From Paracholeplasma morum (GTDB lineage: Bacteria > Bacillota_I > Bacilli_A > Acholeplasmatales > UBA5453), in contig NZ_JAFBBG010000001.1 of NCBI RefSeq assembly GCF_016907055.1, positions 124,001 to 188,000 on the forward strand: DNA of 64,000 nt. Direction: 5' to 3'. Positions 1-64,000 of this stretch are shown here, piece after piece. Each line of letters begins with the position of its first letter. The stretch's first letter is position 1. The notes under the pieces were generated by a model. It was not told where the DNA came from, searched no databases, and saw only the letters and a program-made list of their open reading frames with translations. Both the position numbers and the translations under genes were made by a program.

Positions 1-140
1 ACGCCCACAGACTCTCTAACCGCTTTGTGTTCATCTAATATGCCCTTATAACTAACGGGCATATCAAACCCACCAAACTCGGTCATTTTAGCGTTTAACC
101 CTAGGTGTCTATCGTGTAGACAAGTTACTTTTAGTTTCAT
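1..140 (-). CDS. gcvT: Aminomethyltransferase GcvT, N-terminal fragment (runs off the window)
   Basis: Only the first 46 codons are visible; the gene continues past position 1. The translated start has the order typical of the glycine cleavage T protein: a short basic start, then LHDRHLGLNAKM, FGGFDMPVSYKGI and DEHKAVRESVG, matching the folate-binding N-terminal region of the GcvT family. GcvT transfers the aminomethyl carbon from lipoylated GcvH to tetrahydrofolate. The ATG at 138-140 is preceded by GGAGGAATAGG, and this ribosome-binding site lies inside the last codons of lplA, so the two genes are translated from one message. Placement beside a lipoate ligase fits, because GcvH must be lipoylated. 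I infer that gcvH and gcvP genes follow to the left. Identity is confident despite the short length. Confidence 0.85.
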   Translation of the reverse strand, partial: MKLKVTCLHDRHLGLNAKMTEFGGFDMPVSYKGILDEHKAVRESVG

Positions 141-141
141 C

Positions 142-1110
142 CTATTCCTCCATAAATAATGTATAGAAATCATCATTAGTCAAACCGATGATGTAATCTT
201 CTATCTTAATGTCTGTTAACCCATTGATAATGGATCTTAAATCAAACATAACCCCAAGGAGTTTAGCTTTAATGTCTTCTAAATCCTTTAATGTGAAAAA
301 ATCTCCATATATCACTATATCGTTGATTTTTTGTTTGTGAACTAAAACTTTCACCCCAACAGTACCTGCTAGAAATCTTTTCTTATGAGCATACTCGTAA
401 GGGGGATTAAACCCTTCGATAAATGACACTTCACTGAAACGGCTCATTAAGTCAAATACCCTTTTTTCTTGAGATTCCGTAAGGATGTAAGTATCATCAG
501 TTAGAACTGTCTCTATTCTTCTTTCAAAAGCTTCGATTGGTTCATTAATGACATCCTTCATATTGATTACCCTTTGTCTGACTGATTCAATACCTTTACT
601 TATGAGTTTCTCATTGGATGGGGTAATAGACTTAACTAGGGTTTCAAAGTCTGTGTCATATAGGATTGTCCCGTGAAGACAAGAGCCAAATTCATTTCGG
701 TAAAACGCATTTCCTGAAAACTTTTTATCGTTGTATAAAATGTCGTTTCTTCCTGAGATAACGACTGGGATATCTATAGAATCAAATACGCTTTTTATCT
801 TGTGTAAAGCAATTTTGAATAATTCGTCTTTACTGTGTGTCTTTGATAAAAAAGAATATTTGATACACCCTTCATCTGAATAAACTGCTCCTCCACCTGA
901 TAACCTTCTAAAAATATCGATGTTGTGAGTTTTAACATACTCTAGGTTGACTTCAGTATCAATCAACTGATTTTTACCAATAATAACCGCACCATAGACA
1001 TGCCAAATAAAGAATAAATCGTCTTCTAAATCTTCTAATAATATGGTTTCAAGCGCAAAGAAAAAGGGATCTTTTTGTCTGCCGTATTTCGTCAAATCTA
1101 CTTTCTTCAT
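142..1110 (-). CDS. lplA: Lipoate-protein ligase A
   Basis: This 322-residue protein activates free lipoate with ATP and attaches it to lysine residues of lipoyl domains such as GcvH or 2-oxoacid dehydrogenase E2 subunits. The catalytic domain carries RRLSGGGAV (residues 68-76), the family's adenylate-binding loop, and NDKKFSGNA (about 127-135), which holds the conserved lysine. The C-terminal third looks like the LplA accessory domain. The ATG has AAGGAG a few bases upstream, and a TATAAT -10 element lies just before that. It is the first gene of a unit that continues one base later into gcvT. No lipoate synthase or LipB is seen here, so scavenging of lipoate is the likely route. Confidence 0.93.
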   Translation of the reverse strand: MKKVDLTKYGRQKDPFFFALETILLEDLEDDLFFIWHVYGAVIIGKNQLIDTEVNLEYVKTHNIDIFRRLSGGGAVYSDEGCIKYSFLSKTHSKDELFKIALHKIKSVFDSIDIPVVISGRNDILYNDKKFSGNAFYRNEFGSCLHGTILYDTDFETLVKSITPSNEKLISKGIESVRQRVINMKDVINEPIEAFERRIETVLTDDTYILTESQEKRVFDLMSRFSEVSFIEGFNPPYEYAHKKRFLAGTVGVKVLVHKQKINDIVIYGDFFTLKDLEDIKAKLLGVMFDLRSIINGLTDIKIEDYIIGLTNDDFYTLFMEE

Positions 1111-1130
1111 GTTTGTCTCCTTATGCTCAT

Positions 1131-1136
1131 ATTATA
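1131..1136 (-). promoter_or_regulatory. -10 element of the lplA-gcvT promoter
   Basis: TATAAT on the minus strand, about 20 bases upstream of the lplA start, followed by an AAGGAG ribosome-binding site. No convincing -35 box is visible 16-18 bases upstream. Confidence 0.6.
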
Positions 1137-1175
1137 CAATATAAAACGCTTACATAAAATCCTAAAATGACTAAA

Positions 1176-1199
1176 GAAAAAAGAAACTTAACGTTTCTT
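1176..1199 (-). terminator. Terminator after the gnd-zwf-cyclase operon
   Basis: On the minus strand AAGAAAC and GTTTCTT form a 7-bp stem around a 5-base loop and run straight into a U-rich tract. The stem overlaps the stop codon of the cyclase-family gene. Confidence 0.75.
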
Positions 1200-1818
1200 A
1201 TTTTCCAATCAGTACTGCCCTTACCATTGAGGCATCTCTGTTCTCGAATCTTAATGGCAAAGCAATTAGCGTATACTCATCTGGGGTAATGTCTTTTAAT
1301 ACAATGCCTTCCAATATTATGATGTCTTTGGCCATTAATACTTTATGTGTTTTATGTCCTGGTTGGTTTCGTTCGATACCAAGCGCATCAATTCCAACAC
1401 CTTTTACATTTTGGTTTGCTAGAAATATGGCCGCGTCTTCAGAAACATAAATAAAATTAGGATTAAAGACAGTATCAAATGAGTTTTTCGTTTTAAATAA
1501 GACGAAATCTCCTTTATTGATATAAAGGTGTTCAATGTCTTTTTTTGTGATATAGTCTTCTATATGTGTTAAATCAAAGACTTTGGCTTCAGTAATATAA
1601 TCTGAAAGCACAATGTCGCTTGAAGTGCTTCCGTCTTTAATCATATGCAAATTAAAATCGATGTGCGTACCTGTGTGAAGATTCATATGAATGTTCGTCT
1701 CAAAATGCCCGTTTTCTTCATGGTTTGAAGCTACCTCAAATCGAGGTTTTTTTGACTCATAGTTTTTATATACCGGCATATCTTCTCTAATTACCATTGA
1801 AATATCGTATAGTTTCAT
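1198..1818 (-). CDS. Cyclase-family metal-dependent hydrolase (KynB-like fold)
   Basis: The 206-residue protein belongs to the cyclase / arylformamidase-like family of small metal-dependent hydrolases. The diagnostic segment is HTGTHID at residues 48-54 followed by a further His (LHM), the family's metal-binding site (HTGTHxD...H). Family members hydrolyse N-formylkynurenine, isatin or other amides and lactones, so the substrate cannot be read from sequence. It is the last gene after gnd and zwf, and its ATG shares one base with the zwf stop; GGAGG sits seven bases upstream, inside zwf. That position suggests a link to the oxidative pentose pathway, perhaps hydrolysis of a lactone such as the 6-phosphogluconolactone made by Zwf, for which no separate pgl gene is seen here. 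This is inference only. Confidence 0.75.
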   Translation of the reverse strand: MKLYDISMVIREDMPVYKNYESKKPRFEVASNHEENGHFETNIHMNLHTGTHIDFNLHMIKDGSTSSDIVLSDYITEAKVFDLTHIEDYITKKDIEHLYINKGDFVLFKTKNSFDTVFNPNFIYVSEDAAIFLANQNVKGVGIDALGIERNQPGHKTHKVLMAKDIIILEGIVLKDITPDEYTLIALPLRFENRDASMVRAVLIGK

Positions 1819-3188
1819 CAGAAATCCTCCCCAGTTAATGCTTTAATCGTTTGATAGAGATCGTGGTGGTTTTTATATTGAACAAGTTTGGTATTTGAAT
1901 CCTTAATCTCTTTTCTTAGTTCGTCAATGAATTTCCAAGACAGTTCAATTTCATCCCATCTTGTAAATAGAGACTTATGTCCAAATGCCATATCTAGAAA
2001 TAACTTTTCATAAGCCTCTGGCATATTTCCCACTGCATTACATGCGATACAGTAATCTAAATCCACTTGTTCAACGGCATTTCTCAATCCTGGAACTTTA
2101 GAGTTTAAAGTAAGGCTAATACCATCAAGTGGGGCAATTTTTATGTACAATTTATTAGTTTTTAGCGGTAAATCCCATTTATGTTGTTCAGGCGTTTCTT
2201 CAAATTCAATGATGATGACAGATTCTTTTTCTTCTAAAGCTTTACCTGTTAACAAATAAAATGGCACACCTTTGAACCTTGGTGTATCGCAAAATGCTTT
2301 TAAGAATACAAATGTTTCTGTTTTTGAGTCTTTATTAATGTGAGGCTCATCTAAGTAGCCTTCATACTGGCCAAGCACAACGGAATCAATATCATACCTC
2401 AATTTCTTGAAGACTTTGACTTTCTCGTCCTTGATGTCTTCACTTTGATAGGATTTAGGAACTTCCATTGCAATCAAGGCTAACATTTGAAGCAAGTGGC
2501 TTTGAATCATATCCTTCATTGCACCAGCAGTATCATAATAAAGCGCACGTGATAAGATGGTTTCTGTCTCTTTAGCGATAATCTTTACGCTTTTTATGGC
2601 GTGATTATGCCAAGAGTTTTCGAATATTTTGTTTGCGAATCTAACCGTTAAAATGTTTTGAATCATCTCTTTGCCAAGGTAATGATCAATACGGTATAGT
2701 TGTTTTTCATCATAATAACGCCATAACATTTGGTTGATTTCTTTCGCTGATGCTAAATCTTGTCCAAATGGTTTTTCAAAGGTAATCGAACTCGATAAGT
2801 CACCTTTAGTCACAAGTTCAGATACGCCAATGTTGATCGCAATCTCTTTTAGTAAATCTGGCCCCACCGCTAGATAAAATATTTTACGTTCAAAGGTTAT
2901 TTCATGATTATCAATGTAGTTTTTTAGGTTTTGATAATCACTAAGTTCATTGACTTCTAGTTTAAAATACTCAACATGTCTTTTCAAGTACTCTATATCT
3001 AAACTCGTCTTGGCTGTTTTGGTAATATAGTCCAAATAGTCATCTGTTTGAAAATCTCTTCTACCAATAGCAATCACTTTTGTATCTTCATCTAATAAGT
3101 GGTCTTTGAGCAGTTTTTCGATTGCAGGTAAGAGTTTTCTACTGGTTAAATCTCCTGTGGAACCAAATATTGTTATTAGTGTTTTCAT
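1818..3188 (-). CDS. zwf: Glucose-6-phosphate 1-dehydrogenase
   Basis: This enzyme oxidises glucose 6-phosphate to 6-phosphogluconolactone, generating reduced nicotinamide cofactor at the entry of the oxidative pentose phosphate pathway. The 456-residue protein shows the nucleotide-binding GSTGDLTSRKLLPA near residues 9-22, EKPFG at 138-142 and the active-site signature RIDHYLGKE at 166-174. Length is slightly below the usual 480-500. Its start overlaps the gnd stop by four bases (ATGA) and no independent Shine-Dalgarno sequence is obvious, which suggests translational coupling. Most mycoplasmas lack this enzyme while acholeplasmas are known to have the activity, so it is a useful taxonomic hint. 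Confidence 0.96.
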   Translation of the reverse strand: MKTLITIFGSTGDLTSRKLLPAIEKLLKDHLLDEDTKVIAIGRRDFQTDDYLDYITKTAKTSLDIEYLKRHVEYFKLEVNELSDYQNLKNYIDNHEITFERKIFYLAVGPDLLKEIAINIGVSELVTKGDLSSSITFEKPFGQDLASAKEINQMLWRYYDEKQLYRIDHYLGKEMIQNILTVRFANKIFENSWHNHAIKSVKIIAKETETILSRALYYDTAGAMKDMIQSHLLQMLALIAMEVPKSYQSEDIKDEKVKVFKKLRYDIDSVVLGQYEGYLDEPHINKDSKTETFVFLKAFCDTPRFKGVPFYLLTGKALEEKESVIIIEFEETPEQHKWDLPLKTNKLYIKIAPLDGISLTLNSKVPGLRNAVEQVDLDYCIACNAVGNMPEAYEKLFLDMAFGHKSLFTRWDEIELSWKFIDELRKEIKDSNTKLVQYKNHHDLYQTIKALTGEDF

Positions 3189-4075
3189 TTTTTATAGGTA
3201 GCGTGGCCGCCAAATTCCTTTCGCATCGCCGCAACCACCTTTTCGGCAAATTTGTTTTCATCCTTAGATTTATATCTAGCAAATAGACTTGCCGTAATCG
3301 TAGGCATGGATACCCTCTTTTTGAGTCCTTCTTCAATCATCCACATACCTTCGCCTGAATCATCTACTTTACCGCTGATTTCATCTAGTTTAGGGTCTTT
3401 GCTGAAAGCGTTTTGGATGTATCCAATTAAGGCAGATTCAATAATCGAGCCATTATTCCATACTTTTGATAATGCCTCATAATCAATGTCAAATCCACTT
3501 TGACTCATTAAGTCATAACCTTCACCAATGGCTTGCATCATCCCATATTCAATGCCGTTGTGAACCATTTTAACGTAATGTCCAGAGGAAGGTCCACCAA
3601 CGTGGATATACCCATCTTCTATGGCGATACTTCTAAAGAAATCGTCTAACTTATGGATCACATTGGGTTCGCCACCAACCATCAAACAAGCCCCGTTTCT
3701 TGCACCATAAGTGCCACCGCTTGTTCCACAGTCAACGAACTCAATTCCGTGCTGTTTCAAGGATTCATAACGTCTTTTAGAGTCATTAAAGTTGGAGTTT
3801 CCTGCATCAATCACAATGTCTCCTTTGGATAAATACGGTTTAACAGAATTGATGACATCTTCTGTGATTTTCCCTGCTGGAACCATCAAAAATACTACTT
3901 TATCTTCGCCGATGAGCAGTTCATCTAAGGTATCTTTAACGATAATGCCTTCTTTTCTAGCTAAGTTTCTTATGTGATCATTCACATCAAAAGCTTCAAC
4001 TTGATGGCCATTATCTTTCATATTTAAGGCTAGGTTTAACCCCATTTTGCCTAATCCAATTAGTTTAATATTCAT
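3185..4075 (-). CDS. gnd: 6-phosphogluconate dehydrogenase, decarboxylating (short form)
   Basis: The protein oxidatively decarboxylates 6-phosphogluconate to ribulose 5-phosphate. At 296 residues it is the short GntZ/YqeC-type form and not the 470-residue form. It starts with the dinucleotide-binding GLGKMGLNLALNM, contains DAGNSNF near residue 90 and the substrate-binding CGTSGG segment, and has the catalytic KMVHNGIEYGMMQ region. Members of the short group often prefer NAD, which I cannot decide here. The ATG has AAGGAGG at good spacing, and a TATAAT box lies at 4106-4111. It leads the gnd-zwf-cyclase operon. Confidence 0.94.
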   Translation of the reverse strand: MNIKLIGLGKMGLNLALNMKDNGHQVEAFDVNDHIRNLARKEGIIVKDTLDELLIGEDKVVFLMVPAGKITEDVINSVKPYLSKGDIVIDAGNSNFNDSKRRYESLKQHGIEFVDCGTSGGTYGARNGACLMVGGEPNVIHKLDDFFRSIAIEDGYIHVGGPSSGHYVKMVHNGIEYGMMQAIGEGYDLMSQSGFDIDYEALSKVWNNGSIIESALIGYIQNAFSKDPKLDEISGKVDDSGEGMWMIEEGLKKRVSMPTITASLFARYKSKDENKFAEKVVAAMRKEFGGHATYKK

Positions 4076-4105
4076 ATAAATCCTCCTTATAAGTAATCTA
4101 ATTTC

Positions 4106-4111
4106 ATTATA
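4106..4111 (-). promoter_or_regulatory. -10 element of the gnd-zwf operon
   Basis: TATAAT on the minus strand about 30 bases upstream of the gnd ATG, followed by an AAGGAGG ribosome-binding site. The -35 region is not recognisable. Confidence 0.6.
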
Positions 4112-4146
4112 TCATTTAGACAAAAGAGTTTCTTCTTTCTTGCCTA

Positions 4147-4180
4147 TAAAAAGATAAGACTAAACAGGCGTTTAGTCTTA
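4147..4180 (-). terminator. Terminator of the aminotransferase gene
   Basis: A perfect 11-bp stem (TAAGACTAAAC with GTTTAGTCTTA) closes on a 4-base loop. In the minus-strand transcript it is followed by UCUUUUU. It starts a few bases after the aminotransferase stop codon. Confidence 0.9.
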
Positions 4181-4188
4181 AAAAAGTA

Positions 4189-5415
4189 TTAGAGCTGTTC
4201 TTGGATCTTCTTCGCAAGTCCTTTAATGTCTTTGATAGGTAGTGCACTTAGTGCCACTCTAATTGATCCATTTAATGGCACCACATAAATGTCTTTCTCC
4301 ATTAATGAAGTATAGGTCTTGTGGGGGTCTTCGCATGGAATGGTAACAAAAAATCCGTGTGTATAAGGATAGGTGACTAGATTAATGCTTTTAGCCTCTT
4401 CGATAAATAATGCAGCTCTTGAGTCTAGTAGCGATCTAACGCTATTCAACTCATTAATAAAAGCATCACGAACACGATCATTTTCATCTAAAATGTTTAA
4501 TAGTTGAATGGGTGTGGTTGGAGGACAACTCCACGTGCTTCTAGCTCTATATAAGGAAATTCTTTCAAACTCTTCTGCAAGTTTTTGATCGCGAGATAGT
4601 CCGATGAGTGCACCACCTCTAAGCCCATATACTCCAAAAGTTTTGGATGCTGAAAAACATACGGAAATAATCATGTTGGATTGAACACTTAAAAATTCAT
4701 TAAAACGTTCTCTAGTTTCTTTAAATGATTGGTCAGCATAATCCAAATATGCGATATCGTAAATAAATACTACAGGGACAATCTTCCCTAATTCATCAAG
4801 TGCGTTAATGATCTTCTTAAGTTCTTCTTTTGACAACGAATACCCAGTTGGATTTTGACATGGGTCATTAATTAAAACGACAAGTTTATGCGTTTTGGTT
4901 GCTACTTCTTGAGCTTTTTCAATAAACCCCTTTATGTTAAAATGCGCTCCTTCAAACAAAGGATATGTGACATATGAAGCACCTGTTTGGTTAATAATCG
5001 CTTGATAATTACTCCAGAAAATATCGGGCAGTAACACCAAATCTCCTGTAGATACATAGTTACCTAAAACTGTACTTAGTGCGCCACTTGCACCCGGAGT
5101 CGCTAGTACCTTGCGTGTAAAATGAGAATTAATCTGATCATAATATGGTCCAAAAACCCATTTTGAGACCGCTGTTTTAAAGAGTTCTCCGCCATCCACT
5201 GGTGGATAGGCTCTAAGTTTTGTAGAGTCCATTGTTCTAATTTGTTTTTCTATCGATTGGAAAGCTAGTAGTTTCCCTGAATCATCTAGCAAAGCCCCAA
5301 TGGTCGCATCGATACAATCAGGATTGACGCTTTTTCTTTTTTTGGCTTTTGCACCAATAGACAGAATGTCATCTGCTAACTCGAATGTTTTTGTGAAGTC
5401 GTTCGCATAATTCAT
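4189..5415 (-). CDS. Pyridoxal-phosphate aminotransferase, aspartate/aromatic (class I) type
   Basis: The 408-residue enzyme is a fold-type I aminotransferase. NDPCQNPTG (183-191) contains the PLP-contacting Asn, YDIAY (219-223) the Asp that binds the pyridine nitrogen, SASKTFGVYGLRGG (255-268) the Schiff-base Lys258 and a phosphate-binding Arg. The spacing and the SxSKxFGxYxxR pattern resemble the AspC/TyrB branch, not the LL-DAP or MalY branches. It could use aspartate or aromatic amino acids. The aro-tyrA operon later in the window makes hydroxyphenylpyruvate and would need such a partner, so tyrosine aminotransferase is an attractive inference. A GGGAG ribosome-binding site precedes the ATG. 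No promoter fits in the 40 bases upstream, so read-through from the cps genes is possible. Confidence 0.85.
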   Translation of the reverse strand: MNYANDFTKTFELADDILSIGAKAKKRKSVNPDCIDATIGALLDDSGKLLAFQSIEKQIRTMDSTKLRAYPPVDGGELFKTAVSKWVFGPYYDQINSHFTRKVLATPGASGALSTVLGNYVSTGDLVLLPDIFWSNYQAIINQTGASYVTYPLFEGAHFNIKGFIEKAQEVATKTHKLVVLINDPCQNPTGYSLSKEELKKIINALDELGKIVPVVFIYDIAYLDYADQSFKETRERFNEFLSVQSNMIISVCFSASKTFGVYGLRGGALIGLSRDQKLAEEFERISLYRARSTWSCPPTTPIQLLNILDENDRVRDAFINELNSVRSLLDSRAALFIEEAKSINLVTYPYTHGFFVTIPCEDPHKTYTSLMEKDIYVVPLNGSIRVALSALPIKDIKGLAKKIQEQL

Positions 5416-5431
5416 AATTTATCTCCCTTAG

Positions 5432-5457
5432 AATAAAAGCCAGCAAATAGCTGGCTT
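5432..5457 (-). terminator. Weak terminator-like hairpin between cpsB-like and aminotransferase genes
   Basis: AAGCCAGC and GCTGGCTT form an 8-bp stem with a 5-base loop. The minus-strand transcript continues with UUAUUC, a poor U-tract, and the stem begins within the stop codon of the upstream phosphatase gene. It may attenuate rather than stop transcription into the aminotransferase gene. Confidence 0.55.
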
Positions 5458-6151
5458 ATTGGTTGATTGCTTCAATAATCTTCTTTGGATTATCAATGAA
5501 GAGTTTATCTGCATAGGCACGGCCATACTTTTTCGTTACGATGTTGTAAGCTTTGAGTAAATTTGGACGTCTTTTAAGCATGTTGTGTGAATCTGATGCA
5601 ATAATATCGATTAATTCATTCTTTAAAAGGTATTTAGCGAGTTTTTTTCTCTTAAATCCTTCTGTACCGATAATTGCTGCTGCATTGAGTTGCAGCATTG
5701 CCCCAGTTCTCTTAAGTTTTGAGTAATCGTCTTTTTTCAAATACTCATATCTTTCTACATGGGCAATGATAGGTTTGAGTTTTAGAACTTTGAAGTTATA
5801 GATTGCATCATCAATAGCCGGATCAACTCTAGTAGAGAACTCTACTAATACGTAAGGCGTTTTGTTGATACAAAGTTGTTCTTCAAGTTCCAATATTTGT
5901 TCTTTGTAGTATACTTCTTTACCCAAATAAAGGTTAATATTTATACCTTCTTGTTTGGTTCTTTCAAGTAATTTGGAAAACTGATTCTCAATAAATTTTT
6001 GTTTTTCTTCACCATGTCTTTTAAAGTGTGGTGTTAGAATACAATCTGTTACGCCTTGTTTTTCTTGTTCCTTTAACATTTCAATTGATTCTTCAATGCC
6101 TTGTGCGCCATCGTCTACATCATTCAAAATGTGTGTGTGAATATCAATCAT
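5456..6151 (-). CDS. cpsB: PHP-family protein-tyrosine phosphatase (CpsB/CapC/YwqE type)
   Basis: The 231-residue protein is a metal-dependent PHP-fold phosphatase. It begins with the metal-binding IDIHTHILNDVDDGAQ, has further ligand segments TPHFKRHGE, PIIAHVERYEYL and ASDSHNM, and matches the usual length of CpsB/YwqE. Such enzymes dephosphorylate the tyrosine cluster of the BY-kinase that controls polysaccharide export. Its start overlaps the end of the kinase gene by eight bases, and no ribosome-binding site of its own is clear, indicating translational coupling in the order wzz-kinase-phosphatase. Confidence 0.9.
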   Translation of the reverse strand: MIDIHTHILNDVDDGAQGIEESIEMLKEQEKQGVTDCILTPHFKRHGEEKQKFIENQFSKLLERTKQEGININLYLGKEVYYKEQILELEEQLCINKTPYVLVEFSTRVDPAIDDAIYNFKVLKLKPIIAHVERYEYLKKDDYSKLKRTGAMLQLNAAAIIGTEGFKRKKLAKYLLKNELIDIIASDSHNMLKRRPNLLKAYNIVTKKYGRAYADKLFIDNPKKIIEAINQ

Positions 6152-6842
6152 AGTATTTATAGGTATACCCGTATTTAGAGCCTCGTGATACCTTGTATTG
6201 TGTCATGCAAAATCCAATGATTGGAGTCGTAGTCTTTGACAATGAACTAATTGCTTCTTTAACCAATGCTTTCTTCGCTTTAGCATGAGCTACTACGAAG
6301 ATAATACCATCAGCAATTCTATTGACAAAAAGCGCATCCGAGACAACAATCACAGGTGGTGTATCTAATAAGATATAATCGTAATCCTTTTTAAGTTCTT
6401 CAAATAGTGCAAGTAATTTTGCACTTTGTAAAACGTTGGTAATTGACGTTGTTTTTTCACCGGTAGTAATAAAATCAACTTTGTCTTCTGAGTGATTAAT
6501 CAAACTATTCTTATCAATCTTACCAAGTAGATAATCTGTTAGACCATCTTTGTTGATAACACCATAAACTCGGTTTAGTTTTGGTCTTCTTAGGTCTAAA
6601 TCGACAGTCAACACTTTTTTACCACGTTGTGCTAGTAAATAAGCTAAGTTAGAGATAAGTGTTGTTTTACCTTCTGATTGAACACTTGAGGTAAATTGTA
6701 TGATTTTATATTTGCCATCAATGTTTGCATACTCTAAATTGATGATCGTTTTTTGAAGAGATTCTGTTACGAAGGAATTTGGTGAGTCTCTCGAAACTAA
6801 GTATTCATAGTTCCCTTGAGATTTCTTTTCAAGAATTTTCAT
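6144..6842 (-). CDS. cpsD: Bacterial tyrosine kinase (CpsD/CapB/YwqD type)
   Basis: This 232-residue cytoplasmic ATPase is the catalytic half of a split BY-kinase. From the ATG at 6842 it shows Walker A in SSVQSEGKTT (52-61), Walker A' in VLTVDLDLRRP (77-87), Walker B in YILLDTPPV, and a tyrosine-rich C-terminal tail (YGYTYKYYD) that is the usual autophosphorylation site. An upstream in-frame TTG exists at 6866, but AGGAGG lies nine bases before the ATG at 6842 and inside the end of the Wzz gene, so the ATG is preferred. The kinase needs the cytoplasmic tail of the Wzz-like partner for activation; that partner is directly upstream, two bases away. Confidence 0.92.
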   Translation of the reverse strand: MKILEKKSQGNYEYLVSRDSPNSFVTESLQKTIINLEYANIDGKYKIIQFTSSVQSEGKTTLISNLAYLLAQRGKKVLTVDLDLRRPKLNRVYGVINKDGLTDYLLGKIDKNSLINHSEDKVDFITTGEKTTSITNVLQSAKLLALFEELKKDYDYILLDTPPVIVVSDALFVNRIADGIIFVVAHAKAKKALVKEAISSLSKTTTPIIGFCMTQYKVSRGSKYGYTYKYYD

Positions 6843-6843
6843 A

Positions 6844-7542
6844 TTATAGTTCCTCCTTAACTTCAAAACTAGGAATCACGCCTAAGACTTGAATATCAAA
6901 GTCGTCTTCAAGCTCTGATTTAGAACGATATGTATTATTAGTAAGTTCTTTAATTAAGACGATACCAACCCCGATAATACCACCCAATAAGAAACCAATG
7001 ATTACATATAGGGTTTTATTTGGTGATGCATAAACACCTGGTTGAGGGTCTGTTGTTGCTTTACTGATCTTGTTTTCAAAAGATGAGAATGTTTCATCTG
7101 TATTAGCAATTTTTCTTGCAGATTCAATGATTTGAGCAACAATATCTTTAGCTAAATTCGGATCTACCGATTCATAAGAAATATATACGAAGAATGTGGT
7201 TGATGAAGAAGTAACGCTTAATCCTTTTCTGATCTCGTTAGATGTCATGTCTAAATCAAGTTCGTTAATGACATCATTTAACACGATATCTTTCTTCATA
7301 AATTCTGCAATAGATGGAACTAATCTAAGTGCTGTTGTATAGTCAAAGCCTAGTTCTGTACTTGCTTCTACTTGGACGATAACATCTGATTTGGATTCAT
7401 ACATTGGTGTTGCGATTCTAAAAGCATAAATGCCTGCGACAACCGTTACTAAGACGGTGGTAATTCCAATTATTAACCAGTTTCTTAGCAATATATTAAA
7501 AAGATCTAACAAACTGATGCCTTTTTCTTCTTGATTTTCCAT
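6844..7542 (-). CDS. cpsC: Wzz/CpsC-like polysaccharide co-polymerase and kinase adaptor
   Basis: The 232-residue protein has a Wzz-type layout: a short cytoplasmic N-terminus, a membrane helix around residues 22-41, an extracytoplasmic region of about 135 residues, a proline-containing approach (PQPGVYASPNKT) and a second helix around 177-198, followed by a cytoplasmic tail that would activate the BY-kinase. It is the first gene of the trio, with AAAGGAG before its ATG. Family members set chain length of exported polysaccharide. No glycosyltransferase, flippase or polymerase gene lies nearby, so the polymer and its machinery must be elsewhere, or the trio has another role. Confidence 0.85.
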   Translation of the reverse strand: MENQEEKGISLLDLFNILLRNWLIIGITTVLVTVVAGIYAFRIATPMYESKSDVIVQVEASTELGFDYTTALRLVPSIAEFMKKDIVLNDVINELDLDMTSNEIRKGLSVTSSSTTFFVYISYESVDPNLAKDIVAQIIESARKIANTDETFSSFENKISKATTDPQPGVYASPNKTLYVIIGFLLGGIIGVGIVLIKELTNNTYRSKSELEDDFDIQVLGVIPSFEVKEEL

Positions 7543-7568
7543 AAAAAATCTCCTTTAAGTTTAATTAA

Positions 7569-7600
7569 TGTCTATCGCTAACTTGATTATAGCATAGACA
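7569..7600 (-). promoter_or_regulatory. cps promoter -10 box embedded in an inverted repeat
   Basis: TATAAT lies at 7586-7591 on the minus strand. It is bracketed by TGTCTATCGCTA (7569-7580) and TAGCATAGACA (7590-7600), complementary arms with a single bulged base. The -35 region is weak. The dyad spans the likely transcription start, so it may be an operator or a 5' RNA hairpin. Confidence 0.5.
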
Positions 7601-7643
7601 AAGCTTAATAATCTAGGTTTTCTAACATAACGTCGATAAAAAC

Positions 7644-9395
7644 CTATTTATTTTTCTTCATCAATTCAATAACTTTGTCAATGTCTTTCTTAACTTCTTC
7701 TAAAGAAGTAATCCAAAAAGATTTATCCCTAACGTTAATGCCCATTGATAGTGCAGCATCTTCCACACTTGCCTTACCAGTAAGTGCCAATAGTTCATCG
7801 TACTTCTTCAAGAAAGTCTCTGAGTCTTTTTGATAAAGACTATATAATCCTTTCCCGAATAATAATCCAAATGCATATGGGAAATTATAGAAGTTTAACC
7901 CTGCACTATAATAATGACCTTTGTTTAACCACATATAAGGGTGTAAATAGTTTTCATCTAGCCCATCTTGATAAGCTGCTTTTTGAGCTTCTAACATCCA
8001 CGACTTCATCTTATCTTTTGAGATTGGTCCGGTTGAATTCTCGAATAGTTTGGATTCAAACATATACCTAGATAGAATGTCAATTATGACTTGAGTGTCA
8101 CCTTGTAAAGAGATTTCTAAAACGGATAGTTTTTCTTCATCTTTATCCAATGCGTTATAAAGCTTATTCATAACAATGGTTTCACAGAAAATCGAAGCCG
8201 TTTCAGCAAGAGGCATTGGATAACTCCAGTTAAGTGGGGCCTCATTTGAGATAACATCTCCGTGATAGCCATGACCTAGTTCATGCGCAAGTGTGGATAC
8301 ATCGGATAATGATCCTGTAAAGTTTAACAAGAATCTTGATTGTTTGATTTGAGGTTGGTTTGAACAGAAAGCGCCACCTCTCTTCCCTTTTTTAGGGAAT
8401 GCATCTAGCCAACTGTTATCGAATGCTCTTTTTGCAAAATCGCCTAATTTAGGAGAAAAACCATAGAATGCATCTAGGACAGTTTGTTGTGCTTGTTCAA
8501 ATGTATATGTTTGATTTAAATTACCAATTGGGGCAAATAAATCGTAAAAAGGTAACCCATTTTTATGACCAAGGTATAGGGCTTTTTCTTTCAAATAGTT
8601 TGCAAAATAAGGACGATAATCCAACATTGCTTCAATCATGGCATCAAGGGTTTCTTTTTCCATATGTGATGAATCAAGGGTTTTTTGTAAGGCACTTTCA
8701 TACCCTCTTAGTTCATTCATCATTGTCACTTCACGTTTGATGTTAGATAGGCTCATTGCAACTGCATCCGCAATTGGTTCATATGCCTTAAGTTCAGCTT
8801 CATAGGCTTGTTTTCTTATAACACTATCGGCTTCATATGCAAGGTTTCTGACTTCACTTAGTGTGATGGTTTTTCCATTGAGTTCCACAGGTAAGTTAGC
8901 CGTTAACAAGCTTTGAAGTTGACCCCATTGTCCAGAAGCTACTTGTCTTAATTTAGCATATAAGACTTCTTCTTTTTCAGATAATAAATGTTTAGAAGCT
9001 TTTTGTTCAAGGGAAAGAACGTAGTGATATTGTTTGATTAAGTCGCTTTGATGTCCGAGTGCGTCTAAATCAACGTCTTTAATCCATCTTGAAATCATGA
9101 CGTTTTCTTTTGTAACGGATGAGAAAAGTTGTTGAAGTTTGGATAAATACCCAAGTGCTTCTTGATTAGTAACATCCGTGGATGTAGTTAGGCTGGCAAA
9201 AGCATACAAACTATGTGCAATCAGTTCAATCTCTTCTTGTTTAAGTAAGTAGGCTTCCAAAAACTCAAGTGTTGAATATTGATCCATGGACTCTACTAAC
9301 TTCTTGTAATCCTCTAATAGGCTTTCAGCCTTCTTAATGTCTTTTAAATAGCTTTCATCAAAGCCTTTGTATAAATCATCTAAATTCCAATTCAT
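7644..9395 (-). CDS. pepF: Oligoendopeptidase F (M3 zinc metallopeptidase)
   Basis: The 583-residue protein cleaves short peptides in the cytoplasm and takes part in peptide turnover. The zinc-binding HELGHGYH is at residues 371-378, within the family context DVSTLAHELGHG, with the downstream third-ligand glutamate in the ETASIFCETIV segment. Length matches the PepF family (about 600), and there is no signal peptide. It follows uvrB by two bases, and the ribosome-binding site AGAGGA lies inside the end of uvrB, so the two form one transcription unit. The pairing with DNA repair has no obvious functional meaning. Confidence 0.94.
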   Translation of the reverse strand: MNWNLDDLYKGFDESYLKDIKKAESLLEDYKKLVESMDQYSTLEFLEAYLLKQEEIELIAHSLYAFASLTTSTDVTNQEALGYLSKLQQLFSSVTKENVMISRWIKDVDLDALGHQSDLIKQYHYVLSLEQKASKHLLSEKEEVLYAKLRQVASGQWGQLQSLLTANLPVELNGKTITLSEVRNLAYEADSVIRKQAYEAELKAYEPIADAVAMSLSNIKREVTMMNELRGYESALQKTLDSSHMEKETLDAMIEAMLDYRPYFANYLKEKALYLGHKNGLPFYDLFAPIGNLNQTYTFEQAQQTVLDAFYGFSPKLGDFAKRAFDNSWLDAFPKKGKRGGAFCSNQPQIKQSRFLLNFTGSLSDVSTLAHELGHGYHGDVISNEAPLNWSYPMPLAETASIFCETIVMNKLYNALDKDEEKLSVLEISLQGDTQVIIDILSRYMFESKLFENSTGPISKDKMKSWMLEAQKAAYQDGLDENYLHPYMWLNKGHYYSAGLNFYNFPYAFGLLFGKGLYSLYQKDSETFLKKYDELLALTGKASVEDAALSMGINVRDKSFWITSLEEVKKDIDKVIELMKKNK

Positions 9396-9397
9396 AA

Positions 9398-11362
9398 TTA
9401 ATGTCCTCTTTCTGCTTTCAGTTCAAATAACTGATCTCTAAGTTCTGTGGCTAGCTCAAAGTCTAATTCTTTAGCTGCTTGTTTCATTTCACGTTCAATA
9501 CGGGCGATGGTTCTATCAAGATCTTTTTGAGTATATTTCTTCTTAGGTTTGTCTTCTTCAAATTCTTGTTTCATCGAGATATCCGCACGAATGTCTTTCT
9601 TAACTGTTACTGGCTTAACATTGTATTTGGCATTAAATTCCAATTGAATTTGACGTCTTCGATAGGTTTCGCCAATGGCTTTTTCCATTGCATCTGAGAT
9701 ACTATCTGCGTACATGATGACATGTCCGTTTTCATTTCTCGCGGCTCTACCAATCGTTTGAATTAAGCTTCTCTCACTCCTTAAGAACCCTTGTTTATCC
9801 GCATCTAGTATCGCAACCAAGGATACTTCCGGTAGGTCCAATCCTTCTCTTAACAAGTTAATTCCGATTAAGACGTCGTATTTTCCCAACCGTAAATCTC
9901 TTAAAATAATGATACGTTCTAGTGACTTAATCTCTGAGTGGAGATAAGCTACTTTGAGACCTAACTTTTTAAAGTATGCCGTTAAGTCTTCACTCATTCT
10001 AATCGTTAAGGTTGTAACCAAAACACGTTCGTTTTTTTCAATACGTTTAATAATTTCTGCATATAGATCATCGATTTGACCAAATGATTTACGCACTTCA
10101 ATTTCTGGATCAATTAAATAGGTTGGTCTAATAATTTGTTCAACAATTGGAAGACCTCTCGAAAGTTCGTAATCCCCAGGCGTTGCTGATAAGTATATTA
10201 CATTATCTAATCGGTCTTCGAACTCATCAAATTTAAGGGGTCTATTATCTAGGGCACTAGGTAATCTAAATCCAAAATCTACTAACGTTTGTTTACGTGA
10301 TCTATCTCCGTTATACATTCCTCTAACTTGACTGACTGTCACGTGAGATTCATCGATGATGAGTAAGAAATCTTTGTTAAAGAAATCAATTAGTGTGGAA
10401 GGTGTCTCTCCAGCTTCTTTCAAAGACAGATGTCTTGAATAGTTTTCAACACCAGGACATACACCAATTTCTTCAAGCATCTCTATGTCGTATTTGGTTC
10501 GCATTTGAATACGTTCGGCTTCAAGGGGTTTTTCTTCATCTTGAAAATACAAAATGCGTTCTTGAAGTTCATTTTTTATTCTTCTTATAGATTCTTTTAG
10601 TTTCTCTTTATTGGTCATGAAGTGGGTAGCTGGGAATATCGTAATATAATCTAGAACCTCAAGCGTCTGTCCTGTCAATACATCAAATCGTTTGATGCGG
10701 TCGATTTCATCACCAAACAATTCAATTCTAATTCCTGTTTCTCTAGCATTGGAAGGAATTACTTCAATTGAATCGCCTCTAACTCTAAATGTCCCACGGT
10801 GAAAATCTATGTCATTACGTTGATAAGTCAGTTCTACTAGTTTATTAAGAATGTAATTTCTTTTGATTTGGTCGCCAGTTCTTAAGAACATAATCGAGTT
10901 TTTGTAATCATCAGGATCCCCGATACCGTATATACAAGATACTGAGGCAACAACGATCACATCGTCTCGTTCCAACAAAGAGGCGGTAGCGCTATGCCTC
11001 ATCTCATCAATTTCATCATTGATGGAAGCATCTTTTTCAATATAGGTGTCGGATGTAACCACATAAGCTTCTGGTTGATAGTAATCATAATAGGATATAA
11101 AGTACTCTACTCTGTTTTCAGGAAAGAAAGCTTTAAGTTCACTATATAATTGGCCGGCTAAGGTTTTGTTATGTGCTAAAACAAGGGTCTTTTTACCCAT
11201 TTTTTCGATGATATTAGAAATGGTAAAAGTTTTACCGGTCCCAGTAGCACCACGTAAAACTTGTTGTTTCATTCCATTAGCAAAGTTATTAGTTAGTGTA
11301 TCAATGGCTTCAATTTGGTCTCCCATCGGTTGATATGGCGCAACCAATTTAAACTTTGACAT
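9398..11362 (-). CDS. uvrB: Excinuclease ABC subunit B
   Basis: UvrB loads onto DNA lesions with UvrA and forms the pre-incision complex with UvrC. The 654-residue protein has Walker A GATGTGKT at about 38-45, the damage-probing beta-hairpin [11 protein letters not shown] near 91-101, helicase motifs including DESHV and the motif VI region QTIGRAARN, and a C-terminal UVR coiled-coil motif (about 615-650) for UvrC. Length is typical. A TATAAT box (11386-11391) and an AAGGAAGTGA ribosome-binding region precede the ATG. uvrA and uvrC are not in this window. Confidence 0.97.
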
Positions 11363-11385
11363 AGTATCACTTCCTTTTAGTATCT

Positions 11386-11391
11386 ATTATA
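11386..11391 (-). promoter_or_regulatory. -10 element of the uvrB-pepF promoter
   Basis: TATAAT on the minus strand, directly after the terminator of the upstream transporter gene and about 24 bases before the uvrB ATG. No recognisable -35 box and no SOS-like palindrome was seen. Confidence 0.6.
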
Positions 11392-11404
11392 CATAATAGA
11401 GAAC

Positions 11405-11427
11405 AAAAAAGCACGGAAATCGTGCTT
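11405..11427 (-). terminator. Terminator of the Na/Pi cotransporter gene
   Basis: AAGCACG and CGTGCTT form a 7-bp stem around a 5-base loop. It is followed in the minus-strand transcript by a run of U, and overlaps the transporter's stop codon by two bases. Confidence 0.88.
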
Positions 11428-13126
11428 ATTTGAACGTAACTTCTTCATCATCTAATCTAGATACACGAGAAGGGTTAATAATGTTCTCTGCGATGTTTTT
11501 TAAATGGTCTCCAATACGTTCCATATTGGATAATATTTCTACGTAATTGGTTTTGGAAGTAAAGTTTAATTCACCATTTTTAAGTCTTTCAACGTAGTTT
11601 AGTCTGAATTTTTCTTCAAGTTTATCTGTGACTGTCTCATACTCAATCGCAAGTTTAGCTTTCTTAACATCATTATAAACAAATGATGCCATCGTCATAT
11701 CAAACATCTCTTCTAAAACTTTATAATAATGTCTTAAGTCCTCAATACCACCTTCAGATAGTACCTGATTTTCCTCATATCGATTTTTGAAAAATCCTAT
11801 AAGGTTAGTTAAATGGTCTCCAATACGTTCGAAGTCTCTAATGGTGTCTAGGTCTCTCGATAGTCTATTTGAGTCTTTGAAAGAAAGTTCGTTTTTTCTA
11901 ACTAGATTGATCATGTAATCGTGAAGTCTCTTGTCATAATCATCTAAGGTGTGTTCATACTTTTCTGCTCTATTTAAACTTTCAGAAGAGTTTTCAAAAC
12001 TATATTGTCTCGTAAGGAAAAAATAATCTCGTGCAATTGATCCCATCTTATTAATCCCTTTTTTAACATAATAAAGCGCTAATGAAGGCGTTTCTTGTAA
12101 GAGTGATTCATTAAAGATCACTTCAAGTTCATCTGAGCGTTTCTTCTCTTTGATTAACCAAGATGATAAATCGATTAGTTTGTCCATGAAGAAGAATAGA
12201 ATGACTGTAGTAACAACATTCATGAGAATGTGAGCGAATGCTAAAGTAGCCATTGAGTACTGTGTTAAGAATGTGCTTTCCACCCAAGACACCACATGAT
12301 AATATGGCCATAATAGAATCAAAAAGATGACGGTTCCCAGTACATTAAACATAATGTGTATTGCAGATAATCTTCTTGATTCAATAGATCCATTTATAGA
12401 AGCCATTACGCTTGTAATGGTTGTTCCGATATTAGCACCTAAGATTAGAGGTAGTGCACCAATTAATGAGAAGGTAGCGATGCCTGTTGTCGCATTCATA
12501 TGGTAAAGCTTTTGAATAATACCGATTGATGCTGATGAACTTTGGATAAAAGCTGTAAATAAAGTCCCAAATGTTACACCAAATAACCAGAATGCGCGGT
12601 TAGAGGTGTCTGAGAATAACATGAATAAATCTTGTACATAAGGATTATTCACCACTGATTTTAACCCATCAGACATGACTTCAAGTCCGAAGAAAATCAG
12701 CCCTAGTCCGAGAATAACTGACCCTATATTTCTAATGATTTTCCTTTTAAAGAAGAATAGCATAACCACAGAAACGAAGATCATCAATAGAGCATAATCT
12801 GCTATGGGTAAACCGATGATAATAGATGTTACGGTCGTCCCGATGTTTGCGCCAAATATGACACCAACTGATTGCTTAAGCGTCATTAATCCTGCGGTAA
12901 CTAATCCGATAACCAACACAGTTGTTGCTGAAGAACTTTGCATAATTACTGTTAATAAAACACCCATTATGATAGCTTTAATTGGCGTATTGGTCGTTTT
13001 TTCAATGATTGATCTCATCTTATTCCCGGCTGAGCGCTTCAAAGAGTCGCTCATCAGTTCCATCCCATATAGGAATAACCCAAGCCCCCCTAATATATAG
13101 AGGATATTTCTAGTAGTTTCACTCAT
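11426..13126 (-). CDS. Na/Pi cotransporter family protein with C-terminal PhoU-like domain
   Basis: The 566-residue membrane protein belongs to the NptA/YjbB family of sodium-driven phosphate transporters. Two inverted repeats carry the family's QSSS signature: MQSSSATTVLVIGLVTAG near residues 62-79 and IQSSSASIGIIQKL further on, each followed by a GANIGTT loop. After about nine membrane helices, the last 200 residues form a soluble, helical PhoU-like domain. In YjbB-type proteins this tail is linked to regulation or export of phosphate, so the direction of transport is uncertain. The gene has AAAGGAG before its ATG and lies downstream of the pfkA terminator. Confidence 0.9.
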   Translation of the reverse strand: MSETTRNILYILGGLGLFLYGMELMSDSLKRSAGNKMRSIIEKTTNTPIKAIIMGVLLTVIMQSSSATTVLVIGLVTAGLMTLKQSVGVIFGANIGTTVTSIIIGLPIADYALLMIFVSVVMLFFFKRKIIRNIGSVILGLGLIFFGLEVMSDGLKSVVNNPYVQDLFMLFSDTSNRAFWLFGVTFGTLFTAFIQSSSASIGIIQKLYHMNATTGIATFSLIGALPLILGANIGTTITSVMASINGSIESRRLSAIHIMFNVLGTVIFLILLWPYYHVVSWVESTFLTQYSMATLAFAHILMNVVTTVILFFFMDKLIDLSSWLIKEKKRSDELEVIFNESLLQETPSLALYYVKKGINKMGSIARDYFFLTRQYSFENSSESLNRAEKYEHTLDDYDKRLHDYMINLVRKNELSFKDSNRLSRDLDTIRDFERIGDHLTNLIGFFKNRYEENQVLSEGGIEDLRHYYKVLEEMFDMTMASFVYNDVKKAKLAIEYETVTDKLEEKFRLNYVERLKNGELNFTSKTNYVEILSNMERIGDHLKNIAENIINPSRVSRLDDEEVTFK

Positions 13127-13157
13127 GTTAATTAATCTCCTTTACTTAATAAACCCA

Positions 13158-13182
13158 CAAAAAAAGATGCTAAAATAGCACC
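13158..13182 (-). terminator. Terminator downstream of pfkA
   Basis: GGTGCTA and TAGCATC form a 7-bp stem with one G-U pair and a 3-base loop, followed by seven U in the minus-strand transcript. It lies 90 bases after the pfkA stop. The stretch between holds no gene or RNA that I recognise. Confidence 0.85.
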
Positions 13183-13272
13183 TTTATTAGGATTCTCTTG
13201 AACAAATGATTAAGTTCATACTATGAGTCAAAATTAGAATCATATAGTCACCTTAAAAATATTGTTTTTCAC

Positions 13273-14226
13273 TTAAGATAATTTACTTACTAGTTGATAC
13301 AACTCTTCCATTGATTCGTTTTTCATTTGGAATACTTCTTCAAATGGTAAATAAATCATCTTCGAGTTCATAACGCCAATGGCGACGCCAAATGTTTGAT
13401 TATTAATTAAATCGATTGCAAAAGAACCCATTCTACCTGCTAGGATTCTATCTTCAGCGGATGGTGATCCCCCTCTTTGAACATAGCCTAAGACAGTGGC
13501 TCTACACGCAAAACCACTTTTTTCAGTGATTTCATCTGCAAGTTCATGTACATTAGTAATATTTTCCGTAATCACGATGATGGCATTTCTTCTGCCTTCG
13601 CTCTTATGGACTTTTAATTTTTCGATTAAGTCATTTTTATTAAGTTTATGTTCTTGTGTGATAATGAACTCTGCCCCACAACTCAAACCAGCCATGATGG
13701 CTAAATCTCCACAGTTTCTCCCCATGGTCTCAACAATCGAACATCTTTGATGAGAGGAAGCCGTGTCTCTTAGTTTGTCAATCGCTTCAACGATGGTGTC
13801 CAAGGCGGTATGGAATCCGATTGTAAAATCTGTTCCTGCTAAATCATTGTCGATGGTTCCAGGAATGCCAATCACTGGAAAACCCATTTCAGTAAGTGCT
13901 TGAGCCCCACGATAAGTACCATCTCCACCAATAACTACTAGGCATTCAATACCTATTTTTCTCATGTTATCAATGGCAATTTGTCTTACGTCTTTGTTGT
14001 GAAAATCCTTCATTCTTGCTGTTCCTAGAATTGTTCCGCCCTTTTGAAGAATCTCAGAAACGCTCTTTCTAGACATCTTTTCAAAGTTACCTTCAACCAG
14101 ACCTGAGTAACCATCCATAACTCCATAGACTTCATGTCCAGAGTTTAAGCCAGCTCTTACAACAGCTCTAATTGCAGGATTCATTCCAGGTGCATCTCCC
14201 CCGGAGGTCAATACAGCTATTTTCAT
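13273..14226 (-). CDS. pfkA: ATP-dependent 6-phosphofructokinase
   Basis: The 317-residue protein phosphorylates fructose 6-phosphate with ATP, the committed step of glycolysis. It has the bacterial PfkA features: TSGGDAPGMNPAIRAVVR at the N-terminus, GGDGT at 100-104 and PGTIDND at 122-128 with the catalytic Asp. The Gly residues at the two positions that discriminate phosphoryl donors (GGDG and PGTIDND) indicate ATP rather than pyrophosphate. An Arg at residue 20 corresponds to the effector-site region of the family. Unlike Bacillus there is no pyk beside it. It is transcribed divergently from a PPi-type enzyme 150 bases away. AGGTGAGG precedes the ATG. Confidence 0.95.
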   Translation of the reverse strand: MKIAVLTSGGDAPGMNPAIRAVVRAGLNSGHEVYGVMDGYSGLVEGNFEKMSRKSVSEILQKGGTILGTARMKDFHNKDVRQIAIDNMRKIGIECLVVIGGDGTYRGAQALTEMGFPVIGIPGTIDNDLAGTDFTIGFHTALDTIVEAIDKLRDTASSHQRCSIVETMGRNCGDLAIMAGLSCGAEFIITQEHKLNKNDLIEKLKVHKSEGRRNAIIVITENITNVHELADEITEKSGFACRATVLGYVQRGGSPSAEDRILAGRMGSFAIDLINNQTFGVAIGVMNSKMIYLPFEEVFQMKNESMEELYQLVSKLS

Positions 14227-14248
14227 ATCCTCACCTCAAATCGACTTC

Positions 14249-14254
14249 ATTATA
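14249..14254 (-). promoter_or_regulatory. -10 element of the pfkA promoter
   Basis: TATAAT on the minus strand, about 23 bases upstream of the pfkA ATG, with a weak TTAAAA -35 candidate 18 bases further up. It lies back to back with the promoter of the PPi-PFK gene. Confidence 0.6.
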
Positions 14255-14310
14255 TCATGTAATTTAAATGGATTTTAACCATTTTTTACATTCTAAAATG
14301 AGAAAGCGAT

Positions 14311-14340
14311 TTCTTATAAGTATTTTCAATCTAATATGAT
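14311..14340 (+). promoter_or_regulatory. Promoter of the PPi-phosphofructokinase gene
   Basis: TTCTTA (14311-14316) and TATGAT (14335-14340) are separated by 18 bases. The predicted transcription start falls near 14346, which excludes the upstream in-frame ATG at 14344 as the translation start. Confidence 0.6.
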
Positions 14341-14379
14341 AAAATGTACTCGAAAGAATATGAAAGGATGCGTATATAT

Positions 14380-15624
14380 ATGAAAAATTTAAAAGGCGCT
14401 GCTATTTTAGGGCAATCAGGTGGTCCAACAAGCGTTATTAACGCAAGTGCTGCCGGTGTATTTTTAGAAGCTTTAAAACAAGAAAACATTACTGCAGTAT
14501 ATGGTGCTGCCCACGGTATTAAAGGGATTTTAGATGAAGAATTCTATGATATTTCCAAAGAAGATATCAAAGAATTGGAATTACTAAAAAACACACCAAG
14601 TTCAGCAATTGGATCTGTAAGATACAAACTAAAACCACTTAAAAAAGATCCAAGTGACTATGAAAGATTACTTGAAGTATTCAAGAAATACAACATTCGT
14701 TACTTCTTCTATAACGGTGGTAATGACTCAATGGATACATGCAACAAGATCAGCAAATACTTCAAGAATGCTGGTTGGGATTGCAATGTTATGGGTGTTC
14801 CAAAAACAATCGATAATGACTTAACTGGTACTGACCACTGCCCAGGTTATGGTTCAGCTGCTAAATATGTAGCAACCACTATGATGGAGTTATACCATGA
14901 CGCAACAGTATACAACACACCAATGGTTACTGTAGTTGAAGTGATGGGAAGAAACGCTGGTTGGTTAACTGCTGCTGCTCAACTTGCTAAATCTAAAGGC
15001 CAAGGCCCTGATTTAATCTACCTACCAGAAATCGTATTTGATTACGACCAATTCTTCGTTGACGTTGAAAACACTTTAAAAGCTAAAGGTAAAGTCATCG
15101 TTGTTGTATCAGAAGGTATTAAAGACAAAGATGGCAAGTATGTTCCAGAACATTACTCAAGTCTATCAACTGACTCATTTGGACATGCACAATTAGGTGG
15201 AACTGCTTCGATTTTAGCTGATCAAATCAAAGAAAAACTCAATGTTAAAGTTCGTTCTATCGAGTTCTCATTATTACAAAGAAGTGCTGCACACTTAGCT
15301 TCAAAAGTAGACGTTAAAGAAGCGTTTATGGCTGGGGTTAAAGCAGTTAGAGCTGCTGTTAACGGAACAACTGACAAAATGGTTGGATTCGAAAGAGTAT
15401 CTTCAAACCCATACAAGATCAAATACAAACTTGTTTCATTATCTAAGGCAGCAAACACTGAGAAGAAAGTCCCAGCTGAATGGATTTTACCAAACGGCCA
15501 AGGCTTAACTCAAGAATTTGTTGACTACGCATTGCCATTAATTCAAGGCGATGACAAAGCACCACTTGAAGACGGTCTTCCACGTTTCGCAAAACTTAAA
15601 AAAGTGTTTGTTGAAAAAAAATAA
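14380..15624 (+). CDS. pfp: Pyrophosphate-dependent phosphofructokinase
   Basis: The 414-residue enzyme belongs to the PFK superfamily but carries the two substitutions linked to pyrophosphate use. GGND at residues 113-116 replaces GGDG, placing an acidic residue where the ATP alpha-phosphate would sit. PKTIDND at 141-147 has Lys in place of Gly. It would catalyse reversible transfer of phosphate from PPi to fructose 6-phosphate. The start at 14380 is chosen because AAAGGA lies upstream and because the promoter makes the in-frame ATG at 14344 too early. PPi-PFK activity is a classical trait of Acholeplasma laidlawii. A strong terminator follows. Confidence 0.92.
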   Translation: MKNLKGAAILGQSGGPTSVINASAAGVFLEALKQENITAVYGAAHGIKGILDEEFYDISKEDIKELELLKNTPSSAIGSVRYKLKPLKKDPSDYERLLEVFKKYNIRYFFYNGGNDSMDTCNKISKYFKNAGWDCNVMGVPKTIDNDLTGTDHCPGYGSAAKYVATTMMELYHDATVYNTPMVTVVEVMGRNAGWLTAAAQLAKSKGQGPDLIYLPEIVFDYDQFFVDVENTLKAKGKVIVVVSEGIKDKDGKYVPEHYSSLSTDSFGHAQLGGTASILADQIKEKLNVKVRSIEFSLLQRSAAHLASKVDVKEAFMAGVKAVRAAVNGTTDKMVGFERVSSNPYKIKYKLVSLSKAANTEKKVPAEWILPNGQGLTQEFVDYALPLIQGDDKAPLEDGLPRFAKLKKVFVEKK

Positions 15625-15646
15625 CTGAAATAACTTTAATAATAGG

Positions 15647-15676
15647 CAAGGATATCTAAAAAATATCCTTGTTTTT
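15647..15676 (+). terminator. Terminator of the PPi-PFK gene
   Basis: CAAGGATAT and ATATCCTTG form a perfect 9-bp stem around a 7-base A-rich loop, followed by TTTTT on the plus strand. Confidence 0.92.
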
Positions 15677-15684
15677 ATTATAGT

Positions 15685-15719
15685 AAAAATCCCCAACCTA
15701 CTATACGAGGTGGGGATTT
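15685..15719 (-). terminator. Terminator of the dnaE-esterase operon
   Basis: AAATCCCC(A)ACC pairs with GGTGGGGATTT with one bulged base. The minus-strand transcript continues UUUUU. It faces the plus-strand terminator of the convergent gene, so the two units are insulated from each other. Confidence 0.88.
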
Positions 15720-15721
15720 GA

Positions 15722-16495
15722 TTATTTGTTATTATGAATATTAAACGGTAACTGTCTCAAAAAAGACATCGCTAAGTTAAACCAGTTTTGATTGTGAAGG
15801 TTTTCTAACTCAAATCGATTTGGATCATCTTCGTCCTTCTTAACCTCTTTAGTGCCTAAGGATATGCCATGCACACCTTGGTTAAATATATGTAAATCCG
15901 TAAGAATTTCGTTCTTCTTTAGAGCATTAAAGAGCTTCAGAGAGTTTTCAACAGGGACTGCCGTATCATTAAGTGTATGAAATAAGAATGTAGGTGGCGC
16001 ATACTTTGTTACTCTTTTTTCGAGTGAAAATAATGCCCTAGTTTTTTCATTGATTTCTCCATACAGTCGCTTAATAGAATCCTCATGCGCAATGTGTTCT
16101 TCGCCCGTGATCACTGGATAACAGAGTATCATCGCATAAGGTGCTTGCAGTTGATAGTGTTGATAAGTTAATCCTAGTTTTGCAATGTAATGACCACCAC
16201 TTGAGAATCCCATTAAGATGATTTTCTTTTTGTCAATTGGATGTGTACTCTCTAGTATATATTGATAAAAAGAAACCAACTCATCAACGACATCTTCTTT
16301 AACTAAGATGGATTGTCGATAATAAATGATTCCTACATGATACCCCTCTTGAACCAGTTTGTCCTTAATTGGATTGGCCTCACGAGGCGACGTTCTTTGA
16401 TAACCTCCACCTGGCGCAATCAAAACGATTGGTCTAGTTGTATCGTCTTGAATGAATAATTCCATGTAATTGTTTGAACTCATTTGAATAATCAT
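15722..16495 (-). CDS. Alpha/beta hydrolase (esterase/lipase family)
   Basis: The 257-residue cytoplasmic protein has an alpha/beta hydrolase fold. APGGGY near residue 28 is the oxyanion-hole loop, GFSSGG at 96-101 is the nucleophile elbow with Ser98, and the later NDTAVPVENS and GVHGISLG segments supply the Asp and His of the triad. The closest family impression is the BD-FAE / acetyl-xylan-esterase-like group of small carboxylesterases. The natural substrate is not predictable. The ATG overlaps the dnaE stop by four bases, so it is co-translated with the polymerase gene. Confidence 0.85.
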   Translation of the reverse strand: MIIQMSSNNYMELFIQDDTTRPIVLIAPGGGYQRTSPREANPIKDKLVQEGYHVGIIYYRQSILVKEDVVDELVSFYQYILESTHPIDKKKIILMGFSSGGHYIAKLGLTYQHYQLQAPYAMILCYPVITGEEHIAHEDSIKRLYGEINEKTRALFSLEKRVTKYAPPTFLFHTLNDTAVPVENSLKLFNALKKNEILTDLHIFNQGVHGISLGTKEVKKDEDDPNRFELENLHNQNWFNLAMSFLRQLPFNIHNNK

Positions 16496-19452
16496 TTTAG
16501 TTTCTCCATTTTGCTTACGATGAATTTTAGTCCATCAAAATCATTGCTTCTGATGTCAAATTCAAAAATCGAGGTAGTATCCATCAACTCTTTATACTCG
16601 CTATAAGTACTCGAGAAGACCGTCATCTCCATTGATGTATGCCCATCATAAACTTCGATAAAGGCCATTTGTTGATTTTGCTTGGTTTTGATGACTGTAA
16701 TCTTACTAATCATTCCGATGGTTTTCTTTGAGTACTTCGTTAACTCACTTAAGACATCAATTTTATGTTCGATAATATAGTTCTTATAGGCACTAATTGG
16801 TGTCATTGACAGGTTAAAGCCTAGGACCATCTTCTCTTTTTCAATTAACGTTTTCAAGTCATATTCATCGAATTTCTTCTCAACAATATCTGAGACAAAA
16901 AGTTCATAAGCTTGAACCACCGTGTTACGTTTCTCAAATAATGTACGTTTATTTAGATTAAACCCATCTAGAGCACTACTAAATATCAAAGCTTCAAGTA
17001 CGCGTTCGGACAGTTCTGTTCTTAACCTGTTCTTAAAATCATCATAGTCCTTGAAAGGACTTTTTTCTCTTTCTTCTTTAATCTTATTTACAGTTTGTGT
17101 CCCGATGTTTTTAATCGAAATCAAAGGATAAATAATCCCTTTTTCGGTCCACTTAAATGTGAAATCTGACTGGTTAATGTCTGGTGGTAATACCTTTATG
17201 TTTGCTTTTTTGAGTTGGCTTATGTATTGTGTTACTTGATCAATATTAGACGCAACACTAGATAATAATACCGTCATAAAAGCATCAAAGTAATTGGCTT
17301 TTAAATAGGCCATTTGATAAGCTACGATCGCATAGGATACTGAATGGCTACGGTTGAAGCCATAATCTGCGAACTTAACGATATAATCATAAATCTTTTC
17401 AGCTAATTCAGCGGTTTTGCCATTGGTGACTGCTTTTGAAACAAACTTTTTACGTTCATTTTCTAAGATATCATGATCCTTTTTAGATACACCACGCCTT
17501 AATAAATCTGCTTCAGCAAGCGAATAATTCGCAAACTTGCTGGCAATTTGCATGATTTGCTCTTGATAAATAATGATTCCATAGGTTGGTTTTAAAATAT
17601 CTTCTAACGAAGGATCTACATAGGCATATTTCTGGCCATTTCTTCTTTCGATATAGACATCAATATTATCCATTGGACCTGGTCTAAATAACGCAAGGAT
17701 TGCAACTAAATCTTCAAAAATGTTTGGTTTAAGTTTAGTTAGAACGCGACGCATCCCAGGTGATTCTAATTGAAACACCCCTTGCGTATCCGCTCTACTC
17801 AATAACTCATACGTCTTAGAATCGTCGTATGGGATTTTATTCAAATCGATGTGGGTACCGCGTGATGAGAGCATCTTCAACACTTCTTGGATGATGCTTA
17901 AGTTTCTAATGCCTAAGAAGTCAATCTTTAAAAGGCCTAATGACTCAAGATCGCTTGCCTCAAATTGACTTTGATATAGATTTGAAGCTCCTTCTTGAAA
18001 AGGAATAATCCGTGATAAATCTTCGTTGGACAAAATAATCCCTGCAGCATGTGTGCCTGTTTGTCTCGGCAATCCTTCTATTTGCTTAGCAAGTTCAAGC
18101 AGTTCAAGTGTCTTAGGGTCTGTAATATCATAAGCACTGGTTGCTTGTTTAACGATTCTATTAGTATCTGCAACACTTAGTTCTTGTGTACGACAAATAT
18201 CTCTAATCGAACTCTTAACTTGGAGGGTTTGAAAAGTTGTGATTGATATTACTCTACGCTTCCCATACTTTTCGGCCACATATTGAATGACCTCATCTCT
18301 TCTAGTATCTGGAAAGTCTAAATCGATATCAGGCATGCTAATTCTTTCAGGATTTAAAAACCTCTCAAAAAGAAGTCCGTATTTTATCGGATCTACATTT
18401 GTGATTCCAAGACAATAAGAAACCAATGACCCAGCTGCGGAGCCTCTACCAGGCCCTACCATTATGTCATGGGTTTTAGCATATTTCACGAAGTCCCAAA
18501 CAACCAAAAAGTAATCATTATACCCCATCTTGTCGATGACAGTGAGTTCAAATAACAACCGTTCCTGGTAAGTTTTTAAATCTTTTATGCCTTCTTGTTT
18601 AATGCGTTTATTCAACCCAACAATACAAAGATCCATTAGGTAATCTTTAGAATTAAAAGCTTCATCTTCATTAACTTTCGGGAGTTTGAAAGGCTCAAAC
18701 TGAAATTGGAAAATAGCATTTGAGAAGGCTTCTTCTAAGTTCATAAATACTACTGGATATTCGGAAAAAAGTCTGATGAGTTCATCTTTGTTTTTGAAAC
18801 TTAAATCGGCATCATCCAATCGTGTATTTAAGTTATTATCAATTTTGATTAGTGCGTCATATGCGTGTTCATCACGAGGCATATAACAGGTTTTATGAAA
18901 CGGTAATAGTTTAACACCTGTTTCAGATGAGATTTTCTTAAGCAATGGTGCAATCACCATTTCTTCTTTTAATGTTTGAAGTGACAAGCCTATATAAAAG
19001 CTTGCTAATTTTTGTTTGTAACTATATACAAGTTCTAAGGCTTGATCGTATTGGTTTTTGTATAAAGCTTTATTGATATCTGAATCCATTCCTGAAGAGA
19101 CAAATAAAAGACCTTCTTGATATTTAACCAAGTCATTCATCAAGATGTGTTTATCTTTAGACAAATTGATGAGACTGGTTATAACAACAAGGTTTTGATA
19201 TCCAACTGAGTTTAAGACATATGCATTAAGCGTAAAAGTCTCGCTATTATATACAGATATCCTCATGCCCAAAACGGCTTTTATTCGGTTCTTAGCAAGT
19301 TTGAACAGCTTATAGGCAGCGTACAAATTATTATCATCACTGACAAAAATAGTATCATAACCACCCTTAATCGCTTCATCTATAATCGAGTTTAGTTTAA
19401 CAGTAGACCTAAGCAGACTATATTCAGTTTGAAGATTTAAGAAACCAACCAT
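16492..19452 (-). CDS. dnaE: DNA polymerase III alpha subunit (DnaE type)
   Basis: This 986-residue C-family polymerase lacks the exonuclease insertion of PolC. The N-terminal PHP domain is degenerate: the usual HSxYSLLDG is replaced by LQTEYSLLRS, so its metal site is probably not functional. The palm has GPGRGSAAGS and the catalytic PDIDLDFPD near residue 374, with the second catalytic region GVFQLESPGMR. A helix-hairpin-helix region and an OB fold (about residues 890-960) follow. It is shorter than Bacillus DnaE (about 1115). In firmicute-type cells DnaE extends RNA primers on the lagging strand beside PolC, which is not seen here. A TATACT -10 element precedes it. Confidence 0.95.
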   Translation of the reverse strand: MVGFLNLQTEYSLLRSTVKLNSIIDEAIKGGYDTIFVSDDNNLYAAYKLFKLAKNRIKAVLGMRISVYNSETFTLNAYVLNSVGYQNLVVITSLINLSKDKHILMNDLVKYQEGLLFVSSGMDSDINKALYKNQYDQALELVYSYKQKLASFYIGLSLQTLKEEMVIAPLLKKISSETGVKLLPFHKTCYMPRDEHAYDALIKIDNNLNTRLDDADLSFKNKDELIRLFSEYPVVFMNLEEAFSNAIFQFQFEPFKLPKVNEDEAFNSKDYLMDLCIVGLNKRIKQEGIKDLKTYQERLLFELTVIDKMGYNDYFLVVWDFVKYAKTHDIMVGPGRGSAAGSLVSYCLGITNVDPIKYGLLFERFLNPERISMPDIDLDFPDTRRDEVIQYVAEKYGKRRVISITTFQTLQVKSSIRDICRTQELSVADTNRIVKQATSAYDITDPKTLELLELAKQIEGLPRQTGTHAAGIILSNEDLSRIIPFQEGASNLYQSQFEASDLESLGLLKIDFLGIRNLSIIQEVLKMLSSRGTHIDLNKIPYDDSKTYELLSRADTQGVFQLESPGMRRVLTKLKPNIFEDLVAILALFRPGPMDNIDVYIERRNGQKYAYVDPSLEDILKPTYGIIIYQEQIMQIASKFANYSLAEADLLRRGVSKKDHDILENERKKFVSKAVTNGKTAELAEKIYDYIVKFADYGFNRSHSVSYAIVAYQMAYLKANYFDAFMTVLLSSVASNIDQVTQYISQLKKANIKVLPPDINQSDFTFKWTEKGIIYPLISIKNIGTQTVNKIKEEREKSPFKDYDDFKNRLRTELSERVLEALIFSSALDGFNLNKRTLFEKRNTVVQAYELFVSDIVEKKFDEYDLKTLIEKEKMVLGFNLSMTPISAYKNYIIEHKIDVLSELTKYSKKTIGMISKITVIKTKQNQQMAFIEVYDGHTSMEMTVFSSTYSEYKELMDTTSIFEFDIRSNDFDGLKFIVSKMEKLK

Positions 19453-19513
19453 TTAATCACTTCCTATTAAAAAGTATATCATAGATATCACCCTTTTTTT
19501 ACCGGCATGTTAC

Positions 19514-20884
19514 TTAGTGTTGTTTTCTTTTCATATAGTAGCTTAACCCAAAATAAAGAATGCCGAGAACTGAAAGTCCTAGAATGATAACAGCCCCGTA
19601 ACTATGACTATTTGTTGATGTTGTTATGCCTTTTTGGATCTCAATGGTTCTAGTATGGTAGGTGTGGTTACCATATTTGTCTACCACTAAATATAAGGCT
19701 TGATATATTCCTTCTTCGTCCTCGATGTTATGTTCGACCAATCTAATCTCACAAAATCCGGTATTATCTATGCAAGTAACCCCTTTTAGAAGATCGATGT
19801 CAACGGTACTAGATACGAGCTTATCAGAAGAGACAGATGGTTTTTCCTTGTCTACTACTGATAATTCAATGATATACTCACTTTTATTGTTTGAGTGATC
19901 CATTAATGTGTAAACCACATCATAATACCCTACTTTTTTGGTATCTAAGTCGGTTTCGATTATGACGTCCTCTTTAGTTAATTTTGAATGGTTATCCGAG
20001 ACCTTGAGAATTATACTTTTCGGGTCAAAGAATGTATCGAGAACGATAGATTGACTTCCAGAAGAAAAGAAGATTAATGGCGCTTCATTGTCCATAATTT
20101 CAACAAAAGATTCATATAGAGTTGAATTCCCAGACGAATCTACTACCTGTATACTAAAAGGATACTTTCCTACACTAGTATAATCTACCAATGAGTCATC
20201 TATATTAATCTCTAATGAGACTGTGTAGTTATCTTGGATAGAATAAAACGTCATTAAATTATGATCTTCACCAATGTTTAAAACTGGATTTTTAATCTCG
20301 GTAACGGTTGGGTTTAAATAATCCTTAACTTCGACTGTGATTTCGCTAATGGTTTCATTCAATGACAAGTCTACAAGCTTAATCCAAACTGGATAGTTCC
20401 CTACTCTATTCAGATTGACATGTTCGTCCATAACAATAAGCGTTAAATCCGCTAATGAATCATAGTTATCTTCATACGAAATGCTTTTCTTATAGTCAAT
20501 GCTTTTTATACCTACAGGAACTTCAACTGGATTCATCTTGATTATTTTAGGTGGAACGTTATCTACTATTTTGATGGTTATCTCAACAGTACTAGATTTT
20601 TTGTATTTCGGAGAATGTACTCGAAAATAGAGTTTATAAGATTTTACAATACTAGTATTGATGGTTGATACAAACGTATAGTTAACACCGTTTTTTTCAT
20701 ACCAAATAGAGTTGTCCTCATATCCTTCTGCTAAACTAGCATATGGAATATCTAAATATGGCGTTAAATCCGCATTAAGTGGCACTTCAATGGTCGTATT
20801 ATTCCATATGAATATACCACTTTTAATGTTATCATTCATTGTAAAAATCGGTAAAAATATTAATGCAATAAAAAGTTTAATCAT
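19514..20884 (-). CDS. Membrane-anchored surface protein with tandem Ig-like repeats
   Basis: The 456-residue protein has an N-terminal signal sequence (MIKLFIALIFLPIFTM), then repeats of about 80-90 residues, each ending in a V(K/E/V)D(N/Y/K)xxP junction followed by a beta-rich stretch with YxDN, VGxYxVxxxVxDxSxN patterns. This is the pattern of bacterial Ig-like/HYR-type (DUF5011-like) domains. A single membrane helix (AVIILGLSVLGILYFGLSYYM) and a KRKQH stop-transfer tail end the protein, so the repeats face outside. It is probably an adhesin or structural surface protein; no ligand can be named. The start at 20884 is preferred over the upstream TTG at 20896 because GGGTGA lies just before the ATG and the basic residue then opens the signal peptide. 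Confidence 0.7.
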   Translation of the reverse strand: MIKLFIALIFLPIFTMNDNIKSGIFIWNNTTIEVPLNADLTPYLDIPYASLAEGYEDNSIWYEKNGVNYTFVSTINTSIVKSYKLYFRVHSPKYKKSSTVEITIKIVDNVPPKIIKMNPVEVPVGIKSIDYKKSISYEDNYDSLADLTLIVMDEHVNLNRVGNYPVWIKLVDLSLNETISEITVEVKDYLNPTVTEIKNPVLNIGEDHNLMTFYSIQDNYTVSLEINIDDSLVDYTSVGKYPFSIQVVDSSGNSTLYESFVEIMDNEAPLIFFSSGSQSIVLDTFFDPKSIILKVSDNHSKLTKEDVIIETDLDTKKVGYYDVVYTLMDHSNNKSEYIIELSVVDKEKPSVSSDKLVSSTVDIDLLKGVTCIDNTGFCEIRLVEHNIEDEEGIYQALYLVVDKYGNHTYHTRTIEIQKGITTSTNSHSYGAVIILGLSVLGILYFGLSYYMKRKQH

Positions 20885-20932
20885 CCTATCACCCAATTAA
20901 TATATACCGGACTGTTACCTATTTTACTCTAG

Positions 20933-20966
20933 AAAAAAAACACTCAAATGATTAGTTTGAGTGTTT
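20933..20966 (-). terminator. Terminator of the ABC exporter operon
   Basis: AAACACTCAAA and TTTGAGTGTTT form a perfect 11-bp stem with a 7-base loop, followed by eight U in the minus-strand transcript. Confidence 0.95.
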
Positions 20967-20972
20967 ATCCGT

Positions 20973-22802
20973 CTAAATGTGTTTTTCGATTTGTTGTTCG
21001 CGTTCGGTTAAGAATTGTCTCTTATAAAGTTCAAAATATGCACCACGTTTAGCAAGCAATTCTTTATGAGTTCCTTGTTCAATGATCTTACCACTCGATA
21101 GATAGACAATCAAATCACTATTGACAATCGTACTTAATCTATGAGCTACGATAAATGATGTTCTATCTTTCAGTAAAGTGTCGGTTGCTTTTTGAATAAC
21201 ACGTTCGCTTTCTGAATCGATGGATGAAGTAGCTTCGTCCAGAATCAATATTCTTGGATCTGCAAGAATGGCTCGGGCAAACGATAACAATTGTTTTTGT
21301 CCGATTGAAAGCTTGTTACCACCTTCACCGACTTCACTTTGATACCCTTTTTCCATTTCTTTAATAAAACCATCTGCACCAATTGCTTTAGCAGCATTAA
21401 TCACTTCTTCATCCGTTGCATCTAACTTACCGTAACGGATGTTTTCCATGACAGTTCCTGAGAATAGATGAGGTGATTGGAGTACATAACCCAATCGTTT
21501 GTGCAACCAATGAAGGCTGCGTTCCTTATAGTTCTTGTTGTCGATTAAGATTTCGCCTTTTGTTGGTTCATAAAATCTTGATAACAAGTTAATAATGGTA
21601 GTCTTACCGCTACCTGTATGACCTACAAGTGCAACAGATGTTCCAGCTTTAACCTTAAGGTTAAAATTGTCTAAGATGACTTCGTTATCAATGTATTGGA
21701 ATGTAACATTATTAAATGACACATCGCCAACAATCGGTTCCCAGTTTTCATATTTCGGACTTAATAAGTCACCATACTTTTCAATTACTTCATCTGTATC
21801 ATGAATTTCTGGTTTTGTCTCAATTAACTGAATGACACGTTCAGCTGAAGCTTGTGCTTGCTGAAACTGAGCTAAAATACGCGCGATTTGCATAATTGGA
21901 TCGAAAAACCTAATTGTGTATTCTACAAACGCGTATAGTGTGCCCACACTAATAACCACACCAAGTACATCTGATCCACCTTCATATGAGATCACGCCAA
22001 TAACAATGTATGAGATCATTAACATGATTGGTGAGAATATTGCACTAAAGAGAATTGCACGCATGCTTGCGCGTTTTAAACTGTGTGTTTTTTCCATGAA
22101 CTCAAGCGAGTTTTCTTTCTCAATCGCTAGACTCTTAGTAGTTTTTGCGCCCATGAATGATTCGTTATAGGAAGCGGTGACCTGAGAGTTTATTTTTCTT
22201 GATTCACGATAGCCTAATAAGATTTTTCTTCTAAAATAGATAGCAGTAACTGCCATCACAGGAATGGTTAAAGTCACTATTAAAGCCAGTTTAACGTTCA
22301 TTATGAACATAATCACAAGGATTACGAGCATAATCATTCCACTCCATAAGAAGTCAACTAATCCCCATGAAATGATATTCGCTAATCTTCTTGAGTCAGA
22401 AGTCATTCTCGCCATAACCCACCCCTGAGGGGTTTTATCAAAATAGGAGAATGATAATCTTTGTAGGGTTTCAAATGATTGTTTACGAAGTTCGTAGTTT
22501 ACTGAAACTTCGATTTTCCCTGCTTGATATATGAATCCCCAAATAGTGAATCCAAATAAAACTGCTATTACAATGTTAATAATTACAAACGGAACGAATG
22601 TATCAAATTCTTTAGCCTTGAAGAAAGTGTCAATAGCGTATTTATTCAGTAGCGGTGTTAGTGATTCTAATAACGCTAGACCTACTACAAATATAATAAG
22701 CAACGTGACATTTTTCTTAGACTTTAGAACGGTCTTTAATATTTTTTTCCAAGTGTTGAAGTTCACTTTTTCTTCTTTAAACTCTTGTTCTTCAAAGTTC
22801 AT
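20973..22802 (-). CDS. ABC exporter half-transporter, subunit 2 (canonical Walker B)
   Basis: The 609-residue protein has six membrane helices (residues about 30-320) and a C-terminal nucleotide-binding domain. Walker A is GHTGSGKTT near 393, the signature is altered to LSIGQ near 495, Walker B is ILILDEATSSID with the catalytic Glu, and the switch is VAHRLST. Together with the upstream gene it forms a heterodimeric type IV exporter of the BmrCD/LmrCD/TM287-288 kind, in which this subunit contributes the catalytic Glu. Such pumps move hydrophobic drugs, lipids or peptides outward. Its ATG shares one base with the stop of the partner gene (TAATG). Confidence 0.9.
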   Translation of the reverse strand: MNFEEQEFKEEKVNFNTWKKILKTVLKSKKNVTLLIIFVVGLALLESLTPLLNKYAIDTFFKAKEFDTFVPFVIINIVIAVLFGFTIWGFIYQAGKIEVSVNYELRKQSFETLQRLSFSYFDKTPQGWVMARMTSDSRRLANIISWGLVDFLWSGMIMLVILVIMFIMNVKLALIVTLTIPVMAVTAIYFRRKILLGYRESRKINSQVTASYNESFMGAKTTKSLAIEKENSLEFMEKTHSLKRASMRAILFSAIFSPIMLMISYIVIGVISYEGGSDVLGVVISVGTLYAFVEYTIRFFDPIMQIARILAQFQQAQASAERVIQLIETKPEIHDTDEVIEKYGDLLSPKYENWEPIVGDVSFNNVTFQYIDNEVILDNFNLKVKAGTSVALVGHTGSGKTTIINLLSRFYEPTKGEILIDNKNYKERSLHWLHKRLGYVLQSPHLFSGTVMENIRYGKLDATDEEVINAAKAIGADGFIKEMEKGYQSEVGEGGNKLSIGQKQLLSFARAILADPRILILDEATSSIDSESERVIQKATDTLLKDRTSFIVAHRLSTIVNSDLIVYLSSGKIIEQGTHKELLAKRGAYFELYKRQFLTEREQQIEKHI

Positions 22803-24610
22803 TATTTCGCCTCCTCTATCAATTGCATAAATTCAGCTTCTAGTTGACCTTGGATTTCCCATAGTTTTTGATATAGTCCCGGTTTCTTCGAAAGTGTTTC
22901 GTGAACACCAATATCTGATATCTTACCTTCTTCAAGAACAACGATCACGTCTGCTTGTTTAGCAGTTGTGATACGATGTGTAATAATAACTGTTGTCGAT
23001 TTAGAATCTCGGTCATTTAACGCATTTCTGATCATCATATCAGTTTCAGTGTCAACAGCTGATAATGAGTCGTCAAATACTAAAATAGGTTTATTATCAA
23101 TCAAGATTCTGGCAATGGCAACGCGTTGTTTTTGGCCACCTGACAACGTTGTTCCTCTTTCACCAACAATGGTGTCATACCCTTTTTCAAATGAAGAGAT
23201 GTCTTTTTCAATAGCCGCGATTTGTGCCGCTTTTAAAACGTTATCTCTGTCAACGGTTGGATTTGAGATTGCAATGTTATCATAAACAGTTTTTGAGAAT
23301 AAAAACGGTTCTTGTAAAACAATCCCCATCTGTTTTCTCAAGTAATGTTTTTCTATATTCTTGATATTTACATCGTCAATAAATATGTCCCCTGACGAGG
23401 TTTCAAGCATTCTTGACAACAAATTAATGATGGTTGTCTTACCGCTACCTGTGCGACCAATAATCGCGACAGTTTGTCCAGCTTCAACCTTGAAGCTTAC
23501 ACCATTCAATAGGCTATTTTTGCCGTCAGGGAATTGGAAATGTACATCTTTGAATTCGATTTTCCCCTTAATCTCTGGTGTGAGTGTTCCATTAACTTCG
23601 AACTCGCTTTTCTTCTCAAGGATTTCAAAAATTCTTTGAGTAGAAACTAAGGCGCGTCCAAAATCACCAATCATTCTTCCAAGACCTCTAATTGGCCATA
23701 TTAACATTCCGAGTAACATTAATACTGCAATAATTTGTCCACCAGTTATGTCGCCGTTATTTCTAACAAAAATAACACCGATCATGATGGTAACTAAATA
23801 CTGTAGCATTGCTATTGTGTCTGAGAATCCCCAGTATTTTGAGGAAATAGATTGGAACTTAAGATATTCATCGCTATATTTTTTATTCTTTTTTTCTAAT
23901 TTTTCGATTTCAAAAGATTCATTGGCAAACGCTCTAACGATTTTTGAACCTGAAAGGTTTTCTTGAATAACTGTCATCATTCCAGACTCAGTTTCTTCAA
24001 TGACCTTGAATGATTTATCAACTTTTTTGAAAAACCACACAGAGGCTATCGCAGAGATTGGTACCATTGAAAGTGCAACCAATACCATGGTTGGGCTAAT
24101 TACAAAGATTTGTACTGCCCCAAATATAACTGTAGCAAATAGTCTGAAAAATTCAGGAATTCTGTTTGAGACAAAGTTACTCATTGCCTCGATATCGGAT
24201 GTAACTCTTTGAACTAAATCTCCAGTGTCCGCATTATTATGATACGTATAATCAAGAGATTGAATATGATTATATAAGCGGTTTCTTAATTTTTCACTAA
24301 TGTTTTCTGTCAAACGTCCTCTTAAGTAGTCTTCCATAAAGACCATCGTAAAACGTAGAAGTTGATAGAAAACTAATGAACTTGCAACAATTAAAATAAT
24401 TGTTTTCTTGTCATTGCTCAACTTAAATATATCTGTGATGAACGAAGGAAAATTGGCAGTAGAGGTACCAACATCTAGAATATCGATGATATATTGTGTG
24501 AACAAAGGCACATACGAATAGGTTAATCTATTCAGTACTACGAATATGATAATCAAAAACAGTACTGGATAAAAGCCTTTTGAAACGGATAATAACTGTT
24601 TAAAACGCAT
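22802..24610 (-). CDS. ABC exporter half-transporter, subunit 1 (degenerate Walker B)
   Basis: The 602-residue protein has the same six-helix plus nucleotide-binding-domain layout. Walker A is GRTGSGKTT near 384 and the signature LSGGQ is intact, but Walker B reads ILVFDDSLSAVD, with Asp where the catalytic Glu belongs. The switch His is present (ITHRITT). This asymmetry is the hallmark of heterodimeric exporters with one degenerate ATP site. The gene starts with AAGGAGG before its ATG and has a near-consensus promoter with a palindrome beside the -35 box. The XRE-type regulator gene lies immediately upstream. Confidence 0.9.
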   Translation of the reverse strand: MRFKQLLSVSKGFYPVLFLIIIFVVLNRLTYSYVPLFTQYIIDILDVGTSTANFPSFITDIFKLSNDKKTIILIVASSLVFYQLLRFTMVFMEDYLRGRLTENISEKLRNRLYNHIQSLDYTYHNNADTGDLVQRVTSDIEAMSNFVSNRIPEFFRLFATVIFGAVQIFVISPTMVLVALSMVPISAIASVWFFKKVDKSFKVIEETESGMMTVIQENLSGSKIVRAFANESFEIEKLEKKNKKYSDEYLKFQSISSKYWGFSDTIAMLQYLVTIMIGVIFVRNNGDITGGQIIAVLMLLGMLIWPIRGLGRMIGDFGRALVSTQRIFEILEKKSEFEVNGTLTPEIKGKIEFKDVHFQFPDGKNSLLNGVSFKVEAGQTVAIIGRTGSGKTTIINLLSRMLETSSGDIFIDDVNIKNIEKHYLRKQMGIVLQEPFLFSKTVYDNIAISNPTVDRDNVLKAAQIAAIEKDISSFEKGYDTIVGERGTTLSGGQKQRVAIARILIDNKPILVFDDSLSAVDTETDMMIRNALNDRDSKSTTVIITHRITTAKQADVIVVLEEGKISDIGVHETLSKKPGLYQKLWEIQGQLEAEFMQLIEEAK

Positions 24611-24638
24611 ACTATGCCCTCCTTACGTTCAACTAATA

Positions 24639-24667
24639 ATTGTACTAAAAAGAGATGTGAAAGTCAA
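24639..24667 (-). promoter_or_regulatory. Promoter of the ABC exporter operon
   Basis: On the minus strand TTGACT (24667-24662) and TACAAT (24644-24639) are separated by exactly 17 bases, a near-consensus housekeeping promoter. Confidence 0.85.
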
Positions 24668-24668
24668 T

Positions 24669-24681
24669 GTGCAAGGTGCAC
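24669..24681. promoter_or_regulatory. Candidate operator palindrome beside the ABC promoter -35 box
   Basis: GTGCA and TGCAC form a perfect 5-bp inverted repeat around a 3-base centre, ending one base upstream of the -35 hexamer. It lies between the regulator gene and the exporter operon. An alternative reading is a plus-strand terminator, since TTTTTTT follows on that strand, but no plus-strand gene feeds into it. Confidence 0.45.
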
Positions 24682-24718
24682 GTTTTTTTCCGCTATATTT
24701 CCTTATTAATGCGATTTT

Positions 24719-25939
24719 CTATGACCAATAGTAGTTTTCTTTAATGTATTTTTTTCGCTCTGATATATACTCTGTTACTTTGACAGCGTCTTTATATTTA
24801 TGGATTTTAGCATATTTAGAAGCCAGTATATATCCATAAAAGTGAATTAGGATATGATTATTCATCACAAACTTATCTATAAAAACAATATTTCTTAAGG
24901 TATGTATGCAGTCCGGGTTATCTTTCGTTTTATGAAGATAGTCTAAAATGTGTGTTTCAATCCTATGTAGTTTAGTCTTATCAATTTGATTGAAGGCGTG
25001 TTCAAAATTGGCTTTATCTTCAATAATCCAAAATGCAATCGATTTGACAAAAGCTGATGCTTGATCATCCAGAATAATCATGTCAACAATGGACTGATCG
25101 CTGTTATAACACAACTTATTGAGATAGCCCATTGATCGAATTGAGTGACATTCACTCACCTTTTCTAATTTGAGAAAATAGTCCGGTGGCGCAATAAACT
25201 GCCCATAAGCTAGAAAGTCCGCATCAATCTCTTTTACGAAGTGTTCAAGTTTGTGCTTTCGAAGTAGTAACGTTGTTTCTTCGTATTTTTTTTCTATAAA
25301 AGTGAAATTCCCACTTAACAATGCGAGTTTATACTCCATGACTTTAATCCATATTTGAAGCTTCGAATTCTCAACAGGGGTTTCTTTCATCAAATCTAGG
25401 TAATTTACAGCAGATGTATAATCTTCTGTGATATAAGAATAGTGAGCAAAAGTCATCATTAGTATACTACTTTCAATGGCTTTCATTTTATCAATTTGGT
25501 TTAAGAGTAATGTCACATGCATTTCTGATCCATGAATTTCTTTGTTGATAATTCTTAAAGTAAAATCTATGAGTTTGGCTTGAAAATCATCTCTCGAGTC
25601 GATTAAGTCGAGTAGGTCAGAATAATCCTCTTTGGTTTTCAATACGACGCTAAGTAGCTCATCATACCAATAAGACATGTTTTGGTTAATTAAAAGTACA
25701 TCCTCATTAATTGATAACTCATTAACAATTCGTTTACCATTTTTATGAGTAACTTGAATGATGTTATTTTCCAGCTTACTCAAATAAGAGATGGACATTT
25801 TAGTTTTCTTACTAATGTACTCTAGTGTTTTCTTTTGTTTAATCCTATGATACTTTAATGTGGTTCCAATCATCGGTTTTGGATCATACTCTTTCTTCAA
25901 GGAGTTCCTTATTTCGTTTAATTTGTGATTTGGTTTCAT
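24719..25939 (-). CDS. XRE-family regulator with long helical C-terminal domain (RNPP/Rgg-like architecture)
   Basis: The 406-residue protein has an HTH of the Cro/C1 (XRE) type at about residues 26-78 (TLKYHRIKQKKTLEYISKKTKMSISYLSKLE spread over that span), followed by some 320 residues of helix-rich sequence with TPR-like periodicity. This layout resembles Rgg/PlcR-type regulators, in which the repeats bind a peptide. I cannot assign it to a named family. It lies upstream of, and in the same direction as, the heterodimeric exporter operon, whose promoter carries a palindrome. Local control of the pump is therefore a reasonable inference. The start codon's Shine-Dalgarno (AAAGGG) is somewhat distant, so a start further downstream is possible. 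Confidence 0.65.
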   Translation of the reverse strand: MKPNHKLNEIRNSLKKEYDPKPMIGTTLKYHRIKQKKTLEYISKKTKMSISYLSKLENNIIQVTHKNGKRIVNELSINEDVLLINQNMSYWYDELLSVVLKTKEDYSDLLDLIDSRDDFQAKLIDFTLRIINKEIHGSEMHVTLLLNQIDKMKAIESSILMMTFAHYSYITEDYTSAVNYLDLMKETPVENSKLQIWIKVMEYKLALLSGNFTFIEKKYEETTLLLRKHKLEHFVKEIDADFLAYGQFIAPPDYFLKLEKVSECHSIRSMGYLNKLCYNSDQSIVDMIILDDQASAFVKSIAFWIIEDKANFEHAFNQIDKTKLHRIETHILDYLHKTKDNPDCIHTLRNIVFIDKFVMNNHILIHFYGYILASKYAKIHKYKDAVKVTEYISERKKYIKENYYWS

Positions 25940-26017
25940 GTATTGTTATTATCCCTTTCTATTAATCCAACAAACATTGTACATGATAAGAGTGAATAAC
26001 AAAAATATTTTTTTTCA

Positions 26018-26048
26018 TAAAAAAAGTAATTTCTGAAACGAAATTACT
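26018..26048 (-). terminator. Terminator of the plsX-rnc-dnaD-nth operon
   Basis: AGTAATTTC and GAAATTACT form a perfect 9-bp stem with a 6-base loop, followed by a run of U in the minus-strand transcript, five bases after the nth stop. Confidence 0.93.
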
Positions 26049-26053
26049 CTATA

Positions 26054-26683
26054 TTATTTTTTTACCTTAAATTCGTACTTACAATCCTTGAAAAACGGGC
26101 AGTCATCGCATTTAGGATTTTTTGCCAAACAATGATATCGTCCAAAAAAAATCATTTGGTGGTGTACTTTTAACCACGAACTTCTTGGTATTTTCCGATT
26201 AAGTTTTTGTTCAATTTGGAGAACATTGTCCATTTTCTTGGCAAGTCCTAATCGCACTGAAATTCTAGCTACGTGAGTATCTACTGCAAGTGCTGGAATA
26301 TCAAAGGCATTAGATAATACGACATTTGCAGTTTTTCTACCAACACCGGGTAATGATTCTAAGTCTGCCCTTTTGTTTGGAACTTGTGAATCATAGGATT
26401 CATATAGAATTCTTGCTAGCTCAATGATGTTTTTCGCTTTATTTCGGTATAGACCGATTGTTTTTATATGCGATTCCACATCTTCTTGTGTTGCTTTACT
26501 TAAAGCCTCAGGCGTCTGATATGCTTCAAATAGCGTTTTCGTAACTTTGTTAACTGCTTTGTCTGTTGTTTGGGCAGATAAAACAACTGCGATCAATAGT
26601 TCAAATGGGTTAGTATAATCGAGTTCAGCTTTTGCATTTGGAAACATCTCATTAAGCGTGCTTAAGAAAAACTCTATATTCAT
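26054..26683 (-). CDS. nth: Endonuclease III (DNA glycosylase/AP lyase)
   Basis: The 209-residue enzyme removes oxidised pyrimidines and nicks abasic sites. It has the helix-hairpin-helix LPGVGRKTANVV with the catalytic Lys near 111-122, the catalytic Asp in AVDTHVARI, and four cysteines of the [4Fe-4S] cluster at the C-terminus in the spacing C-X6-C-X2-C-X5-C (185, 192, 195, 201). Its ATG overlaps the dnaD stop by four bases. The dnaD-nth order is the same as in Bacillus. Confidence 0.96.
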   Translation of the reverse strand: MNIEFFLSTLNEMFPNAKAELDYTNPFELLIAVVLSAQTTDKAVNKVTKTLFEAYQTPEALSKATQEDVESHIKTIGLYRNKAKNIIELARILYESYDSQVPNKRADLESLPGVGRKTANVVLSNAFDIPALAVDTHVARISVRLGLAKKMDNVLQIEQKLNRKIPRSSWLKVHHQMIFFGRYHCLAKNPKCDDCPFFKDCKYEFKVKK

Positions 26684-27300
26684 CTTATGCCTCTAATTAG
26701 TTTATGAATTGTTTCTTTTTTCGACTCATTGATTTCTTCTTTGAACTCATCCTTACTTCTTAATACACGGTCCATATAGTTGGTTGTTTTTCGGTTGTGG
26801 TTTCTGCATGTTTCAAGTGCTTTATCCATCTCTTCTTTTGTAAAGCCTTCAATAAACCATTCTTTAATCATTTCTAAATCAAAAGGTGTTACAGATTTCT
26901 TGAAAGTTTCTTCGATTTGTTGAATGATTAATTGAATGTCTTTTTCTTGTTTGGATTGATTTACGATTTGGATGTCTGCTTTAAACAGTTCTTCAATTTT
27001 AGTGAATAATGGATCTAAAGAGAATACCTCTTTTTCTTTTCCATCAGACTTCAATTCAAGTTCTGTATGCACTAGGTTTCTTTCGATTAAGTGATTGAAC
27101 ACTTCACCTGTTCTTTGTGTGTTTAGGTTGGTCAGTTTGGCTAAAGCTTGCACAGAAACGTTTAATTTTTTCTTTTCAAGCAAAGTAATAAGTGCAGATA
27201 ATATCACTATTTCATCTGGAGATACTCCTAGACGTGTTTGTTCTTTCAATAAAAGTTTATGGGCATTTAAGTACCCATCTTCGATTAATCTTTTAAGCAT
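26680..27300 (-). CDS. dnaD: DnaD-like primosomal protein
   Basis: The 206-residue protein has a winged-helix N-terminal domain (residues 1-100) and a C-terminal DnaD/DnaB_2 domain (about 120-190) with the GFTKEEMDKALETC and NYMDRVL segments, the latter corresponding to the YxxxIL motif of the family. DnaD takes part in helicase loading at oriC and during restart. It sits two bases after rnc and overlaps nth. dnaB and dnaI partners are not in the window. Confidence 0.85.
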   Translation of the reverse strand: MLKRLIEDGYLNAHKLLLKEQTRLGVSPDEIVILSALITLLEKKKLNVSVQALAKLTNLNTQRTGEVFNHLIERNLVHTELELKSDGKEKEVFSLDPLFTKIEELFKADIQIVNQSKQEKDIQLIIQQIEETFKKSVTPFDLEMIKEWFIEGFTKEEMDKALETCRNHNRKTTNYMDRVLRSKDEFKEEINESKKETIHKLIRGIR

Positions 27301-27302
27301 GG

Positions 27303-27971
27303 TTACTCCTTTGCAAGGCGACTTAACGCTTCTTTAGCTGCATTTTGCTCAGCTTCTTTTTTGCTCTTACCTTTTCCTAACCCGAGAATAATGTCATCCA
27401 TTCTAACACTGACAGTGAAAACCCTGTCGTGTGATGGGCCTGATTGATTCTCTAAGTAATAAGAGATGTTTCTTCTATCTGTTTGAACCAACTCTTGTAA
27501 AGTGGACTTATAATCTTTAATGTCTAGTACTTGATCTAAATAAGGCACAACGATACGAGCGAAAAGTTTTTTCGCTTCATTAAAACCTTTTTCTAAATAC
27601 ACAGCCCCAAAAATGGCTTCAAATGCATTCGATACTATGGAAGGGGTATCTCGTCCATTCGATAATTCTCCACCTTTTCCTAATAAAAGAAAACTAGGTA
27701 GTCCGATTTGAACAGAATATTGATATAATGCTTCTTCGCATACAGCTTGTGCTCTTTTCTTTGACATTTCTCCTTCAGTTGGAATTCCTTTTTTAAACAA
27801 AAGTTCTCCCATTAATAATCCGATAACAGCGTCTCCTAAAAACTCAAGTCGCTCATTATTTGGGCAATTATTTTCATTTGCATATGTAGAATGCGTTATT
27901 GCTTGTTTTAATAACTCTTTATCTTTGAACTCAACGCCCAAAATATTCTCTAATGTCTTAATGTTACTCAC
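27303..27971 (-). CDS. rnc: Ribonuclease III
   Basis: The 222-residue enzyme cleaves double-stranded RNA, including the pre-rRNA stems. The catalytic signature NERLEFLGDAVIG lies at residues 39-51, a second acidic cluster in EAIFGAVYLE, and a C-terminal double-stranded RNA-binding domain occupies about 153-221 (KSTLQELVQ through KKEAEQNAAKEAL). The start overlaps plsX by eight bases. In Bacillus, fabD, fabG and acpP separate plsX from rnc; here they are absent, giving a compact plsX-rnc junction. Confidence 0.96.
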   Translation of the reverse strand: MSNIKTLENILGVEFKDKELLKQAITHSTYANENNCPNNERLEFLGDAVIGLLMGELLFKKGIPTEGEMSKKRAQAVCEEALYQYSVQIGLPSFLLLGKGGELSNGRDTPSIVSNAFEAIFGAVYLEKGFNEAKKLFARIVVPYLDQVLDIKDYKSTLQELVQTDRRNISYYLENQSGPSHDRVFTVSVRMDDIILGLGKGKSKKEAEQNAAKEALSRLAKE

Positions 27972-28977
27972 TACTTTCTATAAATTCAATGTCTTTTAAT
28001 GCATCGCTAACCTTCGCGACAATTTCGTTTTTGACGAACAATCTCGCTTGTCTAATTGCGTTAGAGAACGCATATGCATTAGACGATCCATGTGCCTTTA
28101 TGACTGGTGCATTGATACCAAAAATCATGGCTCCACCAATCTCTGAAGCATCCATACGTTTTTGGAATCTCTTCAAATTCTTTTTCATGAATAAGTATCC
28201 AATTTTACCACCGATTGAAGACTTAATTTCTTCTTTTAGCATGCTCCCCATTGCTTTAGCTGTTCCTTCAATGGTTTTCATCATTATGTTACCTGTATAC
28301 CCATCTGTAAGGATAATATTAGCAGTGGTGGACATAATTTCTTTACCTTCGATGTTTCCAAGAAAGTTAATTATAGGGGATTCTTTAAGAAGTTTAAAGG
28401 TTTCTTTTTCAAGTTCTCTACCCTTACCTTCTTCTGTTCCAATATTCATTAAAGCAACTGTTGGATTATCTATACCTAAATAGGACTTTGCCGTCACAGT
28501 CGCATAAATAGCAAGTTCAAGCATATGTTCAGGTCTAAGTTCAATATTAGCCCCAACATCCAGTAAAATCCTGCCTTTTTGGTCTAGAGATGGAATAATT
28601 GGAGCAAGTGCTACGCGGTGCATTTTTTCCATTCTTTTAATGATTAGATGGGCACCAACGATTAAGGCTTGTGTTGGCCCTGCGCTAACAACTGCTTGTT
28701 CTTGACCTTCTTTAACCGAACGCATAGCTTTAACTAAAGATGCGTCTTTCATGGATCTAATCGCAGAAACAGGGTCTTTAATACCCATGTCTATCACTTG
28801 TGTCGTATGAACAATCTTTACTCTATTATCACTCTTTAAATGTTTCTTAATCTCTTGTTCATCTCCATAAAGAACAAGTTCAATATCGTCAAACTTACTT
28901 AAAGCAAGTTCACACCCTTTTACAATCTCAATTGGGGCGTTGTCGCCTCCCATGGCATCTATCGCTATTTTAATCAT
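27964..28977 (-). CDS. plsX: Phosphate acyltransferase PlsX
   Basis: PlsX makes acyl-phosphate from acyl-ACP for PlsY in the first step of phospholipid synthesis. The 337-residue protein starts MIKIAIDAMGGDNAP, the standard family opening, and contains GANIELRPEHM and the conserved NIGTEEGKG and DGYTGNIMMKTIEG segments. The start at 28977 is preferred over the ATG at 28989 because GGAGG overlaps the first codons of the longer version and lies six bases before the second ATG. A TATAAT box and a 20-base palindrome lie just upstream. It leads the plsX-rnc-dnaD-nth operon. Confidence 0.95.
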   Translation of the reverse strand: MIKIAIDAMGGDNAPIEIVKGCELALSKFDDIELVLYGDEQEIKKHLKSDNRVKIVHTTQVIDMGIKDPVSAIRSMKDASLVKAMRSVKEGQEQAVVSAGPTQALIVGAHLIIKRMEKMHRVALAPIIPSLDQKGRILLDVGANIELRPEHMLELAIYATVTAKSYLGIDNPTVALMNIGTEEGKGRELEKETFKLLKESPIINFLGNIEGKEIMSTTANIILTDGYTGNIMMKTIEGTAKAMGSMLKEEIKSSIGGKIGYLFMKKNLKRFQKRMDASEIGGAMIFGINAPVIKAHGSSNAYAFSNAIRQARLFVKNEIVAKVSDALKDIEFIESSE

Positions 28978-28997
28978 AGTATCCTCCATTTTTATTC

Positions 28998-29029
28998 ATT
29001 ATATCATACATTAAGACATATCTTAATGT
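28998..29029 (-). promoter_or_regulatory. plsX promoter with a perfect palindrome over the -35 region
   Basis: TATAAT (29003-28998) is the -10 element. CATTAAGACATATCTTAATG at 29009-29028 is an inverted repeat with 8-bp arms (9 with the flanking pair), which covers the -35 position. It is not followed by a U-tract, so it is not a terminator of recG. Confidence 0.6.
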
Positions 29030-29048
29030 TAATTTCATGTTCAAAGCA

Positions 29049-30998
29049 TTAAGGTTTTAGTCCGTTTATTTTCCTGTAATACGAGTCCAATGTTTTAGTT
29101 TTCAATATGGTATATGCGTCAAGTTTTGCCTTAGTAAATAGATCAAAATCATCGGTAATATTCGCATAATCAAATCTCAAAATACCACTTTGTCTTACCC
29201 CTAAAAACTCTCCTGGTCCTCGTTGTTTCAAATCGTATTCTGATAACATAAATCCATCGGTAGTTTTTGAGAACAAACTAAGTCTTTCGATGTCTGAATC
29301 TTTTGAAAGTACATAACAGTAACTTTGAAGATCGCTTCTTCCAACCCGTCCTCTTAATTGGTGAAGTTGGCTAAGACCAAAATACTCTCCATCAAAAATA
29401 ACCATCATGGTTGCGTCTTTAATATCCAATCCTACTTCAACAACAGTTGTGGATACAAGTATTCCACCTTTTGAATTAGCGAAAGAGTCCAGTGTATCAT
29501 TTTTTTCTTTTGACGAGAGCTTGCCATGCAATAAATAGACATCGTGTTCTTTAAAGACTGCAGAGGCTCTTTCATATAAACTAAGCACGGTTTCTCCACG
29601 TTCTAAGGCATCAATGGATGGTGCAATAAAATACGCTTTATGACCAAGATTAAGTTCTTTTTTGACATGTTCAAACACTGCATGCTCCTGTGTACCTGAA
29701 AAGTACCTAGTGATTATTTCTTTTCTGCCTTGTGGCTTTTCCTTAATGACGGATATTTCCATATCGCCAAAAAGTACAATCGCAAGTGTTCTTGGAATAG
29801 GTGTTGCCGTTAGATAAACGACATCAGCATTACCTTTATCTTTAAGTGTTTCTCTGGTTTCTACGCCAAAACGGTGTTGTTCATCAATAATCACAAAGCC
29901 TAAATTATGGAAAACGACATCTTCTTCAACCAGTGCATGTGTCCCAATTAAGAAATCGATTTTTCCTGCTTTTAAGTCTTCTTTAAGTTGTTTTTTATCC
30001 TTGGTTGAACCTGTCAACAAACCGACTTTCATATCTTTAAAAGTCGACTTGAAAAACTCATAGTGTTGGAATGCTAATAATTCTGTAGGCGCCATCAATG
30101 CACTTTGAAACCCACTGGTTTTAGCGCCCATAACAGCAATCCCAACGACAATCGTCTTACCAGAACCAACATCACCTTGAATGAGTCTTTTTGTTGGATG
30201 AGGTTTCTTAAAGTCTCTAAAAATATCATTAACCGCGTCTTTTTGATCTTGGGTTAACTCAAATGGGATATCTTTAATAAATGATTTGACTTGAGAAAGA
30301 TCATAGTGTTTTATCGCTTTCGAGTCGTTTTCCAATTCTAATCTTTGTCTCATTAAATCATATTGAAAGGCTAGAGCTTCTTCATATTTAAGTCTGGTAT
30401 AACACTTTTTTATGTCTTGTTCAGATTTTGGTTTATGGATCAATTCAATCATATCTTTACGATTAATTAAATGATGTTTTTCTATGAGTTGTGGTGGCAA
30501 TGTTTCATAAATATCTACTTGTTGATAGGCGAAAATATTCGATATTATTTTGGAGACTACGGTATCATAAATCCCTTCAAGCCCATAAACTGGTTTAAAC
30601 TCTGTCTCCATCTTTTTTGTAAGTATTTGTGAAGCTGTGATAAGTTTCTTCTTTTTCTCAAACTTACCTTTAACTGTTAACTCCATGTTTTCTATCAGTT
30701 GATCTTTCAGGTATTCTCTTCTAAAAGCGACAACTTTTACGATTTCATGTTCAACCAATAATTCAAAATGAAGGCTTTTTAATGATCCTCTATGGTTGAC
30801 TATTTTTGGGATAGATACCAAGGTGCCCTTAACTGTAATAATGGATTTATCTACAGCCAACAGTAAAGAATCCTCAGTAAAGGATTCGTACTTTTTTGGA
30901 TACCTCGTTACCAAGTCATAGGTCGTGAATATTCCATTATGATTAAATTCTAATTGGAGTTGTTTTCCTACCCCTTTAACTTGTATGATATTTGTCAT
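29049..30998 (-). CDS. recG: ATP-dependent DNA helicase RecG
   Basis: RecG remodels stalled replication forks and branched DNA. The 649-residue protein has the N-terminal wedge/OB region (about 60-150), Walker A GDVGSGKT near 273, Walker B DEQHRFG, TATPIPRT and the helicase C motifs through QLRGRVGRS, ending in the TRG-like region with the RGPGEFLGVRQSG motif. The ATG at 30998 is preferred over the GTG at 31007, because AAGGTG lies six to seven bases upstream of it. A TATAAT box is at 31019-31024. There is no clear terminator before the plsX promoter. Confidence 0.96.
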   Translation of the reverse strand: MTNIIQVKGVGKQLQLEFNHNGIFTTYDLVTRYPKKYESFTEDSLLLAVDKSIITVKGTLVSIPKIVNHRGSLKSLHFELLVEHEIVKVVAFRREYLKDQLIENMELTVKGKFEKKKKLITASQILTKKMETEFKPVYGLEGIYDTVVSKIISNIFAYQQVDIYETLPPQLIEKHHLINRKDMIELIHKPKSEQDIKKCYTRLKYEEALAFQYDLMRQRLELENDSKAIKHYDLSQVKSFIKDIPFELTQDQKDAVNDIFRDFKKPHPTKRLIQGDVGSGKTIVVGIAVMGAKTSGFQSALMAPTELLAFQHYEFFKSTFKDMKVGLLTGSTKDKKQLKEDLKAGKIDFLIGTHALVEEDVVFHNLGFVIIDEQHRFGVETRETLKDKGNADVVYLTATPIPRTLAIVLFGDMEISVIKEKPQGRKEIITRYFSGTQEHAVFEHVKKELNLGHKAYFIAPSIDALERGETVLSLYERASAVFKEHDVYLLHGKLSSKEKNDTLDSFANSKGGILVSTTVVEVGLDIKDATMMVIFDGEYFGLSQLHQLRGRVGRSDLQSYCYVLSKDSDIERLSLFSKTTDGFMLSEYDLKQRGPGEFLGVRQSGILRFDYANITDDFDLFTKAKLDAYTILKTKTLDSYYRKINGLKP

Positions 30999-31018
30999 AT
31001 ATAACACCTTGTAAAGGT

Positions 31019-31024
31019 ATTATA
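31019..31024 (-). promoter_or_regulatory. -10 element of the recG promoter
   Basis: TATAAT on the minus strand, about 20 bases upstream of the recG ATG and just downstream of the aro operon terminator. The -35 region is T-rich and weak. Confidence 0.6.
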
Positions 31025-31042
31025 ACATTTTTTCATGATTTG

Positions 31043-31075
31043 AAAAAAAGGATGTTTCCATTTAAGGAATCATCC
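31043..31075 (-). terminator. Terminator of the aromatic amino acid operon
   Basis: GGATGATTCC pairs with GGAAACATCC (one internal A-A mismatch) around a 6-base loop, followed by seven U in the minus-strand transcript, one base after the aroC stop. Confidence 0.9.
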
Positions 31076-31076
31076 A

Positions 31077-32063
31077 TTATTCTCTAGATTGTTTTTCTAA
31101 GTATAGATCAGCGAGTGCTATTGCACAAGCAGCTTCAATCACCACTAATGCACGTCTCGCAATACAGGCGTCATGTCTGCCTTTGATTTGTAAAGTTTTG
31201 ATTTGCTTAGACTCAAAGTCAAAGGTTTCCTGAGGTAAAAAGATTGAACTTGCTGGTTTGATAAAGACTCTAAGTACGATATCGTTCCCGTTTGTAATCC
31301 CACCATTAATTCCACCGTTATGATTGGTGATTGTTTTTCCTTTTTCATCGATAATCAAATCATTAAACTCTGATCCCTTTAAGGTTATCCCTTTAAATCC
31401 AACACCAAACTCTACACCTTTTACTGCTGGTATTGAAAATAACATATGGCTTATTTTGGATTCTACTGAATCAAAAAACGGCTCACCTAAACCAATTTCT
31501 GGATTCTTCACAGTGATTTCAATAATGCCACCAACTGAATCAAATGATTCACTAATCTCTTTTAGATAACTGTCCAATCCATTAAGGTCTGTTAAGTCTC
31601 CTACTTGAATTAACTTGGATTCAATCTGATGGTTAGTAAGCATTTTGGCAAACGCTCCGGCAGCAACAATCGTAGTTGTAAGACGTCCTGAGAAGTGTCC
31701 GCCACCTCTATTATCATTGAAGCCTTTGTATTTATTATATGCGACAAAATCAGCATGACCAGGTCTTGGTTGGGTTAATAAGTTTTTATAGTCCTCGCTA
31801 CGTTTATTCATGTTTTCAAACATAACGTGAATCGGTGACCCAGTCGTATATCCATTTAAGATTCCTGATGTAATAACCGGGTTATCATCTTCAACTCTAA
31901 GGGTAGTGCCGACCGCACCAGCTTTTCTTCTTTGTAGATCATTTAAGAGTAACGACTCATCAAAAAGAACGCCAGGTTTCATCCCATCGATTATAACACC
32001 AATCGCACTTTGGTGACTTTCACCATAGATACTTATCCTAAATAAATTGCCAAATTGATTCAT
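31077..32063 (-). CDS. aroC: Chorismate synthase
   Basis: This flavin-dependent enzyme converts EPSP to chorismate, the last step of the shikimate pathway. The 328-residue protein has the family signatures GESHQSAIGVIIDG near the start, GGGHFSGRLTTTIVAAG in the middle, and RHDACIARRALVVIEAACAIALAD at the end. The length is on the short side for the family (about 350-390). Its ATG overlaps the aroE stop by four bases. It is the last gene of the operon and is followed by a terminator. Confidence 0.95.
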   Translation of the reverse strand: MNQFGNLFRISIYGESHQSAIGVIIDGMKPGVLFDESLLLNDLQRRKAGAVGTTLRVEDDNPVITSGILNGYTTGSPIHVMFENMNKRSEDYKNLLTQPRPGHADFVAYNKYKGFNDNRGGGHFSGRLTTTIVAAGAFAKMLTNHQIESKLIQVGDLTDLNGLDSYLKEISESFDSVGGIIEITVKNPEIGLGEPFFDSVESKISHMLFSIPAVKGVEFGVGFKGITLKGSEFNDLIIDEKGKTITNHNGGINGGITNGNDIVLRVFIKPASSIFLPQETFDFESKQIKTLQIKGRHDACIARRALVVIEAACAIALADLYLEKQSRE

Positions 32064-32842
32064 TCTATTACCTCCAACAATCTTTCATATAATACATTTG
32101 GTTCAGGAATCTTTAAATCATTCCATAGTATTTGAGCTTTGAGTGCTTGTCCAATTAACATGATAGATCCATTGATTCCGAAGTTAACCATTTTCATCAA
32201 TAGTGTTTCACGAGGATTGTAAATTAGGTCTATCACAATATTTGTTTTTGAAGCTACACTGTTTGAAACTGGCATTTGATTAACGTTTGGGGTTGTGCCT
32301 ACAGGTGTTGTGTTGACGATACAATGAATCTTTTCTAGCTTATCCAAGAACGCATAGGACTTTGTAAGTTGATTTGTGGATGGGTGTTCATTTCTTGATA
32401 TAATAACAGATTTCGCACCAACTTGATTGAGTGCGTAGCATACTGCCTTTGAAGCACCGCCAGATCCTAAAACATACACTACCTGATTATTTAGATTAAT
32501 GTGATAGTAGTCTAGAATAGCCTTAAAACCAATGTAATCGGTGTTATCACCAATCAGTTTTTCTTCTTTCATATAAAGCGTGTTAACTGCATTGATTTTT
32601 CGGGCATGCTCAGTAAGTTCATCACAAAAGTCAATAATTGACTCTTTGTAAGGAATGGTAACATTCAACCCTTTATAGTGTCCGTTTCTGAGTTGATTAA
32701 CATGAGAAGATACTTCCAATAAATCTTTAGAATCCAATATGTCATAGCTAATTCTTAAAGATAGAATCTCACCTATTTTTTCATGAATCTTTTTTGAGTA
32801 TGAGTAGCTAATGTCTTTACCAACTAAACCATATCTACTCAT
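32060..32842 (-). CDS. aroE: Shikimate dehydrogenase
   Basis: The 260-residue enzyme reduces 3-dehydroshikimate to shikimate with NADPH. The substrate-binding N-terminal domain has SYSYSKKIHEKI and NVTIPYKESI (containing the catalytic Lys), and the cofactor domain has VLGSGGASKAVCYAL. A conserved Gln-containing GQALKAQILW segment closes the protein. It is monofunctional; there is no fused dehydroquinase domain. The start overlaps the chorismate mutase gene by eight bases. Confidence 0.94.
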   Translation of the reverse strand: MSRYGLVGKDISYSYSKKIHEKIGEILSLRISYDILDSKDLLEVSSHVNQLRNGHYKGLNVTIPYKESIIDFCDELTEHARKINAVNTLYMKEEKLIGDNTDYIGFKAILDYYHINLNNQVVYVLGSGGASKAVCYALNQVGAKSVIISRNEHPSTNQLTKSYAFLDKLEKIHCIVNTTPVGTTPNVNQMPVSNSVASKTNIVIDLIYNPRETLLMKMVNFGINGSIMLIGQALKAQILWNDLKIPEPNVLYERLLEVIE

Positions 32843-33104
32843 AATGATCCTCTTGAAACTTCCTTGATATTCTCAAGAGTTCCTCAAAAAACATATCATA
32901 ATAAGGCTTAAGTTTATCATCATTAAACAAATGGCCTTTTGATTGTTTAATCATTTCTTCTCTTTTTGCATCAAAAACTGGTAGATGATTGGCCTTCTTA
33001 TATTCTAAGACACTACCTACTTCATTCATACGTTGTTTGAATAACTCCATCATTTTCATATCGATATCATCGATGTTTTTTCGAGCTATTTCTAGTTTAT
33101 TCAT
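32835..33104 (-). CDS. Chorismate mutase (AroQ class)
   Basis: The 89-residue all-helical protein rearranges chorismate to prephenate. The pattern ARKNIDDIDMKMMELFKQRM followed by EYKKAN, FDAKREEMI and a third helix matches the small AroQ family, with the N-terminal Arg, the helix-2 Lys and the Arg-Glu pair. The ATG at 33104 is preferred over a TTG at 33110, since GGTGG precedes it within the aroA end. It is a free-standing mutase rather than a fusion with TyrA or DAHP synthase. Confidence 0.88.
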   Translation of the reverse strand: MNKLEIARKNIDDIDMKMMELFKQRMNEVGSVLEYKKANHLPVFDAKREEMIKQSKGHLFNDDKLKPYYDMFFEELLRISRKFQEDHYE

Positions 33105-34359
33105 ACTCAATCACACCACCTAATTTTTGATAATCTTCAAAGAATGTTGGATAAGACTTGTTGATGGCTTCTGCATTTTTAATACGGATTGGACCATCTA
33201 CTTTTATTGCGGCAATCGCAAGAGTCATAACGATTCTGTGGTCATTCCAAGAATCTAAATCCATACATGATCTGAGTGTTTTAACACCTTGGATTTTCAT
33301 ACCATCTTTAGTCTCGGTAATCTTTGCTCCAAGTTTTCTAAGTTCGGTTGATATACTAGTAATTCGATCAGATTCTTTAATTCTAAGTCTAGACGCGTTT
33401 ATTATCTCTGACTTACCTTCTGATAAAGCGCATAATAAAGCCAAAATCGGACCTATGTCTGGAGATTGAGATAGATCATGTATTTGACCAATCGTCTTAG
33501 ATTTTTTGGCCGTTATAGAGCCATTTCCAATCATTATGTCTCCATTCATATTTTCGATGAATTCTATCATTCTTTCATCTGCTTGATGCGTGTTTATATC
33601 CAGCCGCTTAAGTTCTATATTTGCCCCTAAAACACCTGCTGCCAAGAAGAATGCAGCTTGTGAAAAATCGCCAGGAATCTCATAATCGTTTTTACGATAA
33701 CTTTGATTTCCTTTGATGTAAAATATGTTGTTTTTAACCATGATATCTATACCAAACTTCTTCAGAATAAATATCGTCATTAAGACATAATCCTTTGATT
33801 CGATTGGGGTGTCAATGATGAGTTTCGAATCCCCATCTACCATTGGTAAAGCAAATAGCAAACCAGTGATAAATTGAGAGGAAATATCGCCTCTCATATG
33901 ATATTCACCAGACTTGATTTTTCCTTTGACTCTTAGTGGTAAATTTTCCGAAATCTCTTCATATTGAAGTCCCATTTGCTTAAAAAGACTAATGTACTCT
34001 GAAAGTGGTCTTTTACGGAGCCCTGGTTTACCGTCAAACGTGACTTCGCCTTCATTTAAGAGGGCAATCGGGATTAGAAATCTCAAGGTAGAACCAGATT
34101 CATTACAGTTAAGTGTTTCAGTTGGAAGTGATAAACCGTTGCTATCAACGATGATTTCTTCTTGGTTGATTTGAAACTTGATCCCCATCTTACTTAAGAC
34201 ATCTATTGTCGCATAGGTGTCTTCAGATAGAAGTGGTTTAATAATTCTTGATTGTCCTTTCGAAAGGGCTGCTGCAATTAATGCCCTGTGTGTCAAAGAC
34301 TTTGAAGAAATCATATCTAATGTTCCACCACTAATGGGTTTCTTTATGATAACATTCAT
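33097..34359 (-). CDS. aroA: 3-phosphoshikimate 1-carboxyvinyltransferase (EPSP synthase)
   Basis: The 420-residue enzyme joins shikimate 3-phosphate and phosphoenolpyruvate. It shows SKSLTHRALIAAALS near the start with the conserved Lys-Ser-x-x-x-x-Arg, the NESGSTLRFLIP loop, and RIKESDRI with LDSWNDHRIVMTLAIAA near the end. The ATG at 34359 has AAGGAGG six bases upstream and gives the normal N-terminus; an in-frame codon at 34401 would add 14 residues unlike the family. The gene overlaps the end of aroB by 29 bases. No archetypal features of a glyphosate-resistant enzyme were examined in detail. Confidence 0.95.
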   Translation of the reverse strand: MNVIIKKPISGGTLDMISSKSLTHRALIAAALSKGQSRIIKPLLSEDTYATIDVLSKMGIKFQINQEEIIVDSNGLSLPTETLNCNESGSTLRFLIPIALLNEGEVTFDGKPGLRKRPLSEYISLFKQMGLQYEEISENLPLRVKGKIKSGEYHMRGDISSQFITGLLFALPMVDGDSKLIIDTPIESKDYVLMTIFILKKFGIDIMVKNNIFYIKGNQSYRKNDYEIPGDFSQAAFFLAAGVLGANIELKRLDINTHQADERMIEFIENMNGDIMIGNGSITAKKSKTIGQIHDLSQSPDIGPILALLCALSEGKSEIINASRLRIKESDRITSISTELRKLGAKITETKDGMKIQGVKTLRSCMDLDSWNDHRIVMTLAIAAIKVDGPIRIKNAEAINKSYPTFFEDYQKLGGVIEYE

Positions 34360-35359
34360 AGATTTCCTCCTTCGTAATTGGGTAGATAATGGAATCGCCA
34401 ATGTCTTTTACTAGAATTAAGTTTAGTTTACCATTTTTAAACTTTTTATCGAATAGTAATTGATCTATTAGTTTTAACGGTTCTTCTTTTAATTGTCCAA
34501 GATCATATTTATCCATCACGTTATGCATTCGTTTTAAAACCATTTTATTCGTAATGTTTAGTTTAATTCCCGTCTTAACGGCAAGAACCATTCCTTCAGC
34601 TACTGCGAACCCATGGGGAGTCGTATAACCACTTTTTTGTTCAATCGCATGCCCAAATGAATGCCCGAAATTCAGTAACATTCTCAAGTTTTCTTCTTTA
34701 GGATCAAGGTCAACGATATGTTTTTTGACCAATATACTTCGTTCTAACATTTCTAGTAATCCAATGGAATTGTTTTCTAGTTTTTCGAATAAAATCGAAT
34801 CTTTTATCATGGCTGCTTTAATAATTTCTGCCATACCATTTTTGTATTCTTTATCAGGAAGTGTTTCTAAAAAAACAGGATCAATGATAACAGCTTTTGG
34901 TGTATAAAATGCACCCACAAGATTCTTACCCTGTTTTGTATTGATACCGGTTTTTCCGCCAATACTTGAATCAATCATACTTAATAAAGAGGTTGGAATT
35001 TGTATATAATCAATCCCTCTATAGAGTGTTGCTGATACAAAACCAGCCAAATCTCCGATAACACCACCGCCAAATGCAATGATTAAGCTGTTTCTTTTTA
35101 TGCCTTTTGAAATTAAAGAATTAATAACACTCTCGTAAGTTATAAACGATTTAGATGATTCACCTGATTTGACAACTTCAAAAATAGGATCTTTTTCTAA
35201 TGATTCTATAAGTCTTTTTGCATGGATATGATACAAAATCTCATCTGTTATTACAAAAACTTCTTGATAATTCTTCGTATAGGATTTTAGATCATTCATT
35301 GAATTAAAGTCTAAATGAATGTCATAAGATCCAGTTTCAATTGGCATATTAATGATCAT
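34331..35359 (-). CDS. aroB: 3-dehydroquinate synthase
   Basis: The 342-residue NAD-dependent enzyme cyclises DAHP to 3-dehydroquinate. Typical segments are AFGGGVIGDLAGFVSATLYRG, PTSLLSMIDSSIGGKTGIN, KNLVGAFYTPKAV and LNFGHSFGHAIE, which holds zinc-binding histidines. The ATG overlaps the tyrA stop (ATGA) with AAGGAG upstream inside tyrA. The next step, dehydroquinate dehydratase, has no gene in this operon. Confidence 0.95.
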   Translation of the reverse strand: MIINMPIETGSYDIHLDFNSMNDLKSYTKNYQEVFVITDEILYHIHAKRLIESLEKDPIFEVVKSGESSKSFITYESVINSLISKGIKRNSLIIAFGGGVIGDLAGFVSATLYRGIDYIQIPTSLLSMIDSSIGGKTGINTKQGKNLVGAFYTPKAVIIDPVFLETLPDKEYKNGMAEIIKAAMIKDSILFEKLENNSIGLLEMLERSILVKKHIVDLDPKEENLRMLLNFGHSFGHAIEQKSGYTTPHGFAVAEGMVLAVKTGIKLNITNKMVLKRMHNVMDKYDLGQLKEEPLKLIDQLLFDKKFKNGKLNLILVKDIGDSIIYPITKEEIYECYHKETH

Positions 35360-36177
35360 TTGAACTCTCTCCTTCTTTGGGTTGATTTGATGAACAATGA
35401 TTTTAATGCTTCTCGATCATTGTTACTGATTGCTTCTTTTATTTTGTCTAGTTCTTGTTCGAATACATTGATAGCTTGTAATAAATTATCTTTGTTCTCA
35501 AAGAATAGTTCACTCCAAAGCAATTCATTAATGACGGCAATTCGAGTTAAATCTCTATAGGAGTCCCCTGTAAAGGACTCTGTTTTCTCATGTGTGTTTG
35601 AGTTAACTAAGGCAACTGCCATCGCATGAGGTAATTGTGAGGTATATCCAATCAATTCGTCATGTTCTTCTGGTGTGATGATACTCACCCGTTTAAACCC
35701 CAAATCATTGGCCAATTGCCGAATCGCGAGAATAGCATCTTCACTTGAGTGCTTTGTCGGAGTGATAATGAAGTTGGCATTCTTAAACATTAAAGAACTC
35801 GCGTTTTCTATGCCTCTTTTTTCTCTTCCGGCCATTGGATGATGACTACAGTATTTAACGCCTTTAGGAAGAATCTCTTCGATTGACCTTGTCATATCTT
35901 TTTTAATCCCAGATACATCTGTAATGATCTGGTTATTTTGTAATCGGTGACTGTGTTCTTTAATAAAAGCAACATTATCTGTTGGATAAAAACCCAAGAT
36001 TATCATTTCTGAGTCTTTGATGTACTCTAATCCTGCCTTCAAGATGAAATGATGTTTAAGCGCATAATCAATCGTTTTCTCGTGAGGATCATATCCATAT
36101 ACTTCATGTCCAGCCTTGGTTAGCCCTTCGGCATAAGAGCCCCCAATCAGACCTAATCCAGCGATAAATACCTTCAT
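35356..36177 (-). CDS. tyrA: Prephenate dehydrogenase
   Basis: The 273-residue enzyme converts prephenate to 4-hydroxyphenylpyruvate, which commits carbon to tyrosine. It begins with the dinucleotide-binding GLGLIGGSYAEGL and contains HHPMAGREKRGI, the substrate-binding signature of the family, and an HDELIGYTSQLPHAMA segment with the catalytic-site His-Pro-type helix. There is no ACT domain, so allosteric inhibition by tyrosine at this enzyme is less likely. It follows aroF by one base. Its presence second in the operon explains why a tyrosine-sensing leader would be placed upstream. Confidence 0.94.
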   Translation of the reverse strand: MKVFIAGLGLIGGSYAEGLTKAGHEVYGYDPHEKTIDYALKHHFILKAGLEYIKDSEMIILGFYPTDNVAFIKEHSHRLQNNQIITDVSGIKKDMTRSIEEILPKGVKYCSHHPMAGREKRGIENASSLMFKNANFIITPTKHSSEDAILAIRQLANDLGFKRVSIITPEEHDELIGYTSQLPHAMAVALVNSNTHEKTESFTGDSYRDLTRIAVINELLWSELFFENKDNLLQAINVFEQELDKIKEAISNNDREALKSLFIKSTQRRREFK

Positions 36178-36178
36178 A

Positions 36179-37198
36179 CTATATCTCTTTATCTAACACT
36201 TCGGCAAGTTTTTTTAGAGAATCCATCATGTGATCAAACTTGTCAAGTTTTAAGGATTGAGCTCCGTCACTTAGGGCATGTTCTGGATCAGGGTGTATTT
36301 CAACGATGATTCCATCCGCACCTACAGCCAAACTTGCCATAGAAAGCTTTTCAATCATTGAGTATTTTCCAGCAGCATGTGAAGGATCAATTACGACAGG
36401 TAAATGAGACAACTCTTGAATCGCAAGAACGGCACTGATGTCTAGTGTGTTACGAGTATACTTCTCAAATGTACGTATGCCTCTTTCACATAGAATAACA
36501 TTAGGGTTCCCACTTGCCATAATGTATTCTGCGCTCATTAACCATTCTTCAATGGTTGATGATAACCCTCTTTTTAGCAATATTGGTTTTTGAGTTCTCG
36601 CACCTATTTGTTTTAATAGATGAAAGTTTTGCATATTACGCGCCCCAATTTGATAAATATCGACATAAGGTTCAAACGCCTCAATCATATCTTCACTCAT
36701 AATCTCCGATACAACTGCCATATCAAACTCATCTGCGACTTTTCTTAATATTTCTAGCCCTTCAACTCCCATTCCTTGAAATGCATAAGGGCTTGTTCTA
36801 GGTTTAAATGCGCCACCTCTTAAAACGGTTGCACCACTTGCTTTAGCACGTTTTGCAATTTCATAAGTATTCTCATAGGACTCTACTGAACAAGGTCCAG
36901 CCATCACTATAAATTTATCTCCACCTATTTCCAGGCCATTTCTTATTTTGATGATTGAGTCTGTTTTCTTGAATGATCTAGATGCCAGTTTATAAGGTGT
37001 AGATACTCTCGTGACTTGAGATACCCCTTCAAAGGCTTCTAAATCGGTTGCATTTAGACTCTTTGTGTCCCCAATAATCCCAAAAACCATGATGTTTTGA
37101 GAAGAGACATCCTTTATCTCAAAACCTTTTTGGATTAAAAATGCAGTTATTCGATCAAATTCGGTTCTTGTTGCTTGTGGTTTCATTTGTACAATCAT
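36179..37198 (-). CDS. aroF: DAHP synthase (type I beta) with N-terminal ferredoxin-like regulatory domain
   Basis: The 339-residue enzyme condenses phosphoenolpyruvate and erythrose 4-phosphate, the entry to the shikimate pathway. Residues 1-75 form the small ferredoxin-like domain known from Thermotoga-type enzymes, where it gives feedback inhibition by aromatic amino acids. The barrel follows with MAGPCSVES, RGGAFKPRTSPYAFQGMG, IGARNMQN, LLKRG and DPSHAAGK. The ATG has AGGAGG eight bases upstream. The gene lies directly behind a strong leader terminator and a tyrosine-rich leader peptide, so expression appears to be attenuated by tyrosine in addition to any enzyme-level control. Confidence 0.95.
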   Translation of the reverse strand: MIVQMKPQATRTEFDRITAFLIQKGFEIKDVSSQNIMVFGIIGDTKSLNATDLEAFEGVSQVTRVSTPYKLASRSFKKTDSIIKIRNGLEIGGDKFIVMAGPCSVESYENTYEIAKRAKASGATVLRGGAFKPRTSPYAFQGMGVEGLEILRKVADEFDMAVVSEIMSEDMIEAFEPYVDIYQIGARNMQNFHLLKQIGARTQKPILLKRGLSSTIEEWLMSAEYIMASGNPNVILCERGIRTFEKYTRNTLDISAVLAIQELSHLPVVIDPSHAAGKYSMIEKLSMASLAVGADGIIVEIHPDPEHALSDGAQSLKLDKFDHMMDSLKKLAEVLDKEI

Positions 37199-37216
37199 TG
37201 TTATATCCTCCTGGGT

Positions 37217-37250
37217 AAAAAAGAAAAATCCTTAGGAATGTCCTAAGGAT
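37217..37250 (-). terminator. Attenuator terminator in the aroF leader
   Basis: ATCCTTAGGA and TCCTAAGGAT form a perfect 10-bp stem with a 3-base loop, followed by UUUUCUUUUUU in the minus-strand transcript. It lies upstream of the aroF ribosome-binding site, within the leader, and not at the end of a gene unit. Confidence 0.93.
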
Positions 37251-37293
37251 AGTGTGTTATCATTTAGTACATTTCCTATTATATTCAGCATAA

Positions 37294-37316
37294 AAAGGAA
37301 TGCACTACATTCCTTT
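37294..37316 (-). other. Mid-leader RNA hairpin of the aro attenuator
   Basis: AAAGGAATG and CATTCCTTT form a perfect 9-bp stem around TAGTG, starting at the last bases of the leader stop codon and followed by two more U. The 5' arm can instead pair with ACATTCCT in the terminator (8 bp), so it may act as a second switch element or a pause site. Confidence 0.7.
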
Positions 37317-37365
37317 AATCTAGATAATAATAGTAATAGGAAATACTTCTTCTGATACTTAGCAT
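37315..37365 (-). CDS. Tyrosine-rich leader peptide of the aro-tyrA operon
   Basis: The frame reads MLSIRRSISYYYYYLD, 16 residues with five consecutive tyrosines (codons TAT TAC TAT TAT TAT) and then a TAA stop. An AGAAGG sequence lies eleven bases before the ATG, a little far but usable. The frame sits between a candidate promoter and an intrinsic terminator, upstream of aroF, tyrA and the shikimate genes. Codons 8-11 overlap the RNA segment that can pair with the downstream switch sequence. This is the classic arrangement of amino-acid-sensing leader peptides such as TrpL or PheL, here for tyrosine. I know of no named homologue. Confidence 0.82.
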   Translation of the reverse strand: MLSIRRSISYYYYYLD

Positions 37366-37409
37366 TGTTAATCAAGCCTTCTTTTTAAAAATATTATCAT
37401 AGAAAAGCC

Positions 37410-38297
37410 TTAATTACAACACCTTTCGTATGCTTTAATAAAACGTAAATTCTTAATCGCAACGATACCATGCCATTTGAATGATTGAACATCAAACCCT
37501 TCATCGTCATTCATCCATGTCCAGGTAATATCCCAATAACTTCCTTTGAAAGTCTTTTTTAGATAATCCAGTGATGCTTTGACTAAATCGATATCCATTC
37601 CATAGTTTGAAGGTTCTAGTGGATAATCTATTGGCGTGGTAGCATAGCCTTCCCACATGGTTACCGGTGTAATTGAGTTTCTAATTTGATTAAATAGGAC
37701 GTCTTTGAATGTTTCGTAGTTCCCTAAGTCTTTCATGACTTGATAAAGATAAGCGATACAAATTAGATCGTGTTTTTCACTAGTTGGGTTATTCATAAAT
37801 CCTTCTATAAGGTTATTGGCGATATTGAACGCTTTGTTATAAAGAGCTCTTTTCTTGGGCGTTAAAATCAATATCGAAGCCAAGATTGAAGCAGTTGGAT
37901 TATAAGGCGTCGTTTCTTTCGGATGTTTCCACCAAACTGCACAAGGAAAATCATTATTGGATTCAATCGTAATTGGCCAGCGATCATTTAATAAGGTTTG
38001 ATCTAGATACTTTAAAGCTTCTTCAACCATCGGGGATGAAAACTCATCTAAGTTGGAGGCGTTAACACCGAGATCAGTCAATACTTCAAGGGCAACAGAC
38101 GTTTGAAAAGGGGATGAGTTGGGATTCGTTAAGTCTGGTTCAACCCCATGAAACCCACCATCTTCATTTTGAAATAAAGACAATGAGATAATGGCATTCT
38201 CATTAGAATCTCCCATAAAGTGATAGTTGAAGATGGCAACTTCTAAGTCTCTAGCCTGATTATATAATTTATTCTTTATTGCATCAAAATCGATCAT
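37410..38297 (-). CDS. Protein with terpenoid cyclase/prenyltransferase-like alpha-alpha toroid fold
   Basis: The 295-residue protein is not assigned to a known function. Its sequence has repeats of the prenyltransferase/squalene-cyclase fold: LSLFQNEDGGFHGVEPDL, TSVALEVLTDLG, ALKYLDQTLLNDRWPI and DLVKASLDYLKKTFKGSYWDITWTW, with Gly-Gly-Phe and terminal Trp features. The DXDD catalytic motif of squalene-hopene cyclases and the zinc ligands of protein prenyltransferases are not evident, and there is no membrane segment. AGGAGA precedes the ATG. It lies between the mscL terminator and the aro leader, with no terminator of its own, so its transcript would run into the attenuator. Confidence 0.6.
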   Translation of the reverse strand: MIDFDAIKNKLYNQARDLEVAIFNYHFMGDSNENAIISLSLFQNEDGGFHGVEPDLTNPNSSPFQTSVALEVLTDLGVNASNLDEFSSPMVEEALKYLDQTLLNDRWPITIESNNDFPCAVWWKHPKETTPYNPTASILASILILTPKKRALYNKAFNIANNLIEGFMNNPTSEKHDLICIAYLYQVMKDLGNYETFKDVLFNQIRNSITPVTMWEGYATTPIDYPLEPSNYGMDIDLVKASLDYLKKTFKGSYWDITWTWMNDDEGFDVQSFKWHGIVAIKNLRFIKAYERCCN

Positions 38298-38313
38298 CTT
38301 TGTCTCCTAACAG

Positions 38314-38337
38314 TTAAAAAGCACTATTTAGTGCTTT
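38314..38337 (-). terminator. Terminator of the walJ-rlmH-HAD-mscL unit
   Basis: AAAGCACT and AGTGCTTT form an 8-bp stem around a 4-base loop, followed by a short U-tract. The TAG stop of mscL lies inside the hairpin, so the 5' arm is coding sequence. Confidence 0.8.
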
Positions 38338-38788
38338 CTTTTTTTAATAAATCTCTAATTTCTTGAAGTAGTTGAATGTCTTCTGGTACAACCACTGGTT
38401 TTGGATTTGCTTTTTCAAGTTCTTCTTGGCGTTGTTTTTCTTCAAGAAGTTTGCGTTCTTTTCTAGCTTGTCCTTTAACCAATTGGACAATAAATACATA
38501 TATAAATAGTGCGATAATTAAAAATTCAAAAGTTACTTGAATGAAGTTACCATAACGCATAGATGCGTAAATTGGTTGGTTGTCTGCATTAACACCAATT
38601 TGTCTAATGTTCCAAACCAAGTCTTTGAAATCTGCTTCGCCAGCAAGTGCAGCGATTAAAGGGAAAATAATGTCATTAATCATTGAAGACACAATCTTAC
38701 CGAAAGCACCACCCATAATGACCCCAATAGCTAAATCAAGAATGTTACCTCTACTAATAAAAGCCTTAAATCCACTAAGAAGTTTCAT
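38324..38788 (-). CDS. mscL: Large-conductance mechanosensitive channel
   Basis: MscL opens under membrane tension and protects against hypo-osmotic shock, an important function in a cell without a wall. The 154-residue protein has the N-terminal amphipathic helix and first membrane helix with the family signature GNILDLAIGVIMGGAFGKIV, a periplasmic loop, a second helix (VTFEFLIIALFIYVFIVQLV) and a charged cytoplasmic helix rich in Lys and Glu. It is slightly longer than the Escherichia coli protein (136). A terminator overlaps its stop codon. Confidence 0.95.
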   Translation of the reverse strand: MKLLSGFKAFISRGNILDLAIGVIMGGAFGKIVSSMINDIIFPLIAALAGEADFKDLVWNIRQIGVNADNQPIYASMRYGNFIQVTFEFLIIALFIYVFIVQLVKGQARKERKLLEEKQRQEELEKANPKPVVVPEDIQLLQEIRDLLKKESTK

Positions 38789-38804
38789 ATTACTGCCCCT
38801 TTCA

Positions 38805-39440
38805 CTAACTTATATACTTAATTATATCACTTATTCTTTGAATAACATCCACATTTAGTGCATTTAAACGCTTATTGCTTTGGTGGCCTCCATCAAATAA
38901 AACGACTTCAACTCCCATTGCCTTGGCAACCTCATAATCGTGTATCGTATCCCCAATATAGATGACTTCATCTTTGTTAATTTGGTTGTCGTTCATAAAC
39001 GAAATACCACGTTCAACTTTACCAACTGCTTTGACATTATCTGTTCCAATCACGTAGTCAAAGTACTTTTCAATCTTGAAATGTTTAATTTGTTCTTTCA
39101 AGTTATCGGTTTGAGATGCCGACAATAAAACATTTTTCATGTCGTGTGACTTTATGTAACTGAGGGTCTCTATCACATCTTTATGCAATGATTCTTTTAA
39201 ACTTAAAGGTTGATATAACTCAATAAACCAATTAGACAGTGCATCAAATGAGATATTCTCAAATGAAATGCCTGCTTCTTGATAATAGTCTTTGATTGGA
39301 AATCCGAAGATATCTTTATAGTTTTCGACCGTTATCGGTTGTTTATATTGTTGGGCTAACATCTGATTCAATAAATCTAGACAAAGCTCTAAATCATCTA
39401 AAATGGTTCCGTTAAAATCCCATATTACGTACTTTTTCAT
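38805..39440 (-). CDS. HAD-superfamily phosphatase with DxN motif I
   Basis: The 211-residue protein is a HAD hydrolase of the phosphoglycolate-phosphatase-like group, with an alpha-helical cap (about residues 15-85). Motif I reads WDFNGTILDD: the nucleophile Asp is present, but the second Asp of the usual DxD is Asn, as in the DFNGT/DWNGT subgroup. Motif II is VLLSASQ, the motif III Lys is in the VGKVERGI region, and motif IV is YIGDTIHDYEVA. The substrate is unknown. The ATG overlaps the rlmH stop by four bases. Confidence 0.8.
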   Translation of the reverse strand: MKKYVIWDFNGTILDDLELCLDLLNQMLAQQYKQPITVENYKDIFGFPIKDYYQEAGISFENISFDALSNWFIELYQPLSLKESLHKDVIETLSYIKSHDMKNVLLSASQTDNLKEQIKHFKIEKYFDYVIGTDNVKAVGKVERGISFMNDNQINKDEVIYIGDTIHDYEVAKAMGVEVVLFDGGHQSNKRLNALNVDVIQRISDIIKYIS

Positions 39441-39883
39441 TTGTGATAAGGGTGTCCTTTCAATATTTGAAATGCGCGATAGATTTGTTCTACTAAGATA
39501 ACGCGCATTAATTGGTGTGGAAATGTCATCTTTGAGAAACTAAGTAAATACTGACATCTATCTTCAACTGCTTTAGTAAATCCATAAGACCCACCAATGA
39601 TAAAAGTAATATCTTTTTGTTGATAAGTCATAATATGATCGAATTTTTGAGCAAAGGCTTCACTAGATAGAGCGTCACCTTTAATCGCTAATCCGATGCA
39701 GTAATCTTGATCTTTAACCTTCTCTAAAATTCTTTTCTCTTCAATGACCATACCTTCTTTATGCTTTTCATCTTGAACTTCGATCATTTCAAACGGATAA
39801 GGCATTTGTTTAATATAGTCTTGCATAGCTTGTAACAAATAATTCTGTTTGATTTTTCCAACGCCGATTACAGTGATTTTCAT
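39437..39883 (-). CDS. rlmH: 23S rRNA pseudouridine1915 N3-methyltransferase
   Basis: RlmH (SPOUT family) methylates the pseudouridine at position 1915 in helix 69 of 23S rRNA. The 148-residue protein has the GGSYGFTKAVEDR binding loop and the C-terminal trefoil-knot signature LSFSKMTFPHQLMRVILVEQIYRA followed by HPYHK, all characteristic. It overlaps the hydrolase gene upstream and the HAD gene downstream by four bases each. The pairing with a WalJ-type hydrolase is the same as in many Firmicutes. Confidence 0.95.
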   Translation of the reverse strand: MKITVIGVGKIKQNYLLQAMQDYIKQMPYPFEMIEVQDEKHKEGMVIEEKRILEKVKDQDYCIGLAIKGDALSSEAFAQKFDHIMTYQQKDITFIIGGSYGFTKAVEDRCQYLLSFSKMTFPHQLMRVILVEQIYRAFQILKGHPYHK

Positions 39884-40662
39884 AGTTCAATTACCTCCAA
39901 AGGTTCTTGAGAAGCAAAATAGACTTTATAATTATTAATATCTAATTGATGTGCCATAAAGACATCTTCATATGTTTTGTGGATTTTTTCTTTCGTATTA
40001 CATTCGCTAGAAATATGTGCCATAATAATCGTCTTTGTTTTAGGGCCTACTAGCTGTGACAAATAATAGGCAGAGTCTTCATTAGACAAATGACCTTTTT
40101 CAGTTAGAATTCTATGAATCGTATAATAAGGTCGATTAGACTGTTTAAGCAATACTGGATCATGATTCGACTCAAAATAGTAAAGATCACAATTTTTGAG
40201 CGGTTCGATATTGGATTCACGGATATAACCTGTATCTGTAATATAGCCGATTTTCTCAGTCTTTGTTTCAAAGATAAATCCCAAAGGTTCAATCGCATCG
40301 TGTGATAACGGCAAAGGTGTCACCTTAATACTGCCAAGATTAAAAGGCGAATATGCTTCAATCATTCTTAGATGGTCTCTAATTGTATCATGGTTAAGAA
40401 ACTTCATCGCTTCAATGGTCCCTTTTGAGGTATATAATGGCACATTGAGTGTTTTAAAAAGCACATTGATTCCTCTAACATGGTCAATATGTTCGTGTGT
40501 TAAAAGCACATGTGTCACGTCTTTAATGTTTAAACCTTTAGCTAAAAAAGCATCACTAATACGTTTAAAGGTTACACCTGCATCAATTAATATTTTTACG
40601 TTTTCGTGTTCAAGATAGGTTGCATTTCCTGATGAACCACTTGCAATAGAGTATAGTTTCAA
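39880..40662 (-). CDS. walJ: Metallo-beta-lactamase-fold hydrolase of the WalJ/YycJ type
   Basis: The 260-residue protein is a metal-dependent hydrolase related to YycJ/WalJ, reported as a 5'-exonuclease linked to DNA metabolism and cell-wall-operon biology. It starts KLYSIASGSSGNATYLE and carries THEHIDHVRG (HxHxDH), the downstream LPLSHDAIEPLGF, and a final HISSECN motif. The start codon is TTG at 40660-40662, with GGTGAT upstream; no ATG gives the family N-terminus. In wall-bearing Firmicutes it follows walK/walR, which are not here. It has its own promoter, divergent from the large lipoprotein gene. Confidence 0.87.
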   Translation of the reverse strand: MKLYSIASGSSGNATYLEHENVKILIDAGVTFKRISDAFLAKGLNIKDVTHVLLTHEHIDHVRGINVLFKTLNVPLYTSKGTIEAMKFLNHDTIRDHLRMIEAYSPFNLGSIKVTPLPLSHDAIEPLGFIFETKTEKIGYITDTGYIRESNIEPLKNCDLYYFESNHDPVLLKQSNRPYYTIHRILTEKGHLSNEDSAYYLSQLVGPKTKTIIMAHISSECNTKEKIHKTYEDVFMAHQLDINNYKVYFASQEPLEVIEL

Positions 40663-40677
40663 AATATCACCAAACCT

Positions 40678-40706
40678 ATTTTAACATGAACCCCTTTTAT
40701 AACCAA
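40678..40706 (-). promoter_or_regulatory. Promoter of the walJ-rlmH-HAD-mscL unit
   Basis: TTGGTT (40706-40701) and TAAAAT (40683-40678) on the minus strand are 17 bases apart, upstream of the TTG start. Confidence 0.65.
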
Positions 40707-40759
40707 TAATATTGTATATTAAGCCTTTTGTGTGAGATTGTGAAAACCAATAAAAACGA

Positions 40760-40788
40760 TTGCAAAGGCCCTATATGTATGTTATATT
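40760..40788 (+). promoter_or_regulatory. Promoter of the large lipoprotein gene
   Basis: TTGCAA (40760-40765) and TATATT (40783-40788) are separated by 17 bases. The transcription start would be near 40795, so the in-frame ATG at 40760 cannot be the translation start. Confidence 0.75.
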
Positions 40789-40825
40789 ATTAGTGCTTGT
40801 GATTAAAATTCAAGGAGTGAAAAAA

Positions 40826-43663
40826 GTGAACAAAACTAATCTCATCAAGAAGTTAGCTGCCCTAACATTATTAGTAACAGGTGCACTAACACTCGCTGCA
40901 TGCGGCGACAAATCATTAAAAACCCCTTATGGAGACCTTAAGGACACTGTCTATTTAAGTGGGGAAGGTTACAGCATCACAGAAAAAGAATTATACGAAG
41001 AAATGCGTTTAAGTAGTTCATCTATTTTAATTGAAATGATTGAAAAAGAACTATATAAAGACGAATTAGCTACAATCGAAAGCAACCTTTCAACATACAA
41101 GGAAGACTTAGTGAAACTAGCTAACGAAGCAATCTTTGGCATTACTGACTTAGATACACTAAAAAAATTAGATGCTAATGTGATAACTCAAAAAGTGTTA
41201 TCATTCATTGATTCCTTCTATTTAGTGGGTATTAATATTACAAAAGAAGATATTAATGCGGTCGATTTTGAAAGTCACAGTAGCAAGGTTCTTGACTATT
41301 ACAAACTAAGTGTTGCGAAAAAGCTTTATGCTAAATCCATCTTAGAAAAAGAAATCGTTGATAAGAATTCAACTAGTTTCATTGATAAAGATAAAGACCT
41401 ACAAACTTACTTTGCAGCAAACGTTCAAAATGACTATGACATGAGCGCAATCACAATTCGTTTTGCAAACCTTAACGAAGCAAACGCTACATTGCGTCAT
41501 TTCAGCATTAAAGCACTACGTGGTTTATGGTATCAATTACCAGATCCAAGAAAAGCTGCTTTAAATCCTGATAATGAACTACACAAATATGCGCTAACTG
41601 TAATGGCGGATCTTGGTATCGAAAATGATGGTAAAGTTTCTGATAAAGATTACCAAAACTACTACAATGCATACAGCATTAATGATGCTAGATCACCAAT
41701 TTCTCAAGCAGACATCGCATTAACTGAAGATGAAACATTAAAGAAATTCATTGAAATCTATAACTACATCTACAGTTACCGTGATCCAATTGATACAAAC
41801 TACACAGTAGAAACATTATTAGCTGATTTGGACAATGTTGAAGTATTAACTAAAAAGTATGAAGATTTCAGTAATACAAGCTTACGTTCATACTTATACC
41901 AAACATTAAGCACTGAAGAAGGTCAAACAAGATTTACTTCAAGCCCAAGACAAACAAATAATTACTACCATTTAGTATTTAAACTTAAAGGCCATGACGA
42001 CCAAGTTAAGACTTGGATGGATGCTGATAAGAAGTTAATCGTTTATACAGAAACTAACGAATTAACTGAAAAAGCACAAGAAATCTATAACAAGGTTATG
42101 GAAGCTAAATTAACTAAGAGTTATATTACAGCTAAATCTACTGAAAGACTTAAAGAACAAAACATCGTAATTTATGATGAATTAGTTGAATTATATCTAT
42201 CTCAAAGTTTAAGCACTGTAAAACTTGCTTCTAAATCAAGTAAAGATGTTGTTGTAAAATACGGAGACCAATCCATTACTGTTCGTAAGTTCTATGAAGA
42301 ACTAGAAAAGAAATTGGGTGTATCTGTAGCAATCGACTTAGCAATCAAAGAAATTCTAAAAGCTTCTGAATACACAGAAACGATTACAGCTGACAAGCGT
42401 AAAGAATTCAAGACAAACATCGAAAACATCATTAAACAATTTGGACAAAACTACTATGCAAGCTCTGGATATCCAGCAGAAATTGGTAGAAAGAATTTCT
42501 TAATGTTAGCATTCCGTGCTGAATCAATCGATGAAGCTATTGAAAATGTATTTGTTGCAAGTGCCTTAGAAGAAGCTTACTTAGCAGACTTCGAAAAACA
42601 CTTCGGAACAGACGTATATTCAAAACTTGTAGGTGTTGCAAACAAACTACAAGACCAATACTTCTCATTAGCAGCTTCTCATTTACTAATTTTCGTTGAT
42701 ATGGATGAAGATGAAAATCCGGATGATCCAAAAGATTTCTTCGAAGAATTATCTGTTGCAAAACAAGATGAAACTAAAGCACTAGTAACTGAATTAATGC
42801 AAGTTATCTATGACAGAGCTACTACTTATTCCTCGTTCTCTACTGGTTTATCAGCAATCGTTGATGAATTCAAGACTGCAGGAAGACTTGTACCAGAGTC
42901 ATGCACAGTTGCTCCACTTGACGTAACTCCAGAATGCCGTTGGGCTAAATACAAAGCTGCTGGTTTAAACATCATGTTTGAACCACTAAATGCTATCACA
43001 AATAGTACAAACACACTTGGTTCTAAACAACCACTTGACCAAAAGTTCTATGATAGAGCAGTTGAAGTATATACAAGAGTTAAAGAAGAGTTCTATGACG
43101 CAGATAACAAATTCCCATCTCAAGAACTTGACGTTAGACCAACAAATTATGATTCATTATTAGAATCTTCATTCGGATGGCACTTAATTTTAGCAACTGG
43201 TGGTCAAGTATCCACTTCAGCTAAATTCACTGCAGCTGATGACACTAAGAAAGAATCCACTGATGAGTATTACATCTACGAACATATTAAATATGAAGAC
43301 AAAGATGGTAACGAATATTTCTTAAATGCTCATAACGCAAATGATGCTATATCTGTTGATCAAGCTAGAATCTACATCAATGAAATCAAAGATGAATATG
43401 GTGTTCAAAACTTACCATCAAAGGTTAAGACAACAATTACATCATACTTCGCTCCAGTTTACACAAAATATGTAGGTGAAAATACTCAATTACACTTACT
43501 CTACAAATTATTAGGTACAACAAACTATAACTTTGCTAATGCAGACAATAACGCAAAAGCAGCAAGACTAGTTGAAATTAACCAAGACCAATTCTTCTCA
43601 TACGACTTCGAAAATGAATCATTCAACGAAGTATATGGCAATTGGTGGACATTATTTGCATAA
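40826..43663 (+). CDS. Very large lipoprotein with repeated SurA/PrsA-like foldase modules
   Basis: The 945-residue protein starts at GTG 40826, with AAGGAG upstream. A lipoprotein signal ends in the lipobox LAAC, so the mature protein would be tethered outside the membrane by the Cys. The body is soluble, acidic and rich in Lys, Glu and Asp. Two segments resemble the SurA/PrsA N-terminal helical region (DTVYLSGEGYSITEKELYEEM early, and VVVKYGDQSITVRKFYEELE about residue 470), and parvulin-like strands are suggested at NNYYHLVFKLKG, AASHLLIFVDMDEDE and FGWHLILATGG. I infer an extracytoplasmic folding factor with an internal duplication; PPIase activity is not shown. A strong terminator follows. 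Confidence 0.65.
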   Translation: MNKTNLIKKLAALTLLVTGALTLAACGDKSLKTPYGDLKDTVYLSGEGYSITEKELYEEMRLSSSSILIEMIEKELYKDELATIESNLSTYKEDLVKLANEAIFGITDLDTLKKLDANVITQKVLSFIDSFYLVGINITKEDINAVDFESHSSKVLDYYKLSVAKKLYAKSILEKEIVDKNSTSFIDKDKDLQTYFAANVQNDYDMSAITIRFANLNEANATLRHFSIKALRGLWYQLPDPRKAALNPDNELHKYALTVMADLGIENDGKVSDKDYQNYYNAYSINDARSPISQADIALTEDETLKKFIEIYNYIYSYRDPIDTNYTVETLLADLDNVEVLTKKYEDFSNTSLRSYLYQTLSTEEGQTRFTSSPRQTNNYYHLVFKLKGHDDQVKTWMDADKKLIVYTETNELTEKAQEIYNKVMEAKLTKSYITAKSTERLKEQNIVIYDELVELYLSQSLSTVKLASKSSKDVVVKYGDQSITVRKFYEELEKKLGVSVAIDLAIKEILKASEYTETITADKRKEFKTNIENIIKQFGQNYYASSGYPAEIGRKNFLMLAFRAESIDEAIENVFVASALEEAYLADFEKHFGTDVYSKLVGVANKLQDQYFSLAASHLLIFVDMDEDENPDDPKDFFEELSVAKQDETKALVTELMQVIYDRATTYSSFSTGLSAIVDEFKTAGRLVPESCTVAPLDVTPECRWAKYKAAGLNIMFEPLNAITNSTNTLGSKQPLDQKFYDRAVEVYTRVKEEFYDADNKFPSQELDVRPTNYDSLLESSFGWHLILATGGQVSTSAKFTAADDTKKESTDEYYIYEHIKYEDKDGNEYFLNAHNANDAISVDQARIYINEIKDEYGVQNLPSKVKTTITSYFAPVYTKYVGENTQLHLLYKLLGTTNYNFANADNNAKAARLVEINQDQFFSYDFENESFNEVYGNWWTLFA

Positions 43664-43670
43664 TAATTAA

Positions 43671-43696
43671 ACCCGTCAGCTTGACGGGTTTTTTTT
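43671..43696 (+). terminator. Terminator of the large lipoprotein gene
   Basis: CCCGTCA and TGACGGG form a 7-bp GC-rich stem with a 3-base loop, followed by eight T on the plus strand. Confidence 0.95.
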
Positions 43697-43715
43697 ATAG
43701 TCGCATTTAGAAGTT

Positions 43716-43741
43716 AAAAAAAGACCAAAATGAATTGGTCT
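43716..43741 (-). terminator. Terminator of the cca-pulA-yhaM operon
   Basis: AGACCAA and TTGGTCT form a 7-bp stem with a 6-base loop, followed by a run of U in the minus-strand transcript. The first stem bases belong to the yhaM stop codon. Confidence 0.9.
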
Positions 43742-44639
43742 AGAATTTGTGTTTATATACTCTTGATTTATCTAATACAGGAATCGATTGAGTAAAATCA
43801 CCTGCATCTGTTTTCGCTAATTCTTCTCCAAGAACAGTGAATTTGGAATCGATCGTATCGATATACCAAATTAAAATTGCTTCAGGCGTCATTGGTTTCT
43901 TAGCCGCACCAAAGTTTGGTAAACCATGATGAGATAGTAAGATATGCGTTAACATTAACACTTCTTCCTTATCAACTAAATCAAGTTTACGAGCCATTTC
44001 TTTTATCTTCATTGCTCCTAATACTAAGTGACCTACTAACTGGCCTTCTAGGGTGTATTCTCCACCTTCAAATCCATTTAGTTCATCTACTTTACAGATG
44101 TCATGTAACAGGATACCAGCAATTAATAAGTCTTTGTTTAAGTATGGATAAATTTCCTTAAAACGCATCGCAATATCGATCATTGTTTTAGTATGATAGG
44201 CTAATCCACCGATATATGCATGATGAAATCTTACTGCAGCCGGATACATGTAAAAGCTGTTCTCATATTCTTGATAGACGCCTTTGGTAATTTTTTTGAT
44301 CGTTTCGTTTTCTAATTGGTCTAGAAAACCTTGAATAGAGTCTTTCAATACTTTCATATCAATTGGGGCATATTCATAAAACGATGCCAGTTCCAACTTA
44401 AGTAAAATAGGGTCTTTAATGTGTTCAAATATTCCTACAAAATCAACCACTTTAAGTTGTTCTTTTTCATTATGAGTATAAGTTTCCACGGTAAAATGGT
44501 AAGTTTTCCCTAGTTCAAGACGCTTAAGTTGATCTTGATCAAGCTTAAGGTTTTTCTTTTCACCATCTTTAAGTAAGACATTAATATTTTGAAATTCTAC
44601 TCCCACATTCATGGTTTCTACTTTTGCATTAAATTCCAT
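43740..44639 (-). CDS. yhaM: 3'-5' exoribonuclease YhaM
   Basis: The 299-residue protein combines an N-terminal OB-like nucleic-acid-binding region (residues 1-90) with an HD domain (about 140-260). The HD ligands are visible in HHAYIGGLAYHTKTM and LLIAGILLHDICKVDE, with a later HILLSHHG segment. YhaM trims RNA from the 3' end in Firmicutes and removes a few nucleotides from many transcripts. Its ATG is one base after the stop of the pullulanase gene. The length is close to that of Bacillus YhaM (314). Confidence 0.9.
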   Translation of the reverse strand: MEFNAKVETMNVGVEFQNINVLLKDGEKKNLKLDQDQLKRLELGKTYHFTVETYTHNEKEQLKVVDFVGIFEHIKDPILLKLELASFYEYAPIDMKVLKDSIQGFLDQLENETIKKITKGVYQEYENSFYMYPAAVRFHHAYIGGLAYHTKTMIDIAMRFKEIYPYLNKDLLIAGILLHDICKVDELNGFEGGEYTLEGQLVGHLVLGAMKIKEMARKLDLVDKEEVLMLTHILLSHHGLPNFGAAKKPMTPEAILIWYIDTIDSKFTVLGEELAKTDAGDFTQSIPVLDKSRVYKHKF

Positions 44640-44640
44640 A

Positions 44641-46722
44641 TTATGCCTCCTTCACGAATAGATAAACACCAGGCGTGTTTACTAGGTAATGATTAACTTT
44701 CTCAGATACTCTTTGTTTCCCATCAAATATACATTGATAATGGTCTCCAACCGGGAGTAGTTCGTCTATATATGAGTTCTTGAAGAATACTTTGATCGTT
44801 TGATTAAAGCCGGTTAAAACAAATTGAACTGTGGTTGTTTGAACCGATTGTTCAACAATTCTTATTGACTGTTTAATGTCAGTAACTTGACGTAATCTAA
44901 ATAGTTTATAGTCTTTTCTAATGTTGATTAAATCTTTTACAGATTCGACTAAGTCGATATGTTTTTCTCTTAACGTCCAGTCGACTTGGTTAATAGAATC
45001 TGGTGATTTATATGAGTTTTCAACTCCATTTTTGGATCTTAAGAATTCTTGACCTGCATGAATAAATGGAACACCTTGAGATAAAATCACAAAAGCTAAT
45101 CCTAATCTAGCATAGTCCTTAATCTCTTTTTCGCTCGGATTTTTTAGTAGTACCTTAGCGCGATCATAGAACGTGTGGTTATCATGACATTCGATATAGT
45201 TGATCGATTGATTTGGATTAAAGAAACGGTATTGGTCTACAGCGCTTCCTGTAAATAAGTAGAATAAATCTGCATTAGAGACTTTTCCACCAAGGGCAAA
45301 TCCCAAACTAGAGCTAAATGTTCCACCTTTTATTTGTTCTCTAAAGGCATCATTAAAATGCGCAATATAAGGCATAAATTGTTGGTTTCCCATGTGACTT
45401 CTCTTTGTATCAGGTAACGTATTAGCCATAATCCAACCTTCACCATAAACAAATGCACTTGGATCAATGGATTTGACTAATGCATCTACTTTATTCATCG
45501 TTTCGATGTCTAAAAGTCCCATCAAATCAAATCTAAACCCATCAATATGGTAAGTATTCATCCACCATTTAATTGAGTTTAGAATAAAGCGTTGCATCAT
45601 TGGACGTTCACTTGCGATATCATTCCCACAACCTGAAACTTCCGTTCTAATACCTTTAGAATCAAATCGGTAAAAATACCCTGGAACAATCTTTTCAAAT
45701 GGGAAAGTCCCCATGTCATAAACGTGATTATACACCACATCCATGTTTACTCTTAACCCTGCACCATGATATTCATCGACAAGTTTTCTCAGTTCATTGA
45801 TTCTTGCGTAAGCATCTTCTGGTGCTTTTGAATACCATCCTTCAGGTACATTATATTGACTTGGATTATATCCCCAGTTATACTCTAAGTCTTTTTCTAC
45901 TTCATCAGTGCCTTCAAAATCATAAACTGGCATTAATTGCACATGCGTAATTCCAAGGTCTTTAATATGGTTAATACCTTCGTTTGCTAGATCTTCATGC
46001 ATACCTTCATAAAGCCCCTTATTCAAAGCTTTAGAGGTGCTTGAAATGGTATAGTCCCTTACTGATACTTCATAGATAATCGCATCTACTTTTCTGCCAG
46101 AGAACTCTGGCTTAGTGTTTTTAAATGAATAGAACTTGTTAGTATCGACAACAAAGTTATATTCACCGTTTGCGTCAGACGCAATCGCGTAAGGATCAGT
46201 TGTAACATTAAATGTTTCATTAACTCTAACACGGTAACGGTACTTATATCCATCTAAGTTTCCAAAGACCGTTAAAGCCCATACACCACGTTCTTGGTAT
46301 TTTAAATCAATAAATTGTTTGATCCCTTTTAAGTCAATTAGCTCAAGCTCAATTTCTTTAGCTACAGGACTCCACAATTTGAAAGTTGTGCTTATTTCTG
46401 TGTAAGTAATCCCAAGATCATCTTCATCATAGTCATACATCATATCGAATAGTTCAGTTCTAACAATACTACCAGTTCTTAAAAACGATTGATTTTTCGC
46501 TTCATCAAATATCATGTAGTTTTGATTTAGGTATATGTTATCATTGATTGAACAAGAGTATTTTACTTCTTGTCCAATTAATTCCTTAGTTAAAATGGTT
46601 AATGTGATGGTTTGGGATTCATTAACCAAAATGAATTTTTTGTGGTCATTATCTAATCTCTTTGGTACTAAGATACTAATTAAATTGAACCCGTCTAAAT
46701 AAGAAAAGAAATCACTTTTCAT
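44641..46722 (-). CDS. pulA: Type I pullulanase (alpha-glucan debranching enzyme)
   Basis: The 693-residue GH13 enzyme hydrolyses alpha-1,6 branches. An N-terminal CBM48-like domain (about 105-200) precedes the catalytic barrel, which has the type I pullulanase signature YNWGYNP near 281, NMDVVYNH, DGFRFDLMG with the nucleophile Asp near 391, YGEGW with the acid/base Glu, and ECHDNHT with the third carboxylate. There is no signal peptide, so it acts on cytoplasmic glucans or imported maltodextrins. It overlaps cca by 11 bases, and AAAGAGG precedes the ATG. Confidence 0.95.
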   Translation of the reverse strand: MKSDFFSYLDGFNLISILVPKRLDNDHKKFILVNESQTITLTILTKELIGQEVKYSCSINDNIYLNQNYMIFDEAKNQSFLRTGSIVRTELFDMMYDYDEDDLGITYTEISTTFKLWSPVAKEIELELIDLKGIKQFIDLKYQERGVWALTVFGNLDGYKYRYRVRVNETFNVTTDPYAIASDANGEYNFVVDTNKFYSFKNTKPEFSGRKVDAIIYEVSVRDYTISSTSKALNKGLYEGMHEDLANEGINHIKDLGITHVQLMPVYDFEGTDEVEKDLEYNWGYNPSQYNVPEGWYSKAPEDAYARINELRKLVDEYHGAGLRVNMDVVYNHVYDMGTFPFEKIVPGYFYRFDSKGIRTEVSGCGNDIASERPMMQRFILNSIKWWMNTYHIDGFRFDLMGLLDIETMNKVDALVKSIDPSAFVYGEGWIMANTLPDTKRSHMGNQQFMPYIAHFNDAFREQIKGGTFSSSLGFALGGKVSNADLFYLFTGSAVDQYRFFNPNQSINYIECHDNHTFYDRAKVLLKNPSEKEIKDYARLGLAFVILSQGVPFIHAGQEFLRSKNGVENSYKSPDSINQVDWTLREKHIDLVESVKDLINIRKDYKLFRLRQVTDIKQSIRIVEQSVQTTTVQFVLTGFNQTIKVFFKNSYIDELLPVGDHYQCIFDGKQRVSEKVNHYLVNTPGVYLFVKEA

Positions 46723-47875
46723 GGTTTGCCTCTTTCTTTAAAACATACGCTTTAATCGAATCATATGTATTCTCAATTTTTTGTTCCAACACTAAAATAG
46801 TGAGTTCATCAATATACTTAGATACCCATGCCCCTTGTTTTTTATTTAGAAGTTGAATGAGATCATTTGCTCTAAACTTCAAGTCTAGAGAACTCTTAAT
46901 TGGTAATGTTTCAAAACGCTTTTCCAAGGCTTGTTTTTGAAAGGGTGTATAATTCAAAAGGAATGAAACCTTATTAGCTAGAAGACAGATTTCTAGGCCA
47001 TATGTGAATAAATCCACATCGGTTAAAGGTCTTCTCATGTTGACAAGGTGTACAGTTTTCTCGTATTTGTTCTTAGCAACATTAGAGAATTTCCATTCAG
47101 AAGGAACGCTTCCGTTTAATGTAAAACATAATGCGAAGAATGTATCGATGAAAAGCGGTTCTTTTTGAGTTTCTACAATATATTTAATCCCTTTATCTAA
47201 CCCCGGAAGTATCCTTGATATACCGGTTGTATCTAGGGTTTTAAGTGCCTTCAGTTGTTCTTTTTCTTTTAAGATTTTGAGTGTTTCATTTAGCACACGT
47301 TCTTTAGCCAAATTATGAATCAACTCTTTTTGCTCTTCCATAGCTGTTCTTGTGTTCTTCTCTATTTGGAAACCGAATTTCGCTTGGAAGTAAACTGCAC
47401 GTAAGATACGTAAAGCATCTTCATTAAAACGTTCAGTCGGTTCGCCAATGGCTCTAATCATTTTATTCTTTATATCGTCTTTTCCACCAACATGGTCGAA
47501 TATTTGCATGGCATCATTCATGACCAAACCATTGATGGTAAAATCTCTTCTTTTAACATCTTCTTCAACTGTTAAAACTTCTTCTACAGTTTCAGGATGT
47601 CTATTGTCTATGTATACGCCATCTTTACGATAAGTAGTAATTTCTATACTATAGTTTTCGTTTGGAATGCTTACTGTTCCGTATTGAATGCCAGTTGGTT
47701 TTGCTTTCTTAAAAACCTTCATTACTTCATGAGGTTTCGCGTTAGTTGTTATATCGATATCATTGCTATCTTTTTTCATCAAATAGTCTCTTACACATCC
47801 ACCGACAAAAAAAGCCTCATATCCTGATTTCTTCAAAGCTCTTAAAACATACATTGCATCTTTAATAGTTGCCAT
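46712..47875 (-). CDS. cca: CCA tRNA nucleotidyltransferase
   Basis: The 387-residue class II enzyme adds CCA to tRNA 3' ends. It has the nucleotidyltransferase motif GGCVRDYLMKKDSNDIDI, the KRRDFTINGL motif and a RFNEDALRILRAVYFQAKFG segment that reads bases, followed by a helical tail. The ATG at 47875 is preferred over an upstream GTG at 47884 because AAAGGTG sits just before it. A TATAAT box is at 47892-47897. The gene heads the cca-pulA-yhaM unit. No evidence was found to separate CCA-adding from poly(A) polymerase activity beyond family resemblance. Confidence 0.93.
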   Translation of the reverse strand: MATIKDAMYVLRALKKSGYEAFFVGGCVRDYLMKKDSNDIDITTNAKPHEVMKVFKKAKPTGIQYGTVSIPNENYSIEITTYRKDGVYIDNRHPETVEEVLTVEEDVKRRDFTINGLVMNDAMQIFDHVGGKDDIKNKMIRAIGEPTERFNEDALRILRAVYFQAKFGFQIEKNTRTAMEEQKELIHNLAKERVLNETLKILKEKEQLKALKTLDTTGISRILPGLDKGIKYIVETQKEPLFIDTFFALCFTLNGSVPSEWKFSNVAKNKYEKTVHLVNMRRPLTDVDLFTYGLEICLLANKVSFLLNYTPFQKQALEKRFETLPIKSSLDLKFRANDLIQLLNKKQGAWVSKYIDELTILVLEQKIENTYDSIKAYVLKKEANHEK

Positions 47876-47891
47876 TAATATCACCTTTCAT

Positions 47892-47897
47892 ATTATA
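47892..47897 (-). promoter_or_regulatory. -10 element of the cca operon
   Basis: TATAAT on the minus strand, about 16 bases upstream of the chosen cca ATG. The -35 box is not clear. Confidence 0.55.
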
Positions 47898-47917
47898 TCA
47901 TAATATGGTCGTAAATA

Positions 47918-47945
47918 GAAAAAAAACAGTCTTATTCAGACTGTT
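47918..47945 (-). terminator. Terminator of the CBS/CNNM protein gene
   Basis: AACAGTCT and AGACTGTT form an 8-bp stem around a 5-base loop holding the stop codon, followed by a run of U. The 5' arm is coding sequence. Confidence 0.9.
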
Positions 47946-49272
47946 CATTTGTTTCTTCAACCGTTTCCACAGAGTGGATTGTAAGTAATACTTGATCGAT
48001 TCTCTTTTCATCCATTTTCTCTACTTTGATTGAATATTTATCAAAATTTAGAATGATGTCATCTTGTTCATTTGGAATATACCCAATGTGTGACAAGACA
48101 AAGCCAGCAATCGTTTCGTATTCATCATCTTCTTTAATATCAAGATTCAAGGACTCGTTGATTTCTTCGATGGAAATCAATCCGTTAATTAAATATTGGT
48201 TAGGCGCAATTTCTTTGATGTCAGATTCTTCTTCATCATACTCATCGTAGATATCACCCATAATTTCTTCAATTAAATCTTCGATTGTAACAATTCCTTG
48301 AAATCCACCATATTCATCCACTAAAATCCCCATATAATTTTTGGAGGCTTGCAGTTCTCTGAATAAAGCATTGATCTTTTTACGAGAAGGGACAAAATAA
48401 GGTTTGTTAATAATTTTTCTTAAATCGATATTGTCAAATCCAACTCTTCTAGCTTCTCTAAAAACGTCTTTAATATAGATTATACCGATGATATCATCTG
48501 GTGATTCATTATATACTGGAATACGAGAGTAGTTTTCCTCAATCATTTGATCAATGGTACTTTGTGAAAACTCATTGATATCAATCATAAACACTTCGGT
48601 ACGAGGTGTCATAATTTCTTGTGCTGTAATATCGTTAAACTCAAATATTGAGCTTATCATTTCTGATTCTTCTTCGTTAATACCACCGAACTCAGCCGAT
48701 GATTCAATGATAGAAATAATTTGTTCTTCTGATACTGCTTCAGCGCGTTCTTTAGGATTTATCCCGAACAATCTTAAGAAAAGATTTGTGATTGCAGTGC
48801 TTATCCAAACAATCGGTGATAAAATAGCCATCGCAACTAAAAGGGTTTTATAGGTTCTAAATGCTGTGGTTTCTGGATGTCTCGAAGCGATTCTTGAAGG
48901 AACTAGTTCACCTAAAGAAAGGGTAACAATCGATAAAATGATTGTAAACACAATAAATCCAATAATATCAGAAGCATTGACATTTAAACCAGTTAGTTTT
49001 GATAACCAGTTTCCAAAATCATCTACGATGTATCTCGCAGCAATAGCACTCGTAAAGAATCCCAATAAAGTAGTGCTCACTTTAATGGTAGTAATGATTT
49101 TCTTTGAGTCTAAATCCAGTTCTAAGATTTTTTTGGCTTTCTCGTTACCTTCTTCAGACATCGTTTTTAATTTGTTTTTATTCACAGATACAATCGCCGT
49201 TTCGCACAAGGCAAAAAAAGCGTTTGTAGAGATAAGTACAACCAATAATAAGATTATCAGCGGCAGTTCCAT
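47932..49272 (-). CDS. CNNM/CorC-type membrane protein with CBS domains (hemolysin-family)
   Basis: The 446-residue protein has a DUF21/CNNM transmembrane domain (four helices in residues 1-190), a CBS pair (about 215-335, containing MTPRTEVFMI and GIIYIKDVF) and a C-terminal CorC_HlyC domain (about 355-440). CNNM proteins are connected with magnesium or cobalt efflux and homeostasis; the older hemolysin name is misleading. A near-consensus promoter lies at 49303-49331. The only Shine-Dalgarno candidate (GGAG) is rather distant from the ATG. It is a single-gene unit ended by a terminator overlapping the stop. Confidence 0.88.
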   Translation of the reverse strand: MELPLIILLLVVLISTNAFFALCETAIVSVNKNKLKTMSEEGNEKAKKILELDLDSKKIITTIKVSTTLLGFFTSAIAARYIVDDFGNWLSKLTGLNVNASDIIGFIVFTIILSIVTLSLGELVPSRIASRHPETTAFRTYKTLLVAMAILSPIVWISTAITNLFLRLFGINPKERAEAVSEEQIISIIESSAEFGGINEEESEMISSIFEFNDITAQEIMTPRTEVFMIDINEFSQSTIDQMIEENYSRIPVYNESPDDIIGIIYIKDVFREARRVGFDNIDLRKIINKPYFVPSRKKINALFRELQASKNYMGILVDEYGGFQGIVTIEDLIEEIMGDIYDEYDEEESDIKEIAPNQYLINGLISIEEINESLNLDIKEDDEYETIAGFVLSHIGYIPNEQDDIILNFDKYSIKVEKMDEKRIDQVLLTIHSVETVEETNEQSE

Positions 49273-49302
49273 ATAGTTTTCAATTCTCCAATCTTTGGCA
49301 AG

Positions 49303-49331
49303 ATTATAACATTTTCGGCTATTAAAGTCAA
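49303..49331 (-). promoter_or_regulatory. Promoter of the CBS/CNNM gene
   Basis: On the minus strand TTGACT (49331-49326) and TATAAT (49308-49303) are separated by exactly 17 bases. Confidence 0.88.
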
Positions 49332-49389
49332 AGTTTTAAACAATTTTTGTTTATTTTCGATATTATTTTACCATTTTTTTTAGGTAGAA

Positions 49390-50817
49390 TCATGCTTTTG
49401 GATGTTGTTTATACATGAACATTACAAATACTATAAATAAAACAGATAGCACAGCAAAGGAAATGAGCGATTGTAAAATCCCTTGAGGTGCGTAACTTGC
49501 GATCAGTAATATTGGTAGTCCGAATAGAATTGCGGTAGTTGTACCGGTGACTAAATCGGTTGCTGCAGGCGTTTTGTAGTAAGGATCCACTTCTCTAAGT
49601 AAAGCGATTCCCGAAGATGCAGTACCTGTTAACATCCCATACATACCAGCAAATGCTTCTAAAGCATATTCCTTATATATACGTTTAGTCAAATAGTGTA
49701 AGTAAATCATTGTTAATACACCACCTACGGTTGAGATGAGTAGGAATGCAATCCAAATATTGCCGGATAAATCTTCTACATTAATGGCTAATATTGAAGA
49801 AATAACCATCACATCAAATACAACCCCTGCAATACGGTTTAACATAAAGTTATTTGGGTATTGACGAGTCATTAATCCGGTTTTTCTTAAATACACAAAT
49901 AATTTCTTCGCAACAATCGCTAATACCATACCAAATATAAAGTTAAATCCCCAAATAAGTGGATTGACCATTTTATAGATGCCATCATTTAAAGATACCA
50001 GTTTGGATAAACCGAACATCATTAGTAAAGTTGCACCATAAACAGCTAGTATTAGGGCAATTTGAACCGTCATCTTATCCATTGATTCTGCAACTGGTAT
50101 TTCATCAGGTGTTTCGATTTCTTGAAGCGATGTAAGTGTAGAAACGCGTTCCTCACCAGTTACCTTCATCTTCTTAAAACGGTTTAGATAGAATACGCCA
50201 CCGATTGAAGCCCAAATGAAGCCCATTGAAGCCATTGCTAACCCATAGGATTGAGCACCTTGAAAACCATTTGGATCAAACAGTTCATAAATTAACCCAA
50301 AGTTATTGGCTTGCCCTGGCCCTTGGCCATAACCGAATGGCAATAGTAACCCGGTAGCAAGTCCTGGACCTGTTTTAAATACAGGTAAAACCGTATAGGC
50401 AAGTAATAAAGTGATACCTATCCCGATAATTCCTTGTAGTAAGTAAGTTGAAACTATAACCATTCCATTATAGTAACTGTGTGCTTTATTTGTCTTAATT
50501 TCAATCTTCTCATTGATCTTAAGTCCCATCGCAATAAACCCGATGGCTAAAGTGTGATAAGTAACTAAATTTAGAAACTGGTTAAATAGTTCTAGGTTGG
50601 CCATCGAGAGTATGATATCTCTAGACGCTAGCGGTTTTACAAGTAACTCCTTGAGTACTAATCCTAATAACCCCGCAATAACTGCTGTTGGTAATAATGA
50701 TTTTCTAAAAATAGGAATTTTACGTCTGATGGTATTACCCACCAACATTAATATACTTAATGTAACTAAATAGAGGATTGCTGTCCATGTAGAAGAGGAC
50801 TCATAATTCTGAATCAT
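49390..50817 (-). CDS. gltS: GltS-family sodium:glutamate-type symporter
   Basis: The 475-residue integral membrane protein has about 12 hydrophobic segments. Two related halves are suggested by re-entrant Gly-rich loops: LLPFGYGQGPGQANNFG in the first half and MYGMLTGTASSGIALLREVD in the second. This matches the ESS/GltS symporter family, although the substrate may differ from glutamate. Its start overlaps the acyltransferase gene by 17 bases, with a weak ribosome-binding site, so the two are probably co-expressed. No clear terminator follows. Confidence 0.8.
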   Translation of the reverse strand: MIQNYESSSTWTAILYLVTLSILMLVGNTIRRKIPIFRKSLLPTAVIAGLLGLVLKELLVKPLASRDIILSMANLELFNQFLNLVTYHTLAIGFIAMGLKINEKIEIKTNKAHSYYNGMVIVSTYLLQGIIGIGITLLLAYTVLPVFKTGPGLATGLLLPFGYGQGPGQANNFGLIYELFDPNGFQGAQSYGLAMASMGFIWASIGGVFYLNRFKKMKVTGEERVSTLTSLQEIETPDEIPVAESMDKMTVQIALILAVYGATLLMMFGLSKLVSLNDGIYKMVNPLIWGFNFIFGMVLAIVAKKLFVYLRKTGLMTRQYPNNFMLNRIAGVVFDVMVISSILAINVEDLSGNIWIAFLLISTVGGVLTMIYLHYLTKRIYKEYALEAFAGMYGMLTGTASSGIALLREVDPYYKTPAATDLVTGTTTAILFGLPILLIASYAPQGILQSLISFAVLSVLFIVFVMFMYKQHPKA

Positions 50818-51994
50818 AATTCAACACCACTTTCTGATATGCCTTCGCAAACATAACGTATTTCAATGCACAAAACCTTTCATTTCCTGTGAAAAAAATG
50901 GTATGTTCGTTAGTCTTATTATAACAAATAAATGTATTTGAGTATTGTACAGCTGGATAAATATCGTCATACTTCCATATAATGGTTTCGTTATTCATCG
51001 TATATGAAAAATGATCCTTATACAAACTTAAACTGGTTTCACCCAATAACTTCTTCTTTCGTCCTTTTAATTCATATAGCGAAACCACATCTACCGAAAG
51101 AACCTTGTCATCCGATGAATGGATCACTTCTTCAACTACTTTCGATTGGAAATTATACCAATCCGTGGTTCTTTCAAAGTACTGAGTTCCACCTAAGTTT
51201 TCTAGCAACCCATAGTGGTTGTACTTGAGTTTTAAAGCTGAACTTGTGTCATAAACATAGTCACCTTCTGAGTAAATGGTTCCTAACTTCTTAGTTACTG
51301 GAGATATGAAAAAGGCTCTTTCGATGTACTCAGCTTTATCTTTACCTTTAAATGGACGGGGATTGATTTTTTGCATATCAAAGTCGTTCACACCCAACCC
51401 ACTAACGATATGATTGTAAATCTCATCGATAGACAAATCTTTATAGTCTTCATAAGTCCATGTTTGATGAACGTATCCTCTGACTTTTCCTCTTCTATAT
51501 TTCTTACTCCAACGAGGCGATGTTAAATATCCGCCTTCGATTCGATAAAAAAGCACCGGAAGTTTTAATAGCTTAACAAGCTTGGCAGTAGAAAAAGGAA
51601 TGGTCATCGGTTTTCCACTAAACGTTCTGTTCCCTTCTGGGAAAATCCCAATTGAACCACCAGACTTCGAAACTCTAATCATGTTTTTTACTGTATCTGT
51701 ATCTGCCTTATACTTAGATTTGGATATAGGCTGAACGAGATAAGAAATGATTTTTGAAAGTACTGGAATTGTGAATATCATATCAGAGGCCACAAAGTAG
51801 ATTGGCTCTCTAAAACTCAGGGCAAGCATGAAAGGGTCGGCATTCATGGTATGATTACCTAGGATTAGGTATGGACCTTTGACATCTTTGTTTCGGTATT
51901 TTTTACCCCAATAACGATATCTAATCCATATTCCAATCCGGAAAAGTGGCCTAAATAACGTATAAAAGAGCACATGTCTAAATCTTTTTTTCAT
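50801..51994 (-). CDS. PlsC-like 1-acylglycerol-3-phosphate acyltransferase, zinc-less paralogue
   Basis: The 397-residue protein has a PlsC domain in its first half, with NHTMNADPF (NHxxxxD) and FPEGNRTFSG motifs, near a basic membrane-binding N-terminus. The second half aligns with the acyltransferase gene at 56016-57257, including a DWYNFQ/DWYEFE match, but where that protein has a CPAC...CDAC zinc ribbon this one reads SPVT...DTSS. The start at 51994 is chosen because GGAGG lies six bases upstream, and because the in-frame codon at 52063 would run into the divergent yigZ gene. The acyl acceptor is not proven. Confidence 0.78.
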   Translation of the reverse strand: MKKRFRHVLFYTLFRPLFRIGIWIRYRYWGKKYRNKDVKGPYLILGNHTMNADPFMLALSFREPIYFVASDMIFTIPVLSKIISYLVQPISKSKYKADTDTVKNMIRVSKSGGSIGIFPEGNRTFSGKPMTIPFSTAKLVKLLKLPVLFYRIEGGYLTSPRWSKKYRRGKVRGYVHQTWTYEDYKDLSIDEIYNHIVSGLGVNDFDMQKINPRPFKGKDKAEYIERAFFISPVTKKLGTIYSEGDYVYDTSSALKLKYNHYGLLENLGGTQYFERTTDWYNFQSKVVEEVIHSSDDKVLSVDVVSLYELKGRKKKLLGETSLSLYKDHFSYTMNNETIIWKYDDIYPAVQYSNTFICYNKTNEHTIFFTGNERFCALKYVMFAKAYQKVVLNYDSEL

Positions 51995-52021
51995 TGGTTT
52001 CCTCCAATTGTTTGATATAAT
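51994..52021 (+). promoter_or_regulatory. Promoter of yigZ
   Basis: TTGGTT (51994-51999) and TATAAT (52016-52021) are 16 bases apart, followed by a GAGGTGAT ribosome-binding site. The region is shared with the divergent acyltransferase start. Confidence 0.65.
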
Positions 52022-52036
52022 GAATGAGGTGATACT

Positions 52037-52639
52037 ATGAAATATATCCAGTTCCCTATTCAAAATGAGTTAATCATTGATAAGTCACGTTTTATTACAA
52101 ATATATATCCGGTTAAGTCACTTGAGGATGTCTTAGCCATTTTAAGTGAGACCAGAAAAACTCATCGTGATGCCAATCACAATTGTTATGCCTACATTTT
52201 AAATGAGGGTAAAGAAGTGAAAGCAAGCGATGATGGAGAACCTTCTAAAACGGCTGGAGTGCCTATTTTAGAGGTTTTAAAGCACCATGAGTTAACGGAT
52301 TGCCTTTGTGTGGTAACACGTTATTTTGGCGGTGTTAAACTCGGTGCGGGGGGATTAATCAGAGCCTATTCTAACAGTACATCCAAAGCGCTTGAACAGG
52401 CAGTATTTTTCAAAAAAGAACTGAGAAAAAAACTAGAACTTAATCTATCTTATCCTTTATATGATGGGTTTATGCACCATTTTAAAGATAACATGGAAAT
52501 AGTAGAACAATCCTTTAAAGAAAACATCACCCTAATCGTAGTCTTAAATGGGGTTGATGTCTCAGATATAAAAGACAAATACCATCAAATCGACGTTTTC
52601 GATATGGGTGAAGTTATTGTATCAGTTAAGTTGGAATAG
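52037..52639 (+). CDS. yigZ: YigZ/IMPACT-family protein
   Basis: The 200-residue protein belongs to the UPF0029/IMPACT family: an N-terminal domain with THRDANHNCYAY, SDDGEPSKTAGVP and VVTRYFGGVKLGAGGLIRAYS, followed by a smaller ferredoxin-like C-terminal domain. Its biochemical role in bacteria is unsettled; eukaryotic IMPACT affects translation control. It reads opposite to its neighbours and overlaps the downstream convergent small gene by 18 bases. AGGTGAT precedes the ATG. Confidence 0.88.
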   Translation: MKYIQFPIQNELIIDKSRFITNIYPVKSLEDVLAILSETRKTHRDANHNCYAYILNEGKEVKASDDGEPSKTAGVPILEVLKHHELTDCLCVVTRYFGGVKLGAGGLIRAYSNSTSKALEQAVFFKKELRKKLELNLSYPLYDGFMHHFKDNMEIVEQSFKENITLIVVLNGVDVSDIKDKYHQIDVFDMGEVIVSVKLE

Positions 52640-52825
52640 TTCAAATACTCTTTCAATAAACGAGGCAATCAAATGCGCGCCAACTAATGCGATGACCACA
52701 TAAAACGACTTGATTTGCCAGACTTTATTTTGCTTAAAAGCCTTCTCAAAATTAGAGGCTTTCAAGATTTCAATCATCCAAACTGCACTAAGCAACAAGG
52801 CAATTAAATAGATTTGATTATTCAT
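52622..52825 (-). CDS. Small membrane protein resembling DUF1146 (YwzB)
   Basis: The 67-residue protein has two hydrophobic helices (residues 4-21 and 41-62) separated by a short polar loop with the FEKAFKQNKVWQIK pattern, consistent with the DUF1146/YwzB family of unknown function, often found near the ATP synthase operon in Firmicutes. GGAGG precedes the ATG. It lies four genes away from anything energy-related here and is transcribed after upp. Its 3' end overlaps yigZ tail to tail by 18 bases. Confidence 0.65.
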   Translation of the reverse strand: MNNQIYLIALLLSAVWMIEILKASNFEKAFKQNKVWQIKSFYVVIALVGAHLIASFIERVFELFQLN

Positions 52826-52834
52826 AAGTCCTCC

Positions 52835-52857
52835 AAATGCGTTTAACGCATTTTTTT
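52835..52857 (+). terminator. Plus-strand terminator beyond the yigZ / small-gene overlap
   Basis: AAATGCG and CGCATTT form a 7-bp stem with a 5-base loop, followed by a T-tract on the plus strand. It would end yigZ transcripts only after they have crossed the antisense small gene. On the minus strand the stem is followed by GGAGG, so it is not a good terminator for upp. Confidence 0.65.
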
Positions 52858-53482
52858 ATTTTGTACCAAAGAGACGATCTCCGCAGTCACCTAGTCCTGG
52901 AATGATGTATCCTTTTTCATTAAGTTTTTCATCCATTGCAGCTAGATATATATCTACGTCAGGATGATCCGCCTGGAGTTTCTTAACGCCTTCTGGACAG
53001 CCTACAAGACCAACGAATCTTATGTCGGTTGCACCACGTTTTTTTACCATTGTGATTGAAGCTGATGCTGAACCACCTGTTGCTAACATAGGATCTACGA
53101 TTAGAACCGTTGAGATGTTCATATCTACCGGAAACTTCGCAAAGTACTCATGTGGTTCGAGCGTTTCTTCATCACGATATACGCCAACATGTCCAATACG
53201 AGCGTTTGGAATGATATTATGAATGCCTTCAACCATGCCGAGTCCAGCACGTAATATTGGGACAATCACAACTGGTTTCTTAAGAACATTACAAATGGTT
53301 TTTTGAATAGGAGTTTCTACTTCTTTTGGAACCGTTTCAAAGTCTCGAGTAATTTCATAAGTGATTAGCATTCCGATTTCAGATACGGTTTCACGGAACT
53401 GTTTTGTTTCTGTCTGTTTATCACGTATTTTCGCCATCTTGTGATCAATTAATGGGTGGTTTACAACAACCACTTTACTCAC
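52856..53482 (-). CDS. upp: Uracil phosphoribosyltransferase
   Basis: The 208-residue enzyme makes UMP from uracil and PRPP. The PRPP-binding [15 protein letters not shown] and the uracil-binding C-terminal [18 protein letters not shown] are characteristic. The GTG at 53482 gives the usual short N-terminus ([15 protein letters not shown]). A GTG at 53494 would add four residues; the AGTGAG sequence eight bases before 53482 supports the shorter form. The gene overlaps the end of rpiB by eight bases. Confidence 0.94.
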
Positions 53483-53921
53483 AAGAATGCTCACTTTCGT
53501 ATTTAGACATTTTATCTAGTCTATTTTGATGGCGAGATTCAAATACTTCATTTTTAAATGCTTCTACCATTTCAATGGCTTTATCGACAGGGGTTGTTCT
53601 ACCACCTAAAGCGATTACGTTTGCATTATTGTGTTGTCTTGCTAGTGTAGCTGTGTGAACATCATAAACTAGAGCACATCTAACACCTTTAACTTTGTTA
53701 GCAGATATGCTAATCCCAATGCCTGTGCCACAAATCACAATCCCAAACTCGAAACCGCCTTTTACGACTGCTTCTCCAACTGTGATGCCGTAATCTGGAT
53801 AATCAACGGACGCTTCTCCATTGGTCCCAAAATCTTTATAGGCATAGCCTTTTTCATTAAAATACTCAATTAAAGCTTGTTTTAGTGTATAACCGCCATG
53901 GTCACTGCCAATTGCTATCAT
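53475..53921 (-). CDS. rpiB: Ribose-5-phosphate isomerase B
   Basis: The 148-residue enzyme interconverts ribulose 5-phosphate and ribose 5-phosphate. It starts [14 protein letters not shown], has DYPDYG and the catalytic [13 protein letters not shown] loop, and the [12 protein letters not shown] region. The ATG at 53921 is chosen over the ATG at 53927 because the Shine-Dalgarno AAAGGAG is seven bases from the former and almost touches the latter. With upp directly downstream it feeds ribose phosphate toward nucleotide salvage. It also connects to zwf/gnd on the left side of the window. Confidence 0.95.
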
Positions 53922-53981
53922 ATACATTCTCCTTTTAAGTTTTATCAGTATTAGTATAACATTTTTTCATATCTTATACAC

Positions 53982-54018
53982 AAAAAGAAAACACCAAGGC
54001 TAAAAATGCTTTGGTGTT
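53982..54018 (-). terminator. Terminator of typA
   Basis: AACACCAA and TTGGTGTT pair over 8 bp, extended by a GC-GC pair after one mismatch, with a 7-base loop, then a U-rich tract in the minus-strand transcript. Confidence 0.88.
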
Positions 54019-54022
54019 CATA

Positions 54023-55834
54023 CTATATTGTGTATTTATCTGATTTTTTACGTTCGTTTGTTTTTAAGATACGTTTTCTTAGACGAATGTTTTTTGGCGT
54101 AATCTCAACTAATTCATCGTCATTGATGAATTCTAAACATGCTTCTAGGGATAACTCTCTAGCTTTCTTTAAAACAACAGTCGAATCCTTTGAAGAGGAT
54201 CTCATATTGGTTAATTGTTTTTCTTGAGTCACGTTAACAGCTAAATCAAACTCTTTATTTGCCTCACCTATAATCATGCCTTCATAAACGTTAACACGTG
54301 GTTCAACAAACATCGTTCCACGGTCTTCAAGACGACCAATCGCATAAGCCGTTGTCATACCTTCAAGAAGGGAAACGAGCGCACCAGTTTGTCTTGAACC
54401 AACCTCTACGTGTTCGATAGGTCTATATTCTAAGTAAGAGTGCGAAATGATTCCATAACCTTTAGTTGCTGTCATGAAATCCGTCATGAATCCTATTAAT
54501 CCTCTTGAAGGCATCGTATATGTTAATCTTGATTGATTAACATGGTTATGCATGTTATTCATAATGCCTTTACGGCTACCAAGCATTTCAATAACGGTTC
54601 CAACCACTTCGTTTGGACAGTCTACTTGTACGAACTCATATGGTTCATGAGGCACACCATTTATCGTTTGAATGATAACTTGTGGTCTAGAAACTTGGAA
54701 CTCAAATCCTTCTCTTCTCATATTTTCAATTAGAATACCTAAATGGAGTTCGCCTCTTCCAGATACGATCCATTCTTCTTTTCCACCAAGTCTTTCCACT
54801 TTAAGTGAAACGTCTTTTTGGATTTCTTTAAATAATCTTTCTTCGATTTTTGAAGCAGTAACAAATTTACCTTCTTTACCTGCAAATGGGCTGGTGTTTG
54901 TTCCAAACGTCATTTGAACAGTGGGTTCATCAATGTGTAGGATTGGAAGTGCTTCTTCGAACCCAACTTCACACACAGTTTCACCAACGTTAATGTCAGT
55001 TAACCCTGCGATTGCAACAATATCTCCTGCATAAGCTTCTTCAACTTCTACACGGTTTAAACCAATGAAAGAAAACAGTTTTTGTATTCTAAATGGTTTG
55101 ATGGTTCCATCAAGTCTAACGCATGATACTTGTTGGTTAACTTTAATGGTCCCTCTATTGATTTTACCAATCCCAATTCTTCCAACATAATCGTTATAGT
55201 CTAACAGTGCTGGTTGAAATTGCAGTCTTGAATCTTTATCTTGATTAGGTTTTGGACAATGCTTTATAATGGTTTCTAATAGAGGTTTCATGTCTTTCGC
55301 ATCTGTAAATTCGTGATTAAAGGATGATAGTCCTCTAATACCTGATGCATAGACGATTGGGAAGTCTAGTTGTTCATCGTTGGCACTTAGTTCAACGAAT
55401 AAATCAAACACCTCATTAACGGATTCAAGCGGTCTTGCGAATTGTCTGTCAACTTTGTTAATAACAACAATAGGTTTTACATTAGCTTCTAGTGCTTTCT
55501 TCAAAACGAAGCGAGTTTGTGGCATCGCACCTTCATAGGCATCAACAACTAATAAAACGGCGTCAACCATTTTCATGATTCTTTCTACTTCACCACCAAA
55601 GTCAGCGTGACCTGGGGTATCTAAAATATTGATTCTGTAACCTTTATACTCAATTGCGGTATTTTTAGCAAGGATTGTAATACCTCTTTCGCGTTCAATA
55701 TCGTTTGAGTCCATTGCACGTTCCACGATTTGTTCGTGGGCGTTTCTCTTTTCTGATTGCTTTAATAATTCATCTACAAGCGTCGTTTTACCATGATCGA
55801 CATGGGCAATGATTGCGACATTTCTTATTTCCAT
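54023..55834 (-). CDS. typA: Ribosome-associated GTPase TypA/BipA
   Basis: TypA is an EF-G-like translational GTPase involved in ribosome assembly and stress adaptation. The 603-residue protein has the P-loop AHVDHGKTT at residues 10-18, the switch I segment RERGITIL, DTPGHADF (switch II), NKVD and the domain V and C-terminal parts (GRGELHLGILIENMRREG, MTATKGYGI). The length is normal for the family. A TATAAT box is at 55864-55869. Confidence 0.97.
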   Translation of the reverse strand: MEIRNVAIIAHVDHGKTTLVDELLKQSEKRNAHEQIVERAMDSNDIERERGITILAKNTAIEYKGYRINILDTPGHADFGGEVERIMKMVDAVLLVVDAYEGAMPQTRFVLKKALEANVKPIVVINKVDRQFARPLESVNEVFDLFVELSANDEQLDFPIVYASGIRGLSSFNHEFTDAKDMKPLLETIIKHCPKPNQDKDSRLQFQPALLDYNDYVGRIGIGKINRGTIKVNQQVSCVRLDGTIKPFRIQKLFSFIGLNRVEVEEAYAGDIVAIAGLTDINVGETVCEVGFEEALPILHIDEPTVQMTFGTNTSPFAGKEGKFVTASKIEERLFKEIQKDVSLKVERLGGKEEWIVSGRGELHLGILIENMRREGFEFQVSRPQVIIQTINGVPHEPYEFVQVDCPNEVVGTVIEMLGSRKGIMNNMHNHVNQSRLTYTMPSRGLIGFMTDFMTATKGYGIISHSYLEYRPIEHVEVGSRQTGALVSLLEGMTTAYAIGRLEDRGTMFVEPRVNVYEGMIIGEANKEFDLAVNVTQEKQLTNMRSSSKDSTVVLKKARELSLEACLEFINDDELVEITPKNIRLRKRILKTNERKKSDKYTI

Positions 55835-55863
55835 ATTCTCACTTCTTTCTAAAAGCCTTTTAC

Positions 55864-55869
55864 ATTATA
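55864..55869 (-). promoter_or_regulatory. -10 element of the typA promoter
   Basis: TATAAT on the minus strand about 30 bases upstream of the typA ATG. The -35 region is weak. Confidence 0.6.
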
Positions 55870-55942
55870 GCACACTCTATAAAGTCTGATATTTTTTTTA
55901 ACTTAATTATAGAAAAAAAGCGTTTTTATAAGGAAAGCAAAG

Positions 55943-55993
55943 AAAAAACCTCGTATTACAACGCTTTATTGTGCGTTATAACCCAGAGAGGTT
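55943..55993 (-). terminator. Composite terminator of the zinc-ribbon acyltransferase gene
   Basis: Outer arms AACCTC and GAGGTT enclose a smaller hairpin (AACGC with GCGTT), and the minus-strand transcript then reads UUUUC. This unusual long stem is the only structure between the gene and typA. Confidence 0.6.
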
Positions 55994-56015
55994 AAGTGTT
56001 TAGATAAACAATTAC

Positions 56016-57257
56016 TTAAATAGATTGCTTTTTGATCTTGTATAACTCTTCGACGGCAAAATGAAGTTTTGTAACAACTTTCTTTTGATTAATAGGATAG
56101 ATGTAGTATGTATTGTCATTAGTCGATAAATCAATACAATCCCCTTTACCTTTATAGTTGTATTCTATATGTAATCCATACATAGAAAGTGGTTCTTTTA
56201 TGAGTTCAAATGGTTCATTGTTAACCGTACCAGTAAGTCTAAACCCATTTAAGTCATGAATGAGTTTCATCTTGCCGAGTTTATGGAATCCTTTGGCATT
56301 TGGAAGGCTTTCTACATACACTTCATCTTCAAAATAGTATGTCCCGTTATCGATTTGTTTTCGGACTTCTTGTCTTTCGAACTCATACCAATCTGGGATA
56401 TGTTCAAACTTGGTTTCTCCGGTTGTAGCTTTAAGTCTTCCATAGGTATCTTGTAGGTAAGTTTTGCCACAAGCATCACAAGTGATTTTGTTCAAACTTG
56501 AAGTCATCACATGTTCTTTCTTGCATGCAGGACATTGATACAATACACTATCAATCCCTTGCATACGATTCTTATCTTTAATTTCAATCTTATTATCTAA
56601 TTGATATTTGTATTCATCGTAAACAAAGGCTTGATTAATTCTTTGATTGATTTCATTAACGCTTATGGATTCGATATCCTCTTTTGTAATAATTTGAGTC
56701 ATATCTGCAGTAAGGTTATGATGCGTCTTCAGTTTAAGGTTCCATTGTGGTTGACTTAAATAATTTCCGTGCATGTTTAATACCACTACTGGATAACCTA
56801 AGCTTCTTACTAATTTGCCTAATGAATCAGGCAATATGGCGTTAGTACCCACAATTGAGTATCTAGCTTCAGGATAGATTGCAACAACCCCTTTTAAGTC
56901 ATCTAAAACATACTTGATGTGTTTATATAACTTGATGTCGTTGGTAAACTTCCTTTTACAGATAGCACCCACACTACGCAATAAGGTTTCTCCAAATAAA
57001 AAACCATCGATTGCAACGATAAAATTAAGTCTAGTAGGAAAGGTTGCGGCAGTTGTAACTTTGAAATCTAAAAATGCATGATGTGTACACAGTAAAATAT
57101 AGGGTGGTTTTAACCCTTCCATATTGATTTTATTGATGGTTAGTTTTCTCTTCCAAACAGTTGGATATGATAAAGCCCACGCGAGAGGCATTAAGATACG
57201 TTTTTCCCTAACTGGCTTTTTTGCCATGTCAAACGGAGTTAAGTCCGGTTTTTTCAT
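56016..57257 (-). CDS. PlsC-like acyltransferase with C-terminal zinc ribbon
   Basis: The 413-residue protein has an acyltransferase-like domain (about residues 50-200) with THHAFLD as the HxxxxD motif and IYPEARYS as the EGTR-equivalent, then a zinc ribbon CPAC...CDAC (about 245-275) and a C-terminal beta-rich domain containing DWYEFERQEV. The acyltransferase domain is atypical, since NH is replaced by HH. It is paralogous to the gene at 50801-51994, which lacks the cysteines. It probably modifies glycerolipids at the membrane; the acceptor is unknown. AAGGGGATGAG precedes the ATG. A TATAAT box lies about 20 bases upstream of it. Confidence 0.72.
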   Translation of the reverse strand: MKKPDLTPFDMAKKPVREKRILMPLAWALSYPTVWKRKLTINKINMEGLKPPYILLCTHHAFLDFKVTTAATFPTRLNFIVAIDGFLFGETLLRSVGAICKRKFTNDIKLYKHIKYVLDDLKGVVAIYPEARYSIVGTNAILPDSLGKLVRSLGYPVVVLNMHGNYLSQPQWNLKLKTHHNLTADMTQIITKEDIESISVNEINQRINQAFVYDEYKYQLDNKIEIKDKNRMQGIDSVLYQCPACKKEHVMTSSLNKITCDACGKTYLQDTYGRLKATTGETKFEHIPDWYEFERQEVRKQIDNGTYYFEDEVYVESLPNAKGFHKLGKMKLIHDLNGFRLTGTVNNEPFELIKEPLSMYGLHIEYNYKGKGDCIDLSTNDNTYYIYPINQKKVVTKLHFAVEELYKIKKQSI

Positions 57258-57301
57258 TTACTCATCCCCTTAATTAATCGTATTATACCACAAAGAAAAA
57301 C

Positions 57302-57334
57302 AAAAAAAGAATAGAGCTTTTTCCATTCCTTTTT
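57302..57334 (-). terminator. Terminator of the prfA-prmC-sua5 operon
   Basis: AAAAGGAAT pairs with ATTCTTTTT (one G-U pair) around a 12-base loop. The 3' arm merges into a run of U on the minus-strand transcript. Confidence 0.6.
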
Positions 57335-57341
57335 GAAGTCT

Positions 57342-57947
57342 TTATATTTGAAAATCTGGTGCTAAAATCGCTTCTATTTGAGACTGAGTAATTGAACCTA
57401 CCCTTAAATACTTAATCTTTTCTTCAGTCAGATCCACAGTAGTAGAAAGCATGTTTAGATTATAGTCCTCATAGTCTTCGTATATGAAGTCTACTTTATC
57501 CTGATAAGTCTTATTGATTTCTTCAATATCCATCATTGGGGTTAGTCGATCTAAACTAATAGAGGTTGTTACTAGTGGTCCGTTTTGTTTGATAAGTCTA
57601 AGAGCGGCATTATGATTTGGAATTCTAACACCAATAACCTCTTCGCCAGTTTTCTCATAATGAGATCTTGAGCTCTTAAGTATGATGGTTAATGCTCCTG
57701 GCCAGAAAGCCATCATAAGGCGCTTGGCGCGTTCATCGATAATTGCTAGGTCATTGACTGATACCAATGTATCACATAATACTGCAAAATAATGATTACT
57801 GCTCTCATTCTTTAGGGCGCGGATTTTGACCAATGCTTCATTATCGTATAGTCTTGAGGCAAACCCATATACCGTATCGGTTGGGAAAATAACCACAGAG
57901 CCATCCGTCATGAAACCTTCTTCAAGTGAGTATTCATCGACCATCAT
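57342..57947 (-). CDS. tsaC: Threonylcarbamoyl-AMP synthase (Sua5/YrdC/TsaC)
   Basis: This protein makes threonylcarbamoyl-AMP for the t6A modification of ANN-decoding tRNAs. The roughly 200-residue domain has GSVVIFPTDTVYGFASRLYD, KIRALKNES, FWPGALTIILK and GVRIPNHNAALRLI, all characteristic; it lacks the extra C-terminal domain of full Sua5. Candidate ATG codons are at 57953, 57947 and 57944; AGGTGA lies six bases before 57947, so I chose that one. The gene is coupled to prmC, as in many Firmicutes. The TsaB/TsaD/TsaE partners are not seen. Confidence 0.9.
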   Translation of the reverse strand: MMVDEYSLEEGFMTDGSVVIFPTDTVYGFASRLYDNEALVKIRALKNESSNHYFAVLCDTLVSVNDLAIIDERAKRLMMAFWPGALTIILKSSRSHYEKTGEEVIGVRIPNHNAALRLIKQNGPLVTTSISLDRLTPMMDIEEINKTYQDKVDFIYEDYEDYNLNMLSTTVDLTEEKIKYLRVGSITQSQIEAILAPDFQI

Positions 57948-57949
57948 TA

Positions 57950-58795
57950 TCATTCACCTACTTTAATAAATGTCATTCTATCCTTACCAGATAAGTCTTT
58001 TATCTGAGTGATTTTGGCACCCGATATGTAGTGATTAACCAGTGCTTTAATTTCTTCATTTTTATCATAAGCATGTTCAAATGCAATTAATCCATTTGGT
58101 TTTAAGTAATTTAAGGCATCTTTTAATATACGTTCGTAGAAAATAAGACCTGTATCCCCACCAAACAAAGCAATATTTGGTTCATGCAACAATACAATTT
58201 TTTCTACATCTTCACTACTTGGAATATAAGGTGGATTGGAGACGATAATGTCAAACTTCATGCCTTGAAAAGGCTTTAGCAAGTCACCTTGTCTAAAACT
58301 AACATTCCCACCTAACTTCTCATTATTCTTTTTAGCTACTTCGAGTGCTTTATCGGAAATATCACTTGCATAAACAGTCATTTTGTCTTCTTCTTTAGAA
58401 AGGGTGACTGCGATACATCCTGATCCTGTCCCAATGTCAACCACATCTACTTGTTGTCCTTTAAAGTAATCATCATAGAAGTATAAAACATTTTCAACCA
58501 ATTCTTCTGTTTCTCTTCTTGGGATTAAAACGTCGTTATTTACAATAAAGTCATATCCATAGAACGTTTGATATCCCATGATGTGTTGCATAGGGACAAA
58601 ACGCTTTGTATAATCCTCAAGTGCTTTAAGAAAACTTGCCTCAATTTTCGAATCTACTTCTGATTCAAAATCTAGATAGAACTGTGCAGCTGTTTTATTT
58701 GAGAAATGCATTAATAAGAACTTAGCTACTTCTAGTTCTAAGCCGCTCTTCTCAATTTCTTTTTCAGCATGTCTTAATAGTGTCTTATACGTCAT
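57950..58795 (-). CDS. prmC: Peptide chain release factor N5-glutamine methyltransferase
   Basis: PrmC methylates the glutamine of the GGQ motif in release factors. The 281-residue protein has an N-terminal helical substrate domain (1-85) and a SAM-dependent methyltransferase domain with VVDIGTGSGCIAV (motif I) and the catalytic SNPPYI motif. The ATG overlaps the prfA end by 11 bases with GGAG upstream inside prfA, so enzyme and substrate are made together. Confidence 0.95.
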   Translation of the reverse strand: MTYKTLLRHAEKEIEKSGLELEVAKFLLMHFSNKTAAQFYLDFESEVDSKIEASFLKALEDYTKRFVPMQHIMGYQTFYGYDFIVNNDVLIPRRETEELVENVLYFYDDYFKGQQVDVVDIGTGSGCIAVTLSKEEDKMTVYASDISDKALEVAKKNNEKLGGNVSFRQGDLLKPFQGMKFDIIVSNPPYIPSSEDVEKIVLLHEPNIALFGGDTGLIFYERILKDALNYLKPNGLIAFEHAYDKNEEIKALVNHYISGAKITQIKDLSGKDRMTFIKVGE

Positions 58796-59867
58796 GTTTT
58801 TCTCCGACTAATTGTCTTCTTTGGAATTCATTAAGAAGTGGTTCTAACACCAATTCCAGTCTGCCTTCCATAACAGCATCTAAACGTTGTAAAGTTAAAT
58901 TAATGCGGTGGTCGGTGATTCTATTTTGAGGGTAGTTATAAGTTCTAATCTTTTCTGAACGGTCTCCTCTACCAACCAATGAACGTCTTTGAGAGGATTC
59001 TTTCTCATTTTGTTCTTGTAAGATTTTGTCATAGATTCTAGTTTTAAGTAGTCTAAATGCTTTATCTTTGTTTTCGTGTTGGCTCTTACCTTCTTGGCAG
59101 GCAACAACGGTATTGGTTGGAATATGAGTTAATCTAACCGCTGATTTAGTGGTATTAACAGATTGTCCACCAGGTCCACTGGAGTTGTATGTATCAAAAC
59201 GAATGTCATTCCAACTGATTTCAATTTCGACTTCTTCCGCTTCAGGCATAACTAACACGGTTGCTGTTGAGGTATGAATACGGCCTTGTGATTCAGTTTC
59301 TGGAACACGTTGAACACGGTGAACACCAGATTCATACTTTAAGAATGAATAAACGTTTTCACCACTAACCATGAATTCTAGTGCAGCAAAGCCGCCCATC
59401 GAACCTTCCATAGCGTTAAGTATTTCGATTTTCCATCCGTTCATTTCTGCATATTTCGAATACATTCTATAAAGGTCTCCTGCAAAGAGGTTTCCTTCAT
59501 CTCCGCCAGCTGCCCCTTTGATTTCCACAATTACGTTCTTATCATCATTAGGGTCTTTTGGTAACAATAGTATTTTTAAGTCTTCCAATAGTTTTTCTAT
59601 TTCTTCAGGCAAACCTTCTAATTCTAAAGATGCCATTTCTTGGATTTCCTTGTCTGAATCTTCTAACAATAAATTCAAAGATTCTTCCTGTTCAATTTTA
59701 GATAAGTAGAGTTTGTAAACTTCTACTGTGCGTTCCAATTGTCTTTGTTCTTTCAAAAGTTGTGTCATCTTCTTAATATCTGATGAAACTTGTGGATCCA
59801 TAAGCAATTGGTTTAATTCTTCATATCGTTTTACGATTAAATCGAGTCTTTCAAACATATTATTCAC
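58785..59867 (-). CDS. prfA: Peptide chain release factor 1
   Basis: RF1 reads UAA and UAG stop codons. The 360-residue protein has the decoding segment RVPETESQGRIHTSTATV (with the PxT-type tripeptide PET) and the catalytic SSGPGGQSVN loop, with the N-terminal helical domain before them. UAG stops are used in this window, for example in lplA and mscL, in line with a functional RF1. Divergent to dps, with a TATGAT -10 element at 59883-59888. Expressed with prmC and tsaC. Confidence 0.96.
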   Translation of the reverse strand: MNNMFERLDLIVKRYEELNQLLMDPQVSSDIKKMTQLLKEQRQLERTVEVYKLYLSKIEQEESLNLLLEDSDKEIQEMASLELEGLPEEIEKLLEDLKILLLPKDPNDDKNVIVEIKGAAGGDEGNLFAGDLYRMYSKYAEMNGWKIEILNAMEGSMGGFAALEFMVSGENVYSFLKYESGVHRVQRVPETESQGRIHTSTATVLVMPEAEEVEIEISWNDIRFDTYNSSGPGGQSVNTTKSAVRLTHIPTNTVVACQEGKSQHENKDKAFRLLKTRIYDKILQEQNEKESSQRRSLVGRGDRSEKIRTYNYPQNRITDHRINLTLQRLDAVMEGRLELVLEPLLNEFQRRQLVGEKHDV

Positions 59868-59882
59868 TCCTAAGCCTTTTTT

Positions 59883-59888
59883 ATCATA
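59883..59888 (-). promoter_or_regulatory. -10 element of the prfA operon
   Basis: TATGAT on the minus strand about 15 bases upstream of the prfA ATG. The expected -35 position falls within the palindrome at 59901-59917. Confidence 0.5.
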
Positions 59889-59900
59889 TCACAAAACCTT

Positions 59901-59917
59901 AGATAATTCTATTATCT
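59901..59917. promoter_or_regulatory. Candidate operator palindrome between prfA and dps
   Basis: AGATAAT and ATTATCT form a perfect 7-bp inverted repeat around TCT. The arms resemble half-sites of Fur/PerR-family boxes (GATAAT...ATTATC), but the 3-base spacing differs from the usual one base. It lies between the divergent promoters. Confidence 0.4.
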
Positions 59918-59960
59918 TATTTCTGTTTACATCACTTATTCACTATAGATTTCAATATGG

Positions 59961-59966
59961 TATAAT
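59961..59966 (+). promoter_or_regulatory. -10 element of the dps promoter
   Basis: TATAAT on the plus strand, with a weak TTCACT -35 candidate at 59939-59944, 16 bases upstream. GGAGG follows before the ATG. Confidence 0.65.
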
Positions 59967-59990
59967 AGAAACATAAATGGAGGTATCATA

Positions 59991-60425
59991 ATGAACAAAT
60001 TAGAACAACTACTAAACAAAGAGGTGTCCAACTTTGCAGTTCTTTACACTAAGTTGCACAACTACCATTGGTATGTAAAAGGCCCTTATTTCTTCCAATT
60101 ACACGAGAAATTTGAGGAACTATATAATGAGGCTACAGAATTCTATGATGAGTTCGCAGAACGAATCCTAATGATTGGTGGAAAACCAGTTGCAACATTA
60201 AAACAATCCTTAGAACTTGCTACAATAGAAGAAGCATCAGGATTAGAAACCAAAGATGAAATGATCAAAGTCATCATCAGCGACTACAAACAGATTAATC
60301 AAGAATTACTTGAAGGTCTTGGCATCGCTGAAGAGCTTGACGATGATGTTACTGCAGATTTATTCACAACAACAAGAGCATCCTTACAAAAACACATCTG
60401 GATGTTATCTGAATTGCTGAAGTAA
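59991..60425 (+). CDS. dps: Dps-like ferritin (DNA/iron-protecting protein)
   Basis: The 144-residue four-helix protein belongs to the Dps/MrgA family: twelve-subunit shells that oxidise and store iron and protect DNA from peroxide. The ferroxidase signature is visible in LHNYHWYVKGPYFFQLHEKFEELYNEATEF, given here in parts: HNYHW (His), then LHEKFEELY and the DEFAERILMIGG helix. It has no N-terminal lysine-rich tail, so direct DNA binding is uncertain. It reads opposite to its neighbours, behind a strong ribosome-binding site. A palindrome of Fur/PerR-like flavour lies upstream. Confidence 0.92.
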   Translation: MNKLEQLLNKEVSNFAVLYTKLHNYHWYVKGPYFFQLHEKFEELYNEATEFYDEFAERILMIGGKPVATLKQSLELATIEEASGLETKDEMIKVIISDYKQINQELLEGLGIAEELDDDVTADLFTTTRASLQKHIWMLSELLK

Positions 60426-60430
60426 CATAT

Positions 60431-60458
60431 AAGCCGCTCTGATGCGGCTTTTATTTTA
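60431..60458 (+). terminator. Terminator of dps
   Basis: AAGCCGC and GCGGCTT form a 7-bp GC-rich stem with a 6-base loop, followed by a T-rich tract on the plus strand. The next plus-strand gene starts 22 bases later, so some read-through is likely needed unless a promoter overlaps. Confidence 0.85.
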
Positions 60459-60480
60459 TATTTTTTATAGAGGAGATATG

Positions 60481-60978
60481 ATGAAAAAAAGAATTTTGGC
60501 TTCAATGCCGATGGTTAGTTTATTGTTATTTCTATGGGCTTGGTTATTCTTAGAGAAACTAGGTCTAGGTTTGAGTTTCTTCTTATTGGTGCCCCTCAGT
60601 GCGATGTTACTTACGGGAAACATATTCAAAAGACTCAACGAGGCAATGCCTTTTATCGCTTTGTTGGTGTTTTTATGGATTGGATTTACAACAGACATCT
60701 GGCATCCAACATGGGTAGTATTCTTCTTAATACCGATTTCTAACATCGTATTTGATCGAAAACTAGAGCCTAGAAGATTGGTAAGTTTAGCTGTAACCGC
60801 AGCTTACATTACACTTGGAATTATCTATGGATACTGGCATCCATATTGGATTATGTTCCTACTTATACCAATTATTAATACATTATTTTTCCCAAAGAAG
60901 AATGCTTATTTTACAGTAAATAGTAACTTTACATCCAGAGTTAGAAGAGTCATTAATGACGATGAGGATGAGCTTTAA
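60481..60978 (+). CDS. Multi-pass membrane protein with two WHPxW repeats (LiaF/PspC-like membrane region)
   Basis: The 165-residue protein has about five to six short hydrophobic helices and a charged C-terminal tail (RRVINDDEDEL). Two segments share the pattern WHPxWxxFxLIPIxN at about residues 76-90 and 120-134, as found in membrane parts of stress-sensing proteins such as LiaI/LiaF and PspC-type proteins. No enzymatic motif is visible. The second of two adjacent ATG codons (60481) is chosen because AGGAG at 60471-60475 is too close to the first. It may form a unit with dps. Confidence 0.55.
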   Translation: MKKRILASMPMVSLLLFLWAWLFLEKLGLGLSFFLLVPLSAMLLTGNIFKRLNEAMPFIALLVFLWIGFTTDIWHPTWVVFFLIPISNIVFDRKLEPRRLVSLAVTAAYITLGIIYGYWHPYWIMFLLIPIINTLFFPKKNAYFTVNSNFTSRVRRVINDDEDEL

Positions 60979-60979
60979 C

Positions 60980-61014
60980 AAATAGTCCAAACCGATTTAA
61001 GGTTTGGACTATTT
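60980..61014. terminator. Bidirectional terminator between convergent genes
   Basis: AAATAGTCCAAACC and GGTTTGGACTATTT form a perfect 14-bp stem with a 7-base loop. Both directions are followed by moderately T-rich sequence. It separates the membrane-protein gene from the helicase gene. Confidence 0.85.
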
Positions 61015-61016
61015 CT

Positions 61017-62369
61017 TTAATCACGACCCATGTCTTCTTCTCTTCTTGTGATTGGAAGGAATCGTGAATATTCTTTTTCAAACTTGAATAGTAATACGTT
61101 ACCAACAGACCCTTGTCTGTTTTTTGCGAAGGATAATTCTGTTTCGCCATTGTCTTCTTTGCCATGTGAATAATACTCATCACGATACAAGAATAGTACA
61201 ATATCGGCGTCTTGTTCAATTGATCCGGATTCTCTTAAGTCTGCTAATACAGGACGTTTATCGTCACGTTTTTCAACGCCACGAGAAAGCTGTGATAACG
61301 CCATGACAGGAATCTTTAACTCTCTGGCCATTTGTTTTAGCTGTCTTGAGATCTTTGCAACTTCTTCTTGACGGTTTACACCGCCACCTTTTGACTCATC
61401 ACCTTTAATAAGTTGAAGGTAGTCAATGACAACAAAATCGAGTTTGCTTTCTTGTTTTAGCTTACGACATTTAGAACGAATGTCTTGGACGGATATCGCA
61501 GATGAATCGTCAAAGAATACATTTAGTCTTCCAAGAGATTCTGCCGCTGAATCCACAAATTGCCATTCTTTTGGTGTTAATTCACCCGTTTTAATTTTAC
61601 GGTTTTCGACACGAGACTCACTGGCCATCATACGACCAACAAGTTGTTCGTTTGACATTTCTAGCGAGAATACTGCAACTGCAGCTTTTTGATCTTTATT
61701 ATGTTTTGCAGCATTAAGTGCAAGGTTCATCGCAAACGCACTCTTACCCATTGAAGGACGGGCAGCTAAAATAATAAGTTCTTCTGGTTGAAGTCCCGAA
61801 GTGATTTGGTCCATGATCCCAAAGCCTGTTGAAAGACCTGTTAAAGATCCTTTGTTTTTTCTGCTTTCGGCCTTTTCTTTAACCTCGTTAACCACTTCAT
61901 TGATTCTAACAAACTCGCTTGCCTTACGTCTTCTAATTAATTCAAAGATTTTTTCTTCGGTGTCATCGATATACTCTGTTGCACGAATTTTATCATTAAA
62001 ACCATCTTCGACAATTTGGCTTGCGGTCTTAATCATTGCGCGCTTAAGCGAGTATTCTTTAACAATATCTACATAAGCATCTAAATTGGTTGTCGTTGGA
62101 ACTAAGTCAGTGATTTCAGATAGATAGGATACGCCCACGTCTCTCATTGCACCTAGTTGTGCTAGTTCAGTTGATACCGTGGTATAGTCCATTTTCTCTT
62201 CTCTTAAAAACAAATTCTTTAGCGCATAAAATATACGTTGATTTCGTTGATCATAAAAATCATCTTCGTTTAGTTTATCCATCAAACTAACCATTACTGC
62301 TGGGCTTAGAAATACTGACCCTAAAACGGACTGTTCTGCTTCTAAGCTATACGGCATGGTGCGACTCAT
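61017..62369 (-). CDS. dnaC: Replicative DNA helicase
   Basis: The 450-residue hexameric helicase (DnaB of Escherichia coli, DnaC of Bacillus) unwinds DNA at the fork. It starts PYSLEAEQSVLGSVFL, has the Walker A AARPSMGKSAFAMNLA, the DYLQL Walker B and the GRNxxR-type DADIVLFLYRDEYY and KNRQGSVG regions. Length is normal. It follows the GdpP-L9 gene by nine bases with AAGGTGAT as ribosome-binding site, the conserved rplI-dnaC order of Firmicutes. Confidence 0.97.
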   Translation of the reverse strand: MSRTMPYSLEAEQSVLGSVFLSPAVMVSLMDKLNEDDFYDQRNQRIFYALKNLFLREEKMDYTTVSTELAQLGAMRDVGVSYLSEITDLVPTTTNLDAYVDIVKEYSLKRAMIKTASQIVEDGFNDKIRATEYIDDTEEKIFELIRRRKASEFVRINEVVNEVKEKAESRKNKGSLTGLSTGFGIMDQITSGLQPEELIILAARPSMGKSAFAMNLALNAAKHNKDQKAAVAVFSLEMSNEQLVGRMMASESRVENRKIKTGELTPKEWQFVDSAAESLGRLNVFFDDSSAISVQDIRSKCRKLKQESKLDFVVIDYLQLIKGDESKGGGVNRQEEVAKISRQLKQMARELKIPVMALSQLSRGVEKRDDKRPVLADLRESGSIEQDADIVLFLYRDEYYSHGKEDNGETELSFAKNRQGSVGNVLLFKFEKEYSRFLPITRREEDMGRD

Positions 62370-62378
62370 ATAATCACC

Positions 62379-64000
62379 TTATCTTTCTAATACATTAATT
62401 TCGAATTGCGCTTTAACATCTTTATGTAGGGATACACTTGCAGTATAAATACCTACAGAGTTAATGTCAGAAACAAGTTCAACTTTTTTCTTATCGAGAC
62501 GAATACCTGTTTGTTCTTCAAACGCTTCAACTACTTGTTTGGTTGTAACACTACCGAACAATTTGCCATCGTTACCCATGTTAATATAAATCGTAACCGA
62601 TTTGGACTCGATGTCTTGTTTAAGTTTGTTCATTAGTGCTAAATGCTCTTTTTCACGTTCTTTAATCATTTGTTTTTCTGTTTCCAAAGTTTTAATGTTT
62701 TCATCTGATGCGATAATGGCTTTAGCGCTAGATAATAAGAATTGACCATAACCATTGGCTACATCAATAATATCGTCTTTTTTACCTCTACCTTTCACGT
62801 CTTCAATTAAAATGACTTTCATTCTTTCGTCTCCTTCGTCATGTTCTCTTAATAATAGTGTCTTAAGTGTATCAAATACTTCTTCAGGTGATTGATTCTT
62901 GATTTGAGTAGCTGCAGAGTTAAGATGTCCGCCACCACCCATTTCTTCCATAATCACTTGTACGTTTACTTCATCATAACTTCTTGCGCTAATCCCAATA
63001 GAATCTTCGTCTACTCGAGCAATTGTAAAGCCTGCTTTTACCCCTTCAATATCCAAAATACGTTCTGATACTTGTGCTAACAATACGCGGTCTCTAATCT
63101 CTGTAGATTGATCAAATACTACCGCAAATCCTTTTGTAACCACAGTAACGTTTTGAAGTAATTCATTGATGAGTAAAGTTCTATCTAAATCCAGTCTCAA
63201 CCATTCTTTAACTCTAACAGAGGAGGCTTCATGTTCTTTTAAGTATGCAGCCGCACCAAATGTTCTCATACCGGTACGGTAGGAGAAAACGTTCGTATCC
63301 ACAAGAATACCACCATACATGATGGTTGCTTCAATCGGAAGTAAGTCGATGTCTTTTTGGTAGAACTCCATCATTTCTGCAACAAGTTCAACTGAGCTTG
63401 ATGCGTATGGTTCAACATACATAAACTCACCATCAAATGTGTTTTCACTGTGTCTATGGTGATCGATAACTGCAACTTTACTTGCTTGATTATAAACATC
63501 GATGTTTGCGATGATATTTGGTGATTGTGTATCCACAATGACTACAAGTGTGTGTTCACCAATAACCTTTAAAGCATCTTTGGATTCAGTAAATGATTTA
63601 AATAATTCTGGATCTTCTTCTTTAATGTAAGGAATTAACTTCTTAACTGTATTATCCATTTCAGGTAAGTCAAATACGATTTTCGCATCCACTTTGCTTG
63701 CAACAGACATTCTAAACACGCCAATCATGGCACCTAGTGCATCAATATCGGCTTGTTTATGGGCAATAATCACTACGTTGGAACTGTTTTCTAATAGTTC
63801 TCTAAAGTTCTGTGATTGAACACGAACGTGTACTCTTGAACTCTTTTCTGAAGCATTGGTTTTACCACCAAAATATGCAATCTTTTCGTTTTGAATGTTA
63901 ACTACTGCCTGGTCACCACCGCGTTTTTCAGCAAGTTCAATTGCATTTTGGGCAAGTGTCCCCAATTCTTCAAAGGAAACTTCCCAAGAAGCAATCCCAA
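62379..64000 (-). CDS. gdpP-rplI: Fusion of c-di-AMP phosphodiesterase GdpP and ribosomal protein L9 (5' end beyond window)
   Basis: The frame is open from the window edge to 62379. The visible part begins in a GGDEF-like domain (SFEELGTLAQNAIELAEKRGGDQAV), then the DHH-DHHA1 phosphodiesterase: HKQADIDALG (HxxxDxD), VDTQSP, VIDHHR and YGGILVDTN supply the metal ligands seen in GdpP, and GGGGHLNSAATQI is the DHHA1 motif. At 62822 the sequence goes in frame into MKVILIEDVKGRGKKDD, which is ribosomal protein L9 (147 residues). GdpP degrades c-di-AMP at the membrane; L9 binds the 50S subunit. Upstream membrane helices and PAS domain would lie outside the window. The DTH motif reads DTQ here. Confidence 0.93.
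   Translation of the reverse strand, partial: GIASWEVSFEELGTLAQNAIELAEKRGGDQAVVNIQNEKIAYFGGKTNASEKSSRVHVRVQSQNFRELLENSSNVVIIAHKQADIDALGAMIGVFRMSVASKVDAKIVFDLPEMDNTVKKLIPYIKEEDPELFKSFTESKDALKVIGEHTLVVIVDTQSPNIIANIDVYNQASKVAVIDHHRHSENTFDGEFMYVEPYASSSVELVAEMMEFYQKDIDLLPIEATIMYGGILVDTNVFSYRTGMRTFGAAAYLKEHEASSVRVKEWLRLDLDRTLLINELLQNVTVVTKGFAVVFDQSTEIRDRVLLAQVSERILDIEGVKAGFTIARVDEDSIGISARSYDEVNVQVIMEEMGGGGHLNSAATQIKNQSPEEVFDTLKTLLLREHDEGDERMKVILIEDVKGRGKKDDIIDVANGYGQFLLSSAKAIIASDENIKTLETEKQMIKEREKEHLALMNKLKQDIESKSVTIYINMGNDGKLFGSVTTKQVVEAFEEQTGIRLDKKKVELVSDINSVGIYTASVSLHKDVKAQFEINVLER
62820..62836 (-). promoter_or_regulatory. Internal ribosome-binding site and ATG of the L9 domain
   Basis: On the minus strand AAGGAG (62836-62831) stands eight bases upstream of the ATG at 62822-62820, where the L9 domain begins. 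The surrounding frame has no stop, so L9 could be made both as part of the fusion and as a separate protein. Confidence 0.75.

Follow-up and report, generated by a model that had tools for sequence, protein, structure and literature searches.

A probable RRNPP-fold regulator, distantly related to NprR, beside an ABC exporter pair in Paracholeplasma morum

Most descriptions of peptide receptors of the RRNPP fold come from the Bacillales and Lactobacillales, and as a rule a peptide gene adjoins that of the receptor. All RRNPPA receptors except Rap carry an N-terminal XRE helix-turn-helix (HTH), and the PlcR, Rgg and PrgX receptors measure about 280-315 amino acids. Passages of one account assign the RRNPPA subfamilies to these two orders, record receptors without propeptides, and describe TPR motifs as canonical or degenerate in the Bacillales RRNPPA types and absent in Rgg and PrgX (PMC9765709). 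Excerpts of two further papers indicate that non-peptide acids can drive a ComR receptor (PMC12998947) and that RstA of Clostridioides difficile combines a species-specific C-terminal domain with an inverted repeat at its promoter (PMC6414698). Part of another paper attributes an ABC-transporter regulon to the regulator ACL_RS02085 of A. laidlawii (PMC5138195). Literature searches, which took in papers without their supplements, brought up none that describes an RRNPP regulator from the Acholeplasmatales, and a core, pheromone-free RRNPP lineage in this order was not found in print.

The gene described here, REG, lies in a window of 64,000 nucleotides from P. morum, the whole stretch of DNA analysed, from whose first base all window coordinates are counted. 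Our main reading, held at a probability of about 0.55, is that REG encodes a pheromone-less regulator of the RRNPP type that would respond to a ligand and have the promoter of the adjoining exporter as one of its outputs.

Gene order, fold and kinship of the regulator

The window carries, in this order, nth (endonuclease III; 26054-26683, minus strand), which usually lies next to REG on its upstream side in the Acholeplasmatales, REG itself (24719-25939, minus strand), the exporter halves ABC1 (22802-24610, minus strand) and ABC2 (20973-22802, minus strand), a gene for an Ig-like surface protein (19514-20896, minus strand) and, by our own reading, a probable dnaE-like gene. REG opens with ATG in the list of open reading frames and encodes 406 amino acids; its description as an XRE regulator with RRNPP-type helical repeats draws on the reading frame, Pfam, a structure model, fold comparison and profiles. 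Reading frames and Pfam domains confirmed the original prediction that an XRE protein of this length lies directly upstream of an ABC exporter pair. The conserved HTH part spans residues 22-82 or so (25694-25876, minus strand), with the HTH_3 domain at residues 28-80 scoring 23.4 bits (cut-off 23) and recurring in 15 of the 16 members of set A1 at E<=0.1. Behind it, residues from about 83 to 403 (24731-25693, minus strand) form a fast-diverging C-terminal superhelix of the Rap/NprR type. Pfam returned no TPR match for REG and no family besides the XRE HTH, TPR_2 appeared weakly in 2/16 members of A1, and NCBIfam gave HTH models, two chance-level matches and nothing else. In one gene seen twice (L025, 9262-9529, and L026), the REG frame lacks any ATG, GTG or TTG ahead of the HTH and opens around ATT, just past a four-codon mini-frame (ATG-AAT-TTG-TAT-TAA) with a good Shine-Dalgarno sequence (SD); the same mini-frame precedes REG in L027.

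Both exporter genes lie on the strand of REG, and each product carries ABC_membrane and ABC_tran domains in Pfam. ABC1 has a degenerate Walker B motif, LVFDD, in which Asp takes the place of the catalytic Glu, and the signature of ABC2 is degenerate too, reading LSIGQ instead of LSGGQ. Opposite degenerate motifs in two half-transporters are the split expected of a heterodimer. With these two motifs in adjacent halves, and hence one degenerate ATPase site, the pair looks heterodimeric. In comparisons with the PDB, ABC2 matched TM288 (1.2e-104) and YheH (4.9e-103); ABC1 matched Sav1866 (4.1e-87) and 5mkk_B (1.1e-82), which ranked behind eukaryotic ABCB proteins.

The AlphaFold model of REG, built with 42 sequences, is all helical (pLDDT 88.1, pTM 0.84), and the expected helical-repeat C-terminal domain appears in it as a superhelix of the Rap/NprR type. 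By VIA-align, the best match of this domain was RapF (Z 19.2 over 314 residues at 5.7 Å), followed by RapJ (18.0), NprR (17.0 over 307 residues at 4.8 Å, and 16.5) and AimR (14.6), with PlcR reaching a Z of 10.1. Foldseek alone gave no match at E<=0.001; Rgg2, the best at 0.011, leads its list together with PrgX, and 41 of the 50 matches listed are chains of Rgg, PrgX, ComR, PlcR, AimR or ElrR. A peptide-binding build like that of Rgg or PlcR had been predicted: the RRNPP build stood, but REG, at 406 amino acids, lies closer to Rap and NprR; the PlcR, Rgg and PrgX receptors fall short of its length.

By sequence, a profile of 16 orthologues retrieved from the PDB HTH proteins and weak helical repeats only. 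The REG profile aligned with that of 20 Bacillaceae relatives at 99.9% (E 4.4e-32, 380 columns, 15% identity), and the C-terminal domains alone did so at 94.9% (E 4.3e-8, 303 columns), against 0.2% for a reversed control. These Bacillaceae proteins, of about 420 amino acids, came from the same locus scan that gave the REG relatives, and their profile matches NprR at 5.8e-47. REG is thus very probably an RRNPP-fold regulator and a distant relative of NprR, with fold and kinship both well supported. In an unrooted tree of 71 rows, the 20 Bacillaceae rows all group with families f12 and f15 on a single branch (SH-aLRT 98), and all other rows, including that of the window, fall outside it. To judge from this placement and from the lack of a propeptide gene, REG is not a member of the NprR subfamily.

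Propeptide-like genes were sought as frames of 20-120 codons with an SD and a basic and hydrophobic start, from -60 to +350 of the REG stop codon. Such a gene stands just downstream of the receptor in 29 of 36 Bacillaceae loci (random positions, 54/720), whereas the Acholeplasmatales set of 41 loci, which includes L134 (Izimaplasma) and L080 and omits the truncated L135, has one in two loci, near the random rate of 26/820. Class-wide, 2/39 loci have one, both in f12. Because the nearest Bacillaceae relatives are NprR-like and have propeptide genes, and the Acholeplasmatales stay near the random rate, REG is read as a pheromone-less relative of NprR. By the same definition neither of the gaps beside REG in the window holds a small gene of the propeptide type, which bears out the earlier statement that these two intergenic gaps hold no convincing peptide gene. 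In the gap between REG and ABC1 of L115 (Acholeplasma oculi) there is a hydrophobic frame of 15 codons (MLKNTLILFIIGGLN) with AGGAGG ahead of it; it was rejected as a small peptide gene, as nothing alike recurs. The f12 genes that overlap the REG stop codon encode a secreted-type protein of 111 amino acids in L191 and an NprX-like propeptide of 41-43 amino acids in L192.

The two parts of REG are conserved to very different degrees. Over the 861 pairs of set A2, median identity is 39% in the HTH (residues 22-82) and 15% in the C-terminal domain, and in 0/861 pairs is the C-terminal domain the better conserved. Residues R32, T38, S49, S51, K55 and E57 of the HTH and Y382 and K383 of the C-terminal domain are invariant in A2. 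Against the nearest relative of the window, REG is 29% identical, compared with 79% for nth and 83% for ABC1. A conserved HTH with a diverging C-terminal domain would fit a constant DNA target and a changing ligand; the same pattern would result if constraint on the C-terminal domain were relaxed.

Promoter and palindrome in the gap before the exporter

The exporter promoter, TTGACT-N17-TACAAT (24667-24639, minus strand), has its -35 box at 24662-24667 and its -10 box at 24639-24644, and the sequence AAGGAGG at 24618-24624 on the same strand reads as the SD of ABC1. The promoter matches the consensus at 10 of 12 positions. Since the promoter scan overall found 25 cases against 25.9 in shuffles, no excess, this score alone weighs little. 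The promoter is conserved in relatives, and the near-consensus promoter foreseen between REG and the pump is present, with its 17-base spacer. Apart from the promoter, a run of seven A (A7) and the SD, nothing in the gap between REG and ABC1 is conserved in relatives, and an operator was not found there.

One base upstream of the -35 box lies the palindrome GTGCA-CCT-TGCAC (24669-24681), where the original prediction had placed it. In the window GTGCAAGGTGCAC is the sole match with at most one mismatch, against 0.93 expected by chance. When the dinucleotides of the 108-base gap were shuffled 2000 times, 95 of the shuffles (about 5%) contained an inverted repeat of equal or better quality. Same-genus loci retain A7 and the promoter and lack the palindrome: the sequence before the -35 box is AAAAAAACGTGCACCTTGCACA in the window and AAAAAAACGCTAGAAAGCG, AAAAAAATGCCCGGAGGCG and AAAAAAAGCCCTAAGACG in those loci. 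A search of its own genome (1.56 Mb in 29 contigs) gave 14 places with at most one mismatch, against 10 for the reversed control. Two of the 14 are exact, the second lying inside a dnaJ-like coding frame. With no enrichment over the control and the extra exact copy in a coding frame, the palindrome was rejected as a regulon motif. Loci of another family have a different element, TGYAT, placed 19-20 bases ahead of the -35 box of the pump promoter in 11 of 21 cases (L034, L040, L082, L092, L093, L102, L103, L110, L116, L122 and L138), against 0.14 expected from shuffling, a count inflated by the shared ancestry of the loci; this element is possibly functional. The other-family motif TTGCATTATGYCC-N3-AAAAATTGACT, allowing up to three mismatches, was also rejected, being found in 2/13 genomes, once in each and never in the genus of the window.

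Between REG and ABC1 of L031, a 13-base inverted repeat (AAAACCTTCTTAT / ATAAGAAGGTTTT) spans the whole exporter promoter and reaches as far as the SD. Because it embraces the promoter and ends at the SD, this repeat could be folded by read-through RNA only.

Instead of an operator, the palindrome might be a hairpin or the relic of a UP region that insulates the pump from REG read-through, or a terminator for the opposite strand, a tentative reading that falls somewhat short of even odds. Read on the plus strand, the palindrome makes a hairpin with a T-run behind it (24666-24684), terminator-like, and L024 and L025, of the same genus, could form other hairpins after the same A7. RNA folding also gave long hairpins around the promoter in two further members of the family, L027 and L031 (z -3.2 and -3.7), and the SD of the window is predicted to be 0.02 unpaired in read-through RNA, compared with 0.46 in RNA that starts at the exporter promoter. 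The read-through fold of the window is ordinary, however (z -0.76), and masking of the SD was not seen in L025 or L027 and was absent in most other-family loci. The case for insulation of the pump by RNA is suggestive, and in the window's family only.

Inheritance and neighbours of the regulator gene

REG matches at E<=1e-10 occur in 115/160 genomes of the order, in 69/88 among the more complete ones and in 158/395 genomes of the class. Among 20 listed of the 45 order genomes without a match, 15 belong to g20, with very small genomes. A single-sequence scan of genome contigs for named REG relatives found none; an alignment-based scan then gave 80 loci. When distinct loci were sorted, 27 had the order nth-REG-ABC1, 10 had nth and REG followed by the Ig-like gene without a pump, and two had nth, REG and another gene; three end too soon, and 43, mostly from Bacillaceae, lack nth just upstream. 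From these comparisons REG reads as an old, vertically inherited and mostly single-copy gene that usually stands behind nth.

In the window's family, ABC1-like matches occur in all 13 genomes, and nine have a close orthologue (at least 54% identity), which adjoins REG in eight of them. In the ninth, G005 (locus L152), the pump lies about 1 Mb from REG; there REG has stayed beside nth, but its recognition helix is altered, and the ABC pair keeps its Ig and dnaE neighbours and sits behind IS3-type transposase-like genes. L032, where ABC1 might have left a vestige between REG and the Ig gene, gave a weak match of 28% over 32 residues, with an E of 0.003 when this single locus was searched. In f16, the gene directly after REG encodes a MATE exporter in six of the nine loci with downstream sequence, a tenth ending too soon; the other three have a convergent mrp-like gene next, which elsewhere is found after MATE. 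MATE also follows REG in one of the two f7 loci, and the two MATE proteins checked lie above the curated cut-off of TIGR00797. By our reading, the next gene is probably methyltransferase-like in f9 and f19 and a convergent, apparently non-exporter gene in f23 and f24. An exporter behind REG is common, not universal.

These neighbourhoods weaken the idea that pump and regulator form one fixed unit. The two adjoin in the window and in many relatives, but REG also stands at nth without a pump, and the two are apart in G005. Their adjacency may be incidental, because ten nth loci have no pump and the next gene in f9, f19, f23 and f24 is not an exporter. It is rather unlikely that REG controls itself or other genes and that the exporter is a bystander with a strong constitutive promoter. 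Such an arrangement would agree with the persistence of REG at the same place where the pump is missing or, as in G005, has moved, and with the near-consensus, well-conserved promoter that the pump has of its own. It would leave aside that heterodimeric ABC and MATE exporters, which are unrelated, both stand directly behind REG in different orders, and that G005, with its pump elsewhere, shows a change in the otherwise conserved recognition-helix motif. Since two unrelated exporter families take the slot after REG in different orders, the exporter is kept in view as a target of REG. That REG regulates the pump has about even odds, and the exporter is likely a lineage-specific client.

Mechanism and comparison with known systems

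Under the main reading, that of a pheromone-less, ligand-responsive regulator, REG would dimerise and use its conserved HTH to bind DNA, and a cytosolic ligand held in the fast-diverging superhelix, most likely a small peptide or a peptide-like amphiphile, would alter that binding. As the ligand builds up, REG would act on the adjoining promoter and the ABC pair would be made, the sign of control and the target both being presumed. This model works without the palindrome.

The palindrome had been put forward as the regulator's own site. This did not hold in the same-genus loci examined, from which it is absent, nor in the genome-wide search, whose single further exact copy, in the dnaJ-like frame, is not a regulatory one. 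A dimer site that co-evolves with REG remains unlikely, quite improbable even as the place and symmetry of the palindrome and the fast evolution of REG would suit it, and as TGYAT, loosely like GTGCA-N3-TGC, recurs before other-family pump promoters; the recognition helix is conserved but the palindrome is not, and kinship inflates the TGYAT count. Improbable too is a true quorum-sensing receptor with a peptide that is encoded elsewhere, leaderless or from the signal peptide of the Ig-like protein: the RRNPP fold, an Opp-type binding protein encoded in the genome and the Ig-like gene, whose product begins with a hydrophobic stretch and which takes the slot of a propeptide gene directly downstream of REG in pump-less relatives, speak for it, but the flanks of REG hold no conserved small peptide gene, and in the window the Ig gene sits behind the pump.

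A wider scenario, which we regard as doubtful, would have a large, pheromone-free, vertically inherited RRNPP branch extend across wall-less and related orders, in which the receptor would sense a non-pheromone cytosolic ligand and drive the adjoining ABC or MATE exporter; pheromone genes would then be a later gain in the NprR lineage and not the original condition. For wall-less bacteria, a relative that is core, single-copy and peptide-free and has either of two kinds of exporter in one slot offers a natural test of sensing without a pheromone, and the same system is a test of whether pheromones came first or later.

Among described regulators, NprR of Bacillus thuringiensis (4gpk, 5dbk) resembles REG in joining an XRE HTH to a superhelical C-terminal domain of similar length, and the NprR-like Bacillaceae set and the REG set share the invariant C-terminal Tyr-Lys; unlike NprR, REG has no propeptide gene, no recognisable TPR sequence and another genomic place. 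The Rap phosphatases (RapF, 4i9c; RapJ, 4gyo) offer the best fold match to the C-terminal domain but lack the HTH. AimR, the arbitrium receptor of SPbeta, is similar in size and likewise combines an HTH with a superhelix, although it is a phage gene with a peptide and its fold match is lower. RstA of C. difficile, as described in part of PMC6414698, is comparable as an RRNPP regulator without an adjoining propeptide gene. Unlike REG, RstA controls toxin, motility and sporulation genes. On the side of the exporter, TM287/288, YheI/YheH (BmrCD) and TmrAB likewise consist of two half-transporters with opposite degenerate motifs, and the pair in the window differs from them in standing beside a regulator of a different kind.
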